From Avibacterium paragallinarum (GTDB lineage: Bacteria > Pseudomonadota > Gammaproteobacteria > Enterobacterales > Pasteurellaceae), in contig NZ_UGHK01000002.1 in the NCBI RefSeq assembly GCF_900450705.1, positions 1,368,970-1,432,969 on the forward strand: 64,000 nt of DNA. The letters are read 5' to 3'. The position numbers and the translations under genes are program-made. Position 1 is the first letter of the stretch; the number at the start of each line of letters is the position of its first letter. This document shows, piece after piece, positions 1 to 64,000 of the stretch. The notes below the pieces were generated by a model that saw only the letters and a program-made list of their open reading frames with translations, did no database searches and had not been told where the DNA came from.

Positions 1-39
1 GATTGAATGAAGTAAGAAAAAGCACTGCACTTTATTTTA

Positions 40-196
40 GGGGCTGTCCTAGATAACTAGACTAAACTCCCTTTAACCAATTGTTTTAAAATAGAAATTT
101 GACTTTTTATGTTGCTGTAATTAAAACGCCATTCACATTCCTTTAAATAAAGCTCAAAATGCGCTTTTGGGATACCATTAAATTTGCGTAAATGGC
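40..196 (-). mobile_element. IS1016-type (IS1595 family) insertion sequence, 3' remnant
   Basis: Begins with GGGGCTGTCCTAGATAAC, the style of terminal inverted repeat found on IS1016 elements. Read on the minus strand, the rest encodes the last about 50 residues of an IS1595-family transposase (HLRKFNGIPKAHFELYLKEC, then EWRFNYSNIKSQISILKQLV) ending in TAG near the terminus. Coding similarity stops after the CAT codon at 192-194, where the prophage end begins. The upstream three quarters of the transposase is not found anywhere in the window, so this is a dead fragment. Identification is from memory of the family's C-terminal motif. Confidence 0.8.
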
Positions 197-250
197 TGAA
201 GCCGTCCGCGAAAAATGAGAAAAGCATCCACATAACTTGAGAAAAAAATT
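197..250. other. Prophage right terminus with MuA-type binding sites
   Basis: Starts TGAAGCCGTCCGCGAAAAAT; the Mu right end as I recall it starts TGAAGCGGCGCACGAAAAAC. Two copies of TGAGAAAA occur at 216 and 238. The same core, read in the other orientation, recurs near the left end, which supports a shared transposase recognition sequence. The exact first base is inferred from this alignment. Confidence 0.65.
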
Positions 251-273
251 TCCCACGTTATGTGGATTTTTTT
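227..273 (+). terminator. Intrinsic terminator-like hairpin at the prophage right end
   Basis: TCCACATAAC (227-236) is perfectly complementary to GTTATGTGGA (257-266) and is followed by a run of seven T. It lies inside the terminus, so it may insulate the prophage from host transcription. The stem also contains part of the transposase-binding region, so the symmetry could serve either purpose. Confidence 0.5.
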
Positions 274-279
274 ATGATA

Positions 280-307
280 TTTAAACGCTATTTAAACCGC
301 TTTTAAA
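280..307. repeat. Phased TTTAAA array, right end
   Basis: TTTAAA occurs at 280, 291 and 302, an exact 11-bp period, with GC-rich spacers (CGCTA, CCGCT). From here to 442 I see no other feature apart from a ribosome binding site. Confidence 0.7.
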
Positions 308-442
308 CGATGCTGAAATAGACCTCCATACCTCCCCAGCTACATTGTTAGCCAGCCAGCTTAATTACCCGCTTATTTCCCCTTTACTCCTCGTCCCCAA
401 CGAGCAATGATGCCCCCAACATAAAACAACAGGGACATAAAA

Positions 443-721
443 ATGAAATTTAATACACGAGAATTTATTCAACACTTAACCACCAGACTTGAAAACCATC
501 ACGGCTTTAAAAATAGGGAATTTGTGCAAGGGAAACGCCGCTTTCAAGTCCGTCAAGATAGTTATCAAAATGAGCCAACAATTTATTTACTTTATATGCC
601 ACAAGGCACGCTGGTTGAACACTCTGAACATTGTCGCCAACGCGTTTCAATCGAGACTAACTTTGACATTGTCGCCCAGCAAATCGCTGACAAAATCGCA
701 AACATTTTAAGAGGGAAATAA
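443..721 (+). CDS. Hypothetical prophage protein, 92 aa
   Basis: Starts at ATG 443 after AGGGA at a good distance. The product is small, basic and without membrane segments (MKFNTREFIQHLTTRLENHH at the N-terminus, ending ADKIANILRGK). I do not recognise a family. It is oriented opposite to the late operon and is followed four bases later by the 62-aa gene at 725, so the two form a short plus-strand unit between the DNA methylase gene and the prophage right end. That is the place where transposable phages often carry accessory genes outside the lytic programme. Function unknown. Confidence 0.7.
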   Translation: MKFNTREFIQHLTTRLENHHGFKNREFVQGKRRFQVRQDSYQNEPTIYLLYMPQGTLVEHSEHCRQRVSIETNFDIVAQQIADKIANILRGK

Positions 722-724
722 GCA

Positions 725-913
725 ATGAAAAAAACAACTGAAAAAACCATCGCAAAAATATTAGAAACCATTGCAAAAGAGGTGGGGGATATTGAAACAT
801 TAGAGACCCGAATGAGCGACCATTTAGATTTTTATGATATGGGCGTATGGAATATCAAACGCCTTATGCGTGCGGCTTATGAGGCAGGCTATAAGGCGGG
901 CGTTGAAAAATAG
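725..913 (+). CDS. Small protein resembling the DUF6900 family, 62 aa
   Basis: The motif ETRMSDHLDFYDMGVWNIKR (about residues 27-46), followed by AAYEAGYKAG, matches my memory of DUF6900, a short family of unknown function often found on mobile elements (typical pattern ETRNSDSLDFHDVAVW). It starts four bases after the preceding gene with GAGGGA upstream, so the two are probably co-transcribed. It ends in the terminator hairpin shared with the convergent methylase gene. Family assignment is tentative. Confidence 0.7.
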   Translation: MKKTTEKTIAKILETIAKEVGDIETLETRMSDHLDFYDMGVWNIKRLMRAAYEAGYKAGVEK

Positions 914-936
914 GGGCGTTAGCCCCTTAATTTTTA
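906..936. terminator. Bidirectional terminator between convergent genes
   Basis: GGGGC (913-917), loop GTTA, GCCCC (922-926), with A-rich sequence on the left and TTAATTTTTA on the right. It lies between the stop codons of the 62-aa gene (plus) and the adenine methylase gene (minus) and can serve both. Confidence 0.65.
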
Positions 937-1788
937 GAATTTAAACACCAAATTATCCTCATAGCTAACCTGATAGTTTAACGATGTTTGAAGGACTATC
1001 CGCTCAGCTCCATCAAAGGCTTGCCAGTTATCCTTTTTTGTCTGCACCATATACGCAATAAACCGCACAAACTCTGACTTAGTGGAGCTAAAGAACACAT
1101 AAGGCGGTCGCGTTAGGTCAATAAGCTGCAAGAAATCAATCAAATCAAAATAATTTGCCATTTTATAGCTGTTTTGCTTGGTGCAAAGATAAGGCGAGTC
1201 TAACACAAACAGGGCTTTAGGGTTGTCGGCAAACTTAGGCAGAAGCTGTTGAAATGGCTCGCTGACTATCTCAAGCCCATCAAGGTAATCCTCTGCACTA
1301 GGATAATCAGCCAGCTTTATTCCATTCCAAAATGTCTTGCTAAATAGCTCCTCAAATGAGCTGACTTGTTGCCCACTGAAAAGCAACCAACTTGCAATGG
1401 TGTTGAGGTCTTTAAATCCCTTAAAATCATTGATTTTATTGATGATTTCTTGCTTTTTATTGTTATCTAATCGCTTGTTTTTGGGTACAATATCGCCAAC
1501 AATTTGAAGCAGTTCAGCTCGTAAACGATTTGTATCGCTTATGTGTTTTAACCTGTCGGCATAGCCATCAAAATCATTATAAATCACCCGTGCTTTGGAC
1601 TTGATACGCTTTGCCACATGGCTTAATAAACCACTTCCTCCAAAAGCATCGACAATCGTCCACCCCTCCCCATCATCAGAAATATGCTCATTTAAAACCT
1701 GTTTAAAGGCGTTTAAAAACAGCCGTTTTTGCCCAACGAAAGGCAGTGGTGCTTGTTTATAGTGAGTAGGATTTGTTTGATTTGCCAT
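934..1788 (-). CDS. Phage DNA adenine-N6 methyltransferase (Dam/D12-like)
   Basis: 284 aa. The N-terminal PLPFVGQKR (15-23) and DAFGGSGLL (about 47-55) fit the SAM-binding motifs of D12-class adenine methylases; DSPY (about 197-200) is the catalytic tetrapeptide, a DSPY variant of the usual DPPY. It presumably methylates phage DNA against host restriction and takes the place that mom occupies in Mu. The gene lies directly downstream of a Com-like gene. Its ribosome binding site (AAGGA) and ATG are locked in a perfect 11-bp inverted repeat (1784-1809), arguing for translational control. Target specificity cannot be read from sequence; no specificity domain other than the central insert is evident. 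Confidence 0.9.
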   Translation of the reverse strand: MANQTNPTHYKQAPLPFVGQKRLFLNAFKQVLNEHISDDGEGWTIVDAFGGSGLLSHVAKRIKSKARVIYNDFDGYADRLKHISDTNRLRAELLQIVGDIVPKNKRLDNNKKQEIINKINDFKGFKDLNTIASWLLFSGQQVSSFEELFSKTFWNGIKLADYPSAEDYLDGLEIVSEPFQQLLPKFADNPKALFVLDSPYLCTKQNSYKMANYFDLIDFLQLIDLTRPPYVFFSSTKSEFVRFIAYMVQTKKDNWQAFDGAERIVLQTSLNYQVSYEDNLVFKF

Positions 1789-1809
1789 AATTTATCCTTA
1801 AATTATGGC
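1784..1809 (-). promoter_or_regulatory. Translation-inhibitor stem-loop over the methylase start
   Basis: On the minus strand GCCATAATTTA pairs perfectly with TAAATTATGGC around a four-base AGGA loop. The loop holds the Shine-Dalgarno sequence and the 3' arm holds the ATG start codon. In Mu a comparable hairpin hides the mom start, and Com binds next to it to open the message. Here a Com-like gene (1856-1987) is the next gene upstream. Confidence 0.7.
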
Positions 1810-1855
1810 GTTCTGACGCTCAAGGCGTTCGGACACTCTGAGTTGTTTAAGTTGT

Positions 1856-1987
1856 TTAACGAGTAGGTTTAAATGTGTTTAAGGTTTTACACCGCACACA
1901 TTTAATTTCTAAATATTGATTATCTTTTGTGCGTGCAAGGAGCTTTTTACAGCACTTGCACCGCATTTCTTGCAAATCTTTTTGCAT
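1856..1987 (-). CDS. com: Com-like zinc-knuckle translational activator, 43 aa
   Basis: Starts at ATG 1987 (MQKDLQEMRCKCCKKLL) and ends at 1856. Two CxxC pairs, C10-x2-C13 and C30-x2-C33 (KCVRCKT), form a zinc knuckle like that of Mu Com, which binds mom mRNA and allows its translation. It is shorter than Mu Com (about 62 aa), lacking most of the C-terminal tail. It sits 67 bases upstream of the methylase start, matching the com-mom order in Mu. No strong Shine-Dalgarno sequence is visible (AGTGAGAAAGTTT). Too short to be found by simple length filters. Confidence 0.75.
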   Translation of the reverse strand: MQKDLQEMRCKCCKKLLARTKDNQYLEIKCVRCKTLNTFKPTR

Positions 1988-2079
1988 AAACTTTCTCACT
2001 TTACGCGGTTTTGTTACAATCCGCCCGTCTGGTCAGACAAAGCGGTCTCGGGTCTATGCAGGTGCTATCTGCTTAGGCT

Positions 2080-2109
2080 GATGTGGTAGAGGTCAGAGCC
2101 TACCACATC
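2080..2109. other. Strong hairpin upstream of com
   Basis: GATGTGGTAG (2080-2089) and CTACCACATC (2100-2109) form a perfect 10-bp stem with a 10-base loop. No T-run follows on either side, so it is not a classical intrinsic terminator. It lies between the tail operon end (2128) and com, and may be a processing or pause signal or part of the com promoter region. Nothing else is visible between 1988 and 2127. Confidence 0.55.
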
Positions 2110-2127
2110 GCCGCTTCTTCTTTTGCT

Positions 2128-2325
2128 CTAAACGTTTACTTCATTTTGCCCCTCCCAAATAATATCTAACTCATTTGAAATAACCTGATTATCCTCGTCT
2201 TTATGGTAAGAGCCATCGGCATTATGCCAATGCACTGCGGGCAGCTCCGAGTCTGTTTGCTCAACCACTAATAGCTTGCCAAATGGGCTTTCATAAACAA
2301 TTTCAGCGTAATTGCCGTTTCTTAA
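2128..2325 (-). CDS. Small tail-region protein without a standard start codon, about 65 aa
   Basis: An open frame reads RNGNYAEIVYESPFGKLLVV and ends NELDIIWEGQNEVNV at a TAG. It has natural protein composition and overlaps the end of the preceding gene as late phage genes often do. A good Shine-Dalgarno (GAGGTGA) lies six bases upstream of codon TTA at 2325-2323, exactly where a start would be expected; TTA is one change from TTG. Either it starts at a non-standard codon, is read by frameshift from the preceding gene, or is a recent null. Family not recognised. Confidence 0.4.
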   Translation of the reverse strand, partial: LRNGNYAEIVYESPFGKLLVVEQTDSELPAVHWHNADGSYHKDEDNQVISNELDIIWEGQNEVNV

Positions 2326-2599
2326 TGTAGATCACCTCTGAAAAATCTGTAGGATATTGCCGCCGTTTCACCTCGCTTTCATAGGCGGTTTTGCAATGGT
2401 CTTTGTCGAAAAACAGCCCATTCACCAGCCGAAACCAAAACCGCCAGCGGGCTTTGGGCTTGCTCTCTAACACGGCTCGGCGGTAACAACGGCTGGAAAA
2501 GGTTTCATCTGCCCCACCGCCCGTTAAGGCGTTGCAAAGTTGGTCGAGGGCAATCAAAACGTGATAGCCCCACGTTTTAAAGGGATTTTTCTTGCTCAT
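2303..2599 (-). CDS. Conserved phage tail-region protein of unknown function, 98 aa
   Basis: Start chosen at ATG 2599 (MSKKNPFKTWGYHVLIALDQ) because GAGGAA lies just upstream inside the end of the fibre-assembly gene; the overlap of 23 bases suggests translational coupling. The pattern LCNALTGGGADETFSSRCYRRA, then RWRFW and FFDKDHCKTAYESEVKRRQ, is typical of a short protein found at the end of many prophage tail operons whose role I do not know. Basic, rich in Arg and Trp, no signal peptide. Confidence 0.7.
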   Translation of the reverse strand: MSKKNPFKTWGYHVLIALDQLCNALTGGGADETFSSRCYRRAVLESKPKARWRFWFRLVNGLFFDKDHCKTAYESEVKRRQYPTDFSEVIYIKKRQLR

Positions 2600-3218
2600 T
2601 TTGGTATTCCTCATAGGTTTGCGACCAGCCGATTGACCAGTCATACTCAAGCGGATTTTCCGCTTGTTCTAACAAAATCTTGTGCATATAGGCGTTTTCA
2701 AACATTTTTTCTTTGAGCGTTTTCGCCGCGTTCCACACCGCTTTGAATTTGTCAAAATCCAGTGGCTCTGCGGTGTTATCCGCACAAATCAGGGTGAAAA
2801 TACGCGGCTCGCCGTTTTCTTCCGTTTTGCCGTTTAAGTCAAAATCCGCTTTGATTTCAACCAACGTGGCACGCCCTTTTTCGTCCGTATCCACCCATTT
2901 GCCGATTTCTGGTACATATACACCGCCGTTTACGCACGCATCGCGTTTGGCGTTGATTTGTAAGCGGATTTGGTTGCGTTGGTCGGTAAGCAGTTCGGCT
3001 TGTTTTTCCGTTGATAATACCCATTCCGCCCCGTTCCAACGGTGATATTCGCTCGGGGCATTGCCTTTATCGATAATGTTTCCATTCACCAGCACGGGAT
3101 TGATAAAAACCTTTTCGCTCGCTACCGCCGTTTCGCCACGTTGCGCCAAATCTTCCTCGTTCATCCGATTATCGCAACTGTAAAGGAAATCCCCCAATTT
3201 ATTAAAAACATAAAACAT
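2577..3218 (-). CDS. Tail fibre assembly protein with DUF4376 domain
   Basis: 213 aa, directly downstream of the tail fibre gene (8-bp gap). The N-terminal half resembles tail fibre assembly chaperones (YHRWNGAEWVLSTEKQAELL); the C-terminal half NAKRDACVNGGVYVP (about 89-103) with VEIKADFDLNGK fits DUF4376, a domain common in fibre-assembly proteins of Pasteurellaceae prophages. It likely assists folding or attachment of the fibre. Followed by an overlapping small gene. Confidence 0.8.
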   Translation of the reverse strand: MFYVFNKLGDFLYSCDNRMNEEDLAQRGETAVASEKVFINPVLVNGNIIDKGNAPSEYHRWNGAEWVLSTEKQAELLTDQRNQIRLQINAKRDACVNGGVYVPEIGKWVDTDEKGRATLVEIKADFDLNGKTEENGEPRIFTLICADNTAEPLDFDKFKAVWNAAKTLKEKMFENAYMHKILLEQAENPLEYDWSIGWSQTYEEYQNEQEKSL

Positions 3219-3226
3219 ATTTGCTC

Positions 3227-5110
3227 CTATTTAATTCCAATAACAAGATAGTTGGCTCTACCGTTTGTCCAGGAGCCTACGTCCATACCTCGCCCCTCAC
3301 CGTGCCAAGCTTGAGCTGTAACTGTTCGCCCTGTAACAAAACAACGTTGATAGTAAGATTTGCTTCTGCCTGATTCCTGAATATCCCATGGTTGTGTCCT
3401 TGGATCGTCAAAATTCATTGAGACAAAAAACTTACATTGTCCTTCGCTAAATGATGGAGGTAATGGCAAAGTGGCTCCGTGTTCAACTACACCCGTTAAC
3501 ACCGCCACTTTCCCATTCACCCAACTTTGATAGGCAACCGTCTCACCGCCTTGCTGAACGGTCGGGAACCTCACGTAGCGGTCAGGGTTTTCCTGGTTTG
3601 GATAGCGGTAGACAAAATTAAAGCGTGGGTCGGTTGCTGAGGCAGGATTGACTTCCCACTGCCAATAACCACCATCGGGTAGGATGGCACGGATGCGCCC
3701 CCAGGTGTTACTTTTAATCTCTACTCGTCCACTGGCAAAATAATTAACAGCCGATAAACTTGCGTTACCTGCGTCGCCTGTTTTTTTGTAAGTGCTGTCA
3801 GACTGAAAATGAAAGGTGTTGCTGTTGTCATCGTGCCAAATACCATCAATATTCTTGCTATTGATAAAATCTTTTGTATCTGCACTAAATCCCAGCATGT
3901 TATTATTAAGGTTAATGTCACCTCTAAATATCCCTCCTAACTCGGTCATAATCTGTTTTTGTCCGAGATAAGTGCCATTTGCGTCAAATGCCGTGGTAAA
4001 TATATCCCAAGCCTGATTGCCGTTATAACTACCATAACTAAAACCAATCCCTCTTGCGTGGGCGTTGGTGGTGTAGGATGGGTGTGTGATGTGCACCATC
4101 AAACTGGCAAGCGGCAGGTTGTTAAGTTTATCGCCGTTTGGTCGGTAAAAACCGCTGTAGGCATAACCCTCTGCCTTGGTGTAATCAATGGTCTTTTGGC
4201 GTATCTCACTCTTATCATCAGCACTCATTACCCAATTTGTCCAATTGCCGCCGACTTTACGACGGTTGAAAACTTGGCACGAATGAAACGTGGTAAACCG
4301 CTGAAAATATCCGTTGCCAAAGACCTCTAAAGCCCCATCACCTCTCTCAACGGGGTAATTTTTTGCTAGCGTTGCTTTAGACGAGCCAACAATATAATAA
4401 TTGCCGTCTGTGGTTATCTCATCAAGATTTTGGTCAGCACCGATGGGGGTAGTCAAATTATCCAGTCTCACCCAGCCATTCGCCCAATTGTTGTTGCTTT
4501 TAAGGCGTTTAAACATCTTACCGTTAGAGGCAAAATAGATTTGCTCATCTGCTGACAGTACAAGCAACACCCCGGATTGTTCTTCGGGATAATTGTTATT
4601 TGGCGTGTTGCGATAAGTTGAGTTGTGATAGATGCCTTTTACAGTGATGTCATTGAGATTATCGCTTGCGGTCAAGGCACGTTGGGCAAAATCCGCAATC
4701 TTATAGCCTGCTAAGGTTGTGGCTGGTGATTGTTTGCTTTCAGCCAAATTGTAAGCACTTTCGGCTTTATCAAACGCCGTTTTCACCGCCAACGCACTTG
4801 CCCCAAACACGCTTGATGCCATATTAATGCTATCAGTAAGTTGGATCAGCCCTTTTTGCGTAGTTGAGCCTTGCGGAAGGCTATGTGTATGTCCATCACT
4901 TTCCACGGCTTCGGTTGTAGTAGCACTTAATGGCTTAGGTCGCCCTTGCTGTTTTGTCGTTTCTAGCTGATTTTTAAGCCAAGAGGTACGGTTAGCCAGC
5001 TGTTTAATAGGTTTGTTGGTGATACCATCTTCACCACCATGTACAGGGTCATTTTCCTCAATTTGATAAATGCCTTTTTCCCATTTTTCTTGCTCTGTTA
5101 GATTTGCCAT
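3227..5110 (-). CDS. Tail fibre protein
   Basis: 627 aa. The N-terminus (MANLTEQEKWEKGIYQIEEN, then NKPIKQLANRTSWLKNQL) is the baseplate-attachment region typical of Mu/P2-type fibres in Pasteurellaceae. It is followed by a fibre repeat (STTQKGLIQLTDS, ALAVKTAFDKAESAYNLAES, about 82-130) and a long beta-rich shaft. The C-terminal about 110 residues, rich in Gly, Trp and Tyr, probably form the receptor-binding tip. Only one fibre gene is present, and no invertase, so host range is not switched by inversion as in Mu. It sits at the end of the I-fibre-assembly segment. Confidence 0.85.
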   Translation of the reverse strand: MANLTEQEKWEKGIYQIEENDPVHGGEDGITNKPIKQLANRTSWLKNQLETTKQQGRPKPLSATTTEAVESDGHTHSLPQGSTTQKGLIQLTDSINMASSVFGASALAVKTAFDKAESAYNLAESKQSPATTLAGYKIADFAQRALTASDNLNDITVKGIYHNSTYRNTPNNNYPEEQSGVLLVLSADEQIYFASNGKMFKRLKSNNNWANGWVRLDNLTTPIGADQNLDEITTDGNYYIVGSSKATLAKNYPVERGDGALEVFGNGYFQRFTTFHSCQVFNRRKVGGNWTNWVMSADDKSEIRQKTIDYTKAEGYAYSGFYRPNGDKLNNLPLASLMVHITHPSYTTNAHARGIGFSYGSYNGNQAWDIFTTAFDANGTYLGQKQIMTELGGIFRGDINLNNNMLGFSADTKDFINSKNIDGIWHDDNSNTFHFQSDSTYKKTGDAGNASLSAVNYFASGRVEIKSNTWGRIRAILPDGGYWQWEVNPASATDPRFNFVYRYPNQENPDRYVRFPTVQQGGETVAYQSWVNGKVAVLTGVVEHGATLPLPPSFSEGQCKFFVSMNFDDPRTQPWDIQESGRSKSYYQRCFVTGRTVTAQAWHGEGRGMDVGSWTNGRANYLVIGIK

Positions 5111-5118
5111 TTCCTATC

Positions 5119-5157
5119 CTTAAATTATCTTTAAATGCAGTTTAAATAGACATTAAA
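5119..5157. repeat. Phased TTAAA array between tail genes I and fibre
   Basis: CTTAAA 5119, TTTAAA 5130, TTTAAA 5141 and ATTAAA 5152: four units at an exact 11-bp spacing filling the 48-bp gap between the fibre start and the gpI stop. This is the clearest short example of the prophage-wide pattern. Confidence 0.75.
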
Positions 5158-5158
5158 A

Positions 5159-5728
5159 TTATGCTGAGCCATGATTGTATGCCCCGTTATAAGTCGCTTT
5201 GTTGTTATAGCGAATGGGCGTTGCTTTATAATCCAGCACAGCCAAAATGCAACGTGCGGGGGCAAAATTCAGCAATACTTTGCGAATTTCTGCTGATTGT
5301 TCGTTCGTGATGGGTTGATTTAAGCGGATAGCATAAGCCGCCCAACGTTCGTCTTGCGGTATGCGAGTCACTTCTTGGTGAGAGTCATAATTTCGGGCTT
5401 TTAATCCCTCATCTATTTCAATTTCGCCAAAACCTAATTGACGCAACACGTCACGAATTGCCCAAGGAGTGCCTTTATAACGATGCAGTTTTACCGCATT
5501 GCGGACAAGCTGACGTTTAGAGCTTTCGCTTTCTGCCACAAATAAGCCGTCATAACCTGTGACACTCCATTTTTCCGCTAAAAGCTCTATCCATTTATCA
5601 TCAAGCAATTCTACAAGGCTGGTCATAATTTGACGTTTTGCTTGCAAATCTAATTTCTTACCTAGCTCTGCAAGTGCGGTATATTTTTCAGAGGTTTTTA
5701 TGATGCTCGGATATTGTAGTTTAGCCAT
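5159..5728 (-). CDS. I: Phage tail protein I (baseplate)
   Basis: 189 aa, P2 gpI family. The motif YKGTPWAIRDVLRQLGFG (about 88-105) is diagnostic: these proteins complete the baseplate and connect it to the fibres. Start taken at ATG 5728 (MAKLQYPSI), which overlaps the gpJ stop by eight bases; an upstream ATG at 5743 in the same frame is possible. Part of the W-J-I run. Confidence 0.85.
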   Translation of the reverse strand: MAKLQYPSIIKTSEKYTALAELGKKLDLQAKRQIMTSLVELLDDKWIELLAEKWSVTGYDGLFVAESESSKRQLVRNAVKLHRYKGTPWAIRDVLRQLGFGEIEIDEGLKARNYDSHQEVTRIPQDERWAAYAIRLNQPITNEQSAEIRKVLLNFAPARCILAVLDYKATPIRYNNKATYNGAYNHGSA

Positions 5729-6833
5729 TTTGTCGTACCCCATTGATATTTAGGGTTATTTTGGTGCAGTTCGCCCATTCGGTCGCATTGAGGATCATTT
5801 TGGTCGGCTGTTGAATAGCTACGTCATACACGCCCTCAACGCGTAACACCTGCATTAATGCAGAGGGGACAACATCCATACCGAGTTTTTTAGTACGTTT
5901 CGCTAAATAATCCTGCAAGGCATCAAGAGCTTTGGTTTTCACAATATCTTCACGATACCCCTCAAGTAAGGTAAGTTCTGCCACGATTTGGTAGCTTTGC
6001 ACAATCGGATCTTTGACAATAACTACATCACAAAGCGGACGGCGATGCTCTGGACTTAAAGCGTCTATAATCGCCTGTTTAAGTCGTTCATCAGGCACAC
6101 CTGTTACGGTAAGTGGGTAGATATTTACCTTACCTCCTCCACCATTAATCACCTGTACATCGACAATTGCTTGTGATACTGTGCGAGTATGGTATTGATA
6201 AGCCGCAATAGAACCGCAAGTGCTAAAGGCTTCAGGTGCTTGCAAAATACGCTCACGGTAAGCCTCATCATCTTCTTCGGCAATGCCACCGCTTGTCGTA
6301 TCAATATTGCTAACCATAATGGTTTTATCGGTATTTAATGGCTGTTTTAATTGTTTTACCCGCCCAATTTCCCAACCATTGCCAATAGAGCCTGTTTTAT
6401 TGGCTTCTGCTTCAATTTCTACATAACTAATTAACGGGGTGATGACATCATCGGCAAGGGTGATAAAACTGAGTTCTGGAGTAACTACCACTTCTGTGCC
6501 TTTCGGTACTAAAATACTGCTGTGTTCACCCTCTACACTAAAACGCAACACACAACGAGCTGCCTTATCACGCAGACGGTAACAGCCAAAAGGTTCACCA
6601 CATAAATCCAACGCTAGTCCTACTGCAAATTGTGGAAAGGTTTGTAAGAATGCCTCATTAATCCCTTTGCGTACCAATAATTCTCGGTAAGCATAGGTTT
6701 GAATAATTGAACGCTCAATATGAGCAGGTTGTAAGGTTTTGCCTGTACGTTGTTCATAATCTACAATGGCATCACTTAAAATTTGTTTCACGTCCTCATG
6801 GACAATTTTCACATCGTCTTTTTGCCAACTCAT
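5721..6833 (-). CDS. J: Baseplate protein J
   Basis: 370 aa, P2 gpJ/Mu gp47 family, the wedge component that builds the baseplate rim. The pattern GGIAEEDDEAYRERILQAPE (about 181-200) and the GVPDERLKQAIIDALSPEHRRP stretch are family hallmarks. Start at ATG 6833 (MSWQKDDVK) chosen because it overlaps the gpW stop as ATGA, the usual coupling in this operon; an in-frame upstream extension lies within gpW. Confidence 0.9.
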   Translation of the reverse strand: MSWQKDDVKIVHEDVKQILSDAIVDYEQRTGKTLQPAHIERSIIQTYAYRELLVRKGINEAFLQTFPQFAVGLALDLCGEPFGCYRLRDKAARCVLRFSVEGEHSSILVPKGTEVVVTPELSFITLADDVITPLISYVEIEAEANKTGSIGNGWEIGRVKQLKQPLNTDKTIMVSNIDTTSGGIAEEDDEAYRERILQAPEAFSTCGSIAAYQYHTRTVSQAIVDVQVINGGGGKVNIYPLTVTGVPDERLKQAIIDALSPEHRRPLCDVVIVKDPIVQSYQIVAELTLLEGYREDIVKTKALDALQDYLAKRTKKLGMDVVPSALMQVLRVEGVYDVAIQQPTKMILNATEWANCTKITLNINGVRQNG

Positions 6834-7189
6834 AACTTCACCGCCGTTTGATAAATTTCTCGATATATTTCGTCTTTTAAATGCCACTCAATTAGACATT
6901 CAAAATGAGGAGCTTCACCAGTGATATTAACTCGTTCAACCCTGATACGAGGTTCCCATTGTACTAAGGCGTAGCTTATTTCACGCACGATATGAGGGAC
7001 AGCAATGTCTTCAGGCTGATCTAAATAATTGAAATGATCGCTGCCAAAGTGCGGTCGCAAAATATCCGAACCTTTAATTGTATTGAGAATATTGGAAATG
7101 CACTGATGAATATCTTCAATTCCTTGTAAAGGCTGTGGATTGTCTAATTCAGGGGCAAGTTGCCAATGAGTAGTTAATTGTGTATTCAT
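6830..7189 (-). CDS. W: Baseplate protein W (gp25-like)
   Basis: 119 aa, GPW/gp25 family, a lysozyme-like fold wedge protein conserved in contractile tails. Features: NTIKGSDILRPHFGSDHFNYLD (about 36-57) and IVREISYALVQWEPRI (about 68-83). Starts 56 bases after the gpV... gene's neighbour gap that holds two TTTAAA motifs; stop overlaps the gpJ start. Confidence 0.85.
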   Translation of the reverse strand: MNTQLTTHWQLAPELDNPQPLQGIEDIHQCISNILNTIKGSDILRPHFGSDHFNYLDQPEDIAVPHIVREISYALVQWEPRIRVERVNITGEAPHFECLIEWHLKDEIYREIYQTAVKL

Positions 7190-7224
7190 AGCCCTGAGGA
7201 TACAGGGCTGAGAGGAAAATTGGT

Positions 7225-7240
7225 TTTAAAGTCGTTTAAA
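7225..7240. repeat. Phased TTTAAA pair between V and W
   Basis: TTTAAA at 7225 and 7235 (10-bp spacing), each followed by G, in the 56-bp gap between the gpW start and the gpV stop. Confidence 0.5.
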
Positions 7241-7245
7241 GATTT

Positions 7246-7857
7246 TTATTTGGCGGCACTTGTATCGTTGCCATCTCCTTGCTCCGTATGCACGTGGTTT
7301 TTCAGGCTGATATTATCGGCTTTAATATCCCCACCTTTTGTCGCTAACGTGCCATTAATCACCGCCGCAGCACCACCTTCTCCGCCATATCCTGTCATTC
7401 CTTGCATATAGGTTAATTTCCCTTCTACAAGTAAATTACCCGCAGTTTTGGTTTCAGGGCTATCAAGCGTGATAAGGCTTGGGGATTTAACTAATACCGT
7501 TCCTACCGCATCAATCACTACATCACCTGTTGCCCTATTGTGTGAAATGGTTGTGCCGTTTTTAAATTTGAGCATAAACATCTCGCCATTCGCCACAGGC
7601 ACAGGGTCTTGTTGGTTATAGATTGCCCCTAGCACACAGCCACCTTCACCGCGAGCGTCTAAAATCAACGCCAACAATTCGCCGACATCAGGCAAGCAAT
7701 AAAATTGATTTCCGCCTGCATTAGGCACAGGGTAATGTAACCATGCGGTTTCTAAGTCATCAAGGGCAGGGATTTTGCACCGCACTTTATGGGTATTAAC
7801 ATCAACCGCAGAAACAATGCCCTCTTGATAGGTCGCGGTAAAATTATGGGTTTGCAT
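7246..7857 (-). CDS. V: Baseplate spike protein V
   Basis: 203 aa, P2 gpV family, the membrane-piercing spike. The N-terminal OB-fold region (GIVSAVDVNTHKVRCKIP) is followed by a beta-helix section and, near the C-terminus, NHVHTEQGDG. The HxH motif matches the iron-binding apex of the P2/phi92 spikes, where two histidines from each of three chains hold a metal at the tip. Overlaps the end of gpD by 14 bases. Confidence 0.85.
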   Translation of the reverse strand: MQTHNFTATYQEGIVSAVDVNTHKVRCKIPALDDLETAWLHYPVPNAGGNQFYCLPDVGELLALILDARGEGGCVLGAIYNQQDPVPVANGEMFMLKFKNGTTISHNRATGDVVIDAVGTVLVKSPSLITLDSPETKTAGNLLVEGKLTYMQGMTGYGGEGGAAAVINGTLATKGGDIKADNISLKNHVHTEQGDGNDTSAAK

Positions 7858-8908
7858 AGGTTGCCTCCATACCTAAGGTAATCAAATCATCAGGGATAAA
7901 TTCAAGCATTCTTACTTCAATTTCGGTTTGATAGCCGCTAAAACGATTTAAACTATGCCTTGTGCTTTTAATCAGATACTTGCCACTAAACACGCCCAAA
8001 TTACGCAACAAAATCGTATTGCCAGCCACCAGTTTAGGATTGCCCCAAAGCGTGATATTACCCGCTTGCTGGTCATCATTTTGTTCCGCTAACGCGGCAT
8101 CAGTTCGGGCATCAATTTGCTCTTGGGTCTCGCCACGGGTAACAATGCGTAGCGTATCACCGCTTGCTTCCGCTGATTGCTGAATGCTCTGACGGCGTTT
8201 TGAGGCGTTCTTGCGTTGCTTGATGACCTGTTTGCCATTGGCATCAAAGCCCTTAATTTCCACCGCTTTTGCGGTATCTTTAATGCGATCACGCAATCGT
8301 AGGCTGATGACATCTTGCTCATCAAGGACTGCGACAGGATTACTTTGTCCTAATTCGTCTTTATGGGTAAAGACTAATTGTTCACCTACAATCTTAAAAC
8401 TGTGATGATATTCACGGGCAAGACGTGATAAAAACTCCACATCACGTTCTTGGTACTGAGTAACCCGTTTAATCGGAATAGGCTTAATAGTTCCTACCAC
8501 CTTAAGTTTTAAATGTCCTGCTACTTGTGCCACAATCTGTGCAAGGGTAGTGTTTTCATAGGCTTTGGGTTTTAAAGTGCGGTAATTTTTGCTGATACCG
8601 CTACTTAAAGCCCGTAGCGTAATAGTTGAAGGGCGGGCTGCATATTCCACCTCATCAATTTCAAAGCCGCCAATTTCTACTAACGGCGAGCCTTTATAAC
8701 CAATCGCTGCAATTAATTTATCTCCTTGAGTTGGAAACCACTGGCGTATCCATTTTCCTTGGATATCTTCAAAGGTTACGCTTAATTCATCACTTTGCCC
8801 TTCTAGATAATCGGTATAGCTCAGTTCAATTAAGTGCGGTTCAATTTCGGCGGAAATATTAGTTTTTTCATAAAACAGCGAAAAATCATATTGAGCGACA
8901 TTAGTCAT
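7844..8908 (-). CDS. D: Tail protein D (late control D family)
   Basis: 354 aa, P2 gpD family, the hub below the tape measure that links tube and spike. Features: IEPHLIELSYTDYLEGQSDEL (near residues 22-42), TLAQIVAQVAGHLKL and the ERDVEFLSRLAREYHHSF region (about 163-180), all typical of this hub fold. It overlaps X (eight bases) and V (14 bases). In P2 relatives the protein is structural despite the old late-control name. Confidence 0.85.
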   Translation of the reverse strand: MTNVAQYDFSLFYEKTNISAEIEPHLIELSYTDYLEGQSDELSVTFEDIQGKWIRQWFPTQGDKLIAAIGYKGSPLVEIGGFEIDEVEYAARPSTITLRALSSGISKNYRTLKPKAYENTTLAQIVAQVAGHLKLKVVGTIKPIPIKRVTQYQERDVEFLSRLAREYHHSFKIVGEQLVFTHKDELGQSNPVAVLDEQDVISLRLRDRIKDTAKAVEIKGFDANGKQVIKQRKNASKRRQSIQQSAEASGDTLRIVTRGETQEQIDARTDAALAEQNDDQQAGNITLWGNPKLVAGNTILLRNLGVFSGKYLIKSTRHSLNRFSGYQTEIEVRMLEFIPDDLITLGMEATYANP

Positions 8909-9128
8909 TGTTTCCCCTTAGCCAAGGTGGCATCTGTTCATTATTGGTGGGTTGTACTTGTAAGACAGGGATATAAACCGTCACCCCCATTGGCAACACT
9001 TCGTAAAAACTGAGTTGCTGATTGGCATCAATAATACGACTATAGGCTAAAGGATCACCATAGTAATAGTAGGCAAGGTTGTCCCAACGCTCACCCAGTT
9101 TCACAGTATGCTTAATCACGGTTCTCAT
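8901..9128 (-). CDS. X: Tail protein X (LysM-like)
   Basis: 75 aa, P2 gpX family. HTVKLGERWDNLAYYYYGDP (about 6-25) is a LysM-type peptidoglycan-binding stretch; YEVLPMGVTVYIP follows. Start at ATG 9128 (MRTVIKHTV), preceded by GAGGAA at a good distance; two upstream in-frame ATGs lie within gpU. It probably helps the tail reach or hold cell wall during infection. Confidence 0.8.
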   Translation of the reverse strand: MRTVIKHTVKLGERWDNLAYYYYGDPLAYSRIIDANQQLSFYEVLPMGVTVYIPVLQVQPTNNEQMPPWLRGNND

Positions 9129-10038
9129 TATTTTCTTCCTCATCATTGCGTAATACCACCCAAGCTGTCATTTCGGCAGTAGTTGTGGCGAGGTTATCAA
9201 TATGTTCAATCACTTCATTTAAAGCATTATCAGCAATCGCAAATCCTTTATCCCAATCAGCGATATCCAATTGTTCAAAGCTCGTTTTAGCAAATGATAG
9301 CGTATCGTAAATAGCTTGCCCTGACTGCACAAATTCTCCTACAGCATTCAAATAAGGTGACACACTATCCAAAACTGAACGCATACCAACAAGATCACTA
9401 AATGCCCCTAAAGATTGATCTAGACCAGATAAGGCTTGAGGTAAGTGATTGAGAGCTGATAGAGGATCTGTTTTTAACTGTCGCATCACCGCCACGATAT
9501 TTTTCACATCATCAACAGCACGCTTACCTGCTTGATAAAGCTGTACTCCTTTATTGACTAGACTTTTTATTTCACTTAGTGCATTCGTAAGATTTTTAGG
9601 CAAAATTGAGCCTAAAATGCGATTATTACCTAACTGTAATGCTGCTCCTTGTAATGTCGCCTCTAATTTACCTATATATTCGGTAAGACTAACGTTAATC
9701 TCTCGGCACAACACATTACCTTTATCATCAGTAAAGAGCGTAGTTGAGCTTAGATTAGTGATCACATAATTACCTTTAAGCCCATTACGCCCCCATACTA
9801 AAGCCAATGGTTTTTGTGTAGATTTTGCTGCACTTAACGCACGCCAGCGACTTTCCACGTTACCGAGTTGGTGGTGTAATCTTGCTGCAAACTGTAATGT
9901 AGTTAGTCCATCACCTGTGGCTTGTAGTCTGGGTTTACCACGCATTACAGCATGTTCAGCAAAACTGGCTTGCTGAGTTTCGGAAAATTCTGTTAAATCA
10001 ATAGGTTCAAAAACAATGTCACCAAGTAAACAATACAT
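9112..10038 (-). CDS. U: Tail protein U
   Basis: 308 aa. Residues about 1-125 match P2 gpU (LALVWGRNGLKGNYVITNL, VLCREINVSLTEYI), the tail terminator/assembly family. The extra about 180-residue C-terminal half is helical and is common in Mu-like phages of Pasteurellaceae. Its start overlaps the tape-measure stop by one base, so the two are translationally coupled. Confidence 0.8.
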   Translation of the reverse strand: MYCLLGDIVFEPIDLTEFSETQQASFAEHAVMRGKPRLQATGDGLTTLQFAARLHHQLGNVESRWRALSAAKSTQKPLALVWGRNGLKGNYVITNLSSTTLFTDDKGNVLCREINVSLTEYIGKLEATLQGAALQLGNNRILGSILPKNLTNALSEIKSLVNKGVQLYQAGKRAVDDVKNIVAVMRQLKTDPLSALNHLPQALSGLDQSLGAFSDLVGMRSVLDSVSPYLNAVGEFVQSGQAIYDTLSFAKTSFEQLDIADWDKGFAIADNALNEVIEHIDNLATTTAEMTAWVVLRNDEEENNENRD

Positions 10039-12572
10039 CAGTAAGCCCTCCGCATTTTTTGATCTATCACATGATCTAATAGGCGTTCAAATTCCGTTAA
10101 AGAGAGGTTCAAGCCTTGTTGTACTTGGTCTAACACCCCTTGATTTTGATTAGCATTAACATTAATCGTTGGGTTAAAATTCACCACAAACGAATGACCT
10201 GCTGATGCTCCCTCTTGCCCTACTACTGCATGTCGATTTAAGGGTTGATAATCCGCAAAAGGCGAAGATGGAGCGGTGTGTTGTGCATTCGAGTCAAAAT
10301 CAGGCGTGGAGAAATTCGCAGGTTGATTTTGCCCTAAGAGATTGCCAACAGCACTCACGCCAAGTTTCACATCGTCCCAAAGTGTTTCCAAAATGCCTTT
10401 TTTCTCGTTGAATAGTGGTTTAAAGAGCGTTTCAGCATCATTTAAAACAGGCTCGAATTTTACCGCACTTGAGAGGTTTTGACTGGCTTGTGTAGCAAGA
10501 GGCTGAGCCTTATCCATACCAATTGCCAAGCCTTCAACCACATTCACGCCATAGCCCTTAAATACGCGACTTGGGCTGTGAATACCGAGTTTTTCAGCAA
10601 ACCAACCTTTGATGCCATTACCTAACCCAGAAACGATTTCTTTCGCACCTTCCCACGCATTGCGAATACCACCCACTAAACCATCAATCATATTTTTCCC
10701 AAATTCAGAAAACTTGCTCGGAATATCAATGCCAAACCAAGACAGCACAGTGGAAAAAACTTGATGAAACAACCCCAGCGGCGACCAGTTAAGAATGGTG
10801 GCGGTAATGTTGCCGATGCCTGAGTTGAAAAAGTTGGTGATGTTATTCCAAAGCTGTCCAAAGTAATCTGACACCCCTGCCCACGCACTCGATACCCATT
10901 CAGTTGCTCTCGTCCAAATACCTTGCACCCAGTTGCAGAAGTTTTGGAAATAACCCGTGACTTTCGTCCAAAGATTAGAAAACCACGCTGAAATAGGTTC
11001 CCAGTTGTCATAGATGAGATAAGCAGCGACAGTGATGGCAGTAATAGTTAAGCCGAGGGGGTTGGTAAGCAGAGCTCTGCCCATTGAAAAAATAGCAGTT
11101 TTAACAACCCCTAAAATGGTGACTAATTTGTCGAATATCGGCAACAAAGAAAGTGCAATAATTTTAACAATGTTCAATAGTGTGCTGCCAAAACCTGAAA
11201 CAAACGGTTTAATGAATGAAAATGCTTTTGACACAAATCCCGCACCGCTTTTTAGTTTTAAGAATGTTCCTGTGATGGTACTAAAAATCCCAATGACAAA
11301 AGACAGCCCAGAAAAACCTGCTATTGCACCAATTCCCACTTTAAGTAAAGAGGCAACGAGTTCTTGGTTATTGCTAATTAAATCTGATACCCAATGCACC
11401 ATAGGCATAAGCCCTTGCACAAAATTATTGATAATCGGCAAAAGTGATGAGCCAAGCGTAACGCCCACTTCCATAAAGCTATTTTTGAGTAACTTCAGAC
11501 TGTTTTCTGTTGTGGCAGCTCGAGCAGCAAATTCTTTTTCCATTGAACCAAGATACTTTGCTTTACCATTTGAGTCCGTATCTTGTAATGTTTTCAAGCT
11601 GTTTTCTAACACTTCCACATTACCTGCAAGCACTGCCACATCATCGGCATAGTCTAAGCCGAATAAATCAACTAATACTCCCATTTGTTTTTCTTTCGGC
11701 AGTTTTTGAATTTTTTTTAAGAAGTCGGTTAAAGCACCTTCTGCATCTTGTCCAATTGAATTTTTTAGATCTTTGGCATTAAGCCCCATTGATTTCAAAG
11801 CGTTTTGGAATTTCTTGCCGCCTTTATCAGCTGTCATCAATTTTGTGAGCATTCCATTAATTGCCGTTCCTGCTACTTCAGGTGCTTTACCTAATGAAAT
11901 AAAGCTACTAGATAAAGCAGCTGCCGCATTTTCGGTTAAGCCGAATTGTTTTGCCACGCCACCAATTCGTCCAAGCGTACTCACTATGTCGCTGGCTTTT
12001 GCGGGGCTTGAGTTGGAGAGTTCGTTGATCGCATCACCTAACTTTTCAATCTCTTTAATCGGGATTTTGTACACGTTGGCAAGTTTCGCCATTGCATCAC
12101 CGCTATCTTCGGCAGACATATCAAATGCCACCGACATTTTTGCAATAGTTGTGGTGAAATCTTTGAGATCTTCTTCAGCTATACCAAGCTGACCACCTGA
12201 AGCGGTAATAGCAGCAAGCTCTTCGGCGGTCATTGGTAGTATGCGGGTAAGATTGAGAATATCTTGGGATAGATTAGCGAAGCCCTCAGGTGTTTTGAAA
12301 TCAACGACTTTTTTTACATCTGCCATTGCACTTTCAAAAGCAATAGCTGGTTGAGATAACGCCATAATACTTGAACCAAGCCCTGTTACTGAGGTAAATG
12401 CCGCTTTAAATGAGCCTTTGGCAAGGTTAAACATTGAGTTAGTTTTTTGCTCAAGTGATAACGTATTATCTTTTAATGATTTAAAGGCTGCTGTGACTTC
12501 TTTAATACCTGAAATTGCACCTTTTACGCTGGCACCGATGACTAAACCTATTGCGAGTTTACTTGAGATCAT
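10038..12572 (-). CDS. Tail tape measure protein
   Basis: 844 aa. The N-terminal part is the TP901-type tape-measure core (FESAMADVKKVVDFKTPEG, SAEDSGDAMAKLANVYKIP, GTAINGMLTKLMTADKGGKK). Several hydrophobic segments follow around residues 360-520, then tryptophan-rich repeats (WFSNLWTKV, WVQGIWTRATEWVSSAW) and a GIHSPSRVFKGYG motif near 660, a common tape-measure feature. Its length sets the tail length. It follows the tail chaperone gene, from which it is separated by a plus-strand accessory gene. Confidence 0.9.
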   Translation of the reverse strand: MISSKLAIGLVIGASVKGAISGIKEVTAAFKSLKDNTLSLEQKTNSMFNLAKGSFKAAFTSVTGLGSSIMALSQPAIAFESAMADVKKVVDFKTPEGFANLSQDILNLTRILPMTAEELAAITASGGQLGIAEEDLKDFTTTIAKMSVAFDMSAEDSGDAMAKLANVYKIPIKEIEKLGDAINELSNSSPAKASDIVSTLGRIGGVAKQFGLTENAAAALSSSFISLGKAPEVAGTAINGMLTKLMTADKGGKKFQNALKSMGLNAKDLKNSIGQDAEGALTDFLKKIQKLPKEKQMGVLVDLFGLDYADDVAVLAGNVEVLENSLKTLQDTDSNGKAKYLGSMEKEFAARAATTENSLKLLKNSFMEVGVTLGSSLLPIINNFVQGLMPMVHWVSDLISNNQELVASLLKVGIGAIAGFSGLSFVIGIFSTITGTFLKLKSGAGFVSKAFSFIKPFVSGFGSTLLNIVKIIALSLLPIFDKLVTILGVVKTAIFSMGRALLTNPLGLTITAITVAAYLIYDNWEPISAWFSNLWTKVTGYFQNFCNWVQGIWTRATEWVSSAWAGVSDYFGQLWNNITNFFNSGIGNITATILNWSPLGLFHQVFSTVLSWFGIDIPSKFSEFGKNMIDGLVGGIRNAWEGAKEIVSGLGNGIKGWFAEKLGIHSPSRVFKGYGVNVVEGLAIGMDKAQPLATQASQNLSSAVKFEPVLNDAETLFKPLFNEKKGILETLWDDVKLGVSAVGNLLGQNQPANFSTPDFDSNAQHTAPSSPFADYQPLNRHAVVGQEGASAGHSFVVNFNPTINVNANQNQGVLDQVQQGLNLSLTEFERLLDHVIDQKMRRAY

Positions 12573-12615
12573 TTATAGTTCCTTTAAATTGTTCAACAGT
12601 TAGGGAGAAGGTGCA

Positions 12616-12993
12616 ATGTTAATGAAGTTCATTGATGAAATATTTGGCATAATTGGTGTCCTAATTGGTTTCCTTTTGCTAGTGATTGGCGTGGGAACTG
12701 CTTATTACTATTACCCGATGACAACTTGTGTCATAGGTGGATTAGGGATCTTCACTTGGCTCGTTAATGTGCTTGATTTTTCTGACTCTCAAGCCAAAAA
12801 ATTAGGATCAGTAGCTGCTATCGGTTTAACCATTATTGCCACTGGTTTTGCGTTGTATTACTTCCCAAAAACAACCATTGCATTTTTATTTCTTATTGCC
12901 TTGGGTTTTATTCTTGGACGTATCGAAAAAAGAAATACACAAAACCCCATCCAATCTTTTAAAAACGGTTTTCATAAAGCCTTCAATAAATAA
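12616..12993 (+). CDS. Membrane protein on the opposite strand of the tail operon (accessory gene)
   Basis: 125 aa, ATG 12616 (MLMKFIDEIFGIIGVLIGFL) or 12622, preceded by GGGAGAAGG. Four hydrophobic stretches (about 9-30, 36-50, 64-82, 84-98), then a basic tail (RIEKRNTQNPIQSFKNGFHK). It lies between the tape-measure and tail-chaperone genes but points the other way and ends at its own hairpin (12998). That layout is typical of a moron expressed from the prophage. Superinfection exclusion at the membrane is a reasonable guess; there is no sequence proof. Family not recognised. Confidence 0.75.
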   Translation: MLMKFIDEIFGIIGVLIGFLLLVIGVGTAYYYYPMTTCVIGGLGIFTWLVNVLDFSDSQAKKLGSVAAIGLTIIATGFALYYFPKTTIAFLFLIALGFILGRIEKRNTQNPIQSFKNGFHKAFNK

Positions 12994-12997
12994 CAAC

Positions 12998-13020
12998 AAA
13001 GCCGCTTAAATAGCGGCTTT
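12998..13020. terminator. Bidirectional hairpin terminator
   Basis: AAAGCCGC (12998-13005) and GCGGCTTT (13013-13020) form an 8-bp stem with a seven-base loop. It ends the plus-strand membrane gene, and the loop contains the TAA of the frameshifted tail chaperone (13006-13008) reading the other way. T-run is short, so efficiency is uncertain. Confidence 0.55.
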
Positions 13021-13409
13021 CGTGTACTTGGCTTTTATCTGCCGTTGGGCTTGAATGAGCCACCGTTCAATTTCATCAAGCGTCATTTCTTCCAGTTCTG
13101 AATGCGAAAATCCAAACCAAAACGCCAAATCAGCTAACGCTGCATCAAGGGCGGTTAGTTCAACTTTCCCTTCTGCATTTTTTCAATCACTTCAGCCGCA
13201 CGTTTGAAATCGGCAATATCTAGCTCTTCCAAATCTTCAGGCACTAAACCTGTGACGATTGAAAGCAAGCTGATACTTTGCTCAATATCCGTACTGCCTC
13301 TCATTTTGCGAAGATCTTTGGCTTTCAGACGACGAATTTTTAACTCGGTGATTAGATTGCCTTCACCATTTTGAATAGGAAAATCAAGAGCAACAATAAC
13401 GTCAGACAT
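13006..13409 (-). CDS. Tail assembly chaperone, -1 frameshift product
   Basis: About 134 aa. The first 82 residues are those of the short form. At the slippery heptamer the ribosome moves back one base, giving GKVELTALDAALADLAFWFG and then 40 more residues ending IKAKYTKAAI with a TAA at 13006. The downstream frame is open, protein-like and lacks its own start. Mu, lambda and many tailed phages make such a long form (G/GT type) in a minor amount to build the tail around the tape measure. Confidence 0.75.
13155..13409 (-). CDS. Tail assembly chaperone, short form (Mu gp41-like)
   Basis: 84 aa (MSDVIVALDFPIQNGEGNLI, then RRLKAKDLRKMRG and SIVTGLVPEDLEELDIADF), Mu gp41/phage tail assembly family. 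It coats the tape measure during tail building. A slippery heptamer six codons before the stop directs a fraction of ribosomes into the -1 frame. Located between tube and tape-measure genes, as in Mu. Confidence 0.85.
   Translation of the reverse strand: MSDVIVALDFPIQNGEGNLITELKIRRLKAKDLRKMRGSTDIEQSISLLSIVTGLVPEDLEELDIADFKRAAEVIEKMQKGKLN
13164..13170 (-). promoter_or_regulatory. -1 ribosomal frameshift site GGGAAAG
   Basis: On the coding strand the heptamer G GGA AAG is in the correct phase (zero-frame codons GGA AAG = Gly-Lys). It is the same heptamer as used in lambda gene G. The -1 frame stays open for 52 codons. Confidence 0.75.
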
Positions 13410-13466
13410 AAAAAAACTCCTTAATGGTTATTATTTAACGTCATTAAGGAGTTTACTGAAATCGTC

Positions 13467-13494
13467 TTTAAATTTCTTTTAAAGTAGTTTTAAG
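13467..13494. repeat. Phased TTTAAA array between tube and chaperone genes
   Basis: TTTAAA 13467, TTTAAA 13478 and TTTAAG 13489, exact 11-bp spacing, in the 88-bp gap. Confidence 0.65.
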
Positions 13495-13497
13495 AAT

Positions 13498-14016
13498 TTA
13501 TTGCCCGATATTGGTGCGGTATTTTTGCAACACATCTTGTCCGTTTACACGGTAGATGTTGGCAAAGGTATCCACGTAGAGCAATTCTTTCCCCTCTAAG
13601 GTCTGCTTAATGCTGTAGATTTGGAAACTATCTTGCAGCTCAACCGCCTCTTTAGGTTTAAAACTTCCGCCTGCGGTTTTACTAAACTGCACATTCATTA
13701 CCGTAACTAATGGGGCTTCTTCTGCCAAGCCCATTGCGTTAAATACTTGCAAATTAGAGCGGATCATTAATTGCTGGTGTTTAAATGGGTTAGTATTTTG
13801 TACACGAACTTCAGGGTAGAAACTATCCCAAGTTATTTCACCCTCTAGGGCATTTAAACCCGCTGGCAGTTTAATGGTTGCCACTAAACCAAGCCCTTTA
13901 TGCTCAATTTGTTCAAACTCAATATCGGCAACCTTAATTTCTTTGGCTTTACCTAGCAAAGAGTTACCGTTGAAATACACATTGGCATTGACGATTTGAT
14001 TAATTGCTGTACTCAT
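13498..14016 (-). CDS. M: Tail tube protein (Mu gpM-like)
   Basis: 172 aa. Residues VNANVYFNGNSLLGKAKEIK, FEQIEHKGLGLVATIKLPAG and MVNVQFSKTAGGSF-like elements fit the P2/Mu tube family that stacks in rings inside the sheath. It is 13 bases downstream of the sheath gene, the usual sheath-tube pair. Confidence 0.85.
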   Translation of the reverse strand: MSTAINQIVNANVYFNGNSLLGKAKEIKVADIEFEQIEHKGLGLVATIKLPAGLNALEGEITWDSFYPEVRVQNTNPFKHQQLMIRSNLQVFNAMGLAEEAPLVTVMNVQFSKTAGGSFKPKEAVELQDSFQIYSIKQTLEGKELLYVDTFANIYRVNGQDVLQKYRTNIGQ

Positions 14017-14029
14017 TCTTGCTCCTTAA

Positions 14030-15415
14030 TTATTTTTGACCAACCAAATTCACCAAATATTTACGCGTCATCACTGAGCGATTGCTAATGCGTTCAGCTG
14101 GCAGTTTTGGTGTGTAATCATAGGTCAAGGGGATCTGCCCTTGACTAAAAGCATCTGCCAAGTCGTAGTCGTAATCGAGCCCCACTTCAAAACCTACGAG
14201 GCTTTTTTGCGTTCCTAAGTAGGTGCGAATGGTTTCCAATAGGCTGTCAATTAACGCATCATCAATCGGACGGTCGATATATTGCAACTCGGCACGGCGA
14301 ATGCTTTCATCAATTAAATCCCCTGTACGCAAGGCGGTCTCAAAGTTGATGATATGGGTAACCGTTGGGAAACAGCTTGAGCGGTTGCCCCATAATCTAA
14401 ACCCTGTGCCAAAGCTATTAAAAATCGTGGTAATCCCCACGGCATTTAAGCGATTGGTTTCACTTTGTAAGTCATCAATACGCGCCGTTAATGGCACTTC
14501 CATACCAATCACGCCCAACAGTTCGCGGTTAGAGGTACTAAACCAATAACCCTGTTCCACATCGGTTTTCATTCGCAGCCCCGCCGCGTGCGTGGCAAGA
14601 CTTTCAAGCCCACCACTCATTCCTGTGACATAAGGGTAAAAATGGCGTACTCGTTCTGAGCTGGCTTTGGCATTAAGGTTACCCAGTGGACCTCGTGCTT
14701 CAATGGCTTTAGAAAGGGTTGTTCCTTTTGGCAATTGCACATAGGCAACCGCTTTTAGTTGCTCCGCCAGCACTTGAAGGGCGGCAGCACAAGTCGCCGT
14801 TTTATCAAACTCAGGGCAAATCAACACCTTGGCATCTGCCCCAAATTTATTAAAGCCATCACGCAATAACTCAAAGCCTTTGCGTTGCCCCGTACTACTT
14901 TCCACGCCGCCTTTAATATCTTCTTCCGTAACCTTACTTGGGTCAGCATAGGTATAGGTCACAGTGAGGCTGGTTTTGCTGGCTTTAAAGCAGATTTCCC
15001 CTGTTTGCATATTGACCGTGTAGTCTGTCCCCTCAGTGAGAGCCACATTGTTTGCTTTCACCGTTAAGGTGAGCAATGCCGCTTTTTCCGTTACGGCAAT
15101 TAAGGTGTTTGGGTCTTGGGTTAATACCTCATCATTGACTTGGGTTTTATGACGAGTGGGGTCTAACACATTGACCACATAAACCTGCCCACTGGCATAA
15201 CGGCTTAAAATCTCAAAGGCATCAGGGAGGGTGAAGCCTTTACCTGTAAGCGTGCCAAATTGGGCAAAATCTTTCTTCGTTTGGCACAGCGTAAGCTGGT
15301 TTACCGCTCCCATTGGGGCTGTGCCGACAATGCCAATAATCGCCCCATCAACGGTTTGAACGGGAACAGATCCGCCTGTTTCACGTTTGGTTTCAGTTCC
15401 GTGGTGAAAAGCCAT
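14030..15415 (-). CDS. L: Tail sheath protein (Mu gpL-like)
   Basis: 461 aa from ATG 15415 (MAFHHGTETKRETGGSVPVQ), chosen for the AAGGAG just upstream; longer in-frame readings run into the preceding gene. The N-terminal handshake strand, VDGAIIGIVGTAP, and the C-terminal half with RLWGNRSSCFPTV, NFETALRTGDLIDESIRRAE and LVGFEVGLDYDYDLADA match contractile sheath proteins. This confirms a myovirus tail. Confidence 0.9.
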   Translation of the reverse strand: MAFHHGTETKRETGGSVPVQTVDGAIIGIVGTAPMGAVNQLTLCQTKKDFAQFGTLTGKGFTLPDAFEILSRYASGQVYVVNVLDPTRHKTQVNDEVLTQDPNTLIAVTEKAALLTLTVKANNVALTEGTDYTVNMQTGEICFKASKTSLTVTYTYADPSKVTEEDIKGGVESSTGQRKGFELLRDGFNKFGADAKVLICPEFDKTATCAAALQVLAEQLKAVAYVQLPKGTTLSKAIEARGPLGNLNAKASSERVRHFYPYVTGMSGGLESLATHAAGLRMKTDVEQGYWFSTSNRELLGVIGMEVPLTARIDDLQSETNRLNAVGITTIFNSFGTGFRLWGNRSSCFPTVTHIINFETALRTGDLIDESIRRAELQYIDRPIDDALIDSLLETIRTYLGTQKSLVGFEVGLDYDYDLADAFSQGQIPLTYDYTPKLPAERISNRSVMTRKYLVNLVGQK

Positions 15416-15425
15416 ATTTTTCTCC

Positions 15426-15896
15426 TTAATGTTGATCCGCACGGCGTAAAAGTGCGGTGGTAAATTTGTGTGAATTTTGCAGGTCGCGTTGTTCCACCTG
15501 CCACGTGCTGGTTTGCACAATCAGTTGATATTGCCAAAGCCCTTCGTCTTCACCCGCGAACTCTTCGCTAATTAATACACAAGGTTCGCAATTAGTGGGG
15601 CGAAAGCCCACAATCGCCAAGCGAACCTTATCCAGCACCTCTAATGCCCCGCTATCATCGTGCTGACTACGGGCAATAATGGTTAAAGCAAGATGCACAT
15701 CACGGCGTTGATGTACAAGGTCGGTGCTACCTTGGGTTTCAAACTTCGAGCCTGCGTATTGCACTAAGATGACCCCGTATTCGTCTTTAACGTAGTAATT
15801 CGCCAAATCATCGGGGAAAAGCTCAATGCTAAAGCGATCTATTCGCTCAAGTAAGCGTTCTTGGACGCTCGTTAAAATCGGCAAGGTGGCAGACAT
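15426..15896 (-). CDS. Mu gp37-like tail terminator (DUF1834 family)
   Basis: 156 aa from ATG 15896 (MSATLPILTSVQERLLERID), two bases after the preceding stop; a longer reading would lie inside the DUF1320 gene. Features: FETQGSTDLVHQRRDVHLAL and VGFRPTNCEPCVLISEEF. DUF1834/gp37 proteins lie between the neck and the sheath genes in Mu relatives. Role in tail completion is from family knowledge. Confidence 0.8.
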   Translation of the reverse strand: MSATLPILTSVQERLLERIDRFSIELFPDDLANYYVKDEYGVILVQYAGSKFETQGSTDLVHQRRDVHLALTIIARSQHDDSGALEVLDKVRLAIVGFRPTNCEPCVLISEEFAGEDEGLWQYQLIVQTSTWQVEQRDLQNSHKFTTALLRRADQH

Positions 15897-15897
15897 T

Positions 15898-16332
15898 TTA
15901 ATACCCCGATAAATCCACTTTTTCAGGTGCTCGTGCCACAAAACGCGGTACAGCAGGCACATTGTCGTCCATCGTATCGACAAGCTCGGTCAGCCCTAAA
16001 TGCAATTTGCCTGATTGGATACGCTCCAAATCTTTCAGCGCTTGGGCATAACTGTCTTTGACTTGGTCAGGAAAACCTTTGCCATCAGGACGGCGTGAAT
16101 ACAGCCAATAGCGTGCCAGTTGCAAACAGAGATTACGCACAAGGGTTGGCACTTGATGCAGCGGCAGAACATAACGCGAACGCAAATACCCATCGACAAT
16201 CTCCGTGGCATACAAACACGCCTTATCTAACACCGCAAAGTTAATGCTTGTGGCACGGCTGTTGTCATTCGAAAGATCCATTAAGGCACGTTCACTTAAT
16301 AGCTCGTTTAAATCCTCTGCATTAATGTACAT
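15898..16332 (-). CDS. Mu gp36-like head completion protein (DUF1320)
   Basis: 144 aa. The helical pattern LDKACLYATEIVDGYLRSRY (about 34-53), LPLHQVPTLVRNLCLQLARY and WLYSRRPDG is diagnostic of DUF1320, a head-tail connector family. Immediately followed by the gp37-like gene. Confidence 0.85.
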   Translation of the reverse strand: MYINAEDLNELLSERALMDLSNDNSRATSINFAVLDKACLYATEIVDGYLRSRYVLPLHQVPTLVRNLCLQLARYWLYSRRPDGKGFPDQVKDSYAQALKDLERIQSGKLHLGLTELVDTMDDNVPAVPRFVARAPEKVDLSGY

Positions 16333-16341
16333 TGTGCCGCC

Positions 16342-16608
16342 TTATGCCTGATTTTCCGTGTTGGCATTCGCCGTATTAGTGGTCGCTTCTTTGTTGTTTT
16401 TGGCTTCTTCAGCTTTACGTTGTGCTTCCTCAGCATTGCGTTGCTGTTGGGCGAGCTTGACTTTGCCGCTTTCGGTAAGTTCCACATACAAGGCGATGTT
16501 TTGTGCTTCTTCTTGCGTGAGTTCAAGGGTTTCGCCCACTTCATAACGTTTACCGTTATGCAAAACAGCCACTGCGCCAATCACGGCGTAAAGTAATTTT
16601 TCGTTCAT
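16342..16608 (-). CDS. Mu gp35-like small protein, 88 aa
   Basis: Start at ATG 16608 (MNEKLLYAVIGAVAVLHNGK), chosen for GGAG six bases upstream. The N-terminal half (KRYEVGETLELTQEEAQNI) looks like the small beta domain of Mu gp35-type proteins next to capsid genes; the C-terminal half is a charged Glu/Lys/Ala coiled coil ending in an Asn/Thr-rich tail. Role unknown, perhaps capsid decoration or head completion. Confidence 0.65.
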   Translation of the reverse strand: MNEKLLYAVIGAVAVLHNGKRYEVGETLELTQEEAQNIALYVELTESGKVKLAQQQRNAEEAQRKAEEAKNNKEATTNTANANTENQA

Positions 16609-16642
16609 TGCATTCTCCAAAATTTAGGATTTTTCAACCGCA

Positions 16643-16670
16643 CTTAAAGGACGTTTAAATGCGGTTTAAA
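16643..16670. repeat. Phased TTAAA array downstream of the capsid gene
   Basis: CTTAAA 16643, TTTAAA 16654, TTTAAA 16665: exact 11-bp spacing, in the 66-bp gap between the capsid stop and the gp35-like start. Confidence 0.65.
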
Positions 16671-16674
16671 GGGG

Positions 16675-17598
16675 TTACGCGATACAGTCTTTCACTAAAT
16701 AACCCGCAGGCTTGCCCACCAAATGCGGTTTATAAATATCGGTACAACGCACCACTTCTAACTTGCCACCGCTTTCTTGGTAGGTATCCACAAATAATCC
16801 TTTACGACGGCGAACGGTATAGCCAAAACTTGGCTGATACACCGTGCCTTTCTTATCGGCGGTTTTCGGCACATAAGCCAACACCACGGTTTTAGTCCAA
16901 ATATCTTTTAACTGACCGCTTTCTTCATAAACTGCCTCGCCAATTTTGACGGTGTCAATATCAATTAAGCCCGCAAAAATTTCTGGCGTAATCACGCCTT
17001 TTTGCACATACTTAATTTTTTCAATCACTTTCGGGTGGGATTTCAGCACCTCCCACACATCGCCTGCAATCACGCACACATTGGCTTTATGCCCAATGGT
17101 GCGTTTAATCGCACGTTTTGCTGCGTCAAAGACGGCAAATGGGTCGGAGTCTTTGTGACTAAATTGACTTGTGCCAGATAATGCCACTTTATTGGTGCTG
17201 TCATAGCTCGCCTCATTTTGCGCAAGGGTGGCGATTTGTTTTTCGCGGTCTAACGCAATCACATCTTGGATAACGCCTAGGGCGTATTGACGCAATGGAA
17301 AACTGGCTTCATTGCTTTCGCGGTAATCAATGGCATATTCTGCGTCGTGTTCTTCCAGTGCCACATCAATCGCGCCCAAATCTTCAGGCTCTAAGCGGTT
17401 AGATGCCCCGCGTAGGCTTCGCGTGGTCGTCGGAATACGGAAGGCTAAACGCCCAAATGTCGGGATTTTTGCCGCTTCTTTGTCGATTTCAACGATAGGC
17501 ATAAGGCTATCGCCAATCAGTTCATTGTTGTGATAGCCATAAGCCAAATTGGTGAGTACAGGGTCTTGTACGCGTAATTTTGATAAATCCAGTGCCAT
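16675..17598 (-). CDS. T: Major capsid protein (Mu gpT-like)
   Basis: 307 aa. MALDLSKLRVQDPVLTNLAY, FRIPTTTRSLRGASNRLEPE and DYRESNEASFPLRQYALGVI mark the Mu gpT-related HK97-fold capsid family. It follows the protease/scaffold gene and precedes the connector genes. Confidence 0.85.
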   Translation of the reverse strand: MALDLSKLRVQDPVLTNLAYGYHNNELIGDSLMPIVEIDKEAAKIPTFGRLAFRIPTTTRSLRGASNRLEPEDLGAIDVALEEHDAEYAIDYRESNEASFPLRQYALGVIQDVIALDREKQIATLAQNEASYDSTNKVALSGTSQFSHKDSDPFAVFDAAKRAIKRTIGHKANVCVIAGDVWEVLKSHPKVIEKIKYVQKGVITPEIFAGLIDIDTVKIGEAVYEESGQLKDIWTKTVVLAYVPKTADKKGTVYQPSFGYTVRRRKGLFVDTYQESGGKLEVVRCTDIYKPHLVGKPAGYLVKDCIA

Positions 17599-17621
17599 AA
17601 AAATTGCTCCTTGTTGGTTAA

Positions 17622-18728
17622 TTAGTTAAATAACGCATTAAATGCGGTGGTGTAATCCACATTGTGCTCGCCCATATAAGCACGAATGCGTTTATCCGCA
17701 TCAATGCTGGCTGGGCTTGTGCCTTCGGCATAGTCCACCGTCTCGTCAGCAGGCTGTGCGGCCTTGTCTTTGGTCGCTACCTCTGAAAACTCAACCACTT
17801 TAGGCTGGTCTTTAAGATAGGCTTTAAACTGCTGAACAAGGCTTTCACCCTCTTCAAATTCCACGACACCACCTTGGGCTTGCACCGTCATGGCATTGAG
17901 CATTGACACCACCTTGTCTTTATTTTTCGGGGCAAGTTTGCCTTCCGAAATTAAGGCTTCGGCAAAACTGGCATTCTCGGCTTTGGCTGAGTTAAGTTCT
18001 GCTTCGGCTTTTTCAGCTTCGGCTTTGGCTTTTGTCGCTTTTAGCTGCTCATTTTCTTGACGCAAGCGGTCAAGCTCGGCTTTTTCTTCTGCACTCATTG
18101 CGGGTTCTCCTTCTGGTTGCACATTATTTTCATTAAAGTCTGGAACAAGGACGTCAGTATGGCGATACTCCTCACGGATACTTTCCTCTTGCACCGAACT
18201 CACCAAATAATCAGGCAGGGCTTTATCTGCTTCCTCCTGTCCATACTTACCAATCACCCAATCCCGTAGTCGCCGCCAAAGGCTTGATTGCGCCCAATCG
18301 CTAAACTCAACGATGCCTTGTTCTTCCTCATTAAATTCAGGATTACGCAAGCCTTTTACCGCAGGTGGTACAGCACCTAAAAAGCCCACGTGGCGTAAAT
18401 ACAACTTGCCAGCAACAGGGTTGTTCGGGCTATCAGGTAAGTAAAAAGATGCCGACACCTTTTTAAATCGTCCATTCTGTACCATTTCGGCAAAATCAGG
18501 ATCAATCTGGGTCAGTTCTGCTTGCAATGTATCCCCGTTGAGCTGTAAGCCTTTCACCCACGCATAAGCAGGGTGATTGTCTTTAGGGTGTCCGATCACC
18601 ACGGGGGACTCGTGGAATTGCGGGTTATAGGCATCAATCGCCTGTTGCAACGACTCCGTGGTAATGTTCACCACATTGCCATTGGCGTCAGGGCGAGAGC
18701 CTGCTCGAAAAATATCAATAAGGGTCAT
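17622..18728 (-). CDS. Prohead protease / scaffold (Mu gpI-like)
   Basis: 368 aa. The N-terminal about 150 residues (ESPVVIGHPKDNHPAYAWVK, KKVSASFYLPDSPNNPVAGK, LRHVGFLGAVPPAVKGL) are the Mu I protease with HP and S-containing motifs. The C-terminal part after about residue 205 is an Ala/Glu/Lys coiled coil (scaffold), which in Mu is also produced separately as gpZ; ATG at about residue 210 (MSAEEKAEL) could be that internal start. Acts in prohead maturation. Confidence 0.85.
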   Translation of the reverse strand: MTLIDIFRAGSRPDANGNVVNITTESLQQAIDAYNPQFHESPVVIGHPKDNHPAYAWVKGLQLNGDTLQAELTQIDPDFAEMVQNGRFKKVSASFYLPDSPNNPVAGKLYLRHVGFLGAVPPAVKGLRNPEFNEEEQGIVEFSDWAQSSLWRRLRDWVIGKYGQEEADKALPDYLVSSVQEESIREEYRHTDVLVPDFNENNVQPEGEPAMSAEEKAELDRLRQENEQLKATKAKAEAEKAEAELNSAKAENASFAEALISEGKLAPKNKDKVVSMLNAMTVQAQGGVVEFEEGESLVQQFKAYLKDQPKVVEFSEVATKDKAAQPADETVDYAEGTSPASIDADKRIRAYMGEHNVDYTTAFNALFN

Positions 18729-18786
18729 ATCGGTGTCCTTGTTTGCTGAAACACCGATAGAGTAACGAAAGAGAGACGAAAAAGAT

Positions 18787-18892
18787 TTTAAAGTCCTTTA
18801 AAGATTTTTTTGCGTGATTTTCCCAGCGGTATTCCAAAAAATACTCCACTTAAATCAAAAGGCGATTAAAGAGGCATTAAAGACCGCTTAAA
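18787..18892. repeat. Phased TTTAAA/TTAAA cluster upstream of the protease gene
   Basis: TTTAAA at 18787 and 18797 (10 bp); then CTTAAA 18849, ATTAAA 18865, ATTAAA 18876, CTTAAA 18887 (the last three 11 bp apart). Lies within the largest gap of the late region (18729-19201). Confidence 0.6.
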
Positions 18893-18929
18893 GAGAAGAG
18901 ATAATTTACAAGATGACCCAGCATAAGGG

Positions 18930-18968
18930 TAAAAATAAAAAACGCCATAACACGCGATTATGGCGTTA
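18930..18968 (-). terminator. Intrinsic terminator between virion-morphogenesis and protease genes
   Basis: AACGCCATAA (18941-18950) and TTATGGCGTT (18958-18967) form a 10-bp stem; on the minus strand it is followed by TTTTTTATTTTTA. A strong leftward terminator here would split the late operon, so a promoter for the capsid-tail block should lie between it and 18728. Confidence 0.75.
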
Positions 18969-19099
18969 TTTTGAAATAATGGCTAAATGGTATTTTATAC
19001 GTCGTTCAAACCCCGTTCAAAACTTTCACAGTGCGTTCAAAAAATTTAACGTAAGGCAATATACCACTTAAAAAGAAAACTTCGCTATGGACGTTTTAC

Positions 19100-19185
19100 T
19101 CGCAATTTTCGCAATAGCGAAATTTGCTCGGGCTTTTAGCCCCATCGGCATAGCCGATGTTCAAAAAAGCATCCGCTTTTTTGTA
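19100..19185. other. Tandem array of four short hairpins
   Basis: In direct succession: TTTCGC-aata-GCGAAA (about 19108-19123), GGGCT-TTT-AGCCC (about 19130-19142), ATCGGC-ATA-GCCGAT (about 19144-19158) and CAAAAAAGC-ATCC-GCTTTTTTG (about 19162-19183). Each stem is perfect. The last resembles a terminator. This non-coding stretch lies between the terminator at 18930 and the virion-morphogenesis gene. Confidence 0.6.
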
Positions 19186-19201
19186 AGCACGATTTTAAAT
19201 A

Positions 19202-19693
19202 CTATAACCCTTGCTCAATTTGTCGCTGTAAAAGTGCGGTGGCTTTTTTTAGCAATCTTTGCTCATCTTGTTTGTTTATCCCTAACCAAGGGCGGGCAGG
19301 AATATCCGCTTTTTTGGCAAAAATCTTGCTTTTACCAAAGCGTAGCCGTTTTGCTTTCTTCGGTACAATCTTGCCTCCAAATTGGTGTAGGCGGGCATAT
19401 TTGGCATCGCTACCAAATTCCACGTGATGATCATCATAATTGTAAGCGGTTTTCTGCGACAAATAGCCATCTTGCCTTAGAATTTTATTGTTACCCTTAA
19501 TTTGACGGGTAATGGGCGAAAGGGCTTGCCACTTTTTGCCATCAGGAGCGACTTCGTTTTTAAAGCGTTCGGCGTGAATTTTTTTCAAGGTTTCACCCAA
19601 CACACCATAGAGCTTACGCGGGGCTTTTAAGGTGCGTGCGATACGCTCTAACTGCTGTTTGGGTAGCGTATCATCAAGGGTAATTTTAATCAT
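19202..19693 (-). CDS. G: Virion morphogenesis protein (Mu gpG-like)
   Basis: 163 aa from ATG 19693 (MIKITLDDTLPKQQLERIAR) with GAGG upstream; an in-frame ATG at 19708 lacks one. The pattern FKNEVAPDGKKWQALSPIT, KYARLHQFGGKIVPKK and IPARPWLGI is typical of the Mu gpG/P2 gpS-like tail-completion family. Sits after F in the Mu order, then separated from the protease gene by terminators. Confidence 0.85.
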   Translation of the reverse strand: MIKITLDDTLPKQQLERIARTLKAPRKLYGVLGETLKKIHAERFKNEVAPDGKKWQALSPITRQIKGNNKILRQDGYLSQKTAYNYDDHHVEFGSDAKYARLHQFGGKIVPKKAKRLRFGKSKIFAKKADIPARPWLGINKQDEQRLLKKATALLQRQIEQGL

Positions 19694-19765
19694 TGTGTTA
19701 CCTCGCAAATTGGATTAAAAAGAAAGCGTGGTAATGTTGCCACGCTTTAATTTAAGGACTTTCAA

Positions 19766-19975
19766 ATGAAAGATAAACAAACTGAACTATTAGAACAGCT
19801 TTTAACTGCTCAAGTTTTAACTTTGGCAGCAGCGAAATGTAATAATTTCAACCTTTCGCATAAAGCCTACAACGATGTTTATACTGATTTTATTCAGTCA
19901 GCCGTAACTGACATCGCTGAATTTCAGCCTGAAGTTTTAAAGCTACTTCGTCAAATTTCGCCTGATCACTCTTAA
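19766..19975 (+). CDS. Small plus-strand prophage protein, 69 aa
   Basis: ATG 19766 (MKDKQTELLEQLLTAQVLTL) with AAGGA upstream. Mostly helical, acidic and soluble. It points against the late operon and its last 86 bases overlap the convergent 76-aa gene. Family not recognised. The good ribosome binding site and natural composition argue it is real; its orientation suggests expression in the lysogen. Confidence 0.6.
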   Translation: MKDKQTELLEQLLTAQVLTLAAAKCNNFNLSHKAYNDVYTDFIQSAVTDIAEFQPEVLKLLRQISPDHS

Positions 19976-20120
19976 CAGTCTGAAAATTGAGTAATATTAG
20001 TTCAATTTGTTTTAATACAAATTGAGCATCAACCATCATTAAGCCTTGAAACTCTGGTACGAGTTTTAGGGCTTTTAATTTTAATTCGGCTTCTTTAAGT
20101 TCTTCTTCAAAAATGTTCAT
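19890..20120 (-). CDS. Small late-operon protein, 76 aa
   Basis: ATG 20120 (MNIFEEELKEAELKLKALKL), preceded by AGGAG. Charged and helical (KFDEVALKLQAEIQRCQLRL at the end). It lies downstream of the F-like gene and a structured element, and its 3' end overlaps the plus-strand gene tail to tail. Unknown function. Confidence 0.6.
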   Translation of the reverse strand: MNIFEEELKEAELKLKALKLVPEFQGLMMVDAQFVLKQIELILLNFQTVKSDQAKFDEVALKLQAEIQRCQLRLTE

Positions 20121-20168
20121 TTTATTTTCTCCTATTGATTAAAAAATAAGTTAGGGGTATAGTTTAAC

Positions 20169-20249
20169 TAGCCACAGGGGTTTCCTACTGGAAAGGTTAC
20201 GCTAGGCAACTACCGTATTATCCTGTTCGAATCAGGCAAACTGTGGCTA
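20169..20249 (+). ncRNA. Structured tRNA-like element
   Basis: TAGCCACAG (20169-20177) pairs perfectly with CTGTGGCTA (20241-20249). Inside are TTTCC-TACT-GGAAA (20181-20194) and CCTG-TTCGAAT-CAGG (20222-20236), the latter with a tRNA T-loop sequence (GTTCGAATC) in plus-strand orientation. A middle segment can form a weak arm around GCTAGGC. It is not a canonical tRNA: five extra bases separate the T-arm from the closing stem and no CCA is encoded. It exactly fills the gap before the F-gene stop. Orientation is inferred from the T-loop. Confidence 0.45.
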
Positions 20250-21530
20250 TTAATCCAAGTTTCCCCATAAAACCTCAAACCCTTTTAAGCTTTCCCATTG
20301 ACGTTTATCAGCAATCACACTTGCCGTTCTCACCATATTCACTTTTACCCGTTGTTTTTTCTGCGTCAGTTGATCGCGATGTTGAATGTCATAATCCATT
20401 TTGACTGCCACCTTACCTTGTTCCGTGTCATGCACAAACACTAAGGTCGGTTGCTTCTGTTGGCTTTCGAGCAAAATCGCTTTAGGATGGCGTAGCTTTT
20501 CAGGCAGCTGTTTCCAAAACTCAACAGGTAAGTTAATACCTTTTGCTTGTTTGTTATCTCGCAAAGCGTGTAACACATCTTGATCACGCACCGCAATCAC
20601 CGCACTTTGTGGAGCTTTGTCTAGCACCTCTAACTTAGTCAAGACCTCATCAGACAGCACGCCCACATATTTCATTTGACCGCGTGCCATTTTCTCTTTG
20701 GTAACAGTTTCGACCATCTCCGCCATTGCGGTGTTTAACATTGCCACCGCTTGCGGGCGTTGACTGATCACATCATTAATCAAACGGCTCGCAAGACGTG
20801 GCTCAGACTGGCTTAATTTTTGCATTAAGACCGCATCCACCGATTGATTTCGGCTTGCGGTGAGATTGTCAAAATTATGCGGAGCAAAACCTGCATCATA
20901 GCCTTTGGGCAGATTGATGGTTCTTGGGTTACCACTTCGCACGCCAACCAATTTCTCTTCAAATTCAATTTCCACGGGAGGTGATACCTGCTTGCCCATT
21001 TCCCTTAAATCATCTTCATCGTGTGCTTCGACGGTACAATGACAACCGTAGGCTTTAACAGGGTAGTAATAACGCCAAAACGGATCATTGGCTGGGCGAA
21101 TGGTGCCATCTAAATCAATATGCGCCTGACGTGGGTGGGCGTTGTCGTGGTGATGATATTCCCAATAAGGCATCACATCGGCTAAATCCAAATGCTGCTT
21201 TAACCGCCCACGGTTATAAGCGCCATACACATTGGTGTCATAAATGATCCGTGTACGCCAGTTGCGCCCACCTTTATACTGCCAACCTGTTTTTGCCACA
21301 ATCTCATCAAAGCGCTTGCGAAAGCCTTCTAGGGTTTCACCTCGTGCAATGGCATCATCCACCGCTTGACGAAACTGTGCGATGATTTCATTGCGATTTG
21401 CCCCTGCGACCATAAAAAAATAGTCGTGTTCTTCGCCTAACACATCTAAATAGCTGTCAGTGGGTAAATTGAGTTTTTTCTCAAAATAGCGCACTTGCTC
21501 TTTAAAGGTGAAACCGTTTTCTATTGCCAT
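20250..21530 (-). CDS. F: F-like head morphogenesis protein fused to a PBECR-type nuclease domain
   Basis: 426 aa. Residues about 60-180 are the Mu F/SPP1 gp7 head-morphogenesis domain (RTRIIYDTNVYGAYNRGRLK, HPRQAHIDLDGTIRP, YGCHCTVEAHDEDD). Residues about 286-420 (KYVGVLSDEVLTKL, LPEKLRHPKAILLE, TLVFVHDTEQGKVAVKMDY, NMVRTASVI) resemble the phage Barnase-EndoU-ColicinE5/D-RelE-like nuclease (PBECR) domains described at the ends of phage head proteins. The minor head protein is probably packed with the capsid, and the nuclease-like end may act on host RNA or DNA at ejection; that role is inferred. Starts one base before the portal stop context (adjacent genes). Confidence 0.8.
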   Translation of the reverse strand: MAIENGFTFKEQVRYFEKKLNLPTDSYLDVLGEEHDYFFMVAGANRNEIIAQFRQAVDDAIARGETLEGFRKRFDEIVAKTGWQYKGGRNWRTRIIYDTNVYGAYNRGRLKQHLDLADVMPYWEYHHHDNAHPRQAHIDLDGTIRPANDPFWRYYYPVKAYGCHCTVEAHDEDDLREMGKQVSPPVEIEFEEKLVGVRSGNPRTINLPKGYDAGFAPHNFDNLTASRNQSVDAVLMQKLSQSEPRLASRLINDVISQRPQAVAMLNTAMAEMVETVTKEKMARGQMKYVGVLSDEVLTKLEVLDKAPQSAVIAVRDQDVLHALRDNKQAKGINLPVEFWKQLPEKLRHPKAILLESQQKQPTLVFVHDTEQGKVAVKMDYDIQHRDQLTQKKQRVKVNMVRTASVIADKRQWESLKGFEVLWGNLD

Positions 21531-22985
21531 TTAGCGTTCCTTTTTACTTTCTTTATTGACGCTATAACGCCCCGCCAGCTCCGCACTGGTTGATGCCCAC
21601 GCCATGACTTGGGCGTACTCGCTAAAATCTAATTCTGGGATAAGGCTATCTAATTGCGTGCGAAAATCCTCAAGACTTTCAGCCGATGCTAGTTTATCTT
21701 GTACCGCTTGCAACCAATTATCCACGTGGCTTTCTGCTTCAATTTCCAGCTGTTCCACAATGCCATCGGCAATATTGCGTGGCATTGTGGGAGCTGGCTC
21801 ATTAAATTCTGCCGATTTTTGCGCCGCACTTTGCTGCGGTAACGGTTGTTGTTTTAGGGTAATATCTCCCTGCTCAAAGCCATAAGTGCGAGCGAGATAC
21901 TGCTCGCTAAATTGCACCCCCATACTCGCCAGCAATTGGTCACGCTCGGCTTGCAATTTATCAATACTTTCTTGCTCAAAGAGTTCAAAGGTTGGCAAGG
22001 TGTCCACATTAAAATTGAGTTTGCAAATCCACCTTAAAAGCTGATTAAAACAGCTTTCTACAATCGCCGCGTCTTCATCGCGAATGGCTTTGGCTACTTC
22101 AAGCCCCGCCGTTGCGCTAGCGCGGTTAGCTTCGGCTTCGGTGGTTTGATTTTGCCCTAGAATGGCAATAGCAATCTCTGATTTACAATAACGCAGGAAA
22201 TCATCAAACACCTGTGATGAGCCACCTTTGCTACCACTTTCTAACAGCTCAATGGTGCTGTCATTTGGGATAGCCGCAACCGCAGTTCCCAGCATTTTTT
22301 CCATACTATCCAGCAAGTCTTCAATTTCGTGCGGCTGGGTTTGTCTTGGATGTTTACCCACCAGCCAAGGGCTGCCGTATTTTTCCACAAACTCGAGCCA
22401 AAATTTTAGCCCGCCTTTTTTAAAGGTGGCCGCCCAAAAGCACATGGCTAAATCGGCACGGCCATAAGGGTTCATATAATCTGCTTGCTGGGTGGCAAGT
22501 AAAAACTTCATTTCAGGGAGAGGCTTACCATCGCGCTCCTCTTTATCACGCAGTAGCAATTCATTTTCTTCATTAAACACAAACCATTCTTGCGGTTTAC
22601 CCACAATCTCGGCAGGTAATAACAAGCCGTTTTCTTCCGCCCACATCACCTCAAGAGCTTGATAGCCAAAGAGGGTGGCATCTAAAATCTGGTTAATGAT
22701 ATGGTTGAGAGGTAAGCGTTCAAAAAGTGCGGCCAGAATTTCATCGACTTTTTTATTACCTGTTGGTGTAAGTCGCCATTCTAACCCTTTAATTGCAGCT
22801 TTACGTCGGCGTACACAACCGCCCACGTGGCTATCGGATAAAATTTCACGATAGGCGGAAATATCTTTACCCATTTTTTTCAACACAGGGTCTGGGTTAG
22901 GCAAATAGTGCATAAATGCCCAATAATCCACAGCACTGGCACGGGTTGCAATTTCACGCACTAAATCTTGTTTTTTTGCTGTCAT
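21531..22985 (-). CDS. Portal protein (Mu gp29-like, DUF935)
   Basis: 484 aa, DUF935 family. SDSHVGGCVRRRKAAIKGLE (about 50-69), ATLFGYQALEVMWAE and GSPWLVGKHPR are typical. It forms the dodecameric DNA channel of the head. It abuts the F-like gene with no gap. Confidence 0.9.
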   Translation of the reverse strand: MTAKKQDLVREIATRASAVDYWAFMHYLPNPDPVLKKMGKDISAYREILSDSHVGGCVRRRKAAIKGLEWRLTPTGNKKVDEILAALFERLPLNHIINQILDATLFGYQALEVMWAEENGLLLPAEIVGKPQEWFVFNEENELLLRDKEERDGKPLPEMKFLLATQQADYMNPYGRADLAMCFWAATFKKGGLKFWLEFVEKYGSPWLVGKHPRQTQPHEIEDLLDSMEKMLGTAVAAIPNDSTIELLESGSKGGSSQVFDDFLRYCKSEIAIAILGQNQTTEAEANRASATAGLEVAKAIRDEDAAIVESCFNQLLRWICKLNFNVDTLPTFELFEQESIDKLQAERDQLLASMGVQFSEQYLARTYGFEQGDITLKQQPLPQQSAAQKSAEFNEPAPTMPRNIADGIVEQLEIEAESHVDNWLQAVQDKLASAESLEDFRTQLDSLIPELDFSEYAQVMAWASTSAELAGRYSVNKESKKER

Positions 22986-22994
22986 TGGCTTTCC

Positions 22995-23105
22995 TTATTT
23001 TTCATAATCCACAAAGGTGGCAAACAATAAAAATACCCACCAAAACGGCTTGTCATAAAAAATCAGCACAGTGGCAGAAATGGTTAAAGTGACAAATGCA
23101 ATCAT
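22995..23105 (-). CDS. Tiny membrane protein, 36 aa
   Basis: ATG 23105 (MIAFVTLTISATVLIFYDKP, then FWWVFLLFATFVDYEK). Two hydrophobic stretches make a single hairpin or two short membrane segments. AAGGA lies upstream and it fits neatly between the terminase and portal genes. Similar tiny genes occur at this place in related prophages, to my recollection. Function unknown. Confidence 0.5.
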   Translation of the reverse strand: MIAFVTLTISATVLIFYDKPFWWVFLLFATFVDYEK

Positions 23106-23107
23106 TG

Positions 23108-24661
23108 TTAATATCCTTGCGTTAATTTTTGGCTAGCTCTTGGTCTTCTGCTGTGGGCTTTGACTGGTAACTGTATTAACTGTCGGCTTGCATAATGTGC
23201 TAGCAAAAGTGAAATTGCCGTATCACCGTGTCGTTTGTTTTTACCGTCTGCACTTTTGGTTCGTTTATCTGGAATGCGAGGCACACCTTTCACTACTTGG
23301 AACGAACGTAAATCAGCAAGAATATCGGCATCTTTGGGAATACTGTCTAGTTCGCCATCTTCCAATGCGGCTTTAAATGGGGCGGTGTGTTCCCGATACC
23401 ATTTTTCCGATAACTGCACGCAATCGACTAATGAACCGAACGCATCACGGGCGGCTTCCGCTAAATAACCACCGTTCCCACGAGCATCAAATGCGGCACC
23501 TGCAAAATGTGGCAAAGATTTTAAGATAAACAGCACAACTTGCTCTTGTTGCTTGTAAGGCATATTGCCTAACTCTACAATTAATCGCACACTTTTGGTT
23601 AGGTTTTGCTGTTGAGCCAACACCACAAAAGAGGTCATATCTCCCGACCTTGCAAAGTCTTCACCTAAAAAGTGCAACTGATTGCTGTCTAAGGTTATCA
23701 AAATTGGTTGTAATGTTTGCTCGCACCAATCTCGCATTTCTTTATATCGGGTTGGTTCTGGCACAAGGCTGAAGCCGTCTTTTGCCGTAAATCGCACCAC
23801 AGGTGTGCTTTCGCTCATTTGACGTTCAATTAAAGCACGAGAAAGCCATAAGCCCGATCCGTTTTTAGGTACACAGAAATACTCTTCAAGGGCATCTTCT
23901 TCGCTTGCGGTATCGTTGAGTAAATTGTCAATCCACTCCCTTTCCTTTTCAGGCGACCATGTTTGTTTGGTTACTTGGCAAATACGTTGATACAACCCAT
24001 CACGGCACGCATCTTCAATCGTAATTGTGTGAACGGAATAACGCTTGCGACCAGCTCGACTATCAGTAATGAGTTCGTTGAATAGATTATCTACGCCGTT
24101 ATGAGTTGAGATAACGCGTACCTTTGCTCCCCACATTGTTAGAGCAAGTGCTGCTTTTAATACCTCCGCAAGGTATTCGTGGAAAGCAGCTTCATCAATA
24201 ACGACCACACCTTGCATACCACGCAAGTTCTTCGGATTTGATGAGAGTGCTTTCACTTTAAAGCCTGATGCAAAATAAATCACATAGGTCAAAATATCTT
24301 TTCCTTCATCTTCAAAAACTTCTTCTTGTATCTCACTGGCGGCGTAGTTAAAGGCTCTCGCCCACATCGCGACAGCATCAATGTACTCACGAGCCATTTC
24401 TTTATTGCTCCCGATGTAAAAAACATCAGAACCACCGTCGGCTTTTCGAGTACTCGCAATCAAAGCATTATCCGCTGCCTCCGCCCAAGTTAAACCACAG
24501 CGTCGTGTTTTTTCAGCAATTTTTAACTGGCTATCATCGGCGATCCAACGCCGTTGATAACCCAGCAACAGCTCCAATGGATTAAACGCATAAATCGCAT
24601 TAAGAAAAGACTGACATTCAGGGGCTAATTCGTTTAATGGTCGGTTATTTAATAATGCCAT
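23108..24661 (-). CDS. Terminase large subunit (Mu gp28-like)
   Basis: 517 aa. An atypical Walker A (EKTRRCGLTWAEAADNAL, about 51-68) and Walker B VVVIDEAAFHEYL (about 150-162) form the ATPase; LITLDSNQLHFLGEDFARSG and FDARGNGGYLAEAARDAFG belong to the RNase H-fold nuclease. It packages DNA by a headful mechanism from replicated phage ends. Overlaps the DUF3486 gene stop by one base. Confidence 0.9.
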   Translation of the reverse strand: MALLNNRPLNELAPECQSFLNAIYAFNPLELLLGYQRRWIADDSQLKIAEKTRRCGLTWAEAADNALIASTRKADGGSDVFYIGSNKEMAREYIDAVAMWARAFNYAASEIQEEVFEDEGKDILTYVIYFASGFKVKALSSNPKNLRGMQGVVVIDEAAFHEYLAEVLKAALALTMWGAKVRVISTHNGVDNLFNELITDSRAGRKRYSVHTITIEDACRDGLYQRICQVTKQTWSPEKEREWIDNLLNDTASEEDALEEYFCVPKNGSGLWLSRALIERQMSESTPVVRFTAKDGFSLVPEPTRYKEMRDWCEQTLQPILITLDSNQLHFLGEDFARSGDMTSFVVLAQQQNLTKSVRLIVELGNMPYKQQEQVVLFILKSLPHFAGAAFDARGNGGYLAEAARDAFGSLVDCVQLSEKWYREHTAPFKAALEDGELDSIPKDADILADLRSFQVVKGVPRIPDKRTKSADGKNKRHGDTAISLLLAHYASRQLIQLPVKAHSRRPRASQKLTQGY

Positions 24662-25221
24662 TACGCAATACCTAAAATTTGCTCTTTAATTGTGCGGACG
24701 GTATCTGCAGATAATCCTGCTTGCACCACCACTTTTTCGGCGGTTTCGGCTGCTAATTGAGCCATCTCTTTGCGGATTTTGCGTTCTCGCTCTTCAGCAA
24801 TGCGTTGTGCTTGTTCAATACGGTTGGCGATTAATGCCAACTGATTTAAAAATTTAGGATCAACCTTTTCCGTATTTATCGTTAAATCAAATGCCATCGT
24901 CTTGACCGCTTCCATCAACAATTTGCCAACATCACTTTGCGGGGCTTCGCCTAACTGTTTCGTCCAGACCTCTGCCATTTCACGGGCTTGACGAATTTTC
25001 GCCCCCATTTCTTCCATTCGTGAGGCATAACGGTTTAACCCTGTTTTGCTCAGTTGCATTTCGTCGGGTAAGCCACAATTGGCAATTAAATCATTAATCT
25101 CGGCTAGAATTTCCTGTTGCGAGAACTGTTTATCTCGCAACATCATTGTTAATTGCGTTTTGATATTCGGTGGCAATAAATCCACTTTGCTCGCTCGCCC
25201 ACGCTTGAGTTTTTCACTCAT
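24661..25221 (-). CDS. Mu gp27-like DUF3486 protein (small terminase role)
   Basis: 186 aa. KRGRASKVDLLPPNIKTQLT at the N-terminus, then LSKTGLNRYASRMEEMGAKI are DUF3486 hallmarks: an HTH-like N-terminal region and helical C-terminus. In Mu relatives this gene precedes the large terminase and likely recognises the packaging site. Confidence 0.85.
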   Translation of the reverse strand: MSEKLKRGRASKVDLLPPNIKTQLTMMLRDKQFSQQEILAEINDLIANCGLPDEMQLSKTGLNRYASRMEEMGAKIRQAREMAEVWTKQLGEAPQSDVGKLLMEAVKTMAFDLTINTEKVDPKFLNQLALIANRIEQAQRIAEERERKIRKEMAQLAAETAEKVVVQAGLSADTVRTIKEQILGIA

Positions 25222-25248
25222 TTAAACCTCCTTTCAATGCGGTTTAAT
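25221..25248. repeat. Phased TTTAAA-like array upstream of the DUF3486 gene
   Basis: TTTAAA 25221, TTTCAA 25232, TTTAAT 25243 at exact 11-bp spacing, overlapping the DUF3486 start context and the stop of the preceding gene. Confidence 0.5.
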
Positions 25249-25534
25249 ATTTGGGTGCGGGCTTTTTCACGCCCTCAACAACCGCTTCGCCGTTGGCAAC
25301 ATCAAGCCCACGCTGGGTAATAGTGGCAATCATAAAACCACTTTTAAGCCGCTCAATTTGGATAAGCCCTTGCTCTTCCAGCCAGTTTAAATGGTTACGC
25401 ACCAAATCTCGGCTGATGTTATGCCCATAAAGGGCAAGGCAATCATCTAAAATAGACTCATTTGCATCATAGCCTGCGTCCACAAGGGAGCGTAAAATGA
25501 CAAGGCGTTGGTCTTTAATAAAAATCTCTCGCAT
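25244..25534 (-). CDS. Mu gp26-like winged-helix phage protein (VpaChn25_0724 type)
   Basis: 96 aa. The pattern MREIFIKDQRLVILRSLVDA, YDANESILDDCLALYGHNIS and HLNWLEEQGLIQIERL looks like a winged helix and matches a family found between spanin/DUF2730 and terminase genes in Mu-like phages. Structural or DNA-binding role unproven. Confidence 0.75.
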   Translation of the reverse strand: MREIFIKDQRLVILRSLVDAGYDANESILDDCLALYGHNISRDLVRNHLNWLEEQGLIQIERLKSGFMIATITQRGLDVANGEAVVEGVKKPAPKY

Positions 25535-25536
25535 AG

Positions 25537-25866
25537 TTATCCTTTTACACGTTCTTCAATTAATAATGCCACTTGATGACTTAAAGTGGATAAACGGGCA
25601 TTCGTGGTGTTTGTTTCCCCTTTGATTTCTGTCATCAAAATTTTTAATGCGGATAAATCTTCTTTGGTAGGCATATGCTCAAGGGTATCTTCGACCTTGG
25701 TCAGCCGTTGCTCCACTTCATCAATATTTTTTCGGATAGCCTCAATTTCGCTACGTTTGGGGTATTTACTATCCATTGAGAGTTTCATTCCTGCCCAAAC
25801 TGAACCGATAACCGTTGCCACCAATCCCCAGTGCTTTTGAATAAACTCCAATAATTCCATCATCAT
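25537..25866 (-). CDS. Mu gp25-like DUF2730 protein
   Basis: 109 aa. An N-terminal membrane segment (HWGLVATVIGSVWAGMKLSM, about 12-31) is followed by a coiled coil (IDEVEQRLTKVEDTLEHMP), as in DUF2730. Starts four bases inside the end of the Rz1-like gene. Probably associated with lysis or head entry; role unknown. Confidence 0.8.
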   Translation of the reverse strand: MMMELLEFIQKHWGLVATVIGSVWAGMKLSMDSKYPKRSEIEAIRKNIDEVEQRLTKVEDTLEHMPTKEDLSALKILMTEIKGETNTTNARLSTLSHQVALLIEERVKG

Positions 25867-26060
25867 TTTTTATCCTCTTGGCAAATCGCCCGATAAGTAG
25901 CGTTATGCACCGCAATCTGGCGCAAGGTTTCAGTGGTATCCTGCCGACTGGCTTGGATTAAGCCAAAGCCAGAGCAACTCGGATTAATCACAGAGATCGC
26001 CTTGTTGCTGCAAGCGGTCAATAAGGTCATTGCGATCAGCAGTGCGGTGGTTTTTTTCAT
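25863..26060 (-). CDS. Outer-membrane spanin lipoprotein (Rz1-like)
   Basis: 65 aa with a lipoprotein signal peptide ending LLTAC (Cys17). The start lies inside the preceding Rz-like gene in another frame (77-bp overlap), the nested layout of many Rz/Rz1 pairs. It joins the inner-membrane spanin to fuse the membranes at lysis. It lacks the usual proline richness. Confidence 0.75.
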   Translation of the reverse strand: MKKTTALLIAMTLLTACSNKAISVINPSCSGFGLIQASRQDTTETLRQIAVHNATYRAICQEDKK

Positions 26061-26241
26061 TGTTTTTTCTCACTTCAAACTGTTTTACTTGGGCTTGTGC
26101 CACGGCTTTTTCTTGCTCAAGGCGCTCTACGGTGGCAAACATTTGTTCTAGGCTTCGCTCCGCTTTTTTAAATCGCCATACGGCGTAAACCACAAATAAG
26201 GCAAAGCTACCGAGGGCAATTAAACTTGCAGATAACATCAT
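25984..26241 (-). CDS. Inner-membrane spanin (Rz-like, DUF2681 type)
   Basis: 85 aa: one N-terminal membrane anchor (SLIALGSFALFVVYAVWRF) followed by a coiled coil (SLEQMFATVERLEQEKAVAQ, then AQVKQFEVRKN). This is the i-spanin form; it resembles DUF2681 proteins of Haemophilus prophages. Overlaps the holin-like gene by four bases and the Rz1-like gene by 77. Confidence 0.75.
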   Translation of the reverse strand: MMLSASLIALGSFALFVVYAVWRFKKAERSLEQMFATVERLEQEKAVAQAQVKQFEVRKNNEKNHRTADRNDLIDRLQQQGDLCD

Positions 26242-26480
26242 TGCTCTTCTCCTTGCGGTAGTGAGGATTTACGGTGATTAAGGGCATTGGCAAAGCCTTT
26301 AGTCGCCACACCACCGCCACAAAATAGGGCAAAAGTGGTAAAAAGCTCACTGACATTTGAGCGGTCTAAATAGACGCTATAAGCCAAAATTATTGCCATC
26401 AAAACCGCCCCGAAAAATTGAATAAAGGCGGTGGTGCTAAGCCTGCCGTTATCGTTAGTAATTAATTCTTTCAGTGCCAT
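26238..26480 (-). CDS. Holin-like membrane protein (DUF2644 type)
   Basis: 80 aa with two membrane segments (IQFFGAVLMAIILAYSVYL, about 20-38; ELFTTFALFCGGGVATKGF, about 45-63). It resembles DUF2644, found beside endolysin genes in Haemophilus Mu-like prophages. In the amidase-spanin cassette a holin or holin-associated role is the likely reading. ATG 26480 immediately follows the stop of the 46-aa gene. Confidence 0.7.
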   Translation of the reverse strand: MALKELITNDNGRLSTTAFIQFFGAVLMAIILAYSVYLDRSNVSELFTTFALFCGGGVATKGFANALNHRKSSLPQGEEQ

Positions 26481-26621
26481 TTAGTAACCCCATAACAAAT
26501 AAAACTGTTGTGCTGCAGTATGTCCGCCATTAATCGCTTTGTTGCGCTTGGCGTTATTGCTCATTTTCCATCCACGGGAGAATTTTTTACCCCAGTAAAA
26601 TTTCATTGATACACTCATCAT
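26481..26621 (-). CDS. Small basic protein in the lysis cassette, 46 aa
   Basis: ATG 26621 or 26618 (MMSVSMKFYWGKKFSRGWKM), AAGGAG upstream. Rich in Lys, Arg and aromatic residues, ends HTAAQQFYLLWGY. No membrane segment. It abuts the holin-like gene (TAA directly followed by ATG). Function unknown; the tight packing supports that it is translated. Confidence 0.5.
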   Translation of the reverse strand: MMSVSMKFYWGKKFSRGWKMSNNAKRNKAINGGHTAAQQFYLLWGY

Positions 26622-26632
26622 TTACTCCTTAG

Positions 26633-26764
26633 CTAGTTACAAACACTTGCTATAAAAACAGTAACTAAACCCAAAGCTAAAAAGCCCAATCCCCAAGGAT
26701 TATCTAACCCTAACAAATACGCTGACGCCCCTACACAAGCAGTGCTAAATAGGTATTTCATCAT
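26633..26764 (-). CDS. Small membrane protein in the lysis cassette, 43 aa
   Basis: ATG 26764 overlaps the amidase stop (TAATG); AAGGAG precedes. Two hydrophobic stretches (YLFSTACVGASAYLLGL and WGLGFLALGLVTVFIASVC) separated by DNPWG. It may be a holin or antiholin partner. Too short for default gene finders. Confidence 0.55.
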   Translation of the reverse strand: MMKYLFSTACVGASAYLLGLDNPWGLGFLALGLVTVFIASVCN

Positions 26765-27309
26765 TACTCCTTAAATAAATGCTCAACGTTAATAATCTGC
26801 TCGCTATCAAGCCAACTCCAAACGTCAAAGCACGGACAATCCTTGAGCCACTCATTGGGCGTAATCGTGCCGTCGCCATTAAGGTCTGGGCTTAAATCGC
26901 GATGTCCACAAATTCGTGCATCTGGATATTTAGCCTCTAACTCTTGTAATAGCTTGTGTAAGGCTTGCCATTGTTTGGCGGTGTAGCGTCCGTAGTTTTT
27001 GCCTGTAATGCTAATGCCACCCACCAGACAAATCCCTAGGCTGTGGGCGTTATGCCCTTTGACATGCGCCCCGTTTTCTCCCTCTTGACGACCAGTTTCA
27101 ATCGTGCCATCGGTATCAATAACAAAGTGGTAGCCAATATGTGGCAAGTGCGGGTTAAAATGTTTGGTGTTGATAGGGTTACGCTTAAAACCACGCTGCT
27201 TATGCCAGCTGTCAATCACTTGAGCGGCGGATTTTGTTTTATTGCGTAAGGATTTACCGTTCTGCGTGGCAGAACAGTGGATCACGATTTTGGTAATGGG
27301 AAAGGGCAT
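26764..27309 (-). CDS. Endolysin: N-acetylmuramoyl-L-alanine amidase (Amidase_2)
   Basis: 181 aa. T7-lysozyme-like zinc amidase: IVIHCSAT (His about 11), GYHFVIDTDGTIETGR, HSLGICLVGG and GHRDLSPDLNGDG (His about 136) with the Cys of WLKDCPCFD (about 156) as the third ligand. It cleaves the amide bond between the stem peptide and MurNAc. No signal peptide, so it needs the holin-like proteins downstream. First gene after the Mor-controlled region. Start at 27309 has GGAG upstream. Confidence 0.9.
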   Translation of the reverse strand: MPFPITKIVIHCSATQNGKSLRNKTKSAAQVIDSWHKQRGFKRNPINTKHFNPHLPHIGYHFVIDTDGTIETGRQEGENGAHVKGHNAHSLGICLVGGISITGKNYGRYTAKQWQALHKLLQELEAKYPDARICGHRDLSPDLNGDGTITPNEWLKDCPCFDVWSWLDSEQIINVEHLFKE

Positions 27310-27324
27310 ATAACATAAACTCCT

Positions 27325-27402
27325 TCTAAATGCTTTTAAAAGGAGTTTAAAGATTTTGTTTAAAGAACTATTTTAAAGTGGTTTAAAGATTTTTTACTTA
27401 AA
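27325..27402. repeat. Dense TTTAAA cluster in the mor-endolysin gap
   Basis: TCTAAA 27325, TTTAAA 27335, 27346, 27359, 27372, 27382 and CTTAAA 27397; spacings 10, 11, 13, 13, 10, 15. It fills the 84-bp gap where the middle or late promoter would be expected, just downstream of mor. Confidence 0.65.
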
Positions 27403-27756
27403 CATATCAAACTGCCGACGGTCGATCTCTTCCTTTTGCATCCGTTTAACTATCTGATATACCCATTGCATTGATACGCCATACTTACGGGCAAGCTCAC
27501 GGTGATTAACCCCGTTAAACTCACGCCAAATTTTCAAATCACGTTCAGATAATGCTAATAGCAAAGCACGAGGGATATAAATAATCTCCCCCGCCCAAGC
27601 TCTTGAAATCCGCATTGCCACATCAACTCCCGCTTGTTTGGCTTGTTCTTCGGGCATTTCATAACGATTGATTAACTCTTGCTCAACATGAGCTGCTAAA
27701 TCTGCCAACACTTCTGGGGCTTTGCGTTCAAACACATCTAATTTGTCTTTATCCAT
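27394..27756 (-). CDS. mor: Middle operon activator Mor
   Basis: 120 aa, Mor/C family. The C-terminal half REFNGVNHRELARKYGVSMQ, then WVYQIVKRM (about 79-108) is the helix-turn-helix; the N-terminal half is the dimerisation region. In Mu, Mor activates the middle promoter that makes the late activator C. No separate C gene is evident, so one protein may serve both tasks here. Overlaps gp16 by eight bases. Confidence 0.85.
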   Translation of the reverse strand: MDKDKLDVFERKAPEVLADLAAHVEQELINRYEMPEEQAKQAGVDVAMRISRAWAGEIIYIPRALLLALSERDLKIWREFNGVNHRELARKYGVSMQWVYQIVKRMQKEEIDRRQFDMFK

Positions 27757-28222
27757 TTTTCCTCTCCACCCGTTTTTGCCATTGTTTTAACCGCTCTAAC
27801 ACCTGTGTCGCCAACTTGTTATCCCCATTTAACCCTGCCACCGTCATAATCAGCACGTTATTGCCTTTTTTCACTAGCTCAACATTGACAATATTGCGGG
27901 CAAACTGGTCAAGGGCGGTATCTGACCCATCACGAATAATGCCCTGCTTGTGCATTGCTCGCCAAAGCACGCGGATTTTATCCACAATAGTCGGTTTCGC
28001 AGTTCTCATTTTGCCTGTTGTCCGAACGGCTTTTTTTGCGGTGTTACGAAAGCCTTTATCTTCCAATTCGTGTAAAACCTGACTAAGTTCTTTAATCGTC
28101 ATTTGCTTCGTTGAGCTTTTGCCCGTGAGCCGTTCTAGCATTGCACGATAACTAAGCTCATCTATACCGAGCTTTTGCTTGGCGATATGGATAAGCTGGA
28201 TATATTTGGGTTTAGTGTACAT
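27749..28222 (-). CDS. Mu gp16/GemA-family regulatory protein
   Basis: 157 aa from ATG 28222 (MYTKPKYIQLIHIAKQKLG), preceded by GGGAGG. YRAMLERLTGKSSTKQMTIK and KIRVLWRAMHKQGIIRDGSD are the GemA/gp16 (DUF1018) signature. Found directly before mor in Mu-like phages. In Mu, gemA affects host gene expression and DNA topology; whether that holds here is not known. Confidence 0.85.
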   Translation of the reverse strand: MYTKPKYIQLIHIAKQKLGIDELSYRAMLERLTGKSSTKQMTIKELSQVLHELEDKGFRNTAKKAVRTTGKMRTAKPTIVDKIRVLWRAMHKQGIIRDGSDTALDQFARNIVNVELVKKGNNVLIMTVAGLNGDNKLATQVLERLKQWQKRVERKNG

Positions 28223-28247
28223 TAGACCTCCCTTAAAACACATTATT

Positions 28248-28304
28248 CCGCCCTCTCAGTTCCCCTCTTTTGTAAAGAGGGGCTAGGGGAGATTAAAAGG
28301 GCGG
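28248..28304. repeat. Nested palindrome (REP-like) upstream of gp16
   Basis: Outer arms CCGCCCT (28248-28254) and AGGGCGG (28298-28304); inner stem CCCCTCTTT (28262-28270) with AAAGAGGGG (28274-28282), then CTAGGGGAGATT. I recall similar palindromes dispersed in Pasteurellaceae and other genomes, so this may be a REP-type repeat that entered the early operon. It could also attenuate transcription into gp16-mor. Confidence 0.55.
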
Positions 28305-28314
28305 TAAATGGGTT

Positions 28315-28674
28315 TTAATCTGCTTGCCCCATTGTTCCCCACATCACTTCTTTAATAGTCTGTTCGGGGTGCTTACGTTGGGCTTTAATCAATTTTTTCA
28401 AAATTGGGCGAACGTGTTTGATATATCGCATCGCTTCATCTAAATCCATCACAATAAGCTCTAGGCAATCTAAGGGGGAAATACAATCCGCAGAAAGCGT
28501 TTCTACTGTTTCCCCCTCTGCTAGCTCAATCGCTTTAATTGCCTCATATTCTTGCTGTACTTCGCCATCAATATAGCGATCCCACAGAGCTAAAGCCTCA
28601 TTTAGGCAATCATCAGCAATATCCATTGAGATCCAAATACTGCCTCGTTCTTGATTAGTTAATATCGTTTTCAT
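28315..28674 (-). CDS. Early prophage protein of unknown function, 119 aa
   Basis: MKTILTNQERGSIWISMDIA at the start; ISPLDCLELIVMDLDEAMRY and RPILKKLIKAQRKHPEQTIK later. Acidic, helical, no membrane segment. It overlaps the 3' end of the DUF2786 gene by 20 bases, so it belongs to the early operon. Not recognised. Confidence 0.7.
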   Translation of the reverse strand: MKTILTNQERGSIWISMDIADDCLNEALALWDRYIDGEVQQEYEAIKAIELAEGETVETLSADCISPLDCLELIVMDLDEAMRYIKHVRPILKKLIKAQRKHPEQTIKEVMWGTMGQAD

Positions 28675-29377
28675 TTTTTGCTCCTAATTTCTTTGTTTCG
28701 GTTCCATTTACACCGTGATTTAACTCAACTTTTCGCCCTTCCTCAAAACCAAGCCAACGAGAGTTATCATTTTTTTCTTTTGTATTTCCGCTTTCTCGAC
28801 TTTTGCACTTCCCAAAATTTCTTGCGGATTCCACTTTTGTTTTATAATAAGCACTCATCAATTGGCTTTCTTCTTCAGATACAGCAAATTTTTCCACATT
28901 TTTAGCGACACCCATTACCCACCCTTCGCAAAAGGCATCGGCTCTCGCAATCAATGTACTGCGTTTTAATTTCTTATTTTGTTTTGCATTAAAAGCTTTT
29001 CGGGCTTTTTGTAATTGTCGATATAGCACATCAAAACAATATGAGGCGATAGTGGGCTTTTCTTGCACACCGAAAAACACCATGTGACATAGACCTTCGC
29101 CATATTCGCTACCATCGTCATAATAATTAGCGACATAGGCTTCAACCCCAAATGCTTTGCGTATTACGCCTGAAAGCATTAAGACATATCGTGCAGTCTT
29201 CATTGCAAATCTCTTTTGGTTATGTATTGATGACACCTCAATATCAACCTGATTTATTTGATGTTCAGCCATTAATTTCTGTGCCATCTCTAACGCTTTT
29301 GCTGCCTCGTGAGGATTGCTTGATTTACTTAGTGCAAGCAACTTTTTTATTTTTCTTAATAGTTTTTCGCGTTTCAT
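28655..29377 (-). CDS. DUF2786 domain protein
   Basis: 240 aa. The N-terminal KIKKLLALSKSSNPHEAAKA, then MAQKLMAEHQI (about 9-40) is the DUF2786 signature, common in phage and plasmid early genes. The middle part (VFFGVQEKPTIASYCFDVLY) fits the associated C-terminal domain; the last about 60 residues are polar and low in structure. Function unknown. In the early operon, between small genes and the gp16 segment. Confidence 0.8.
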   Translation of the reverse strand: MKREKLLRKIKKLLALSKSSNPHEAAKALEMAQKLMAEHQINQVDIEVSSIHNQKRFAMKTARYVLMLSGVIRKAFGVEAYVANYYDDGSEYGEGLCHMVFFGVQEKPTIASYCFDVLYRQLQKARKAFNAKQNKKLKRSTLIARADAFCEGWVMGVAKNVEKFAVSEEESQLMSAYYKTKVESARNFGKCKSRESGNTKEKNDNSRWLGFEEGRKVELNHGVNGTETKKLGAKNENDIN

Positions 29378-29378
29378 T

Positions 29379-29549
29379 TTATCCCCTCACTACTTGCCAT
29401 CTCGCTTTGGGCAACTGATTTTGCACCAGCTCCAGATACACCCCCGCCGCAATATAGTTGCCCGTATTAATCGCTCTGACTGCTTGTTGAAGCTGTCCGA
29501 TCATCATATCCAGCTTGAGTGCAAGTTCACTTTGCTTTTGCGTTGTCAT
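29379..29549 (-). CDS. Small early protein, 56 aa
   Basis: ATG 29549 (MTTQKQSELALKLDMMIGQL), in an ATGA overlap with the preceding gene; ends ARWQVVRG one base before the DUF2786 start. Helical and soluble (QQAVRAINTGNYIAAGVYLE). Overlap at both sides supports translation. Family not recognised. Confidence 0.6.
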   Translation of the reverse strand: MTTQKQSELALKLDMMIGQLQQAVRAINTGNYIAAGVYLELVQNQLPKARWQVVRG

Positions 29550-29713
29550 AGCTCTTCAACCTCCACAACCTCGTCAATTTCCGTAATCTGATGAGGCAAT
29601 TTATTCAGGTCTAAGGTGTTTAAATCACATTTTTCCGCCGCCTGCTCAATGCTTTCGGCTTCTACGGTGATTTCAACCATTCCATAAACTCTGACAAGGT
29701 ATTTATTCTTCAT
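29546..29713 (-). CDS. Small acidic early protein, 55 aa
   Basis: Start at ATG 29713 (MKNKYLVRVYGMVEITVEAE), chosen because GAGGAAGG lies just upstream; ends TEIDEVVEVEEL. A beta-alpha-beta like pattern with an acidic C-terminus. Overlaps its neighbours on both sides. Unknown function. Confidence 0.6.
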   Translation of the reverse strand: MKNKYLVRVYGMVEITVEAESIEQAAEKCDLNTLDLNKLPHQITEIDEVVEVEEL

Positions 29714-29882
29714 CTTCGCCTTCCTCATTGACAAAATTAATTCGATACTTCAGACCAATAGCGTAGCCTTCATGGATTTCTTCCAGTAGTTGGTCGATAT
29801 AACATATCGCATCGTCTTTGGTTTCAGCTTCAATACCCAAAGTCAATTTAACGTCTATTTCAGCGTGATAATTCATTGTCAT
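29703..29882 (-). CDS. Small acidic early protein, 59 aa
   Basis: ATG 29882 or 29876 (MTMNYHAEIDVKLTLGIEAE), AGGAG upstream; ends NFVNEEGEDEE. It resembles its downstream neighbour in the beta strand followed by an acidic helix (ETKDDAICYIDQLLEEIHEG), so the two may share a fold. Unknown; possibly a DNA-mimic or inhibitor, which is only a guess. Confidence 0.6.
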   Translation of the reverse strand: MTMNYHAEIDVKLTLGIEAETKDDAICYIDQLLEEIHEGYAIGLKYRINFVNEEGEDEE

Positions 29883-29898
29883 TGCTCCTATTTTTTGA

Positions 29899-29960
29899 TT
29901 TAAAACACTTTATAAACGCCCCTTAAATCAGGTTTAAAGAGCGTTGAAAAGGGTTTTAAC
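29899..29960. repeat. Six-unit phased TTTAAA-like array in the early operon
   Basis: TTTAAA 29899, TATAAA 29911, CTTAAA 29922, TTTAAA 29933, TTGAAA 29944, TTTAAC 29955: spacing 12 then four times 11. It fills the gap between the 24-aa gene and the 59-aa gene. Confidence 0.7.
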
Positions 29961-30030
29961 TCTTTGTAAATAGCCACATAATCCAACCCATTAAGGCAAA
30001 ATAGCCCAGCACAATAATCACATCACCCAT
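29956..30030 (-). CDS. Tiny membrane protein after gam, 24 aa
   Basis: ATG 30030 immediately follows the gam stop (TAAATG) and is served by AGGAGGTG inside gam's last codons, the best Shine-Dalgarno in the area. Sequence MGDVIIVLGYFALMGWIMWL, then FTKS: one membrane helix. Such tiny genes are missed by length filters. Role unknown. Confidence 0.5.
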   Translation of the reverse strand: MGDVIIVLGYFALMGWIMWLFTKS

Positions 30031-30537
30031 TTACACCTCCTGTTCAAACGGTTTGATCACAAAATCTTCCACGGCAGTTTTAATCGTAATGCCCGTGACC
30101 GTTGATGCGATATTTGGCTCTGCGAGCATCGCTTCTTTGTTTGGCTCTTCTTTGGTGCGGATAAACTGAGTTAATCCTAACGCACGCAATCTTGCCAACA
30201 CTTCGTCCGCTTTGCGGATTGATACACTCGGTGGACGTTGTCGCCATTGCACTTCGCCCGTGTTAAAGCTGCCCGTTTTCGTTTTACCGTTTTGTGTCAG
30301 CTCCGCACGGTTGGCTTCACACCACACTTCGATAGCTTTTTGTAAAGGCTTCATTTGCTCCTGAAGAGCGGTGATTTTTGGGGCATATTTTTCGGTAATC
30401 GCTGCCAGTTCGTCATTTTGGTGGGTCGCAAGGCGTTGTAACTCACGTTGCAAATCGCCAATATCTTTAATCGCAATCTCCACTTCTTCTCGGGTTTGAT
30501 AGCGGATGGTGTCGCTTTTTAGTTTGGTTTTACTCAT
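30031..30537 (-). CDS. gam: Gam host-nuclease inhibitor
   Basis: 168 aa, Mu Gam family (Ku-like). VEIAIKDIGDLQRELQRLAT, EVWCEANRAELTQNGKTK and TGEVQWRQRPPSVSI are hallmarks. Binds and protects linear phage DNA ends from RecBCD and exonucleases. In the early operon downstream of B, as in Mu. Confidence 0.9.
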   Translation of the reverse strand: MSKTKLKSDTIRYQTREEVEIAIKDIGDLQRELQRLATHQNDELAAITEKYAPKITALQEQMKPLQKAIEVWCEANRAELTQNGKTKTGSFNTGEVQWRQRPPSVSIRKADEVLARLRALGLTQFIRTKEEPNKEAMLAEPNIASTVTGITIKTAVEDFVIKPFEQEV

Positions 30538-30546
30538 TGTTTTCTC

Positions 30547-30747
30547 CTATGGGTTAGCTGATTGATTACAGGTATAAACGTCATAATTGGCGTTGATTTT
30601 TGGGGTGATGCCGCCATTATTAACAACTAAATACACCACGCCACCTTTGCAAATTTCCGCAATTCGCACGTCGGTAAACTTGGCACGGGTTTGTCCATCA
30701 CACCCTGCCAATAAAAGTGCGGTGCAAATTAGGGTGAGTTTTTTCAT
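30547..30747 (-). CDS. Small prophage lipoprotein, 66 aa
   Basis: Start at ATG 30747 (MKKLTLICTALLLAGCDGQT), since AAGGAG lies just upstream, inside a longer reading from 30768. Lipobox LLAGC gives Cys16 as the lipidated residue; Asp at +2 suggests inner-membrane retention by E. coli rules. Mature part about 50 aa (VVYLVVNNGGITPKINANYD). An early-expressed lipoprotein could alter the surface against other phages. Family not recognised. Confidence 0.65.
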   Translation of the reverse strand: MKKLTLICTALLLAGCDGQTRAKFTDVRIAEICKGGVVYLVVNNGGITPKINANYDVYTCNQSANP

Positions 30748-30757
30748 TTTTTTCTCC

Positions 30758-30991
30758 TTATAGTTCATCGGTGGTATAACCGATTTTGATTGCCATTAAG
30801 CGGTTTGGATTTTGTTCTGCTAACTTATGTATTCTGCTACTGGCTAGCATACGGATATAACCTTGGCTTTTGTTTAATCGTCTTGCTAGCTCTGCGGCTG
30901 TGCCATCAGCGATATTGATTTCGCCTTTATAGATTGCATAAACGGTATGGCATTTTGCTTTCCCCCGTTCGCCGCACTTTCTAGTTGGCAT
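30758..30991 (-). CDS. Small HTH-like early protein, 77 aa
   Basis: Residues about 28-50 (DGTAAELARRLNKSQGYIRM) look like a helix-turn-helix of the kind that reads the host's own start-stop signals (YAIYKGEINIADGTAAELA). Basic N-terminus (MPTRKCGERGKAKCHTV). Overlaps the preceding gene by 11 bases. May regulate early transcription; not proven. Confidence 0.6.
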   Translation of the reverse strand: MPTRKCGERGKAKCHTVYAIYKGEINIADGTAAELARRLNKSQGYIRMLASSRIHKLAEQNPNRLMAIKIGYTTDEL

Positions 30992-31286
30992 AACTCCTCC
31001 AAACCACCTTAATGCCTTCCACTATCATTTGCCACTCGTCAAAGCGTTGTCCATCATTGCCGAGGATATACCGCATCGCTTGAGCGGTTTTTTCTAGCTC
31101 TTTGGTGTTATGGTTGGGTTGCACCCGCACTTTCGGTTTGATATGCTCAAAATGCACATTAATGACGTGCAAGCCCATTTCTTCCAGCTTTCTAATGCAC
31201 TTTTGCACTTGGCGAAGGTAGCCCAACACCATCTCGTTATTGCCTCGTAAAACAGGGTTTGGGTGGGTTAATGTGGTGCGTTTCAT
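30981..31286 (-). CDS. Early prophage protein, 101 aa, unknown
   Basis: MKRTTLTHPNPVLRGNNEMV, then RQVQKCIRKLEEMGLHVINV and MRYILGNDGQRFDEWQMIVE. Overlaps the B gene stop by four bases (ATGA), so it is co-translated with B. Found in a similar place in Haemophilus Mu-like prophages, to my recollection. No known domain seen. Confidence 0.65.
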   Translation of the reverse strand: MKRTTLTHPNPVLRGNNEMVLGYLRQVQKCIRKLEEMGLHVINVHFEHIKPKVRVQPNHNTKELEKTAQAMRYILGNDGQRFDEWQMIVEGIKVVWRSYAN

Positions 31287-32203
31287 ACCGTTCCCCCTTG
31301 CAATTCATTTTTCGCCGCTAAAATGTAGTCATAATCAAGGCGTTTGTTGTCGCCGTTGGCACTAAACCACGCAAGGCGTAGCACTTGGGTTAAAATGCGT
31401 AAGCCACCACCTCGCTTGCCTGTTTCTGCTAATAAGCTGATCAGTTTTTTATCTGTGGTATCCAGTTGCCACGCATTGGCAATGGCGACAATGTCTTCTT
31501 TTTTGCAATGCTGAATGCTTTCGTTTTTCGCACTACGCGACCAAAGGCGGGCAAAGTCGTGGCTTTGGTTAATGCCGCCACGCATACGGGTGTAAACCTT
31601 GTCATTCCCAATTAAAGTCATTCCTACATCGCAGGCTTCCTGAATAAGACGTAACTCTTCCAGCGTTTCATAAGAGAGGTGATCCGCCTCATCAACAATC
31701 AGCAAGCCTTTTGTGCCTTTCATTCGGCTTTCAATTAAGCGTGCAAGGGCTGCCTTGCGTTTTGGCGGTTCGCCCACGCCCAATTCAAGAGCGATTTCAT
31801 AAAGCATTTCCGCAAGGCTGGCACGGCTTGGGTGGGCGGTAACCAGCCACACATTACGGTGGCGTTTTTGATACTCCCGTGCGGCGACTGTTTTACCTGC
31901 ACCACTCATTCCAAACACAGTGGTAATACAGCCTAACGCATGAGCATAACTAATAATGGTGTGAATAAGCTCGGCGGTTGGGGTTTTAATAAACTCAGGT
32001 GCGGTCATAAATTGACTGCGTTTTATTTCACGCTGTTCTAGCCAACTTTCTAGCGATTGGGTGATTTTGTCATTATCCCCTGTATATTTACCATTGAGAT
32101 AACTTGAGATAACAGGTGGCGTTACCCCAATTTCTTTTGCAAGTTGCATACGGTTAATTTCACCGCTTTCAATAATTTGCTTGATTTGTTCAATTAATGT
32201 CAT
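31283..32203 (-). CDS. B: DNA transposition protein B (AAA+ ATPase)
   Basis: 306 aa. N-terminal HTH (INRMQLAKEIGVTPPVISSY, about 16-35), Walker A GMSGAGKT (about 98-105), Walker B LLIVDEADHL (about 167-176). MuB polymerises on AT-rich target DNA, delivers it to the transposase and gives target immunity. AAGGGA precedes the ATG. Lies downstream of A, separated by a small gene and a stretch where the opposite strand is open. Confidence 0.9.
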   Translation of the reverse strand: MTLIEQIKQIIESGEINRMQLAKEIGVTPPVISSYLNGKYTGDNDKITQSLESWLEQREIKRSQFMTAPEFIKTPTAELIHTIISYAHALGCITTVFGMSGAGKTVAAREYQKRHRNVWLVTAHPSRASLAEMLYEIALELGVGEPPKRKAALARLIESRMKGTKGLLIVDEADHLSYETLEELRLIQEACDVGMTLIGNDKVYTRMRGGINQSHDFARLWSRSAKNESIQHCKKEDIVAIANAWQLDTTDKKLISLLAETGKRGGGLRILTQVLRLAWFSANGDNKRLDYDYILAAKNELQGGTV

Positions 32204-32223
32204 AATGTCATTCCCTTGTTCTA

Positions 32224-32670
32224 GTGGATCAGCTTATGGATCGTGTTATTATTAAATTTGCCCAAAAACATCAAAGAACAGTGTTTAAAGGCATTCCTAA
32301 ATCAGTTAAAAAACGTTTAAATTTCATCTTGCATAAAATTAACTTTTCCCGTTACACTCTTATTGAACAGCGTTTTTTGCCTTACGTTGAAGAATTTACC
32401 TATGCAAAGAGTGAAGAACATCAAGTCAACTTGGTTTACTGGTTTAGCCGTCATTTCAAAATACCCCCAGAAGATGTCTATTTACTTTTACTTTTCGCGA
32501 AATGGCGATACTTAACGCGGCTTGATAGTCTTTCAACGCGACTTGCAAAGAGCGGGGAAGTGTCGTATCGGCAAGAAATTGTTCAGTCAATTCCCACTTT
32601 CTTGCAACGCTACTCAAGGCTTGCCTTTCAAGTTGAGCGACAACTTCCTCGTTTTCTTTTGCTTGATTGA
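32224..32670 (+). CDS. Possible plus-strand gene inside the A-B operon, 148 aa
   Basis: Open from GTG 32224 (or ATG 32236). The first about 95 residues look like real protein: KFAQKHQRTVFKGIPKSVKK, YTLIEQRFLPYVEEFTYAKS, HFKIPPEDVYLLLLFAKWRY. The last third overlaps the minus-strand 99-aa gene and is probably a shadow. The 250 bp between that gene and B has no minus-strand reading frame, so this strand may hold the only gene there. No good Shine-Dalgarno. Alternatively a fragment of a gene that lost its other end. Unknown. Confidence 0.4.
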   Translation: MDQLMDRVIIKFAQKHQRTVFKGIPKSVKKRLNFILHKINFSRYTLIEQRFLPYVEEFTYAKSEEHQVNLVYWFSRHFKIPPEDVYLLLLFAKWRYLTRLDSLSTRLAKSGEVSYRQEIVQSIPTFLQRYSRLAFQVERQLPRFLLLD

Positions 32671-32755
32671 GTTGTTCTGTATTTTCACGTTCAAGGGCTT
32701 TGAGTACGTTTGCGACCTTTAGGCTCTTTTTACGTTGTAGATTTCGTTGACTCAT
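32456..32755 (-). CDS. Small early protein between A and B, 99 aa
   Basis: ATG 32755 (MSQRNLQRKKSLKVANVLKA) with AGGAGA six bases upstream, 15 bases after the A stop. A charged coiled coil (LERENTEQLNQAKENEEVVA) forms most of it. Fits an operon position that is occupied by short hypothetical genes in H. influenzae FluMu. Function unknown. Confidence 0.65.
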   Translation of the reverse strand: MSQRNLQRKKSLKVANVLKALERENTEQLNQAKENEEVVAQLERQALSSVARKWELTEQFLADTTLPRSLQVALKDYQAALSIAISRKVKVNRHLLGVF

Positions 32756-32771
32756 CACTTTCTCCTGTTGC

Positions 32772-32799
32772 TTTAATCATCATTTAATAACTGTTTAAA
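32772..32799. repeat. Phased TTTAAT/TTTAAA array at the 3' end of A
   Basis: TTTAAT 32772, TTTAAT 32783, TTTAAA 32794 at exact 11-bp spacing, overlapping the last codons of the transposase gene. Because it is coding, chance from codon use is possible. Confidence 0.4.
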
Positions 32800-34767
32800 C
32801 TTCGCTACACCTTTGGCAAATCCGTTTTCGGTAGGGGGATCGTCATCCACCACCCAATCCATTTCTTCGACTTTGCGTTGTAAATTCCCCTCGAACATTG
32901 CTAGTCGCTTGACTTTCTTCGGCTCAACTAACTCCGCCTCTGGTACGTCGTCAAAATGCTTGCGGTATTGTTCGTGTTGGTGTTTGTCCATTTTCTCTAG
33001 GGTTTGTACTTGCTTTTTGGTTTGGCGTGCTTCTTGTGCCTCTAAGCGACGTTGCATTGCCGCCCCTTTCATGCTGTCAAAGGCAAGTGGCTTATCACAT
33101 ATCGCATCACACAAATACACGCCATTTAAGTCATACACATACACCGTGCCGTGTAAGTCATCGGGATCAAACCGCACCACCACATAAGGGTATTGCCCGC
33201 CCTGTAAGGCTTCGGCATAGTAGGTGTTTTTCTCGCCGTCTAGGCGGTAGCCTGCTTTGAGGGTAAAACAGCCGTATTTGTCCACTTTGGTGCTTTCGCC
33301 TAACATCATTAATTGGCGTAACTGCTCATCGGTAGGTTTTATCACTTCAACTTGGGCATAATCCCTTGCCCATAACTCATCGGCACTGTAAATGCCTTGC
33401 CCTAGCTCACTTTGGCGTCCTTTCTTGGCGTTCCACTTACGCACACCCTCTTCAACAATTTGTAAAAATGTCGCTTTATCTAAGCCTTTTTTGTATTGGT
33501 AGTTTTCGGGTTTTTCCGTTGGGCTATCCCCCGTAAAAAAGCCTTCGCAACGGCGGTTTCGGTCAATGTAAGCGGGCAATCCATCACGTCTAAACGCACG
33601 CTCAATCGGCTTGGCTCGTCCATTGCCTCGCCCTTTAAATACAAGGGTTCGGATCACTTGGATACCAAGGCGTTCAAACAACCCATCAACCACAATGGCT
33701 TTATTCCGCTTACCTCGTTTGGTTTGGGTGGAGGTTTGCAAATCGGAGGCGGCTCGGGTGTTATCCATTAAAATTTTCTTTGGGATGCCATATTGTTTGA
33801 TTAATCGCAGGGTGGCTTGACGGATTTGATCGCCGTTTTCGCTGTCGTCCACGCAGTACGCCAAAATGCGACGGGTGCGAACATCTTGCCAAAACCACGT
33901 TTTCGGGCGGATAGGGCGAGAGCCGTCCTCATACCAATCCACAAACACGTTATGCTGATAACCATCGCCATTGATAATCTCAAGGGCTTGGAGGTGGGCG
34001 ACGCTACGGCGTTGCGGTTTAACCAACTCACGCAGGGCGTGATCACCGCCTCGCATCAGGGCAATTTGGGCGGGCGTCATCTCTCTGTTAAACTTGCGTT
34101 TTAACGTGTTGAGGCTTGGTACCGCCCAGCCGTTTTCTTCTGCCGCATAACACAGCTCTTCATAGCAAATGGCAAAGTTTGGTTGGGCTTGACGGCAGTA
34201 TTCCCCTAAAAAGAATTGCCACGCAAGCTCGTCAATCTTGGCATAGCGGTTTGTGGTATCACGCTCAACCCTATCTAACAACAACGGCAACCAGTTGCTT
34301 TGTGGGTGATTTTTCACTTTGTACCACCAACGCTTCAGACTTCCACGGCTCACCGCTTCACCTTCTTGCCCCGCAAAATGCTCAACCACCCGATCCATGG
34401 CGTCCATTAATTTAAGGTGCATATCCAACAACCCTTTTAGCTTCATCACCGCATTAAAACGACGTTCAGCACGGCGTTCTTGTTCATTAGTAGCCGAAGC
34501 GAGGACATTCCACGCGCTTTCACTCATTTGCTTTTCAGCCTGTTTTTCCACCGCACTTGGTTTTGGTAAGGTGGTGTTTTTAAGTAAATACTCCGCTTGG
34601 ACTTCTTGGGGGAGGGAGGAGAAGGCGTATTCATACGTTTTCCCTTTTACTCCCTCTCTTTGCCGTTTTTCCCAATTTTCTCGTATAGCTTTTTTGCTAA
34701 TTCCACGATCAGAACTGGGTAAAGATGTCAGCCCTAAAAGTTCTTGAGTAGTTAGCCAAGTTTCCAT
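32773..34767 (-). CDS. A: Mu-type DDE transposase A
   Basis: 664 aa, close in length to MuA (663). N-terminal Mu HTH domain (TTQELLGLTSLPSSDRGISK, 1-60). Catalytic DDE: Asp about 268 (INGDGYQHNVF), Asp about 335 (LMDNTRAAS), Glu about 389 (AKPIERAFR). RPKTWFWQDVRTRRIL and GFFTGDSPTEKPENY are conserved in MuA; the C-terminal region carries the MuB/ClpX-interacting part. It shares WEKRQREGVKGKT with the repressor's DNA-binding domain, as expected if both read the same operator. Confidence 0.95.
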   Translation of the reverse strand: METWLTTQELLGLTSLPSSDRGISKKAIRENWEKRQREGVKGKTYEYAFSSLPQEVQAEYLLKNTTLPKPSAVEKQAEKQMSESAWNVLASATNEQERRAERRFNAVMKLKGLLDMHLKLMDAMDRVVEHFAGQEGEAVSRGSLKRWWYKVKNHPQSNWLPLLLDRVERDTTNRYAKIDELAWQFFLGEYCRQAQPNFAICYEELCYAAEENGWAVPSLNTLKRKFNREMTPAQIALMRGGDHALRELVKPQRRSVAHLQALEIINGDGYQHNVFVDWYEDGSRPIRPKTWFWQDVRTRRILAYCVDDSENGDQIRQATLRLIKQYGIPKKILMDNTRAASDLQTSTQTKRGKRNKAIVVDGLFERLGIQVIRTLVFKGRGNGRAKPIERAFRRDGLPAYIDRNRRCEGFFTGDSPTEKPENYQYKKGLDKATFLQIVEEGVRKWNAKKGRQSELGQGIYSADELWARDYAQVEVIKPTDEQLRQLMMLGESTKVDKYGCFTLKAGYRLDGEKNTYYAEALQGGQYPYVVVRFDPDDLHGTVYVYDLNGVYLCDAICDKPLAFDSMKGAAMQRRLEAQEARQTKKQVQTLEKMDKHQHEQYRKHFDDVPEAELVEPKKVKRLAMFEGNLQRKVEEMDWVVDDDPPTENGFAKGVAKFKQLLNDD

Positions 34768-34784
34768 AAAAATTCCTTACAGAA

Positions 34785-34994
34785 CTAATAGCGTTCTGGC
34801 CATATTTCTTGAACAGGAACGCCAATAAAATCTGCAATAATTTTCTCGCCCTTTGGATACTTTCTATCTAGTGCATTTGCTAATGTTCTAGGATGCAATC
34901 CAGCGTTCACTGATAATTGAGTAAGCGAGCTACCTTTTTCTTTTATAGCGGCAATGATGTATGCTCGATGCATATTCTTTTTACTCTGTTCCAT
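34785..34994 (-). CDS. ner: Ner-like negative regulator
   Basis: 69 aa, Ner/Nlp HTH family: GSSLTQLSVNAGLHPRTLAN (about 18-37), LDRKYPKGEKIIADFIGVPV and IWPERY. Ner represses the early and repressor promoters during lytic growth. First gene of the leftward early operon, divergent from the repressor. Confidence 0.85.
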   Translation of the reverse strand: MEQSKKNMHRAYIIAAIKEKGSSLTQLSVNAGLHPRTLANALDRKYPKGEKIIADFIGVPVQEIWPERY

Positions 34995-35052
34995 TCCGTG
35001 CTATCCTTATGACGTTAATTAATTTAATTGAGTTATGATTGTGAGTAACTGA

Positions 35053-35095
35053 AAGGAACTATACGCTTATTTTGTAAGGAACTCAATAGTTCTTT
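35053..35095 (-). promoter_or_regulatory. Early promoter with overlapping repressor operators
   Basis: On the minus strand TTGAGT (35086-35081), 17 bp, TATAGT (35063-35058) make a good sigma70 promoter for ner-A-B. Operator-like half sites AAGGAACT lie at 35053 and 35076, the latter paired with AGTTCTTT at 35088 as a palindrome over the -35 box. A related palindrome stands at 35159. Confidence 0.65.
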
Positions 35096-35158
35096 TCAAA
35101 AAAATTTAATTATTTTTATTTTCTTTTTAATATCAATAAGTTAAATTCTCACACCAGA

Positions 35159-35176
35159 AAAGAACTTGAGTTCCTT
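35159..35176. promoter_or_regulatory. Repressor operator next to c
   Basis: AAAGAACT-TG-AGTTCCTT (35159-35176), an almost perfect palindrome with the same half site as at 35076-35095. It lies 13 bp before the c start and would allow autoregulation. The separation of operators around the divergent promoters is like Mu O1-O3. Confidence 0.6.
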
Positions 35177-35188
35177 ACTAGGGGTTTT

Positions 35189-35689
35189 ATGAAGAACTCT
35201 CAGGAATGGTTTTCTGTAACAGAATTATTGGAAAAAAAAATAAGCTCATTACCTACGTCTGATAAAGGAATTGTAAAAAAAGCTAGTAGAGAAGGGTGGG
35301 AAAAACGACAAAGAGAGGGAGTAAAAGGAAAAACTTTTGAATATAGTGTCTATACTATGCCATTAGAAGTGCAGACTGCTTTAGGCTTTTCTCAGCGTTT
35401 AACAAAAGAGCCTGATAAATCTATACCACCAAGCCAAGATGACTTGCAAAAACGTATAGATCAACTAGAAAACAAGCTACAAGCCCTAGAAACAAAGGCA
35501 CAAGGCTTTGTTCAGCCTAAACCGCCTGAGGGCTTAACGAATGACGAATGGCAGCTTGTGTGTGCGTTTAGGCGGTGTAATAAAGATAGACAAGTTGGTT
35601 TGTTGGCAACAGCCGAAGCGTTAGCAGCTCAGACAGAAAAGGAACAAAAAGAGAGCCTGGCCGCCCTTGAGGTTCGTGCCGTAGCCTAA
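35189..35689 (+). CDS. c: Mu-type repressor c
   Basis: 166 aa. N-terminal about 70 residues are the Mu HTH DNA-binding domain (EWFSVTELLEKKISSLPTSD, WEKRQREGVKGKT), almost the same as in the transposase; this is how Mu repressor and MuA share the internal activating sequence. A coiled coil follows (QKRIDQLENKLQALETKAQ, about 90-108). The C-terminal tail may carry a ClpX-sensitive degradation signal, as in Mu; not verifiable here. Keeps the prophage silent. AGGGG precedes ATG. Confidence 0.9.
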   Translation: MKNSQEWFSVTELLEKKISSLPTSDKGIVKKASREGWEKRQREGVKGKTFEYSVYTMPLEVQTALGFSQRLTKEPDKSIPPSQDDLQKRIDQLENKLQALETKAQGFVQPKPPEGLTNDEWQLVCAFRRCNKDRQVGLLATAEALAAQTEKEQKESLAALEVRAVA

Positions 35690-35712
35690 GGTTTCAGACA
35701 AAAAGCCATCTA

Positions 35713-35742
35713 AGGTGCTTATTTTTGAATTTTTAAGCACCT
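35713..35742 (+). terminator. Hairpin downstream of c
   Basis: AGGTGCTTA (35713-35721) pairs with TAAGCACCT (35734-35742). No long T-run follows, so termination is likely but not certain. Confidence 0.5.
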
Positions 35743-35820
35743 AGTGAATTGATAATAAAAAGGTTTTATTGAAACTGTCAAGATAGATAACGATTGATTG
35801 ATGAAAGGCTAAACAATGAA

Positions 35821-35847
35821 TTTAAACGCCATTTAAACGCTTTTAAA
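35821..35847. repeat. Phased TTTAAA array near the left end
   Basis: TTTAAA at 35821, 35832 and 35842 (11, 10 bp), with CGCC and CGCT spacers like the right-end array at 280-307. The two prophage ends thus carry similar arrays. Confidence 0.65.
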
Positions 35848-35869
35848 TTTGGATCGGAATTTCTCACTT

Positions 35870-36045
35870 TATGTGATTGAAACGGCTCTAATCAGCTAAT
35901 TTTTCTCATTTTCTCATCTTTAAATTTCCCTCAATAAAAAAGGGGCTAAACTCTCTTAACCCCTTATTCTATAAGACTTCTGACCCACTTAATTCCGTTT
36001 AATTCAACATAAGTCCTAATTTCTTACTTTGTGTGGATGTTCTCA
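35870..36045. other. Prophage left terminus with MuA-type sites
   Basis: Reading leftward from 36045: TGAGAACATCCACAC, then AAGTAAGAAATTAGG (36030-36016). Further in are AATGAGAAAAATTAGC and GATGAGAAAATG (about 35925-35900) and AAGTGAGAAATTCC (about 35871-35857). These TRAGAAA cores match those at the right end. CATCCACA is shared by both termini. A hairpin AGGGGcTAA/TTAaCCCCT (35941-35964) lies between sites. Confidence 0.6.
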
Positions 36046-36177
36046 ATGAGCAATAAAGAAGTCTATTTTATTCCTATTTAGTATTTTTAAGTTATTTGAT
36101 AGACATTTTGAGAAAAGATCAGGATTTGAGACATCACAATGATTAATAAAATATTTGATTGAATTTGATTCTTTCAT

Positions 36178-36990
36178 TTGAGATCTCACATAATCAATAA
36201 TAGAATCATTTATAAATTTTTGTCATACCCTGAAAATATTCAGGAGAAAGATGAATTATGGAGTAAATATAAGAATAAATTATTTGATTTGAAGAAGTTA
36301 GGGATTGCACCAGCTTATACACTACTGTTATTTTTATTTGAGAAGTACTCTCAACAAAATTTTGCCAATTTACTGGATTATATTGAGAAATGGTTTATGA
36401 TTCGCCATTTGACAGATAGTCCAGCAACCAATCGTTTAGATGAAATTTTTATTCGGGCAACGGAAACGCAACATAACAAATATAATGAAAAAAGTTTGTT
36501 TGATGAATTACAAAAAGAATTACCTTCACAAGAAAGAATTAAAGAGGCATTGCTAAGTAAATCCTTATATGAAGATAATCCAGCCTTAATACGTTATATT
36601 TTAATCTATTTGGAGCAACAAAACCGTACAGCAGAAAATAAAGTAGATTTTTGGGCAGTTAATCAAAAAGGAAAAGCAATTTGGTCAGTGGAGCATATTT
36701 ATCCGCAAAATCCCAAAGAAGGTGAATGGAATGAGGATTGTAAATACGGATTGCATTCTTTAGGAAATCTGACTTTATCCGCTTATAACAGCAATTTATC
36801 TAACAAATCATTTGATAAAAAGGCGGAAGATAAAGATAAAAAGGACAATATTATTGGTTTTAAGAGTGGTAATGTAAAAATTAATGATTATTTACGTAAT
36901 AAAGATAAATGGTGTCTTGAGTATATTGAAGAGCGTGGTAATCAATTAAGAGAAATATTTTTAGAATATATTAACTCAGTATATTTGTAA
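36178..36990 (+). pseudogene. GmrSD-type restriction protein, 3' fragment (DUF1524 HNH)
   Basis: 270 codons from TTG 36178. SVEHIYPQNPKEGEW (about 170-184) and LHSLGNLTLSAYNSNLSNKS (about 193-212) with DKKAEDK are the DUF1524 His-Me/HNH nuclease motif of GmrSD type IV restriction enzymes that attack modified DNA. The N-terminal DUF262 NTPase domain is absent, and the fragment begins about 130 bp from the prophage left end. 36046-36177 has no clear remnant of it (only a short ATG frame of 11 codons). Probably inactive. Confidence 0.75.
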
Positions 36991-37009
36991 TTTAATAAGA
37001 TATTATAAA

Positions 37010-37035
37010 ATGCCGCCTGAAAGTTCAGACGGCAT
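37010..37035 (+). terminator. Terminator built from paired Neisseria-type uptake sequences
   Basis: ATGCCGCCTGAA (37010-37021) and TTCAGACGGCAT (37024-37035). The second is the exact reverse complement of the Neisseria 12-mer uptake sequence ATGCCGTCTGAA; the first differs at one base. The stem is followed by TTTTCATTT. Such inverted uptake sequences serve as terminators in Neisseria. Confidence 0.75.
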
Positions 37036-37121
37036 TTTCATTTAATAGACTCTCATAATACCAGTTTAAATAAAAGCTCGCTAAACTCTTGAACAAAATT
37101 CAACAATCACAACACAACACA

Positions 37122-37473
37122 ATGAATAATCTAAACGAACTCAAATATTTTTTAATCGCCGCACAAGCAGGGAGTTTCACCAAAGCGGCGGCACAGTTGG
37201 GCGTATACACCTCCGCACTCAGCCATTCCATACGCAAATTGGAAGAAGAATTAAAAATCAAATTGATCAACAGCACCACCCACAGCATAGCCACCACCGA
37301 AGCAGGTGAGCAATTATTCATTTATGCTCTTATGGGAAAAATTCGACAGCTTTATGCGACGCTATCCCGAAGTAAAGCTGGAACTCACCAGCGATATGAA
37401 ATTCACCGACATTATCACAGGGCGATTTAATGCAGGCATACGGCTTGGCGAAAGCCTCGAACAAGATCGATAA
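37122..37473 (+). pseudogene. LysR-family regulator remnant
   Basis: From ATG 37122 (MNNLNELKYFLIAAQAGSFT) the HTH is intact up to TEAGEQLF. Then about 40 codons are missing compared with the intact paralog at 48408, the frame changes, and WEKFDSFMRRYPEVKLELTS, then DMKFTDIITGRFNAGIRLGE can be read to a TAA at 37471, where the effector domain breaks off. An internal deletion plus a 3' truncation. It lies beside the hydrolase gene at 37510 as the intact LysR genes lie near theirs. Confidence 0.75.
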
Positions 37474-37509
37474 TGTCGCCTAAGCACTAGACGACATTGA
37501 ATTACCCCC

Positions 37510-38623
37510 TTATTTATCCAATCCGTTTTCTTTTAGCCACTCCGCCAAATGTTCAGCCACTTGCTGATTATTGGTGTCCGACATTAAGAAATGGGTGTTG
37601 CCGTGAATGTCCACTTTCGGCAATTCCACCACGCTCACCTTGCCGCCGTGTTGGTTCACCACTTTTGCCCACTGCTTCGCCAGTTGCAAACGGGCATACC
37701 ACTGCTCGCCGCCTTGCGTGCCGTCTAAATGGTCGGGGATAAAATCGCCAAAATAAATCACAATTGGTAGCTTGGTAAGGCGTTCAAATTGGGCTTTGCT
37801 GACCTTCATCGGTGCAACATCGCCAAATTGGCTGGTTTGTGTAGGCGGCACTTCACCCTCTGGGAACGGAAACGAACCTGGTTCAACGGCGATGATGCCT
37901 TTCACCTTGTCGCTTTGCATGGCGGTTGTCCAGCCGATCACGCCACCAGCGGAGTGGGTAACAAATACGCCTTGCCCTGTTTTGTCGAACAATTTCACCA
38001 TACTATCGGTGATCACGCCCACATCAAACGCCCCTGTATCGGGTGTCATTTGGCGGAAAAATTGGTCTTGGCTGGCGGCATCTTTCGGGAACGCCACGCC
38101 TTTATTCATATTCGGATAAACACCGATACGGAACTGGGCATACCAAAATTGATCGTCAGGCACGGCAGGCAAGTTGGCGGCGACCGTGCTTTGCCCTGCT
38201 TGCCCGCGTCTTGGTTGGTCGATCAAATAAATCGGGTAACCTTTGCGTAAAAAAAATCGTATCGAAGCCCTCACGGCCATCTGGCGTGGTTTGCCACGTA
38301 CGTGCCGACTGCCCATAGCCGTGCAAAAACACCAGCGGATAAGGCTTGGCATTTACCGGAATTTGGTAAAATACACTGGCGTGATCGCCGTGCAAGGTTT
38401 GCCCACCAGCGGCGATGGAGGCGTTATACACGTCCCAAAACGGATTACTGCTTTTGCCCTTAATCGCCTCAGGCACGGGCGTGTATTGCCCAACACTGGT
38501 TTTCACCGTACCGCCCACAGCAAAACTGCCTTGCTTTTCAATGGTGATCGGGCTGGCAAAGGCTTGGCTTGCCAGCAAAGAAACCGCCGCCAAGACAGTG
38601 AATTTTTGACGAATGGATAGCAT
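37510..38623 (-). pseudogene. Secreted alpha/beta hydrolase, frameshifted at a T8 tract
   Basis: Signal peptide MLSIRQKFTVLAAVSLLASQ; the frame continues to GREGFDTIFF, where a run of eight T (coding strand; A8 at 38249-38256) shifts it. The other frame continues LRKGYPIYLIDQPRRGQAGQ to the stop at 37510. The paralog at 46113 reads GREGFNTLFLRKGYS without a shift. Nucleophile region VTHSAGGVIGW and late His in DIHGNTHFLM are present, so one base would restore about 370 aa. True pseudogene, phase-variable gene or assembly error are all possible. Confidence 0.75.
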
Positions 38624-38925
38624 AATTTTTCCTTATTAATGATGAATGTAAATGATAGGGGATAGGATAGCAGAATGGACTTACTTTGATTAGCGAAGAA
38701 TATGGGATAGGGTGTTGAATAATATTCAATAATAGGCGACGAGAACCCTAATGCTGTCTGAAAAAGGAATGAGGAAATGTTTTTGATTCGGTATTGAAAT
38801 GAATGTGAAAGGCGGAGGGGCTGATTGAAAACAGGAGGCAGATGGCATAAAAACAGCGTAAAAACGCACTGCACTTTAAGCCAAACGCCTAAAGCACGGT
38901 GCATTATCAAGCCACTTTTTACAAC
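38624..38925. other. Intergenic region of 302 bp
   Basis: Between two secreted hydrolase genes on the minus strand. Contains an imperfect Neisseria uptake sequence ATGCTGTCTGAA (38751-38762, one mismatch) and AT-rich promoter-like sequence for the hydrolase at 38623. No gene seen. Confidence 0.5.
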
Positions 38926-40051
38926 TTATAAATGCTTTTTAAAGAAATCGGCGAAGGTGTCGAAAGGGATTTTGCCTGCTTGGTTGTCGTAGAGATCAAC
39001 GTGGGTGGCGTTTGGCACGATCACCAATTCTTTATTTGGGTTGTCGCCTGCGGCTTGGTAGGCTTCTTCTGCCATATAGCGTGAATGGGCATTTTCGCCT
39101 GTTACGATCAGCATTGGGCGAGGGGATATTTCGCTGATGTAGCTATCATTGGAATGTTCACGAAAGATAAGGGCATGGTGGCTGTCTACGCGGTGGTGGA
39201 GTTAATGGAACGTGGGTGGTAGCCGCGTTGGGTTTTGTAGAAGTTGTGGAACTGTGCCAATACGGGGTTGGCGTTTGCGGGCAGTTCGTCAGGTAGCCCT
39301 TGTTGGATTGGCACAACGTTGTTATTTGGATCTAACACCACTTCGTGTAAGCCGATGGCACGCTCACCGCTTTCGGCATCTGCCCAGCGTAGGTTGTTGA
39401 GGTAGGTTTTCACGATTTGGCGTTGTTCTGGGGTATAGCCATTTTTTTGGTCGCCCACGCCCCAGCCGATGGATCGGCTCATATCATACATTACGCTGGT
39501 GGCACGGCTTTGACGCGGGTATCCATTGCGGCATCGTTTAATGCCATTCCGCCTAAACCGCAAATGCCTAATACGCCAAGTCGGTTGCGATCGACAAAGT
39601 TTTGCAAGCCGAGATAGTCTAAGGCGGCGCTGAAATCTTCGGTGTTCACGTCAGGGGAAGCCATATTGCGTGGTGTGCCGCCACTTTCGCCCGTGTAGGA
39701 AGGGTCAAAGGCAAGGGTTACAAAGCCACGTTCGGCAAGGGTTTGGGCGTATAGCCCTGAGGTTTGTTCTTTCACTGCACCAAATGGGCCGCTCACGGCG
39801 ATGGCAGGCAGTTTACCTTTGGCGTTTTTCGGGATATACAAATCGCCCACGAGGGTAATGCCAAAGCGGTTTTTGAAGCGAACTTTGTGGTGTTCCACTT
39901 GATTGGATTGCGGGAAAATTTTGTCCCATTGTTGAGTCATATTCAGGCTTTCTACGCCTTTCATTGGGGTGAGGGTTACCTCTGCCATTGCTGGGCCTCC
40001 TAATAAAGTTGTGCTTAAAAATAAGGCGGTAAATAAGGGTTTGAGTTTCAT
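38926..40051 (-). pseudogene. Secreted alpha/beta hydrolase (dienelactone-hydrolase-like), multiply broken
   Basis: Signal peptide MKLKPLFTALFLSTTLLGGP; GDLYIPKNAKGKLPAIAV, GVLGICGLGGMALNDAAMDT (nucleophile Cys/Gly elbow) follow. A one-base loss near 39525 shifts the frame (VKAV|ATSVMYDMSRSIGW). A TAG replaces an expected Trp at about 39186, and another one-base loss near 39155 precedes PMLIVTGENAHSRYM and VPNATHVDLYDN. Three separate lesions show advanced decay. The divergent LysR at 40151 presumably controlled it. Confidence 0.8.
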
Positions 40052-40150
40052 TGTGGTTCTCCATTAATTGAATGACCACTATTGTAAAGATTAATAATTC
40101 AATGATAATAGGCTAAAATCATCATAAACTATGAACCACAGGTTAAGAAT

Positions 40151-41044
40151 ATGGACAAAATCAATTACAACGACCTCTACGCCTTTTACCAAGTCGCCCA
40201 GCACCAAAGCTTCAGCCAAGCCGCCAACAAACTCGGCATTTCCGCCCCTGCCTTAAGCAAAACCATACGCCAGCTCGAAGCCCGATTAGGTGTGCAACTG
40301 CTGCACCGCACCACTCGCAGCGTATCCCTCACCCAAGCAGGGCAACAGTTTTATCAACAAGCCGAACGCAGTTTCAACCGCCTCAACCAAGGACTAGCCC
40401 AGCTTGAACACTACCGCCAATCGCCCCGTGGTGTGGTGAGGATTAATTGTGCTAACCACCCCATCGAATGGCTACTGCTCCCCAAACTCGCTCCACTGCA
40501 ACGGCTTTACCCCGACATCATCATCGAAGCCATTAGCGACAGCCGTTTTATCGACATCGTCAAAGATGGCTTTGACGCAGGCATACGGCTTGGTGACGAT
40601 GTGGCAGAAGATATGATCGCCGTGAAAATCAGCGAACCGCTAAAAATGGCAGTAGTCGCCAGCCCAGGCTATCTAGCACAGCACGGCATACCGCAACACC
40701 CCAGCGAACTGGCACAACATTCGTGCATCGGCTACCGTATGCTCAGCAGCGGCACGCTTTACCCTTGGACATTCCAACACAACGGCGAAACCCACCAACT
40801 CACCCCACAAGCAAAATGGATTTTCAGCGATGATTACCCCGCTCGCACCGCCGCCAAAATGGGGCTAGGGCTGGCATACCTGCCCGAAAGTATGGTGGAA
40901 CAAGACATCGCACGCGTTGAACTCATCGCCCTGTTCCCCAACCAACCCCCAACCCTGCCTGCGTTTTATCTCTATTACCCCAGCCGCCACATCTCCCCCG
41001 CCCTAAGAGTGGTGGTGGATTACTTACGCCTAACGAATGGGTGA
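40151..41044 (+). CDS. LysR-family transcriptional regulator
   Basis: 297 aa. N-terminal winged HTH (FSQAANKLGISAPALSKTIR, about 20-39; LLHRTTRSVSLTQAGQQFY) and a substrate-binding domain (DIVKDGFDAGIRLGDDVAED). Belongs to the CrgA/DsdC-like group that often controls a divergent gene; here the divergent neighbour is the decayed hydrolase. Notably GC-rich in third positions compared with the LysR at 48408, pointing to a different origin. Confidence 0.85.
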   Translation: MDKINYNDLYAFYQVAQHQSFSQAANKLGISAPALSKTIRQLEARLGVQLLHRTTRSVSLTQAGQQFYQQAERSFNRLNQGLAQLEHYRQSPRGVVRINCANHPIEWLLLPKLAPLQRLYPDIIIEAISDSRFIDIVKDGFDAGIRLGDDVAEDMIAVKISEPLKMAVVASPGYLAQHGIPQHPSELAQHSCIGYRMLSSGTLYPWTFQHNGETHQLTPQAKWIFSDDYPARTAAKMGLGLAYLPESMVEQDIARVELIALFPNQPPTLPAFYLYYPSRHISPALRVVVDYLRLTNG

Positions 41045-41104
41045 TGGGGGAAAAGTGCGGTGGTTTAAAAACCCGTTTTTTGGTTTGTGAGAAAAAAGAA
41101 AGAG

Positions 41105-41136
41105 AGGCTGTCTGAAAACAGGTTTTTCAGATGGCG
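41105..41136 (+). terminator. Terminator from inverted uptake-sequence-like arms
   Basis: AGGCTGTCTGAAAA (41105-41118) and TTTTCAGATGGC (41125-41136) pair with G-T wobbles. The first arm is one base from Neisseriaceae uptake dialects. An AAGTGCGGT site lies just upstream at 41053 and an inverse copy near 41160, so both uptake codes meet here. Confidence 0.55.
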
Positions 41137-41274
41137 TAAAAAACAGCGTAAAAAACCACCGCACTTTCCTTATATTGTTGAAAATTATTCACAAGCCTAT
41201 TTTGTTTTTGCCCACTAATTCTTTACTTGGCTTTTTCTTATAATGCGTTCCTCAATAATAACGAGGACGAAACA

Positions 41275-41907
41275 ATGATATTTTCCCAAAAAACCTTTTT
41301 TAGCTTAATGTTATCAGCGGTGATGGCGATGCCGTTGCAAGCCAAGAATTTGATTATCTATTTCTCTCAGCCCGAAAGTTACACCCAAGATCAGCTGGTT
41401 GATGGCGTTTCGGGAGCGAGTAAGTTGGTGAAAGATGGCGAAATGCTTGGGGCAAATGAATATTTGGCGAAGGAAATTCAAAAAAACACTGGCGGTGAAT
41501 TATTCCATTTGGAAACGGTGCAAACCTATCCAACAATACATCAGCCATTGTTAGACTTTGCCCAAACCGAGCAACGCAAAAATATCAAGCCTGCCTTGAA
41601 AGCCCTGCCGAATTTAGCGGAGGTAGATAGGGTCTTCTTGGTTTATCCGATTTGGTGGTATCAAATGCCGATGCCGCTTTATTCTTTACTGGAACAAGTG
41701 GATTTTAGCGGAAAAGAGATCGTGCCAGTTGTGGGACACGGCGGTAGTCGCTTAGGCGGAACGGACAGACAAATCCAACAGCTTCAGCCGCAAGCCAACG
41801 TGAAAGCAGGCTTTGAAGCCTACCTACATAAAACCGTTAGAGCAGAGCCTGAAGTGGAAAAACGCTTAGCTACTTTTTTACAGCAAAATGGTTACACGAA
41901 AAATTAA
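41275..41907 (+). CDS. Secreted flavodoxin-like protein
   Basis: 210 aa from ATG 41275 (MIFSQKTFFSLMLSAVMAMP), with GAGGA upstream; an upstream in-frame ATG is weaker. A signal peptide ends at LQA-K, followed at once by the flavodoxin beta strand NLIIYFSQPESYT; YPIWWYQMPMPLYSLLEQ and VGHGGSRLGGTDRQIQQLQP belong to the flavodoxin_4 fold. A flavin reductase or quinone-linked electron carrier outside the cytoplasm is likely. Followed, after a 91-bp inverted-repeat element, by a DUF4405 membrane protein. Confidence 0.8.
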   Translation: MIFSQKTFFSLMLSAVMAMPLQAKNLIIYFSQPESYTQDQLVDGVSGASKLVKDGEMLGANEYLAKEIQKNTGGELFHLETVQTYPTIHQPLLDFAQTEQRKNIKPALKALPNLAEVDRVFLVYPIWWYQMPMPLYSLLEQVDFSGKEIVPVVGHGGSRLGGTDRQIQQLQPQANVKAGFEAYLHKTVRAEPEVEKRLATFLQQNGYTKN

Positions 41908-41998
41908 AGTCGTTTAAGTTCAAAATAAGACAAGGCAACGAGCCGCAGACAGTACAGCAAGGCGATGTAATGCCGTATTGTTTTGAAATCAAACGACT
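41908..41998. repeat. 91-bp MITE-like element resembling a Neisseria repeat
   Basis: Ends AGTCGTTTAAGTTCAAAA and, reversed, AGTCGTTTGATTTCAAAA are near-perfect inverted repeats. The interior reads GACAAGGCAACGAGCCGCAG, then ACAGTAC and GGCGATGTAATGCCGTATTG; I recall a dispersed Neisseria repeat with GACAAGGCGACGAGCCGCAG and GGCGAGGCAACGCCGTACTG. It begins right after the flavodoxin stop codon. No 2-3 bp duplication is clear. Confidence 0.65.
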
Positions 41999-42078
41999 AA
42001 ATACAAGAAAACCGTGGGCCTCCTATCGCTCATTGACAAAATGGCGTTATGGCTCGCCCTTCACACTACGGATTGTTA

Positions 42079-42765
42079 ATGAAAAAGAAAACGCTTTTCC
42101 AGCTTGCACAAGATTTGGTAATGACGGCGGTATTGCTGTCATTATTTGGCTATCATTTGTATGACGAAAGCACGCACGAATGGCTTGGCATCGCCTTTTT
42201 TGCCCTGATTATTTCTCATCTCGCATTGAATACTTGGTGGCTCAAAACGCTGTTTTCAGCCAACCCTACCCCTTATAGCCTGTTGCAATACAGCATTAAT
42301 TTCACCACATTTTTATTATTTTTCACCGCCTGTATCAGCGGCATAATGTTGTCTAAACACCTGCTGGCGGAGATGCCGTTCCATTCCACCAGCGATCTAA
42401 TACGAAAAGTCCATATGACCAGCACCCACTGGCTGCAAATAATGATCGGCGTTCATCTCGGCTTACATTGGAAAATCATCGCCAATTTACTGGCGAATGT
42501 TTACCGCCTAGACCTCGATCACTGGCTTGCCCGCAAGCTCATTCCCGCTTGCTGGCTCATCATCGCCGCCTATGGCGTGTTGATCTTCCTACAGAGGGAT
42601 TTATTGCCTTATCTATTGCTACAAGTGGATTTCGCCTACTTCAGCTATGGTGAATCTCAAGGAATTTTTTATTTTGATTTTTTCACCATTTTAATTGCCA
42701 CAGCTTACGCCACAAGAGGGGCGATCTGGGGATTGTTCTTTAGAAAAAAGAAGGCGTTAGCTTGA
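42079..42765 (+). CDS. DUF4405 cytochrome-b-like membrane protein
   Basis: 228 aa from ATG 42079 (MKKKTLFQLAQDLVMTAVLL). Six or so hydrophobic segments with paired histidines (FGYHLYDESTHEW, IISHLALNTWW, VHMTSTHWLQIMIGVHLGLH), fitting DUF4405, now often called flavinylation-associated cytochrome. It probably passes electrons across the membrane, which suits the secreted flavodoxin next door. Shine-Dalgarno is weak. Confidence 0.75.
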   Translation: MKKKTLFQLAQDLVMTAVLLSLFGYHLYDESTHEWLGIAFFALIISHLALNTWWLKTLFSANPTPYSLLQYSINFTTFLLFFTACISGIMLSKHLLAEMPFHSTSDLIRKVHMTSTHWLQIMIGVHLGLHWKIIANLLANVYRLDLDHWLARKLIPACWLIIAAYGVLIFLQRDLLPYLLLQVDFAYFSYGESQGIFYFDFFTILIATAYATRGAIWGLFFRKKKALA

Positions 42766-43132
42766 GGCGGTTGAAGACGATTATTTTTCTTGCTCAAATA
42801 AACAGCACTCGAATTTACCTAGTGCAAAAATTGTGTAGCGGGGCGACATAGCAAAAAATTACCCAAAAAAACACCGCACTTTTGGATTAAAACATAAAAG
42901 TGCGGTACTTTTTTCGCATCGTTTTTTAAATACGCTTCGTCTATTCTTAAGGCAAGTTCACACCAGCGGTTAAAATAGACCTCGCTTGTTAAGAGAACGC
43001 AAAACACACCACACCCAAAATGCGGTCGGATTTTCACCTTTTTTTGCGATCTACATAGAAAAAATGCCCTTTTTCCCTTGCCAGCTTTGCAAATGGCATT
43101 AGACTAAACAGAATTTCAGTTAAGGAGTTTGT
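42766..43132. other. Intergenic region of 367 bp with an inverted USS pair
   Basis: No gene recognised. Contains ACCGCACTTTT (42873-42883) and AAAAGTGCGGT (42896-42906), a perfect 11-bp stem made of two uptake signal sequences, serving as a terminator for both sides. The promoter of the RhuM gene presumably lies near 43080-43110. Confidence 0.6.
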
Positions 43133-44137
43133 ATGACCAAATCGGAAATTGTTTCTTCAGTGGCGGAATATCTCACCTTTATGACCGCTACAGGCGAGAG
43201 CCAAGTTAATGCCATTTATGCGGACGAAAATGTTTGGTTGAGTCAAAAAATGATGGGGCAGCTTTATGATATAGAGTCGCATACTGTAACCTATCATCTG
43301 CAAAAAATATTTGCAGACAATGAGTTATCGGAAAATTCAGTTACTCGAAAATTTCGAGTAACTGCCGATGACGGTAAAAATTACCAGACCAAACACTACA
43401 ATCTTTCAGCGATTATTGCGGTGGGTTATAAAGTCAATTCCGAGCGAGCGGTGCAGTTTCGCAAATGGGCGACTGAGATTATTCAAACCTACACCATCAA
43501 AGGTTTTGCGATGGACGATGAGCGGGTGAAAAATGACGGCACCCGTTTAGGCAAAAAGTATTTTGAAGAACAACTTGCCCGTATCCGAGAAATTCGCCTG
43601 TCAGAACGCAAGTTTTACCAAAAAATCACCGATATTTATGCGACTTCCATTGATTACGACCGCACCTCCACAGCGACTAAACGCTTTTTTGCCACCGTGC
43701 AAAACAAATTGCATTGGGCGATTCACGGTCATACCGCCGCAGAATTGATTGTAGAACGAGCAAACGCCAGCAAGCCGAATATGGGCTTGACCACTTGGAA
43801 AGACGCACCACAGGGCAAAATTTATCCTTTTGATGTGGTGGTGGCGAAAAATTATTTATCCGACAATGAATTAGCTCAACTGCAACGGCTGGTGTCCGCT
43901 TATTTGGATATGGCGGAAGATATGGCATTACGCCAAATTCCGATGACAATGCAAGATTGGGAAACAAGGCTCAATCGCTTTTTAGACGCCACCGACCGAG
44001 CCGTGTTGCAAGACGCCGGCAAAGTTACCGCCGAAATCGCCAGCGCCCACGCTTTAAGCGAGTTTGAAAAATATCGTGTTATTCAAGACCAGCATTTTGA
44101 AAGCGATTTTGACCGTTTGTTGAAAGGGGGAGAATGA
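43133..44137 (+). CDS. rhuM: RhuM-family protein
   Basis: 334 aa. VWLSQKMMGQLYDIESHTVT, YHLQKIFADNELSENSVTRK, FRKWATEIIQTYTIKGFAMD and TATKRFFATVQNKLHWAIHG are the Virulence_RhuM signature (Fic-partner/phage-associated family first seen in a Salmonella pathogenicity island). The N-terminal half is an antirepressor-like DNA-binding or Bro-N type region. Role unknown; often near restriction or toxin genes. AAGGAG upstream. Confidence 0.85.
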   Translation: MTKSEIVSSVAEYLTFMTATGESQVNAIYADENVWLSQKMMGQLYDIESHTVTYHLQKIFADNELSENSVTRKFRVTADDGKNYQTKHYNLSAIIAVGYKVNSERAVQFRKWATEIIQTYTIKGFAMDDERVKNDGTRLGKKYFEEQLARIREIRLSERKFYQKITDIYATSIDYDRTSTATKRFFATVQNKLHWAIHGHTAAELIVERANASKPNMGLTTWKDAPQGKIYPFDVVVAKNYLSDNELAQLQRLVSAYLDMAEDMALRQIPMTMQDWETRLNRFLDATDRAVLQDAGKVTAEIASAHALSEFEKYRVIQDQHFESDFDRLLKGGE

Positions 44138-44208
44138 AAGAGCGGTGGGATTTTTAGGGGATTTTGCGATTGCAAAAATTCAGAAACCCCACTGCTTTCT
44201 TTTCTATT

Positions 44209-44228
44209 CCCCCCCCCCACACACACAC
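44209..44228. repeat. C10 tract followed by five AC repeats
   Basis: Ten C (44209-44218) then ACACACACAC (44219-44228) in the 247-bp gap between the convergent RhuM and carboxylesterase genes. Both are hypermutable; being downstream of both genes, an effect on expression is not expected. Confidence 0.8.
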
Positions 44229-44384
44229 TCAAAACAAGCCTTAAATTGACTAAACTGCTCAAAAATGAGTAACTTTAAGGACTTTTATAAAAGTGAAATC
44301 AATTTAGTGATAAAAACACGCTCCAATCTCACCGCACTCACCGCACTTTATGTCATTCCCTTTGCTCCAAATAATGTTGCTCGG

Positions 44385-46031
44385 TTAATACTTCATATTC
44401 GGGGCGAGTAGGTGCATTAGGGCTTTGTCGTGATGTTGTTTGACTTCGGGTTGGTTGTCGAAAATCATCAGGTTGCCGTTTTCACGGGTGTAGGGCTGCC
44501 ATTGGGGTAAGCCTGTGGCGTTGGGGTTGCCTGTTTTGGCGAAGTTTGTCCACGCACGGCTCATTTTGGCGGCTAGGGCGTGGGCGGCTGCTCCGCCGCC
44601 TGTGGCTTGTTTCATTCGGTCGATGTTATTGAAAACAAAGGCGATTTCGGTGGTGTGGTAGCTCATTGGCATGCTGTTAAATACGGGCGTGTCCCAAGTG
44701 AAGAGGTATTGATACACAGGTGCGCCGCCTTGGTCAGCTTTGAGGCTGGCGGTTTTTAAGGCTGGGGCGCGTAAGAAGCTGTCCACATACAGGGCATCGG
44801 CGAGGCGGCGTTGTGGGTAGGCTTGTTTGAAAGCGGCGATCACGGCGGCGGTTTTGTCGCCATATTTGGCATTCAGCCGTTGTTGCACTTCCTCTTCGCT
44901 CCAAGTGAAACGGTTGCTTTTTTCGCTTTCTGCAAGGTTCAGTTGCAAGGGGAAGCTTTCCCATTCGGTTAAATTTGAGCCGATGAGGAGCGGAATATCT
45001 TTGGCGATGTCGGGGTATTTTTCGCCCACAGGTTGCGTTGGGATATAGTCGCTGTCCATTGTTGGCGACCAAGCCAGTGCGTAGCCGTTGCCACGAATGG
45101 CTGGGATTTTGCGTTGCTCGGCGATTTTTTTCATCGCTTGGCTGGCGGCTTGGTTGATTTGTTCGGGGCTAAATTGTTGTAATTTGCTCAAGTCTTTTTC
45201 GTTTACGCCCAAAATGGCGAGGGTTTCCGCTGCCACTTGCTGACCGATTTTCGGATCGGTGAGGGTCATACCCATTCGTTCCACCGCACCGCTTTCCACA
45301 ATGGCTTTTTGGAATAAGCCTTTCGCCGCAGGGGTTGCCATTAGGGTGAGGACTTTCGCCCCGCCGCCGCTTTCGCCAAAAATAGTGATGTTGTCAGGAT
45401 CTCCGCCGAACTGGGCGATATTTTGTTTCACCCATTGCAAGGCGGCGACTAAATCTTGAATGCCTAGATTGGCAGAGTGTTTGTAGGCTTCGCCGTAAGC
45501 GGAGAGATCCAAATGCCCCATTGCGTTGAGGCGGTGATTGAGCGACACCACAACCACATCGCCCGTGCGTGCGAGGTTTTCGCCGTCATAGCTGTCTAAA
45601 TCGTTAGACGCACCCGATTGAAAACCGCCGCCGTGAATCCACACCATCACCGCCCGTTTATTGCCGTCTGAAAGCGAGGGTGTCCAAATATTGAGGTTTT
45701 GGCATTGCTCGCTTTCGTGCATTTCGGGGCCGGTGAAGAAAAACGAACGTCCGCCCATCGGCACTTGTGAGCAGACATCGCCATAGGTGAGGGCGAGTTT
45801 TGTGCCTTGCCAAGTAACGGCGTGCGGTGGCATAAAGCGTTCGGCACGGGCATAAGGCACGCCTTTGTAAGTGTAAATGCCGTCTTGCACATAGCCTTGC
45901 AACTCGCCTGCTTGGGTCTGCACCACCACAATCCCAGCCCCTGCCTGCACGGGATCGGCGGCGTGGCTAAATGACGCAGTGCTGAGTAACACCGCTGAAA
46001 GTAAGGTAAGGGGGAAGCCTGTTGGTTTCAT
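44385..46031 (-). CDS. Secreted carboxylesterase type B
   Basis: 548 aa with signal peptide (MKPTGFPLTLLSAVLLSTAS, cleaved after SHA). GRSFFFTGPEMHESEQCQNL, the oxyanion motif VWIHGGGFQSGAS (about 128-140) and nucleophile elbow FGESGGGAKV (Ser about 217) are classical; a late His lies in MSYHTTEIAFVF (His about 454). Hydrolyses carboxylic esters, substrate unknown. It contains one exact Neisseria uptake core GCCGTCTGAA at 45663-45672. Downstream genes are hydrolase and reductase on the same strand. Confidence 0.85.
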   Translation of the reverse strand: MKPTGFPLTLLSAVLLSTASFSHAADPVQAGAGIVVVQTQAGELQGYVQDGIYTYKGVPYARAERFMPPHAVTWQGTKLALTYGDVCSQVPMGGRSFFFTGPEMHESEQCQNLNIWTPSLSDGNKRAVMVWIHGGGFQSGASNDLDSYDGENLARTGDVVVVSLNHRLNAMGHLDLSAYGEAYKHSANLGIQDLVAALQWVKQNIAQFGGDPDNITIFGESGGGAKVLTLMATPAAKGLFQKAIVESGAVERMGMTLTDPKIGQQVAAETLAILGVNEKDLSKLQQFSPEQINQAASQAMKKIAEQRKIPAIRGNGYALAWSPTMDSDYIPTQPVGEKYPDIAKDIPLLIGSNLTEWESFPLQLNLAESEKSNRFTWSEEEVQQRLNAKYGDKTAAVIAAFKQAYPQRRLADALYVDSFLRAPALKTASLKADQGGAPVYQYLFTWDTPVFNSMPMSYHTTEIAFVFNNIDRMKQATGGGAAAHALAAKMSRAWTNFAKTGNPNATGLPQWQPYTRENGNLMIFDNQPEVKQHHDKALMHLLAPNMKY

Positions 46032-46112
46032 TTAAATACTCCTTAAATTGTTAAACATTTCTTTTTGTTATGATGGGTAAAACTGCGGTCGTTTTCTACC
46101 GCACTTTTCATC

Positions 46113-47210
46113 TTAGCGATCTAAGCCTTTTGTTTTCAGCCATTGTGCTGCGAGGTCGGCGAGTTGTTGGTTGTTTTTTTCGCCCATTAGGAAATGGGAG
46201 TTGCCTTTAATGCCAATGTCGGGCAAATGCACCAGCGTGGCATCGCCGCCATGGCGGTTGATGGTATCGACAAATTGTTGTGCCATTGCCATTTCTGTGC
46301 CCCATTTGTCTTCACCCACGTTGTTTGAGCCGAGTTTGATGTAATCGCCGTAATACAGCACGATGGGGATTTGGGTGAGTTTTAAAAAGTCGTCCATTGG
46401 CACACCCATTGCAGTGGCAGATAAGTGTTCAAAACGTGCTTTTGTGATCTTAGGCATTTCCGTTTCGGGGAAGATAAACGGCGTGCCGCCTGGTTCATAG
46501 GCGATAATGGCTTTGACTTTGTCGCTGCGAATGGCGGCACACCAGCCGATTGTGCCGCCCATTGAGTGGGTTACCAAAACTGCACCATCGGTTTGATTGA
46601 CAAGTTTGGCGAGAACATCGGCGTTTAACTCGTTGTCCAAAGGCCCTGAGCCAACCGACCAGCTTTGTTGGAAGGCTTGATAGTTGGCTTCGCCTGCGGG
46701 GAATTGGGCGTTTGGCACGGGCTTGCCTTGTGCGTCAAAATGCCCAACGCGGGAGAGGATATAAAAGGTTTTGTCGCCATACATCGGGTTACTCGCCCAA
46801 GGGGTGGCAGGGTCGAGGGCTTGGGTGGAGAGGTTGGTTTCGCCACTGCGTGGTTGATCCAGCAAATACACCGAATAGCCTTTGCGTAAAAACAAGGTGT
46901 TGAAGCCCTCTCGACCGTCTACCGTGCTTTCCCAAGTGCGTTTGGATTGCGCACCGCCGTGCTGGAAAATCAGCGGATATTTTTTCGCATTCACGGGAAT
47001 TTGATAGTTCACATAGGCAAAATCGCCATAGGCACGCTGCCCATTGGGGGAGAGAAAATTCCGTTGGTTAAACTGCCCCTCGTGGGTAACATAACGCCCA
47101 CCCACCGTAAAACTGCCTTGTTTTTCAATGCTGATCGGGCTGGCAAAGGCGTAGGCGGTAAATGCCAACACGGCGGAAAGAATGAGGGTGTGTTTAAATT
47201 TTGATTTCAT
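46113..47210 (-). CDS. Secreted alpha/beta hydrolase (intact paralog)
   Basis: 365 aa from ATG 47210 (MKSKFKHTLILSAVLAFTAY) with AGGA upstream; signal peptide to about residue 24. GREGFNTLFLRKGYSVYLLD, VTHSMGGTIGWCAA (nucleophile Ser) and IGIKGNSHFLM (His) form the catalytic frame. It is the unbroken paralog of the gene at 37510 (shared starts SPI.IEKQGSF.VGG). Substrate unknown. Perhaps co-transcribed with the carboxylesterase 80 bp downstream. Confidence 0.85.
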   Translation of the reverse strand: MKSKFKHTLILSAVLAFTAYAFASPISIEKQGSFTVGGRYVTHEGQFNQRNFLSPNGQRAYGDFAYVNYQIPVNAKKYPLIFQHGGAQSKRTWESTVDGREGFNTLFLRKGYSVYLLDQPRSGETNLSTQALDPATPWASNPMYGDKTFYILSRVGHFDAQGKPVPNAQFPAGEANYQAFQQSWSVGSGPLDNELNADVLAKLVNQTDGAVLVTHSMGGTIGWCAAIRSDKVKAIIAYEPGGTPFIFPETEMPKITKARFEHLSATAMGVPMDDFLKLTQIPIVLYYGDYIKLGSNNVGEDKWGTEMAMAQQFVDTINRHGGDATLVHLPDIGIKGNSHFLMGEKNNQQLADLAAQWLKTKGLDR

Positions 47211-47337
47211 TATTTTTTCCTGATAAATCAATAGGCTTGAGGCGGTTAGTATAAGGTTTTTGCACAGCGATGATTAGTGGGGTTTTATTGGATAAGGTTG
47301 TGAATAAAATTCAATAATTTGGGGAGAATGGCATAAA

Positions 47338-47375
47338 AAAGTGCGGTGAAAAATGACCGCACTTTCAGACGGCAT
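47338..47375. terminator. Inverted USS pair overlapped by an exact Neisseria uptake sequence
   Basis: AAAGTGCGGT (47338-47347) and ACCGCACTTT (47356-47365) make a Pasteurellaceae USS hairpin; TTCAGACGGCAT (47364-47375), the exact complement of ATGCCGTCTGAA, overlaps its last two bases. The two uptake codes are thus fused. Confidence 0.7.
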
Positions 47376-47441
47376 TAAAATTGACAATGGGTTTGATCAC
47401 CAGCCATCGCCAGTTTTCTTTGCAATAGCATTTCGCTGCTT

Positions 47442-47456
47442 TTCAGGCTGCCTGAA
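47442..47456. repeat. Palindrome of two Neisseriaceae uptake dialects
   Basis: TTTTCAGGCTGCCTGAAAA contains AGGCTGCCTGAA on the plus strand (the dialect I recall for Simonsiella) and AGGCAGCCTGAA on the minus strand (the dialect I recall for Kingella). An AAGTGCGGT follows at 47457. It is followed by a GCCGTGCGGTATGCCACACGGC hairpin near 47500-47525 downstream of the reductase gene. Confidence 0.6.
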
Positions 47457-47540
47457 AAGTGCGGTGCATTTTTCACGCTGTTTTTTTAATGACAGTAAAA
47501 ACGCCGTGCGGTATGCCACACGGCGTTTTTCAATCTGGGT

Positions 47541-48291
47541 TTAGCCTCTCGCTTGTGCCAACCATTGCACCATTTTTGGATCGCGGTGATCGAAGATGAT
47601 TTCATCGCGGTTAAGTGTGGCGATGGCGGCGAGGTCTTGTGTGTCAAGGGTGAAATCCAAAATGTCGCGGTTTTCACGCATTCTTTCCACTTTCACTGAT
47701 TTTGGAATGATGGCGATACCGCGTTGGTTGAGCCAGCGATCCCCAAGATTGTTGCAAAATCCCCAGTTCTTTATGAAAGGCTAATTCCGCCTCACGCTGG
47801 TAGAACGGGTGGGTTTCGATTTGGTTCACGGCTGGCGCGGTGTCGTGGCAGGTGATAAGGTCGGCGAGGCGATCCATATGGAAATTGCTCACGCCAATGG
47901 CACGGGTTTTGCCTGCTTTTAATGCTGTTTCCATCGCATGCCATTCTTCGTGCACATCGCCGAAAGGCTGGTGCATTAAGTAGAGATCCACATAATCCAA
48001 GCCCAAACGGCGCAAGGATTCGTCAAGGGCTTTTTGTGTGCCGTTAAACGCATCTTGGCGTTGAATCCACAATTTGGTGGTAACGAAAATCTCTTCGCGA
48101 GGGATGCCGCTGGCTTTAATCGCACGCCCTACGCCCGCTTCGTTACCGTAAATGGCAGCGGTGTCGAGCAGGCGATAGCCTTGTTCAAGGGCGGATAAGA
48201 CGACTTGTTCCGTTTCTTCATCGCTCACTTGATACACGCCAAAGCCGATCATTGGTATTTCAATACCGTTGTTTAATGTTGCTGTTTTCAT
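47541..48291 (-). pseudogene. Aldo/keto reductase with internal deletion and frameshift
   Basis: Intact to about residue 175: MIGFGVYQVSDEETEQVVLS, DTAAIYGNEAGVGRAIK (Asp and Tyr), VTTKLW (Lys), LMHQPFGD (His). After GILQQS about 35 residues are missing; the tail WLNQRGIAIIPKSVKVERMR ... MVQWLAQARG is in another frame and ends at 47541. The NADPH-binding end is therefore out of frame and the gene is dead unless the assembly is wrong. Divergent from the LysR at 48408. Confidence 0.8.
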
Positions 48292-48407
48292 TTTTTACTC
48301 CTATGTGCTTTGAATGATGACATTATAGGGAGAAAATATTGTTTTGATTAGTGGGGTATTTTTTTGATAGCCTGTTGAATATTTTTCAACAATCAAAGAG
48401 AGCCAAG

Positions 48408-49295
48408 ATGATTGAAAATATGAATGAATTACGCAATTTTATTATTGTTGCACAAACTGCCAGTTTTACTAAAGCGGCTGCATATTTAGGCGTATCGACC
48501 TCAGCGTTAAGCCATTCTATGCGGAAATTGGAAGAACAGCTGAAAATAAAATTGTTTCATCGAACAACTCGCAGTGTTGCCACTACCGAAGCAGGTGAAC
48601 AACTTTTTAAACAACTTTTTCCATTATTTGAGAGTATTGAAGATAATGTTAATGCACTAAGTCATTTTCGTAACACGCTAAATGGAACATTACGTATTAA
48701 TGGGGCTGATCACGTTTTTCTCTATGTTATTTGGGATAAGCTATTAAGATTTATGGAAAAATATCCCGAAGTAAAATTAGAGCTAATCAGCGATATGAAA
48801 TTTACTGATATCGTAGCTGGGCGTTTTGATGCGGGGATTCGTTTAGGCAAAGAAGTAGATAAAGATATGATCGCCATCAGAATTTCAGATGATATGCAAA
48901 TGGCATTAATTGCAACGCCACAATATTTAGAACAATACGGAATTCCAAAAACAATTGATGATTTAACTTCACATCAATGTTTGTGTGTACGAATGCCAAC
49001 TTCTGAAGGTATTTTTCCTTGGGAATTTTGTATGCCAAAGGGTAAAGAAGTGGTTAAATTTATGCCATCGGGTCGATTCGTGGTGAATAATAATTTTCTT
49101 GCAAAAAAAGCCTGCTTATCTCATTTGGGGTTGGCATTAATGCCGAAAGACAGAGTGCTAAAAGAGCTTAAATCTGGTGAGATAGTCGAGGTGTTACAAA
49201 ATTATGCAATGCGTTACGAAGGTTATTATCTTTATTACCCTAATCGAAGACAGGATTCTCCGTTGTTTAAGGCTTTGGTGGAATGCTTGAAGTAA
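48408..49295 (+). CDS. LysR-family transcriptional regulator
   Basis: 295 aa from ATG 48408 (MIENMNELRNFIIVAQTASF). HTH FTKAAAYLGVSTSALSHSMR and LFHRTTRSVATTEAGEQLF; effector domain DIVAGRFDAGIRLGKEVDKD. It is the intact relative of the remnant at 37122 and is AT-rich, unlike the LysR at 40151. The 120-bp gap to the divergent reductase gene would hold the shared operator. Confidence 0.85.
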   Translation: MIENMNELRNFIIVAQTASFTKAAAYLGVSTSALSHSMRKLEEQLKIKLFHRTTRSVATTEAGEQLFKQLFPLFESIEDNVNALSHFRNTLNGTLRINGADHVFLYVIWDKLLRFMEKYPEVKLELISDMKFTDIVAGRFDAGIRLGKEVDKDMIAIRISDDMQMALIATPQYLEQYGIPKTIDDLTSHQCLCVRMPTSEGIFPWEFCMPKGKEVVKFMPSGRFVVNNNFLAKKACLSHLGLALMPKDRVLKELKSGEIVEVLQNYAMRYEGYYLYYPNRRQDSPLFKALVECLK

Positions 49296-49314
49296 AAAGT
49301 TTTTAGTATTTTTT

Positions 49315-49459
49315 TTGACATCCTCCCCGCCCTAAAGGACGGGGATTCCTACTAGTGCCCATTGCAAGCAATGGGCTACTCTCGGTGGGTTCTTGTTGCT
49401 GACCTCTCAATGAAGTTCACTTCACAAGCTCTACGGGCATGTCCTGCCCTGACATTTTA
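49315..49459 (-). ncRNA. Candidate omega RNA (reRNA) at the tnpB end
   Basis: The 145 bases after tnpB up to the right end contain a 9-bp stem GCCCATTGC-AA-GCAATGGGC (49357-49376) and the terminal GC-rich hairpin, ending GGATGTCAA. In this family the guide RNA of TnpB is made from here and runs past the element end into the flanking sequence. Not verified by expression. Confidence 0.5.
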
Positions 49460-50596
49460 TTACGCGTGGACGATAGCTCGCCCACGCCCCAATACATTTA
49501 ACGCTCCAACCACATCGGCATTTTCTGTGTAGCCACATTCTACACACTCAAAATTAGCCTGTGTTTGGCGATTTTCTTTTGCTACATGACCACAACAAGG
49601 GCAAGTTCGACTGGTATTTTGCACTGGCACTGCCACTAAAAATCCACCTTGCCATTGCGTTTTGTAGTCCAACTGACGGCGAAACTCAAACCAAGATTGA
49701 TCTAATATCGCTTGGTTCAACCCTGATTTTGCAGCAACATTTTTGCCTGGTGTTTCCGCCGTACCTTTGGCTGATTTTGACATATTTGACACCTGCAAAT
49801 CTTCAATATAGATCATGGCGTGGTTTTTGCTGATTTTGCTTGAAGTCTGATGCAAGAAGTCTTTGCGACAATTAGCAATTTTATGATGCAGTTTGGCGAT
49901 TTTCGCCTTTAATTTCTGCCAATTTTGGCTAAATTTTACTTTATTTTTAAGCCTCTTTTGCAGTTTAGCCAATTTTCCTTTGTAAGTTTTAAAGGCGTTA
50001 ACCGGTTCAAAATATTCACCATTTGACAATGTTACAAAACGTGCAACGCCCATATCAATACCGATTTCACCGCCTTTATGTGTCGGGATTTCATACTCAA
50101 ATTCAGTTTGAATACTAACAAAAAAGCGACCGCACTTTTGGCTGACGGTAACATTTTTGATTTCACCAACGATATCTCGGCTGTTGCGATAGCGAATCCA
50201 GCCGATTTTTGGCAAAAATAAGCGGTCATTTTCCTGTTCTAATTTGCAACCTTGCGGAAAACGAAAGCTCTCTTTCACGCCTTTTTTCTTGAATTTTGGA
50301 AAGTCGGCACGTTTCTGAAAGAAATTTTTAAACGCACTTTCTAGGTCTTTTAAAGACTGTTGAAGCACTTGAGAATGGCATTCTTTTAGCCAAACTAATT
50401 CTTTTTTCCATTGTGGAAGCAAGTTGGCGATTTTAGTGTAACTGAACTTAAAGCTGTTATCTTGCTCGTATTGTTCATTTTGCCAAGCCAATGCCCGATT
50501 GAACACAAAACGAGAACAACCGCAAAATTGCTTGATTTTACGGGTTTGTTCGCCATTCGGCATTATCTCGAACTTAAAGGCTTTGCGTAGTTGCAT
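49460..50596 (-). CDS. tnpB: TnpB RNA-guided endonuclease (OrfB)
   Basis: 378 aa from ATG 50596 (MQLRKAFKFEIMPNGEQTRK). RuvC residues: Asp in GIDMGVARFVTL (about 183), Glu in YIEDLQVSNM (about 267), Asp in ENADVVGALNVLGRG (about 360). Zinc ribbon CPCCGH...CVECGY in between. All catalytic residues are kept, so it should cut the site re-formed after excision. Divergent from tnpA with a 45-bp gap. Confidence 0.9.
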   Translation of the reverse strand: MQLRKAFKFEIMPNGEQTRKIKQFCGCSRFVFNRALAWQNEQYEQDNSFKFSYTKIANLLPQWKKELVWLKECHSQVLQQSLKDLESAFKNFFQKRADFPKFKKKGVKESFRFPQGCKLEQENDRLFLPKIGWIRYRNSRDIVGEIKNVTVSQKCGRFFVSIQTEFEYEIPTHKGGEIGIDMGVARFVTLSNGEYFEPVNAFKTYKGKLAKLQKRLKNKVKFSQNWQKLKAKIAKLHHKIANCRKDFLHQTSSKISKNHAMIYIEDLQVSNMSKSAKGTAETPGKNVAAKSGLNQAILDQSWFEFRRQLDYKTQWQGGFLVAVPVQNTSRTCPCCGHVAKENRQTQANFECVECGYTENADVVGALNVLGRGRAIVHA

Positions 50597-50641
50597 TGAC
50601 AAGGTTTAGAATGTAAGTTTTCAACATTTTACCCTTGGTCT

Positions 50642-51058
50642 ATGCAAAAAGAAACTGATATTCGACACGGAAGGCATTGTGTTTTTAACATACATGTTTA
50701 CTTAGTCTTTGTCACTAAATACCGTAGAGATGTATTTACAAAAGAAATGTTGAGTGAATTACAGCTTATTTTTGACAGTGTATGCAACGATTTTGAAGCA
50801 AAACTAGTCGAGTTTGATGGCGAAGACGATCACGTTCATTTACTTGTGGAATATCCACCGAAAGTGGCTGTATCTACACTTGTAAACAGTTTAAAAGGTG
50901 TATCAAGCCGAATGATTAGGAAGAAAAACTACTCGAACATCCGCAAAAAACTTTGGGGTAATCAGCTTTGGTCTCCGTCTTATTTTGCAGGGAGTTGTGG
51001 TGGCGCTCCAATTTCCATTATTCGCCAATACATTGAGCAACAACAAACACCTGATTAG
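50642..51058 (+). CDS. tnpA: TnpA Y1 HUH transposase (IS200-like)
   Basis: 138 aa. DDHVHLLVEYPP carries the HUH metal-binding pair (about 62-73); the catalytic Tyr lies in RQYIEQQ (about 131). CVFNIHVYLVFVTKYRRDVF at the start is a family hallmark. Catalyses single-stranded excision and insertion with hairpin recognition. Start ATG 50642 (MQKETDIRHGRH). Confidence 0.9.
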   Translation: MQKETDIRHGRHCVFNIHVYLVFVTKYRRDVFTKEMLSELQLIFDSVCNDFEAKLVEFDGEDDHVHLLVEYPPKVAVSTLVNSLKGVSSRMIRKKNYSNIRKKLWGNQLWSPSYFAGSCGGAPISIIRQYIEQQQTPD

Positions 51059-51182
51059 TTAGGTTTGAAACGGCTTACGCCGTTTGTGCCTTATATCTCC
51101 GCCCTGAAGGACGGAGTTTTACGGCACATAATCTGATAAAAATGTAGTTTGTTTAATGTAATTAAAAATATGTCGTTTAATA

Positions 51183-51210
51183 TAAGTGCGGAGAAAAATC
51201 ACCGCACTTA
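51183..51210 (-). terminator. Inverted USS terminator after dcuB
   Basis: TAAGTGCGG (51183-51191) pairs with CCGCACTTA (51202-51210), ten bases downstream of the dcuB stop. Two uptake signals in inverted pair. Confidence 0.7.
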
Positions 51211-51219
51211 TTTATTTGA

Positions 51220-52560
51220 CTATCTAATAATAATTTGTGCGACAGTGTAGCCTACTATGCAGGCAACAATAACACCAATTAACCCTGGTATCATAAAGCT
51301 ATGATTGAAATAGTATTTGCCAATTTTTGTTGTACCTGTTACGTCAAAGTTAACGGTAGCAATATCTGATGGATAATTGGGGATAAAGAAGTAACCGTAG
51401 GTCGCTGGCATTAAGCCAACTAACAGGGGAGCTGGTAAGCCTAAGCCGATACCTACGGGCAACATCATTACCGCAGTGGCAGCTTGGCTGTTGATTACGA
51501 CTGAAACGGCGAAGAGGGCAAAAGCAAATGTCCAAGGATAATTGCTCACCATTTCTGTGATACCAGCCTTAAATTGTGGCATTGCATAACTAAAATATGT
51601 GTCACTCATCCAAGCGATTCCAAAAATAGCAATTGCAGCAACCATTCCAGATTTAAATACGACACCATTTGGAACAGTTTGAGGATTTGTTTTAGTGACT
51701 AATAAAATAATTCCTCCAAAGCAGAGCATCATCATCTGAATAATATAAGACATTGAAATTGGTTTGATTTTTTCTCCGACGCCTACAGTTCTAATTTCAG
51801 GGAACATTGCAATGAATACAATTAAAATTAGGGCTAATAAAAAGAGGTAAACAGATTGTTTTGCAGCAGGAGGAAGCGTTTCGTTTAGCGTTGTACTTGT
51901 TGTATTCAAGATTCGCTCACGCCAAATAGGATCTTGTAAACGGCGTTGATATTCAGGATCTTGCTCTAATTCTTTACCTCGACGCATACTATAAAGCGAA
52001 AGTGCAATTGTTCCAGCAAGGGTTGCTGGCACAGTCACGCAGATAATATCAAGTAAGCTAATATTTTCAAAACCAGGTAATTCGGTAATTTTGCCGAGAT
52101 AGAAAACCACCGCAGCGGATAATGGGCTAGAGGTGATCGCAAGCTGTGATGCTACGGAAGCTGCTGCCATTGGGCGTTCTGGACGAATTTTATTTTTTAG
52201 TGCGACATCACCAATAATTGGCATAATAGAATACACGGAATGCCCTGTACCAAGCATAAAGGTCATTAAATAAGTAACAATCGGTCCGAGTAAGGTAACG
52301 CGTTTCGGATTATTACGCAGGATTTTTTCTGCGACTTGTAGCATAAATTTTAATCCGCCAGCAGCTTCCAGCACGGAAGCACAAGTAACCACAGCAAGAA
52401 TAATTAGCATTACACTAATCGGTGCTTTACCTAAAGGCATTCTCAAGATAAAAACTTCAATAGCTAACCCTATACCAGATACGACACCTAAGCCGATACC
52501 ACCATAACGACTACCGATGTAAAGCATTAGTAGTAGAAATAAGAATTCTAAATAAAGCAT
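51220..52560 (-). CDS. dcuB: Anaerobic C4-dicarboxylate transporter DcuB
   Basis: 446 aa with about 10-12 membrane segments. LEAAGGLKFMLQVAEKILRN, GTGHSVYSIMPIIGDVALKN, IRPERPMAAASVASQLAITS and IPNYPSDIATVNFDVTGTTK match the DcuA/DcuB family; length is normal. Exchanges fumarate for succinate in fumarate respiration, central in Pasteurellaceae. DcuB rather than DcuA is suggested by overall likeness, not decided. Monocistronic with its own terminator. Confidence 0.85.
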   Translation of the reverse strand: MLYLEFLFLLLMLYIGSRYGGIGLGVVSGIGLAIEVFILRMPLGKAPISVMLIILAVVTCASVLEAAGGLKFMLQVAEKILRNNPKRVTLLGPIVTYLMTFMLGTGHSVYSIMPIIGDVALKNKIRPERPMAAASVASQLAITSSPLSAAVVFYLGKITELPGFENISLLDIICVTVPATLAGTIALSLYSMRRGKELEQDPEYQRRLQDPIWRERILNTTSTTLNETLPPAAKQSVYLFLLALILIVFIAMFPEIRTVGVGEKIKPISMSYIIQMMMLCFGGIILLVTKTNPQTVPNGVVFKSGMVAAIAIFGIAWMSDTYFSYAMPQFKAGITEMVSNYPWTFAFALFAVSVVINSQAATAVMMLPVGIGLGLPAPLLVGLMPATYGYFFIPNYPSDIATVNFDVTGTTKIGKYYFNHSFMIPGLIGVIVACIVGYTVAQIIIR

Positions 52561-52721
52561 AGTCTATCCCTAAGATGAGTTATTAATAATTATTTATGAA
52601 TGATACGTTATTTAGAATTTTCTACAACATATCTGAGAAATTTTTTTAGAAAAAGGCTATCTAAATCAAAATTTACGCTGAAAATTAGAGAGAGTGGAAA
52701 GTTAGATATTAAAAAAGGACA

Positions 52722-52755
52722 AAAATTAAGGCGGTCTAGAAACCGCCTTAATTTT
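52722..52755. terminator. Terminator downstream of acpP
   Basis: AAAATTAAGGCGG (52722-52734) and CCGCCTTAATTTT (52743-52755) form a 13-bp stem; A/T flanks make it work in both directions. Two bases after the acpP stop. Confidence 0.8.
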
Positions 52756-52757
52756 AA

Positions 52758-52988
52758 TTATTGATTGTTTTCAACGTAATCAATCGCTGATTGAACAGTG
52801 GTAATTTTTTCTGCTTCTTCATCAGGAATTTCGATATCGAATTCTTCTTCTAAAGCCATTACCAATTCAACAGTGTCTAAAGAGTCTGCACCTAAATCTT
52901 CAACGAAAGAAGCTTCTGGTTTAACCTCTTCTTCTTTAACACCTAATTGTTCAACAATGATTTTTTTTACGCGTTCTTCAATGCTCAT
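52758..52988 (-). CDS. acpP: Acyl carrier protein
   Basis: 76 aa. [18 protein letters not shown] holds Ser36 (of DSLD), the phosphopantetheine site. Acidic, normal length. Carries the growing acyl chain in fatty acid synthesis. Downstream of fabG, with a separate promoter likely in the 265-bp gap. Confidence 0.97.
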
Positions 52989-53032
52989 TTGCTTTTTCCT
53001 ATTTATAGTTAGCCATAAAATAATGGTTTTAT

Positions 53033-53060
53033 AGTGTATGTATTTTTAGCCAAGTTGCAA
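53033..53060 (-). promoter_or_regulatory. Putative acpP promoter
   Basis: On the minus strand TTGCAA (53060-53055), 16 bp, TACACT (53038-53033), about 45 bp before the acpP ATG. The gap 52989-53253 shows no other feature. Confidence 0.45.
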
Positions 53061-53253
53061 CCTCTTTTTACAAGGTCAAACCACAAATTCGCTAATCAAA
53101 ATACATTCACTAAAATAAGTTACGTTACTTTGCTAACGCAACAGCCAACGTAAACAATTTACATCGCTGGAGGTAATTCTAGCATTAAGCCCTGTTTTTG
53201 GCTATGGTTTCAGACAATAAATTGTTTTATGTCAAAATCGCTGTCTGTTGGCA

Positions 53254-53982
53254 TTATGCCATATACATTCCGCCATTAACGTGCAATGTTGTTCCTGTGA
53301 TATAGCCTGCGTCGTCAGAGGCTAAAAATGCTACCGCTTTGGCAATATCTTTCGGCTCGCCTAAACGCCCAGCGGGTACATTAGCTAAAGTCGCGGCTTT
53401 TTGCTCTTCGGTTAGGGCTTCGGTCATATCTGTGGCAATAAATCCCGGAGCGACAACATTAACGGTAATGCCACGCGAAGCCACTTCTTTGGCAAGGGCT
53501 TTGCTAAAGCCGATCAACCCCGCTTTTGCCGCACAATAATTGGCTTGTCCTGGGTTGCCCATTGAGCCAACCACTGAGCCGATGGTGATAATGCGACCCG
53601 CACGTTTTTTCATCATTGAACGTAGCATTGCTTTAGAGAGATGGAAAACGGAAGTGAGATTAGTTTGTAAAATATCAAACCATTCTTCCTCTTTCATCCG
53701 CATTAACAAGTTATCACGAGTGATGCCCGCGTTGTTCACCAAAATATCAATATCGCCAAACTCCGCTTTGATTTGTGCGAGAACTGCTTCAATGGATTGT
53801 TGATCCGCGACATTTAGCACTAAGCCTTTGCCTTTCTCGCCAAGATAAGCGGAAATGCTGTCAGCCCCTTTTTCAGAGGTGGCAGTACCGATCACAAACG
53901 CTCCTTTGGCACTTAATTCTTCCGCAATCGCACGCCCAATTCCACGGGTTGCTCCTGTTACTAAAGCAATTTTACCTTGCAT
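53254..53982 (-). CDS. fabG: 3-oxoacyl-[ACP] reductase
   Basis: 242 aa SDR. Nucleotide-binding GATRGIGRA (9-17), NNAGITRDNLLM, catalytic Ser in IGSVVGS (about 137) and YCAAKAG (Tyr about 150, Lys about 154). NADPH-dependent reduction of 3-oxoacyl-ACP. Between fabD and acpP in the usual cluster. Confidence 0.97.
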   Translation of the reverse strand: MQGKIALVTGATRGIGRAIAEELSAKGAFVIGTATSEKGADSISAYLGEKGKGLVLNVADQQSIEAVLAQIKAEFGDIDILVNNAGITRDNLLMRMKEEEWFDILQTNLTSVFHLSKAMLRSMMKKRAGRIITIGSVVGSMGNPGQANYCAAKAGLIGFSKALAKEVASRGITVNVVAPGFIATDMTEALTEEQKAATLANVPAGRLGEPKDIAKAVAFLASDDAGYITGTTLHVNGGMYMA

Positions 53983-54017
53983 TTTTTTCTCCTAATTATT
54001 CAATGGGTTGCTTGCGA

Positions 54018-54962
54018 TTAGGCTTCAATGAGCATTGTTCCTGCTTTTTCTAAAGACGCAAGATCATTCACCGCAACCGCATTTAACTCTTTCACAATAC
54101 GGCTAGTTAAGCCTGTCAGCACTTTGTTTGGCCCAATTTCAATGAGAACCTCAATGCCTTGTTGTGCCATTTTTTCCACCGTTTCCGTCCAACGCACAGG
54201 GCTGTAAAGCTGGCGAATAAGTGCGGTGCGAATTTCATCACTTTTTTCTTCAGTCTTCACATCAACGTTGTTGATCACCGCGATTTCAGGGGTTTTGAGG
54301 GTGATATTTTGTAAAGAAACTGCAAGTTGATCTGCGGCTGGCTTCATTAATGCACAATGAGAAGGCACGCTCACCACAAGCGGTAAAGCACGTTTCGCCC
54401 CTGCTTCTTTACAGGCTGCAGCCGCACGTTCTACCGCCGCTTTTGTTCCCGCAATCACCACTTGACCCGGAGAGTTGAAATTCACCGCTGAAACCACTTC
54501 GCCTTGCTCGGCGTCTTTGCAAGCTTTGATGATTGATTCGTTATCTAAACCAATAATGGCATACATTGCACCTGTGCCTTCTGGCACGGCTTGTTGCATT
54601 AATTTTCCGCGTAATTCCACTAATTTAATGGCATCTTGGAAATCAATGACACCTGCGCAAACTAAGGCAGAATATTCGCCAAGGCTATGGCCTGCCATTA
54701 CGCTTGGTTTTAAATCTGGATATTGTTGTTGCCATACACGATAAATCGCTACTGAAGCGGCTAAAAGTGCGGGTTGGGTTTGCCACGTTTTATTCAATTC
54801 TTCTGCGGGGCCTTGTTGCACTAATTGCCATAAATCATAGCCAAGCACTTCTGAGGCTTGCTGAAAAGTTTGTTCTACCACAGGAAATTGGCTGGCTAAT
54901 TCGGCAAGCATTCCGACCGCTTGCGAGCCTTGTCCGGGGAAAACCATTGCAAATTTTTTCAT
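54018..54962 (-). CDS. fabD: Malonyl-CoA:ACP transacylase
   Basis: 314 aa. FPGQGSQAVGM (9-19) and the nucleophile elbow GHSLGEYSAL (Ser about 93) with His in VPSHCALMKP (about 200). Loads malonate on ACP. Contains an AAGTGCGGT at about 54219, inside coding sequence. Confidence 0.97.
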   Translation of the reverse strand: MKKFAMVFPGQGSQAVGMLAELASQFPVVEQTFQQASEVLGYDLWQLVQQGPAEELNKTWQTQPALLAASVAIYRVWQQQYPDLKPSVMAGHSLGEYSALVCAGVIDFQDAIKLVELRGKLMQQAVPEGTGAMYAIIGLDNESIIKACKDAEQGEVVSAVNFNSPGQVVIAGTKAAVERAAAACKEAGAKRALPLVVSVPSHCALMKPAADQLAVSLQNITLKTPEIAVINNVDVKTEEKSDEIRTALIRQLYSPVRWTETVEKMAQQGIEVLIEIGPNKVLTGLTSRIVKELNAVAVNDLASLEKAGTMLIEA

Positions 54963-55007
54963 TGTTTTATCCTATTTTTTATGGAATTGCTATTCTAGCA
55001 AATAAAG

Positions 55008-55958
55008 TTAAAAACGAACCAGTGCTGAACCCCAAGTCCAACCACCGCCAAAGGCTTCTAATAATAACAGTTGTCCGCGTTGAATACGCCCATCTCGCAC
55101 CGCTTCATCAAGGGCAGTTGGCACGGTCGCCGCACTGGTGTTGCCATAACGATCGAGCGTGATCACCACTTGCGACATTTCCATTTCTAATTTTTTTGCT
55201 GTGGCACTGATAATGCGTAAATTGGCTTGATGTGGCACGAGCCAGTCGAGATCTTTTTTGTCTAATTGATTTTTGGCTAGGGTTTCTTCCACCACATTGG
55301 CTAATTGGCTCACCGCTAATTTAAAAGTGGCATTGCCTTGCATTGAAATATAGCCAGACTGCTCATCACCACGTTGTGCCTGTGGAAGTAGCAAGGCGTT
55401 TTCGGTATCTGGGGAAGCGTGTAAATGGGTTGAAATCACACCGCACTTTTCACTGGCTTCTAAAATCACTGCACCAGCCCCGTCGCCAAACAGCACCACT
55501 GTGCTACGATCGGTTTCGTCAAGATGACGAGAATTTAAATCCGCCCCAATCACCAGTGCCTTTTTCACTTGCCCCGTGCGTACAAATTGATCCGCAACGG
55601 ATAAGGCATAAACAAAGCCTGTGCAAGCTGCGGCGACATCAAAGGAAATCGCGTCTTGAATGTCAAGAAGCCCTTGAATTTGGCACGCGGCACTCGGGTA
55701 AGAATGGGAATTAGTGGTTGTTCCCACCACGATAAGATCGATGTCTTGGGGATCAATCTCTGCCATTTCTAAGGCTTTTCGTGCGGCATTCGCTCCCATT
55801 GTTGCGACAGTTTCATCAGCTGCGGCAATACGGCGTTCTTTAATGCCCGAACGTGTGGTGATCCACTCATCAGAGGTGTCCACCATTTTTTCTAAATCGG
55901 CGTTGGTTCTTATTTTTTCTGGTGCATAGCTACCAGTGGCTAAAATTCTACTATACAT
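55008..55958 (-). CDS. fabH: 3-oxoacyl-[ACP] synthase III
   Basis: 316 aa. Catalytic triad Cys in [10 protein letters not shown] (about 112), His in VPHQANLRI (about 243) and Asn in YGNTSAA (about 273). Starts fatty acid chains from acetyl-CoA and malonyl-ACP. First steps of the plsX-fabH-fabD-fabG-acpP series. Confidence 0.97.
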
Positions 55959-55991
55959 AACAATGTCTAATGATTAATAAATTGAAAGCGA

Positions 55992-57023
55992 CTATTTTTG
56001 TAAGCCAGCTAAGATCTTAGCGGGAATTTGCTGTCTTGCCTGCTGTGCAGCATCGGCAATGGCATAAGCAAACCCTTCAATATTGGCACTGCCGTGGCTT
56101 TTCACAACAACAGCAGTTAAGCCAATTAATGAAGCGCCATTGTATTGATCTGGGTTAATTTGTTTCAAGCATTGATAACTTCCTTTCAACAAGAATGTGT
56201 GCACAAACCAACGCAAAATCGGTTTTAAAATATGATTTGTTTTATTCAATGTGGGACTGCCTTTGAATAAAGAAATCACATTCTTTGCTGCGCCCTCTAA
56301 GGTTTTTAATGCCACGTTGCCTACAAAGCCATCATTCACAATAACGTCCGCTTTGCCATTGAGCAACAAATCCCCCTCAATAAAACCGATGTAATTTAAA
56401 GTCGGATTTTGTTTCAGCATTTCTGCAGCATCACGAATTGATTTGTACCCTTTGATTTCTTCAATCCCGATATTTAATAATGCAATGCGTGGAAACACTA
56501 GATCAAGGCAATTTTCGGCAAAAATCGCCCCCATCAAGGCAAATTGATACAAATTTTCCGCACTGCACTCAATATTTGCCCCGAGATCTAACATTACTGA
56601 ACGATCGCCATTGATGGTTGGGATCGCGGAGATCAACGCGGGGCGTGCAATGCCTTTTAAGGGCTGTAATAAAATTTTGGCAAGCCCCATTAAAACTGCC
56701 GTATTCCCCGCACTCACACAAGCTTGTGCCTCGCCTTTTTGCACCGCTTCAATGGCTAAACGCATTGACGAGCCTTTGCTATTGCGTAAGGCATAAGTAA
56801 AATCTTGATGATTATCAATCACTTTGGAGCAATGGCACAGCTTAATGCGATTCTGAATGCTTTGTGGTGTATTTTCTAATAATGGAAGAATTTGCTGGCT
56901 GTCACCAAACAATAAAAGAGAAAGCATCGGATCTTGTTCCAACGCTTTTATTGATGCGGGGATAGTAATACGGGGACCAATGTCCCCGCCCATCACATCT
57001 AACGCAAGGGTTAGACGGCTCAA
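55992..57023 (-). CDS. plsX: Phosphate acyltransferase PlsX
   Basis: 343 aa. LDVMGGDIGPRITIPASIKA (8-27), SAGNTAVLMGLAKIL and VNDGFVGNVALKTLEGAAKN are the PlsX signature. Makes acyl-phosphate from acyl-ACP for phospholipid synthesis. Follows rpmF by 22 bases, an almost universal gamma-proteobacterial order. Confidence 0.97.
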   Translation of the reverse strand: MSRLTLALDVMGGDIGPRITIPASIKALEQDPMLSLLLFGDSQQILPLLENTPQSIQNRIKLCHCSKVIDNHQDFTYALRNSKGSSMRLAIEAVQKGEAQACVSAGNTAVLMGLAKILLQPLKGIARPALISAIPTINGDRSVMLDLGANIECSAENLYQFALMGAIFAENCLDLVFPRIALLNIGIEEIKGYKSIRDAAEMLKQNPTLNYIGFIEGDLLLNGKADVIVNDGFVGNVALKTLEGAAKNVISLFKGSPTLNKTNHILKPILRWFVHTFLLKGSYQCLKQINPDQYNGASLIGLTAVVVKSHGSANIEGFAYAIADAAQQARQQIPAKILAGLQK

Positions 57024-57045
57024 GTGCTTACCTTATAAAAAGTAA

Positions 57046-57216
57046 TTACTTGTTGATCACTTTACGACCACGGTAATAACCGTCAGCAGTAACGTGATGA
57101 CGTAAATGGGTTTCGCCACTTGCTTTATCTACTGATACAGCAGCAGTAGTTAAGGCATCGTGTGAACGACGCATATCACGACGTGAACGAGATTTTTTAT
57201 TTTGTTGAACAGCCAT
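57046..57216 (-). CDS. rpmF: 50S ribosomal protein L32
   Basis: 56 aa: [20 protein letters not shown], then [20 protein letters not shown] and ending RGRKVINK. The basic N-terminus and SRSRR motif are typical; no CxxC pairs, so it is the zinc-free form. Between yceD and plsX, the standard place. Confidence 0.95.
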
Positions 57217-57233
57217 TGGCTATACTCCTAAAT

Positions 57234-57758
57234 TTACTTTTGCTTTAAACTAGCTAATACAGCGAACGGGTTCGGTTTTTTTGCCAATTCTTCAGGCAAT
57301 TCGCCAAAAACCTGTTCAGCCACGGACACTTCACAGTGTTCAGATGAATGCATCGGCACAATAGGCAGACATAACATGAGTTCATCTTCAACGGTTGCCA
57401 ACAAATCAATTTCGCCAAATTGATTAAACTCAATAGGTTCATAAATTTCTGGTAACGCGTCAGCTTGATCCAAATTAGAAACTGGGCTATATGCAAATTC
57501 CGCTTCTAAAACTTGTGTGAAAGGCTTATCACAACGCTGGCAAATAAGTTCCACCTCTACGCTGGCTTTGCCTTTCATTACAACTAATTTTTGAGGATCA
57601 ATGAAAAATGATAATGTTACCTGTGCATCGCTGAGCACTTTCTCCACTGATTCTGCCAAACGCGTTAATTGGTTGATCGCATAGTAGCCATCATAATCCA
57701 ATCGACGTTGAGCATCTTTCACTGGATCGGTTGTAATGGGTAATTTTACCTTTTTCAT
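57234..57758 (-). CDS. yceD: YceD (DUF177) large-subunit rRNA accumulation protein
   Basis: 174 aa. [20 protein letters not shown] (about 81-100) and [13 protein letters not shown] (about 132-144) mark DUF177. Needed in E. coli relatives for 23S rRNA accumulation. Directly upstream of rpmF and co-transcribed. Confidence 0.9.
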
Positions 57759-57841
57759 AGGGCGTGAATATTACCTTTTGATGTGCAATTAGTCAAAGGA
57801 AATTCGCTTTTTTTCTGCGAAAAACTCGAATTTCTCCTTTG

Positions 57842-58489
57842 CTAACCTTGTTCCTGTTTTTCCAACACAAGAAATTTCCCTTGCGGAAAATACTGATGAA
57901 AATAATTTTTCAAATAACGCTCGGTTTCCCGATTAATGGTTTCATCGGCAAGGGGATAGCGGTTATAAATCAAGGCGTGTAGCGGGATTGCATATTGCTG
58001 ACAAGCCAATAAACTCAACAGGGTATGATTAATGCTCCCCAATTTCCCTGATGTTACCAAGATCAGCGAGTATTGTTGTTGTGCCACATAATCGAGGGTG
58101 GTGTGTTGTTCATCATAAGGCACGCACAACCCGCCCGCGCCCTCGAGTAGCACATAATCGTAACGCTCAGCAAGCTGTGCGGTGGCTTGCTGAATAAGTG
58201 CGGTGCGAATTTCACGGGTTTCTAAACGAGCGGCTAAATGGGGCGAGCAAGGATAACGAAACAAATAGGGGCAAGTTAGCCCTTGATGATCTTCGGGCAG
58301 TAAATCAATGCCTTGCAATTTACGGTGTTGCACGATGTCATCTGAGATGTTTTCACAGCCCGTTTGGATCATTTTTTGCGTGATCACGGAAAAGCCTTGC
58401 TCCGCGAGTTTTTTCGCATACCAACCTGTGGCAATGGTTTTGCCTATGTCCGTATCAATGCCCGATACAAATAACACTTGTCCTGCCAT
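57842..58489 (-). CDS. bioD: Dethiobiotin synthetase
   Basis: 215 aa. P-loop GIDTDIGKT (10-18), Lys in QKMIQTGCE, LLEGAGGLCVPYD (about 114-126). Closes the ureido ring of biotin with ATP and CO2. Last of the bio operon A-F-G-C-D. Carries AAGTGCGGT at about 58196. Confidence 0.95.
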   Translation of the reverse strand: MAGQVLFVSGIDTDIGKTIATGWYAKKLAEQGFSVITQKMIQTGCENISDDIVQHRKLQGIDLLPEDHQGLTCPYLFRYPCSPHLAARLETREIRTALIQQATAQLAERYDYVLLEGAGGLCVPYDEQHTTLDYVAQQQYSLILVTSGKLGSINHTLLSLLACQQYAIPLHALIYNRYPLADETINRETERYLKNYFHQYFPQGKFLVLEKQEQG

Positions 58490-58498
58490 TTTTCCTCT

Positions 58499-59263
58499 CT
58501 AGCTTAATTTCTGTGCCAATATAAAAACAGGCTGATAACTCAACCGCACTTTACCTTGCTCATTTTGATATTGCTGTTGATAATCCACGATAAATTGTTG
58601 CAGTTGCCCTTTTGTCCAACGCCCCTGCCCCGTTCCCGTTACCCCCGTTGCTTTAAGATGTTGCAATACCGCAAGGGGAGAGGAAAAATAGAGCGATATT
58701 CCCTGCTGAAACAATGCCTTAACCTCAAAATCTGCACGCAACCATTCTTGCCATTGTGCGAGGCTGGGATAGTCCAATCCTACACCCGTTAAATGGCGAA
58801 TTTCTGCCAAATTTTGTTCGGCAAACGTGCTGATTAATAACTGCCCTTGCGGTTTTAGTAAGCCCGCACATTTTTGCACAAAGCCTTGCGGATTGGCAAA
58901 CCACTGCACGACCGAGGCAGAGGCGATAAGATCATAATGGTGCGGAAAAGGATAGCTTTCCCCATCGCCCTGATAAAAGGTAAAATTGCCCTGTGGCAAC
59001 AAGGCGTTAAGCTGGCTGGTTACCTCACACAAATCATTGAATGCCCAATGTTTTACTTGCAAATGCTCAATCAGCAATCGGCTTAAATGCCCTGTGCCGC
59101 AGCCGATTTCTAACACTCGCTCAAATGCGGTTTCCCCACTTTGTAATAGCAAAGCGAGCAGTTGCTGATTAATGCGCTGCTGGGCTTGGGCTTGGCTGTC
59201 GTAGGTCGGCAAGGCTTGGGTGAAGCATTGTGCGACACGAGATTTATCCACCTTATTCATCAA
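58499..59263 (-). CDS. bioC: Malonyl-ACP O-methyltransferase
   Basis: 254 aa. SAM-binding VLEIGCGTGHLSRL (about 48-61), PFPHHYDLIASASVVQWF and FVQKCAGLLKPQGQLLISTF. Methylates malonyl-ACP so the fatty acid system can build pimelate. Overlaps bioG by four bases. Confidence 0.92.
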   Translation of the reverse strand: MMNKVDKSRVAQCFTQALPTYDSQAQAQQRINQQLLALLLQSGETAFERVLEIGCGTGHLSRLLIEHLQVKHWAFNDLCEVTSQLNALLPQGNFTFYQGDGESYPFPHHYDLIASASVVQWFANPQGFVQKCAGLLKPQGQLLISTFAEQNLAEIRHLTGVGLDYPSLAQWQEWLRADFEVKALFQQGISLYFSSPLAVLQHLKATGVTGTGQGRWTKGQLQQFIVDYQQQYQNEQGKVRLSYQPVFILAQKLS

Positions 59264-59985
59264 AATAATTCAGTCCAGTGTTGAAATGCGGTGAATGGAT
59301 AATGAGGCAAGGCTAAGGTTTGTAGAGAAAATTCAGCCTCATTTTGCACCGCACTTTTATTTGTTATGCGTTGCTCTTCGGCGATATGCACTCGCTCCGC
59401 TTGGTAGGCTTGCCAAAAGCTAAGCTGATTTTGTACGGGGAAAATGCGATCCTTTTCGCCCACAATAGCTTTTGTCCATTGTATTGATCTTTGCCGCCCC
59501 TGAGTTTGTTGCATAGCGTGATAAAGTGCGGTCAATTCTGAATGCACTTTTTGCCAATCGCGTTGCTCCGCCAATTTTTGATAATGCTGAAAAATGTCGC
59601 TATCACCGCACATTCTGCGTTGAAATTTGGTTAAATTACGTTCATTAAGTTGTTCTAGCGTTCCAACAAACACCGCTTGCGGAATACCCATTTCGTCATC
59701 ACAAGGTTTTCCCGTGCCGTTAATGGCTGTGGCACTGATGAGAGGCAGTTGTCCCATCACTTGTTCCGCCACCCATACGCCCATTGACCACGCCACAAGG
59801 CGGATTTGCTGATAGGCGGAAAGATCCTGCTCAAAATGCAGATCTTGATAGTCATAGCACAATAATAAATCTGTGTTTTCGGGCAAGGTTAAATGTCCCA
59901 CCGCACTGGCAGGCGTTCCCCAGCCGGCAAAATAAAGGATTAGCTGTTTGTTATTTTCTGCCGTTTTAATCAATGTGGTTTGCAT
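59260..59985 (-). CDS. bioG: Pimeloyl-ACP methyl ester esterase BioG
   Basis: 241 aa, DUF452/BioG family. ILYFAGWGTP (about 17-26) and nucleophile elbow VAWSMGVWVA (Ser about 67) with His near the end (LPHYPFTAFQHW). Frees pimeloyl-ACP from its methyl ester; the BioG form replaces BioH in Haemophilus. Adjacent to bioF (no gap) and overlapping bioC. Confidence 0.92.
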   Translation of the reverse strand: MQTTLIKTAENNKQLILYFAGWGTPASAVGHLTLPENTDLLLCYDYQDLHFEQDLSAYQQIRLVAWSMGVWVAEQVMGQLPLISATAINGTGKPCDDEMGIPQAVFVGTLEQLNERNLTKFQRRMCGDSDIFQHYQKLAEQRDWQKVHSELTALYHAMQQTQGRQRSIQWTKAIVGEKDRIFPVQNQLSFWQAYQAERVHIAEEQRITNKSAVQNEAEFSLQTLALPHYPFTAFQHWTELF

Positions 59986-61158
59986 TTATTGCTGAAATTC
60001 CTGTAACAAAGTGAGAAAAGCGTCCACTTCTTGCTCGCTCATATCCGCCGTTAAAGAAAGGCGGATTCGCGATGTGCCTTGTGGCACAGTTGGCGGACGA
60101 ATCGGCAAGCAATAATAGCCCTGTTGTTGCAAGGCTTGGGCGGTGGCAACGGTTTTTTGATTATCACCGATAATATAAGGGATAATACCGCTTTCACTCA
60201 GAATCGATTGGGCTAAATTCTCGCGAAAAAAGCACCGCACTTTTTCGCTTATCTGATGTAAATGTTGGCGACGCGTAGCAAAGTGTGGGAGTTTTTCAAA
60301 CAGAAATGCCGTCCACGCAACGCATATCGGTGGCAAAGCGGTAGAAAAAATCAGCGGTCGCATTTTGTTGATTAAGTAATCTTTTAGCAGTTGATCGCAC
60401 ACCACATACGCTCCCATTGAAGCGAGGGCTTTGCCAAAGGTGCCAACTAAAAAATCGATCTCTTGCACACAACCTTGCTGTTCCGCAATGCCTAATCCCG
60501 TGTCGCCATAAGCCCCGATGGCGTGGGCCTCGTCCACATAAAGCATCACATTGCCAAAGCGATGTTTTAACGCTACAAGCTGGCGTAAATCTACCACATC
60601 ACCGTCCATACTGAAAATGCTTTCGGTAACGATGATCATTCGTTGGTAATGGGCTTGATGTTTTGTTAATAAGGTTTCTAAGTGATTGAAATCATTATGC
60701 CGATAGCGAACAAAATCCGCCTCGCTCAAACGAATGCCGTCAATGATACTGGCGTGAACCAGTTTATCCGCCACGATTAGGGTTTTCTTATTTGCCACCG
60801 CAGGCAAAATGCCGATGTTGGCGTGATAGCCACTATTAAACAGCAAGCACGCCTCACGTCCAAATCGGCTTGCCATTAGGCTTTCGAGCTGTTCGTAAAT
60901 GGCGAAAGATCCCGTGAGTAACCTTGAGGAAGAGGAAGTAAAGTGCGGTAGGTTTTCGCCATAGTTTTTTAAAAATTCGCTTTTCAATGCGTCATCATTG
61001 GCAAGACCTAAATAATCATTAGAGGACATATTGAGCATTGTACGTCCGTCTTTGACGATCATTTTGCCTTGATGATCTAACTGGGGAAGCTGACGAAACT
61101 GCCCAATCGCCTTGAGTTCTGCCAGTGTTTGTGCAAAATCAGCGAGATGATTATTCAT
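59986..61158 (-). CDS. bioF: 8-amino-7-oxononanoate synthase
   Basis: 390 aa from ATG 61158 ([20 protein letters not shown]), which overlaps the bioA stop; a longer in-frame reading is only bioA sequence. [38 protein letters not shown] and PLP-Lys in [13 protein letters not shown] (about 238). PLP-dependent decarboxylating condensation of pimeloyl-ACP and alanine. Confidence 0.95.
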
Positions 61159-62440
61159 TGTAAACCTCTTTGAGTACTGCCAATAAGCCTTGCGTGAGCT
61201 GGCTGAGCTGGGTTGCCGAAATAATAAAAGGAGGCATAATATACACCAAATGCCCGAAAGGGCGTAGCCAAATGCCTTTTTCGACAAATTTTGGCTGTAA
61301 AATGTTCAAATTCACAGGTTCTTTCATTTCTAACACGCCAATCGCCCCCAGAACACGCACCTCTTTCACCGCCTTGAAGGATTTTGCAGGGGCAAGTTCC
61401 ATTTTTAATTGTTGCTCAATGCGTTGTACATTGCCTTGCCAATCACTTTCTAACAAAAGATCAATGGACGCACAAGCAATGGCACAAGCCAGTGGATTAC
61501 CCATAAAAGTTGGTCCGTGCATAAAACATTTTGCTTCGCCGTTACAAATGGTTTCTGCTATGTGAGCGGTGGTAATAGTGGCAGAAAGGGTTAAATAACC
61601 GCCTGTGAGGGCTTTGCCTAAGCACATAATATCAGGCTTGATATTGGTGTATTCGGTGGCAAATAATTTCCCTGTTCGCCCGAAGCCCGTGGCGATTTCA
61701 TCAAAAATCAGCAATACGCCATATTCATCACACAAGGTGCGGGCTTTTTCCAAATAAGTCGGCGAATAAAAATACATTCCGCCTGCCCCTTGCACAATGG
61801 GCTCTAAAATTAAGGCAGCAATTTCACCGCTCTTTTCGGCGAGTAAATCCTTTAATGGCTGAATATCTGCCTCTTGCCATTGTCCGTCAAAAGGGGTTTT
61901 AGGCTGTGGGAGGAAATACTGCACGGGCAAGCCTTTCGCAAATAGGCTGTGCATACCCGTGATCGGATCGCACACCGACATTGCGTGCCAAGTGTCGCCG
62001 TGGTAGCCCGAACGAATGGTGGCAAACTTGTAACGCTCGCTTTCCCCTTTAGCTTGCTGATATTGCACCGCCATTTTCATCGCCACTTCTACCGCCACAG
62101 AACCGCTATCGGCGAAGAAAATTTTGTCTAGCCCTTGAGGTAATAATTTCACCAAGCGAGAAGCCAATTCACCAGCGGGATCGTGGGTAAAACCGCCAAA
62201 CATAATATGGCTCATTTTATCCAGTTGATCCTTCGCCGCTTGGTTCAATTTCGGGTGATTATAACCGTGTAACGCCGCCCACCAAGAAGACATTCCGTCA
62301 ATCAGCCACTTGCCATTTTTCAACGTGATTTCCACCCCGTCCGCACGCTCCACCGCAAACATCGGTGCATTACTATTCAGACATGAATAAGGGTGCCAGA
62401 TGTGGTTTTTGTCGATATTGAGGAGGGTTTGTTCTTGCAT
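61151..62440 (-). CDS. bioA: Adenosylmethionine-8-amino-7-oxononanoate transaminase
   Basis: 429 aa. NHIWHPYSC at the start, [48 protein letters not shown]-Lys in [16 protein letters not shown] (about 273). Uses SAM as amino donor. First gene of the bio operon; its promoter must lie in 62441-62510, next to the IS110 flank. Confidence 0.95.
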
Positions 62441-62508
62441 TTTTAACCTGTTATTCCTGCAAACTTTAGGGAGAACGATGTATTCGCCCGCATCTCATAT
62501 CATTTTTT

Positions 62509-62577
62509 GTAGGGACGGACCTACGTGTCCGTCCGTAATAATCATTAATTTTTTGGGTGCACACATAGGTGCACCCC
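62509..62577. repeat. Palindromic repeat, copy A
   Basis: GTAGGGACGGACCTACGTGT, then CCGTCCGTAATAATCATTA and GGGTGCACACATAGGTGCAC (inner inverted repeat GGGTGCAC/GTGCACCC). Related to copy B at 63744, on the other side of the IS110 element. Confidence 0.65.
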
Positions 62578-62616
62578 TTGTATATTAAAATTAATATAAA
62601 ATAGCAACAAAACCCC

Positions 62617-62679
62617 GTTATCTGCATCTCGCGTCCGCCCCAGGCAACAAACCGAGTTGTAGCAATGAGAGCAGATAAC
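62617..62679 (+). ncRNA. Candidate IS110 bridge RNA stem-loop
   Basis: GTTATCTGC (62617-62625) and GCAGATAAC (62671-62679) pair perfectly; TCTC/GAGA extend the stem inward with one bulged A, and CAAC-AAACCGA-GTTG forms an inner hairpin. It lies 57 bp upstream of the transposase, where IS110 elements encode the bridge RNA that pairs with target and donor. Confidence 0.55.
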
Positions 62680-62735
62680 ATTTCACCAAAAAACCGAACA
62701 GTTGCCAGACTTAAACCCGAATGCAAGGCAGGTTA

Positions 62736-63683
62736 ATGATGAATGAACAAACTTATTGTGGTATTGATGTTGCTAAACGTCATTTCGTCATTGGGCTTTC
62801 TACCCAAAAACGAACAAAAACCGAAACCAACAACCCGAAAGGGATTGCACATACCATTGAGTATTTACGTCGTTTCAGTGTGGACTTAATTGTCCTTGAA
62901 AGCACCGGTAGGCTTGAACTCCCATTAGCTAAAGCACTCCACCGCACAGGCTTTCGTGTGGTGATTGCCAACCCGCGACAAACCAATCAGTTTGCGATGT
63001 CGCAGTCACTAGCAAAAACCGACAATAAAGACGCCAAAATGTTGGCTTTTTACGCCCAAATGCTCGCAATGCGTGATAATGTAGCACAGCAGCTTTACAT
63101 ACCACCCACTCCCGAGCAGGAACAGCTTGAAGCCCTTGTTTCACGCCGTAATCAGCTTGTTGAAATGCGTTTTGCGGAGAAAAACCGCCTTGAACAAGTT
63201 CATTCCACACAAGTATTCAGTGTTGAACAGCATATCGACTATCTCAGCCTGCGTATTGATGAGCTGGATAGGGAAATCGAACAGCATCTCAAACATTTTG
63301 ACGATACAATAAAAAAGTTTAAAGACATCAAAGGGTTGGGTACACAAACAATAGCCGTTTTGATGTCAATGTTGCCTGAGTTAGGTCAATACACACATAA
63401 ACAAATCGCTTCACTTGTTGGTGTTGCACCCCATCCTAAAGAAAGTGGCAACACCAAATGGAAAAGCCGCTGTTCAGGTGGTCGCAAAGCCGTACGAAAT
63501 GCACTGTATATGGCAACATTTGTTTGTGTGCGTTTTGAGCCTAAACTCAAACAATTTTACGAACGCTTACGTGCTAATGGTAAGGCGTTCAAAGTGGCGA
63601 TTAACGCCTGTATGCGTAAGCTTCTCACCATTTTAAATGCGATTGTCCGCGATGACTCGCAATGGGACGCTCACGCACTTTAA
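62736..63683 (+). CDS. IS110-family DEDD transposase
   Basis: 315 aa from ATG 62736 or 62739 (MNEQTYCGIDVAKRHFVIGL), AGGCAGG upstream. RuvC-like DEDD: Asp in GIDVAK, Glu in VLESTGRLELP, Asp pair in KTDNKDAKML. The C-terminal Transposase_20 domain contains IKGLGTQTIAVLMSMLPELG and the Ser-bearing KSRCSGGRKAVRNALYMATF. Complete. RNA-guided recombinase in recent work on this family. Confidence 0.9.
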   Translation: MMNEQTYCGIDVAKRHFVIGLSTQKRTKTETNNPKGIAHTIEYLRRFSVDLIVLESTGRLELPLAKALHRTGFRVVIANPRQTNQFAMSQSLAKTDNKDAKMLAFYAQMLAMRDNVAQQLYIPPTPEQEQLEALVSRRNQLVEMRFAEKNRLEQVHSTQVFSVEQHIDYLSLRIDELDREIEQHLKHFDDTIKKFKDIKGLGTQTIAVLMSMLPELGQYTHKQIASLVGVAPHPKESGNTKWKSRCSGGRKAVRNALYMATFVCVRFEPKLKQFYERLRANGKAFKVAINACMRKLLTILNAIVRDDSQWDAHAL

Positions 63684-63743
63684 TTAACGAATTTGTATTT
63701 TTGCTTTTTAGCGGAATACAGTTGCTATACCTATCATTTTATC

Positions 63744-63814
63744 GTAGGGACGAACCAGTGTGTCCGTCCGTATATCATTATCCGCTTTACGGGCAAATAC
63801 ATAGGTCGCCCTAC
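63744..63814. repeat. Palindromic repeat, copy B
   Basis: GTAGGGACGAACCAGTGTGT, CCGTCCGTATATCATTAT and ACGGGCAAATACATAGGTCG, then CCCTAC; the ends GTAGGG/CCCTAC are inverted. Shares most of its first 35 bases with copy A. 63684-63743 and 63815-63940 hold nothing else apart from a possible promoter. Confidence 0.65.
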
Positions 63815-63940
63815 GCCTTTCTAATTGAAAACGAACACTACCCCCATTCTTTTGATAAATCAAGGCAAAATCCGCATATCGTTGCACAAGTAGGATAAGT
63901 TGATATAATCGCCCTTCCATTTTAACAAAGGAAAACCTTA

Positions 63941-64000
63941 TGACATTAAAAACGCAAATGCCTTTAACGTATTGGCAACGTGTAAAAGTGGCCTTTCAAT
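63941..64000 (+). CDS. 5' end of a gene cut by the window edge (possibly psd)
   Basis: ATG 63941 after AAAGGAAAACC: MTLKTQMPLTYWQRVKVAFQ and onward. Good Shine-Dalgarno and open frame to the window end. In H. influenzae the gene after the rpmF cluster is phosphatidylserine decarboxylase, and YWQR-KVAFQ fits my memory of its N-terminus in this family, but 20 residues are not enough to name it. Confidence 0.55.

What the first reader, a model, noticed from the sequence alone, without database searches (positions are those of the whole stretch)
62509..63814. IS110 element with a bridge-RNA-like stem, lodged between two palindromic repeats
A 9-bp perfect stem extended by TCTC/GAGA with an internal hairpin sits just upstream of a complete DEDD transposase. 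The element lies between two related GTAGGGACG palindromes, suggesting that such repeats are its chosen target. If so, the loop sequences should pair with bases in the repeats or element ends.
Basis: partly seen in the sequence, partly recalled or inferred. Interest (0 to 1): 0.5.

Follow-up and report, generated by a model that had tools for sequence, protein, structure and literature searches.

The report
RNA-guided jumping gene targeting palindromic repeats
This is a bacterial jumping gene that carries its own guide RNA and uses it to insert at the ends of short palindromic repeats; its kind is already known, but here the target-reading part of the guide differs between otherwise almost identical copies in one genome.

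Summary
The finding is real and the interpretation largely right, with one correction. The window holds one of 16 near-full copies of an IS110 element in an Avibacterium-group genome. The element runs from CT at 62577 to CT at 63726 and encodes a 315-aa protein of the RNA-guided IS110 transposase family. The leader before the gene has the layout of a bridge RNA. Its stem shows changes on both sides at 8 of 11 pairs, and four short guides match left target, right target and both donor ends. All belong to an array of GTAG-headed repeats that lacks the element in three relatives. Of 17 recovered left sites, 12 match a guide allele at 8 or more of 10 positions, against 0.45% of CT sites in the window. 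Across seven lineages guide and target change together (2 of 5040 pairings). It is a new member of the IS621-like, REP-targeting kind. Unusual: the only variable bases of the leader fall in the left target guide or one base beyond, giving four guide alleles in one genome.

The parts
62577..63726 (+). IS110-family element, from left core CT (62577-62578) to right core CT (63725-63726)
   Evidence: Ends read from alignment of own-genome copies; single CT in unoccupied counterparts of other copies
62555..62576 (-). REP palindrome that is the left target (LT) of this copy; ends at the core CT
   Evidence: Sequence; same position in other copies
62509..62537 (+).
   Evidence: orthologous array without the element in L092-L094
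63744..63772 (+).
63790..63814 (-). Second half of that next unit (CGGGCAAATACATAGGTCGCCCTAC)
62605..62735 (+). Predicted bridge RNA; ends are a guess from position
   Evidence: Position between left end and gene, folding and alignment
62617..62679 (+). Target-binding stem-loop; arms 62617-62630 and 62667-62679
   Evidence: 99.1% of cells paired, 8 of 11 pairs with changes on both sides, covariation score reached by 0 of 500 shuffles
62633..62642 (+). Left target guide (GTCCGCCC-CA in this copy); 62633, 62635 and 62641 vary between copies, and so does 62643 one base beyond
62657..62662 (+). Right target guide TTGTAG, complementary to CTACAA
   Evidence: 14 of 19 right flanks begin CTAC, against about 4% of CT sites in the window
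62698..62706 (+). Left donor guide ACAGTTGCC, matching the right end ACAGTTG-CT at 63718-63726
   Evidence: Sequence and conservation
62721..62727 (+). Right donor guide ATGCAAG, complementary to CTTGTAT at the left end (62577-62583) with one wobble
   Evidence: Complementary in 10 of 10 aligned sequences
62736..63683 (+). DEDD transposase gene, 315 aa
   Evidence: alignment to IS621 (8wt6) E=1.9e-34

Best explanation
A bridge-RNA-guided IS110 insertion sequence that spreads mostly by inserting at the CTAC end of GTAG-headed REP palindromes. The element leaves as a circle joining right end, CT and left end (inferred). The RNA from the left end pairs through its donor loop with that junction and through its target loop with the REP arm (left guide) and the CTAC tag (right guide). 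The transposase then exchanges strands at the shared CT, so an insertion ends up flanked by CT on both sides. Shown here by sequence: ends, core, guide-to-target and guide-to-donor matches, stem covariation, unoccupied sites, and co-change of guide and target across lineages. Inferred: transcription of the RNA, the circle, pairing in the cell and catalysis.
For: 16 near-full copies with common ends and CT at each end that could be read. Family NF033542 'IS110 family RNA-guided transposase', 225.9 bits against a cut-off of 140; alignable with IS621 and ISCro4. Unoccupied sites with one CT: orthologous REP end in G024 (L112 against L004); paralogous repeats L048 against L002 and L035 against L046. 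Left guide alleles match 12 of 17 left targets at 8 or more of 10; 0.45% of 6430 CT sites do; 0 of 5000 shuffled guide sets reach the total. 14 of 19 right flanks begin CTAC. Across seven lineages, one of them Moraxella lacunata, 2 of 5040 pairings of guides with targets score as high, the true one among them. Stem: 8 of 11 pairs with changes on both sides.
Against: 5 of 17 left sites show no such hairpin (L005, L008, L013, L014, L015b), and three of these match the guides poorly (L013 6, L014 6, L015b 4 of 10). The right flank of the window copy reads CTAT, not CTAC, and the orthologous arrays give no exact empty site there. With wobbles allowed, 5 of 5040 pairings reach the true one and at least one exceeds it. 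In one search one of five measures, the number of further pair types, is not above shuffles (350 of 500). A promoter rebuilt at the circle junction could not be told from the integrated ends by a simple score. No RNA data; no Rfam match up to E=1.
Confidence: 0.92

Rival explanations
1. The stem is a leader structure that controls transposase expression, not a guide, and the element recognises repeats by protein contacts alone.
For: The structure lies just upstream of the start codon, and the right donor guide ends 8 bases before it. [quoted passage not shown]
Against: Guide letters track the target across seven lineages while the transposases of six of them are 57-80% identical to the window's; shuffled guides fail. 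The two roles do not exclude each other.
Confidence: 0.05
2. Concerning the guide alleles only: variation between copies is neutral drift plus gene conversion, with no effect on targeting.
For: The guide of a copy does not match its own site better than other guides do (16 own guide-site pairs p=0.26; 20 pairs of the genus p=0.08). Copies recombine (78 of 190 pairs of variable columns show four combinations). IS621 shows no guide variation in 15 copies. The 11-base segment used for the smallest P value was defined after seeing the variable bases.
Against: Three of the four variable columns of the 149-base leader lie in the 10-base guide (P=0.0009) and the fourth is the next base. The two main allele types match two kinds of repeat end found in this genome, GTCCGCCCCTAC and ATACGCCCCTAC.
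Confidence: 0.45
3. The palindrome at the left flank is part of the element rather than its target.
For: It is next to the left end in 12 of 17 cases.
Against: Its sequence differs between copies and 5 of 17 left flanks lack it; repeats without the element exist in the same place of a relative (L112) and in the orthologous arrays.
Confidence: 0.02

Closest known systems
IS621 (IS110 family, Escherichia coli)
   Same: DEDD transposase alignable over about 310 residues; guide-bearing leader upstream of the gene; left end CTTGTAT; 13 of 15 copies read here follow ATCAGGC-CT and carry the guide TATCGGGCCT; insertion into REPs and the CT core are published (PMC11208160, passages)
   Different: Left guide here reads Avibacterium repeat arms (GTCCGCCC or ATACGCCC); four guide alleles in one genome, whereas 15 of 15 IS621 copies share one
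ISPpu9/ISPpu10, ISPsy8, ISPa11 (REP-targeting insertion sequences)
   Same: Specific insertion into REP sequences (PMC1525189, abstract)
   Different: Other hosts and repeats; not compared by sequence here
ISEc11/ISXne4 (natural reprogramming of seekRNA, IS1111 group)
   Same: Related elements whose guide and target changed together (PMC11187229, passages)
   Different: Those transposases are 72% identical; here alleles differ among about 99% identical copies in one genome
GTAG-headed REPs of Haemophilus parasuis and H. influenzae
   Same: GTAG head and short palindrome in bacteria of the same family (PMC2817692, passages with Table 1)
   Different: Stem sequence differs; no REP-associated tyrosine transposase was recognised in this genome

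Membership tests
IS110 family | DEDD transposase with PF01548 and PF02371 | tested here: met
   79.6 and 64.8 bits against cut-offs 29 and 21.3; NF033542 225.9 bits against 140
IS110 group (not IS1111) | Long non-coding left end, short right end, no 11-13 bp subterminal inverted repeats | tested here: met
   157 bases between left core and start codon, 41 between stop and right core; repeat search with minimum 12 found no inverted pair joining the ends; 11-bp repeats were not searched
Bridge-RNA element | Loops with left/right target and donor guides matching target and donor | tested here: met
Bridge-RNA element | RNA expressed, bound by transposase, needed for recombination | not testable with these tools
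   No RNA or biochemical data
Bridge-RNA element | Promoter rebuilt at the circle junction | tested here: inconclusive
   TTGCTT with TATAAT at 17 bp is the best hit in 2 of 8 lineages; over the 8, junction scores 7-9 and integrated scores 7-10
REP repeat (target) | GTAG head, imperfect palindrome, several copies per genome | tested here: met
   RTNYGCCCCTAC 11 times in this genome and 2-54 times in six relatives; control pattern 0-1 per genome; hairpins at 12 of 17 sites
REP repeat (target) | Associated REP tyrosine transposase (RAYT) in the genome | tested here: inconclusive
   5 Y1_Tnp hits; the two proteins scanned are IS200/IS605 type, one with a weak REP_Tyr_transpos score of 29 against a cut-off of 80

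The most novel reading that the evidence does not exclude
Within one genome the element keeps a pool of copies that are almost identical except for the target guide, so that the pool reads several repeat classes at once. Guides act on other copies in trans and are passed around by recombination. The guide would then be under diversifying selection: a natural, evolving library of bridge RNA targets.
Probability: 0.28. Interest if true: 0.62.

Novelty: new member of a known kind. Interest (0 to 1): 0.42.

Why it matters
It gives a multi-copy natural example in the Pasteurellaceae of a bridge-RNA element aimed at local REP repeats, with guide alleles that differ among nearly identical copies. That makes a question testable: how do RNA-guided insertion sequences change their targets in nature, step by step. 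By sequence, a single base, C or T at 62641, would favour GTCCGCCC-CT or CGTCCGCC-CT ends, and both kinds of end are occupied.

Tried and rejected
Tried without profit: Rfam (no match up to E=1). Protein search in samples of 394 order and 369 class genomes: at E 1e-70 only the window's own genome. Phages: no match at E 1e-40. Plasmids: 1112 records, each below 60% identity. Pattern scan of viral contigs for other guide alleles: 0. An E. coli IS110 of 40.7% identity: its hits were mixed with an adjoining IS3 element and its copy number could not be read, so I turned to IS621. Flank of L013 as an empty-site query: only related gene copies elsewhere, no clean empty site. Promoter at the junction: inconclusive. 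Papers searched for Pasteurellaceae, IS110 and palindromes: two unrelated. PMC3733652 on GTAG-tagged repeats does not mention Haemophilus, Avibacterium, IS110 or GTAGGGGCG in its main text.

Rejected: that each copy was placed by its own present guide (p 0.26 and 0.08; not proven false, but not supported). Rejected: that the two GTAGGGACG repeats are the junctions.

Rows dropped before counts: L009 and L017 gave no left target, because the sequence upstream of their nested IS is not a left end. L014 was missed and is included. L015a and L015b share one right flank, counted once. L063 (contig end, 5 bases of left target) was left out. Relatives L066, L067, L070, L072 and L073 (fragments or 36% identical) were not used; L088 and L090 are the fragments of A. 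gallinarum. Of 23 near-full IS621 matches listed, 15 with distinct flanks were read over 1267 bases; this did not reach the right end of IS621.

Full report
What is there. The window is part of a 2.86-Mb, three-contig genome. Searching the genome with the region gave 25 matches: 16 near-full copies (L001-L016), six fragments (L017-L022) and three short pieces of flank (L023-L025). Aligning the copies fixes the ends: left CT|TGTATATTAAAATTAATATAAAATAGC, right GGAATACAGTTG|CT. In the window the element is 62577-63726. It has one gene, 62736-63683, with both IS110 domains and the NCBIfam label 'IS110 family RNA-guided transposase'. It aligns with the solved transposases IS621 and ISCro4.

Insertion sites. 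Each left and right end that could be read is followed or preceded by CT; L009 and L017 have no readable left end. An unoccupied counterpart with a single CT was found for L004 in a relative (L112: GGTCTGTCC-CT-ACATTG against GGTCTGCCC-CT-ACACTA), and unoccupied paralogous repeats exist for L002 and for the fragment L019/L046. Of 17 left flanks recovered in this genome, 12 end in a hairpin of 6 or more net pairs, against 2.3% of CT positions in the window. Many of these are repeats like GTAGGGGCGGACCTATGTGTCCGCCC read on the other strand, so that the element sits at the CTAC (GTAG) end; L006 sits at the other arm, and L010, L011 and L015a sit in a second class ending ATACGCCC or GTACGCCC. IS621 looks alike: 13 of the 15 copies read here follow ATCAGGC and then CT, one follows ATCGGGT and one lies in IS621 itself. 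Only left flanks of IS621 were read. That IS621 inserts into REPs is published (Choi 2003, seen as a reference in PMC11208160).

The window copy. In L093 and L094, loci of two relatives, the same intergenic place holds four such units in tandem without the element, and L092, cut by a contig end, shows one. The right flank of this copy does not match these arrays base for base, so its right junction rests on the other copies.

The RNA. In an alignment with nine relatives (eight sequences of Pasteurellaceae and one of Moraxella lacunata; A1), 8 of the 11 stem pairs show changes on both sides and 99.1% of cells are paired; 0 of 500 shuffles reach the covariation score, while the count of further pair types is no higher than in shuffles. 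One side of the loop carries the left target guide (62633-62642), the other side the right target guide TTGTAG (62657-62662). Downstream lie a left donor guide ACAGTTGCC (62698-62706) and a right donor guide ATGCAAG (62721-62727), which match the two ends of the element. This order is as described for bridge RNAs (PMC11208160, passages read).

Guide against target. With the four guide alleles of this genome, 12 of 17 left targets match at 8 or more of 10 positions and 14 of 17 at 7 or more; 0.45% of 6430 CT positions in the window reach 8. No shuffled guide set of 5000 reached the total of 134. Fourteen of 19 right flanks start CTAC, against about 4%. Misses are L013 and L014 (6 of 10) and L015b (4 of 10). 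Across seven lineages with one guide each, the true pairing scores 51.2, and 2 of all 5040 pairings reach this (mean 38.7); with wobbles allowed 5 of 5040 do and the best is a wrong one. Five of the seven lineages contribute a single site.

Guide variation within the genome. Among 16 copies, 20 of about 1140 columns vary. Four are 62633, 62635, 62641 and 62643, and these are the only variable columns of the 149 aligned bases before the gene. Three lie inside the 10-base guide (P 0.0005 for the element, 0.0009 for the leader), the fourth one base beyond. For the 11-base segment that spans all four, chosen after seeing them, P is 2e-5; for any 11-base segment of the element it is 0.009. The alleles are CGTCCGCCCCAGG, CGTCCGCCCCAAG, CGTCCGCCCTAGG and CATACGCCCCAGG; two more occur in relatives, L058 and L087. 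GTCCGCCCCTAC and ATACGCCCCTAC ends both occur as free repeats in this genome. The guide of a copy is not a clearly better match to its own site than guides of other copies (p 0.26 for 16 pairs, 0.08 for 20). Copies recombine: 78 of 190 pairs of variable columns show four combinations. Guides may therefore work in trans, which bridge RNAs can do in plasmid tests (PMC11208160), or be replaced after insertion. As a yardstick, 15 IS621 copies share one guide, but they differ at only three single bases and one 3-base gap in 1267 bases, so this control is weak.

What is known. RNA-guided IS110 elements, REP targets and co-change of guides and targets between relatives are published (PMC11208160 and PMC11187229, passages; PMC1525189, abstract). 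No paper in the library holds both Avibacterium and IS110. Searches on bridge RNA with IS110, seekRNA and REPIN/RAYT/IS110 (12 of 29 listed) showed no title on guide differences among copies of one genome. Only open-licence papers were searched, and the main bridge RNA paper was read in passages, so this does not prove absence.

Verdict. An ordinary kind of element in a well-shown new instance, with one unusual property, guide alleles within a genome, that deserves a test. On checking, I lowered two odds slightly: the fourth variable base lies just outside the guide (novel case 0.30 to 0.28), and the wobble control is weaker than first written (best explanation 0.93 to 0.92).

Noticed in passing
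L009, L011, L012, L014, L016, L017, left end of the element: Another insertion sequence is nested in the AT-rich left end of six copies, in three registers. In L011, L012 and L016 both sides are seen with 8-bp repeats (TTAAAATT or TAAAATTA); in L014 the repeat is imperfect. The one scanned, in L012, is of the IS1595 family.
   Followed up: partly
L015, L018: One copy is preceded by part of the transposase gene of another copy, at a GTAGG-CT site with a poor guide match. An IS621 copy in E. coli (L153) likewise follows IS621 sequence.
   Followed up: no
L093, L094 (intergenic place beside the gene at window 61151-62440): Tandem array of paired GTAG repeats, about 170 bp per unit, whose unit number differs from the window and among relatives.
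   Followed up: no
window 62910: The window copy and L002 have A where 14 other copies have G, changing glycine 59 to arginine, four residues after glutamate 55, which aligns with the glutamate of IS621; effect unknown.
   Followed up: no
G026 (genus relative): 54 RTNYGCCCCTAC repeat ends but no match to this transposase at E 1e-30, so the repeats do not depend on the element.
   Followed up: no
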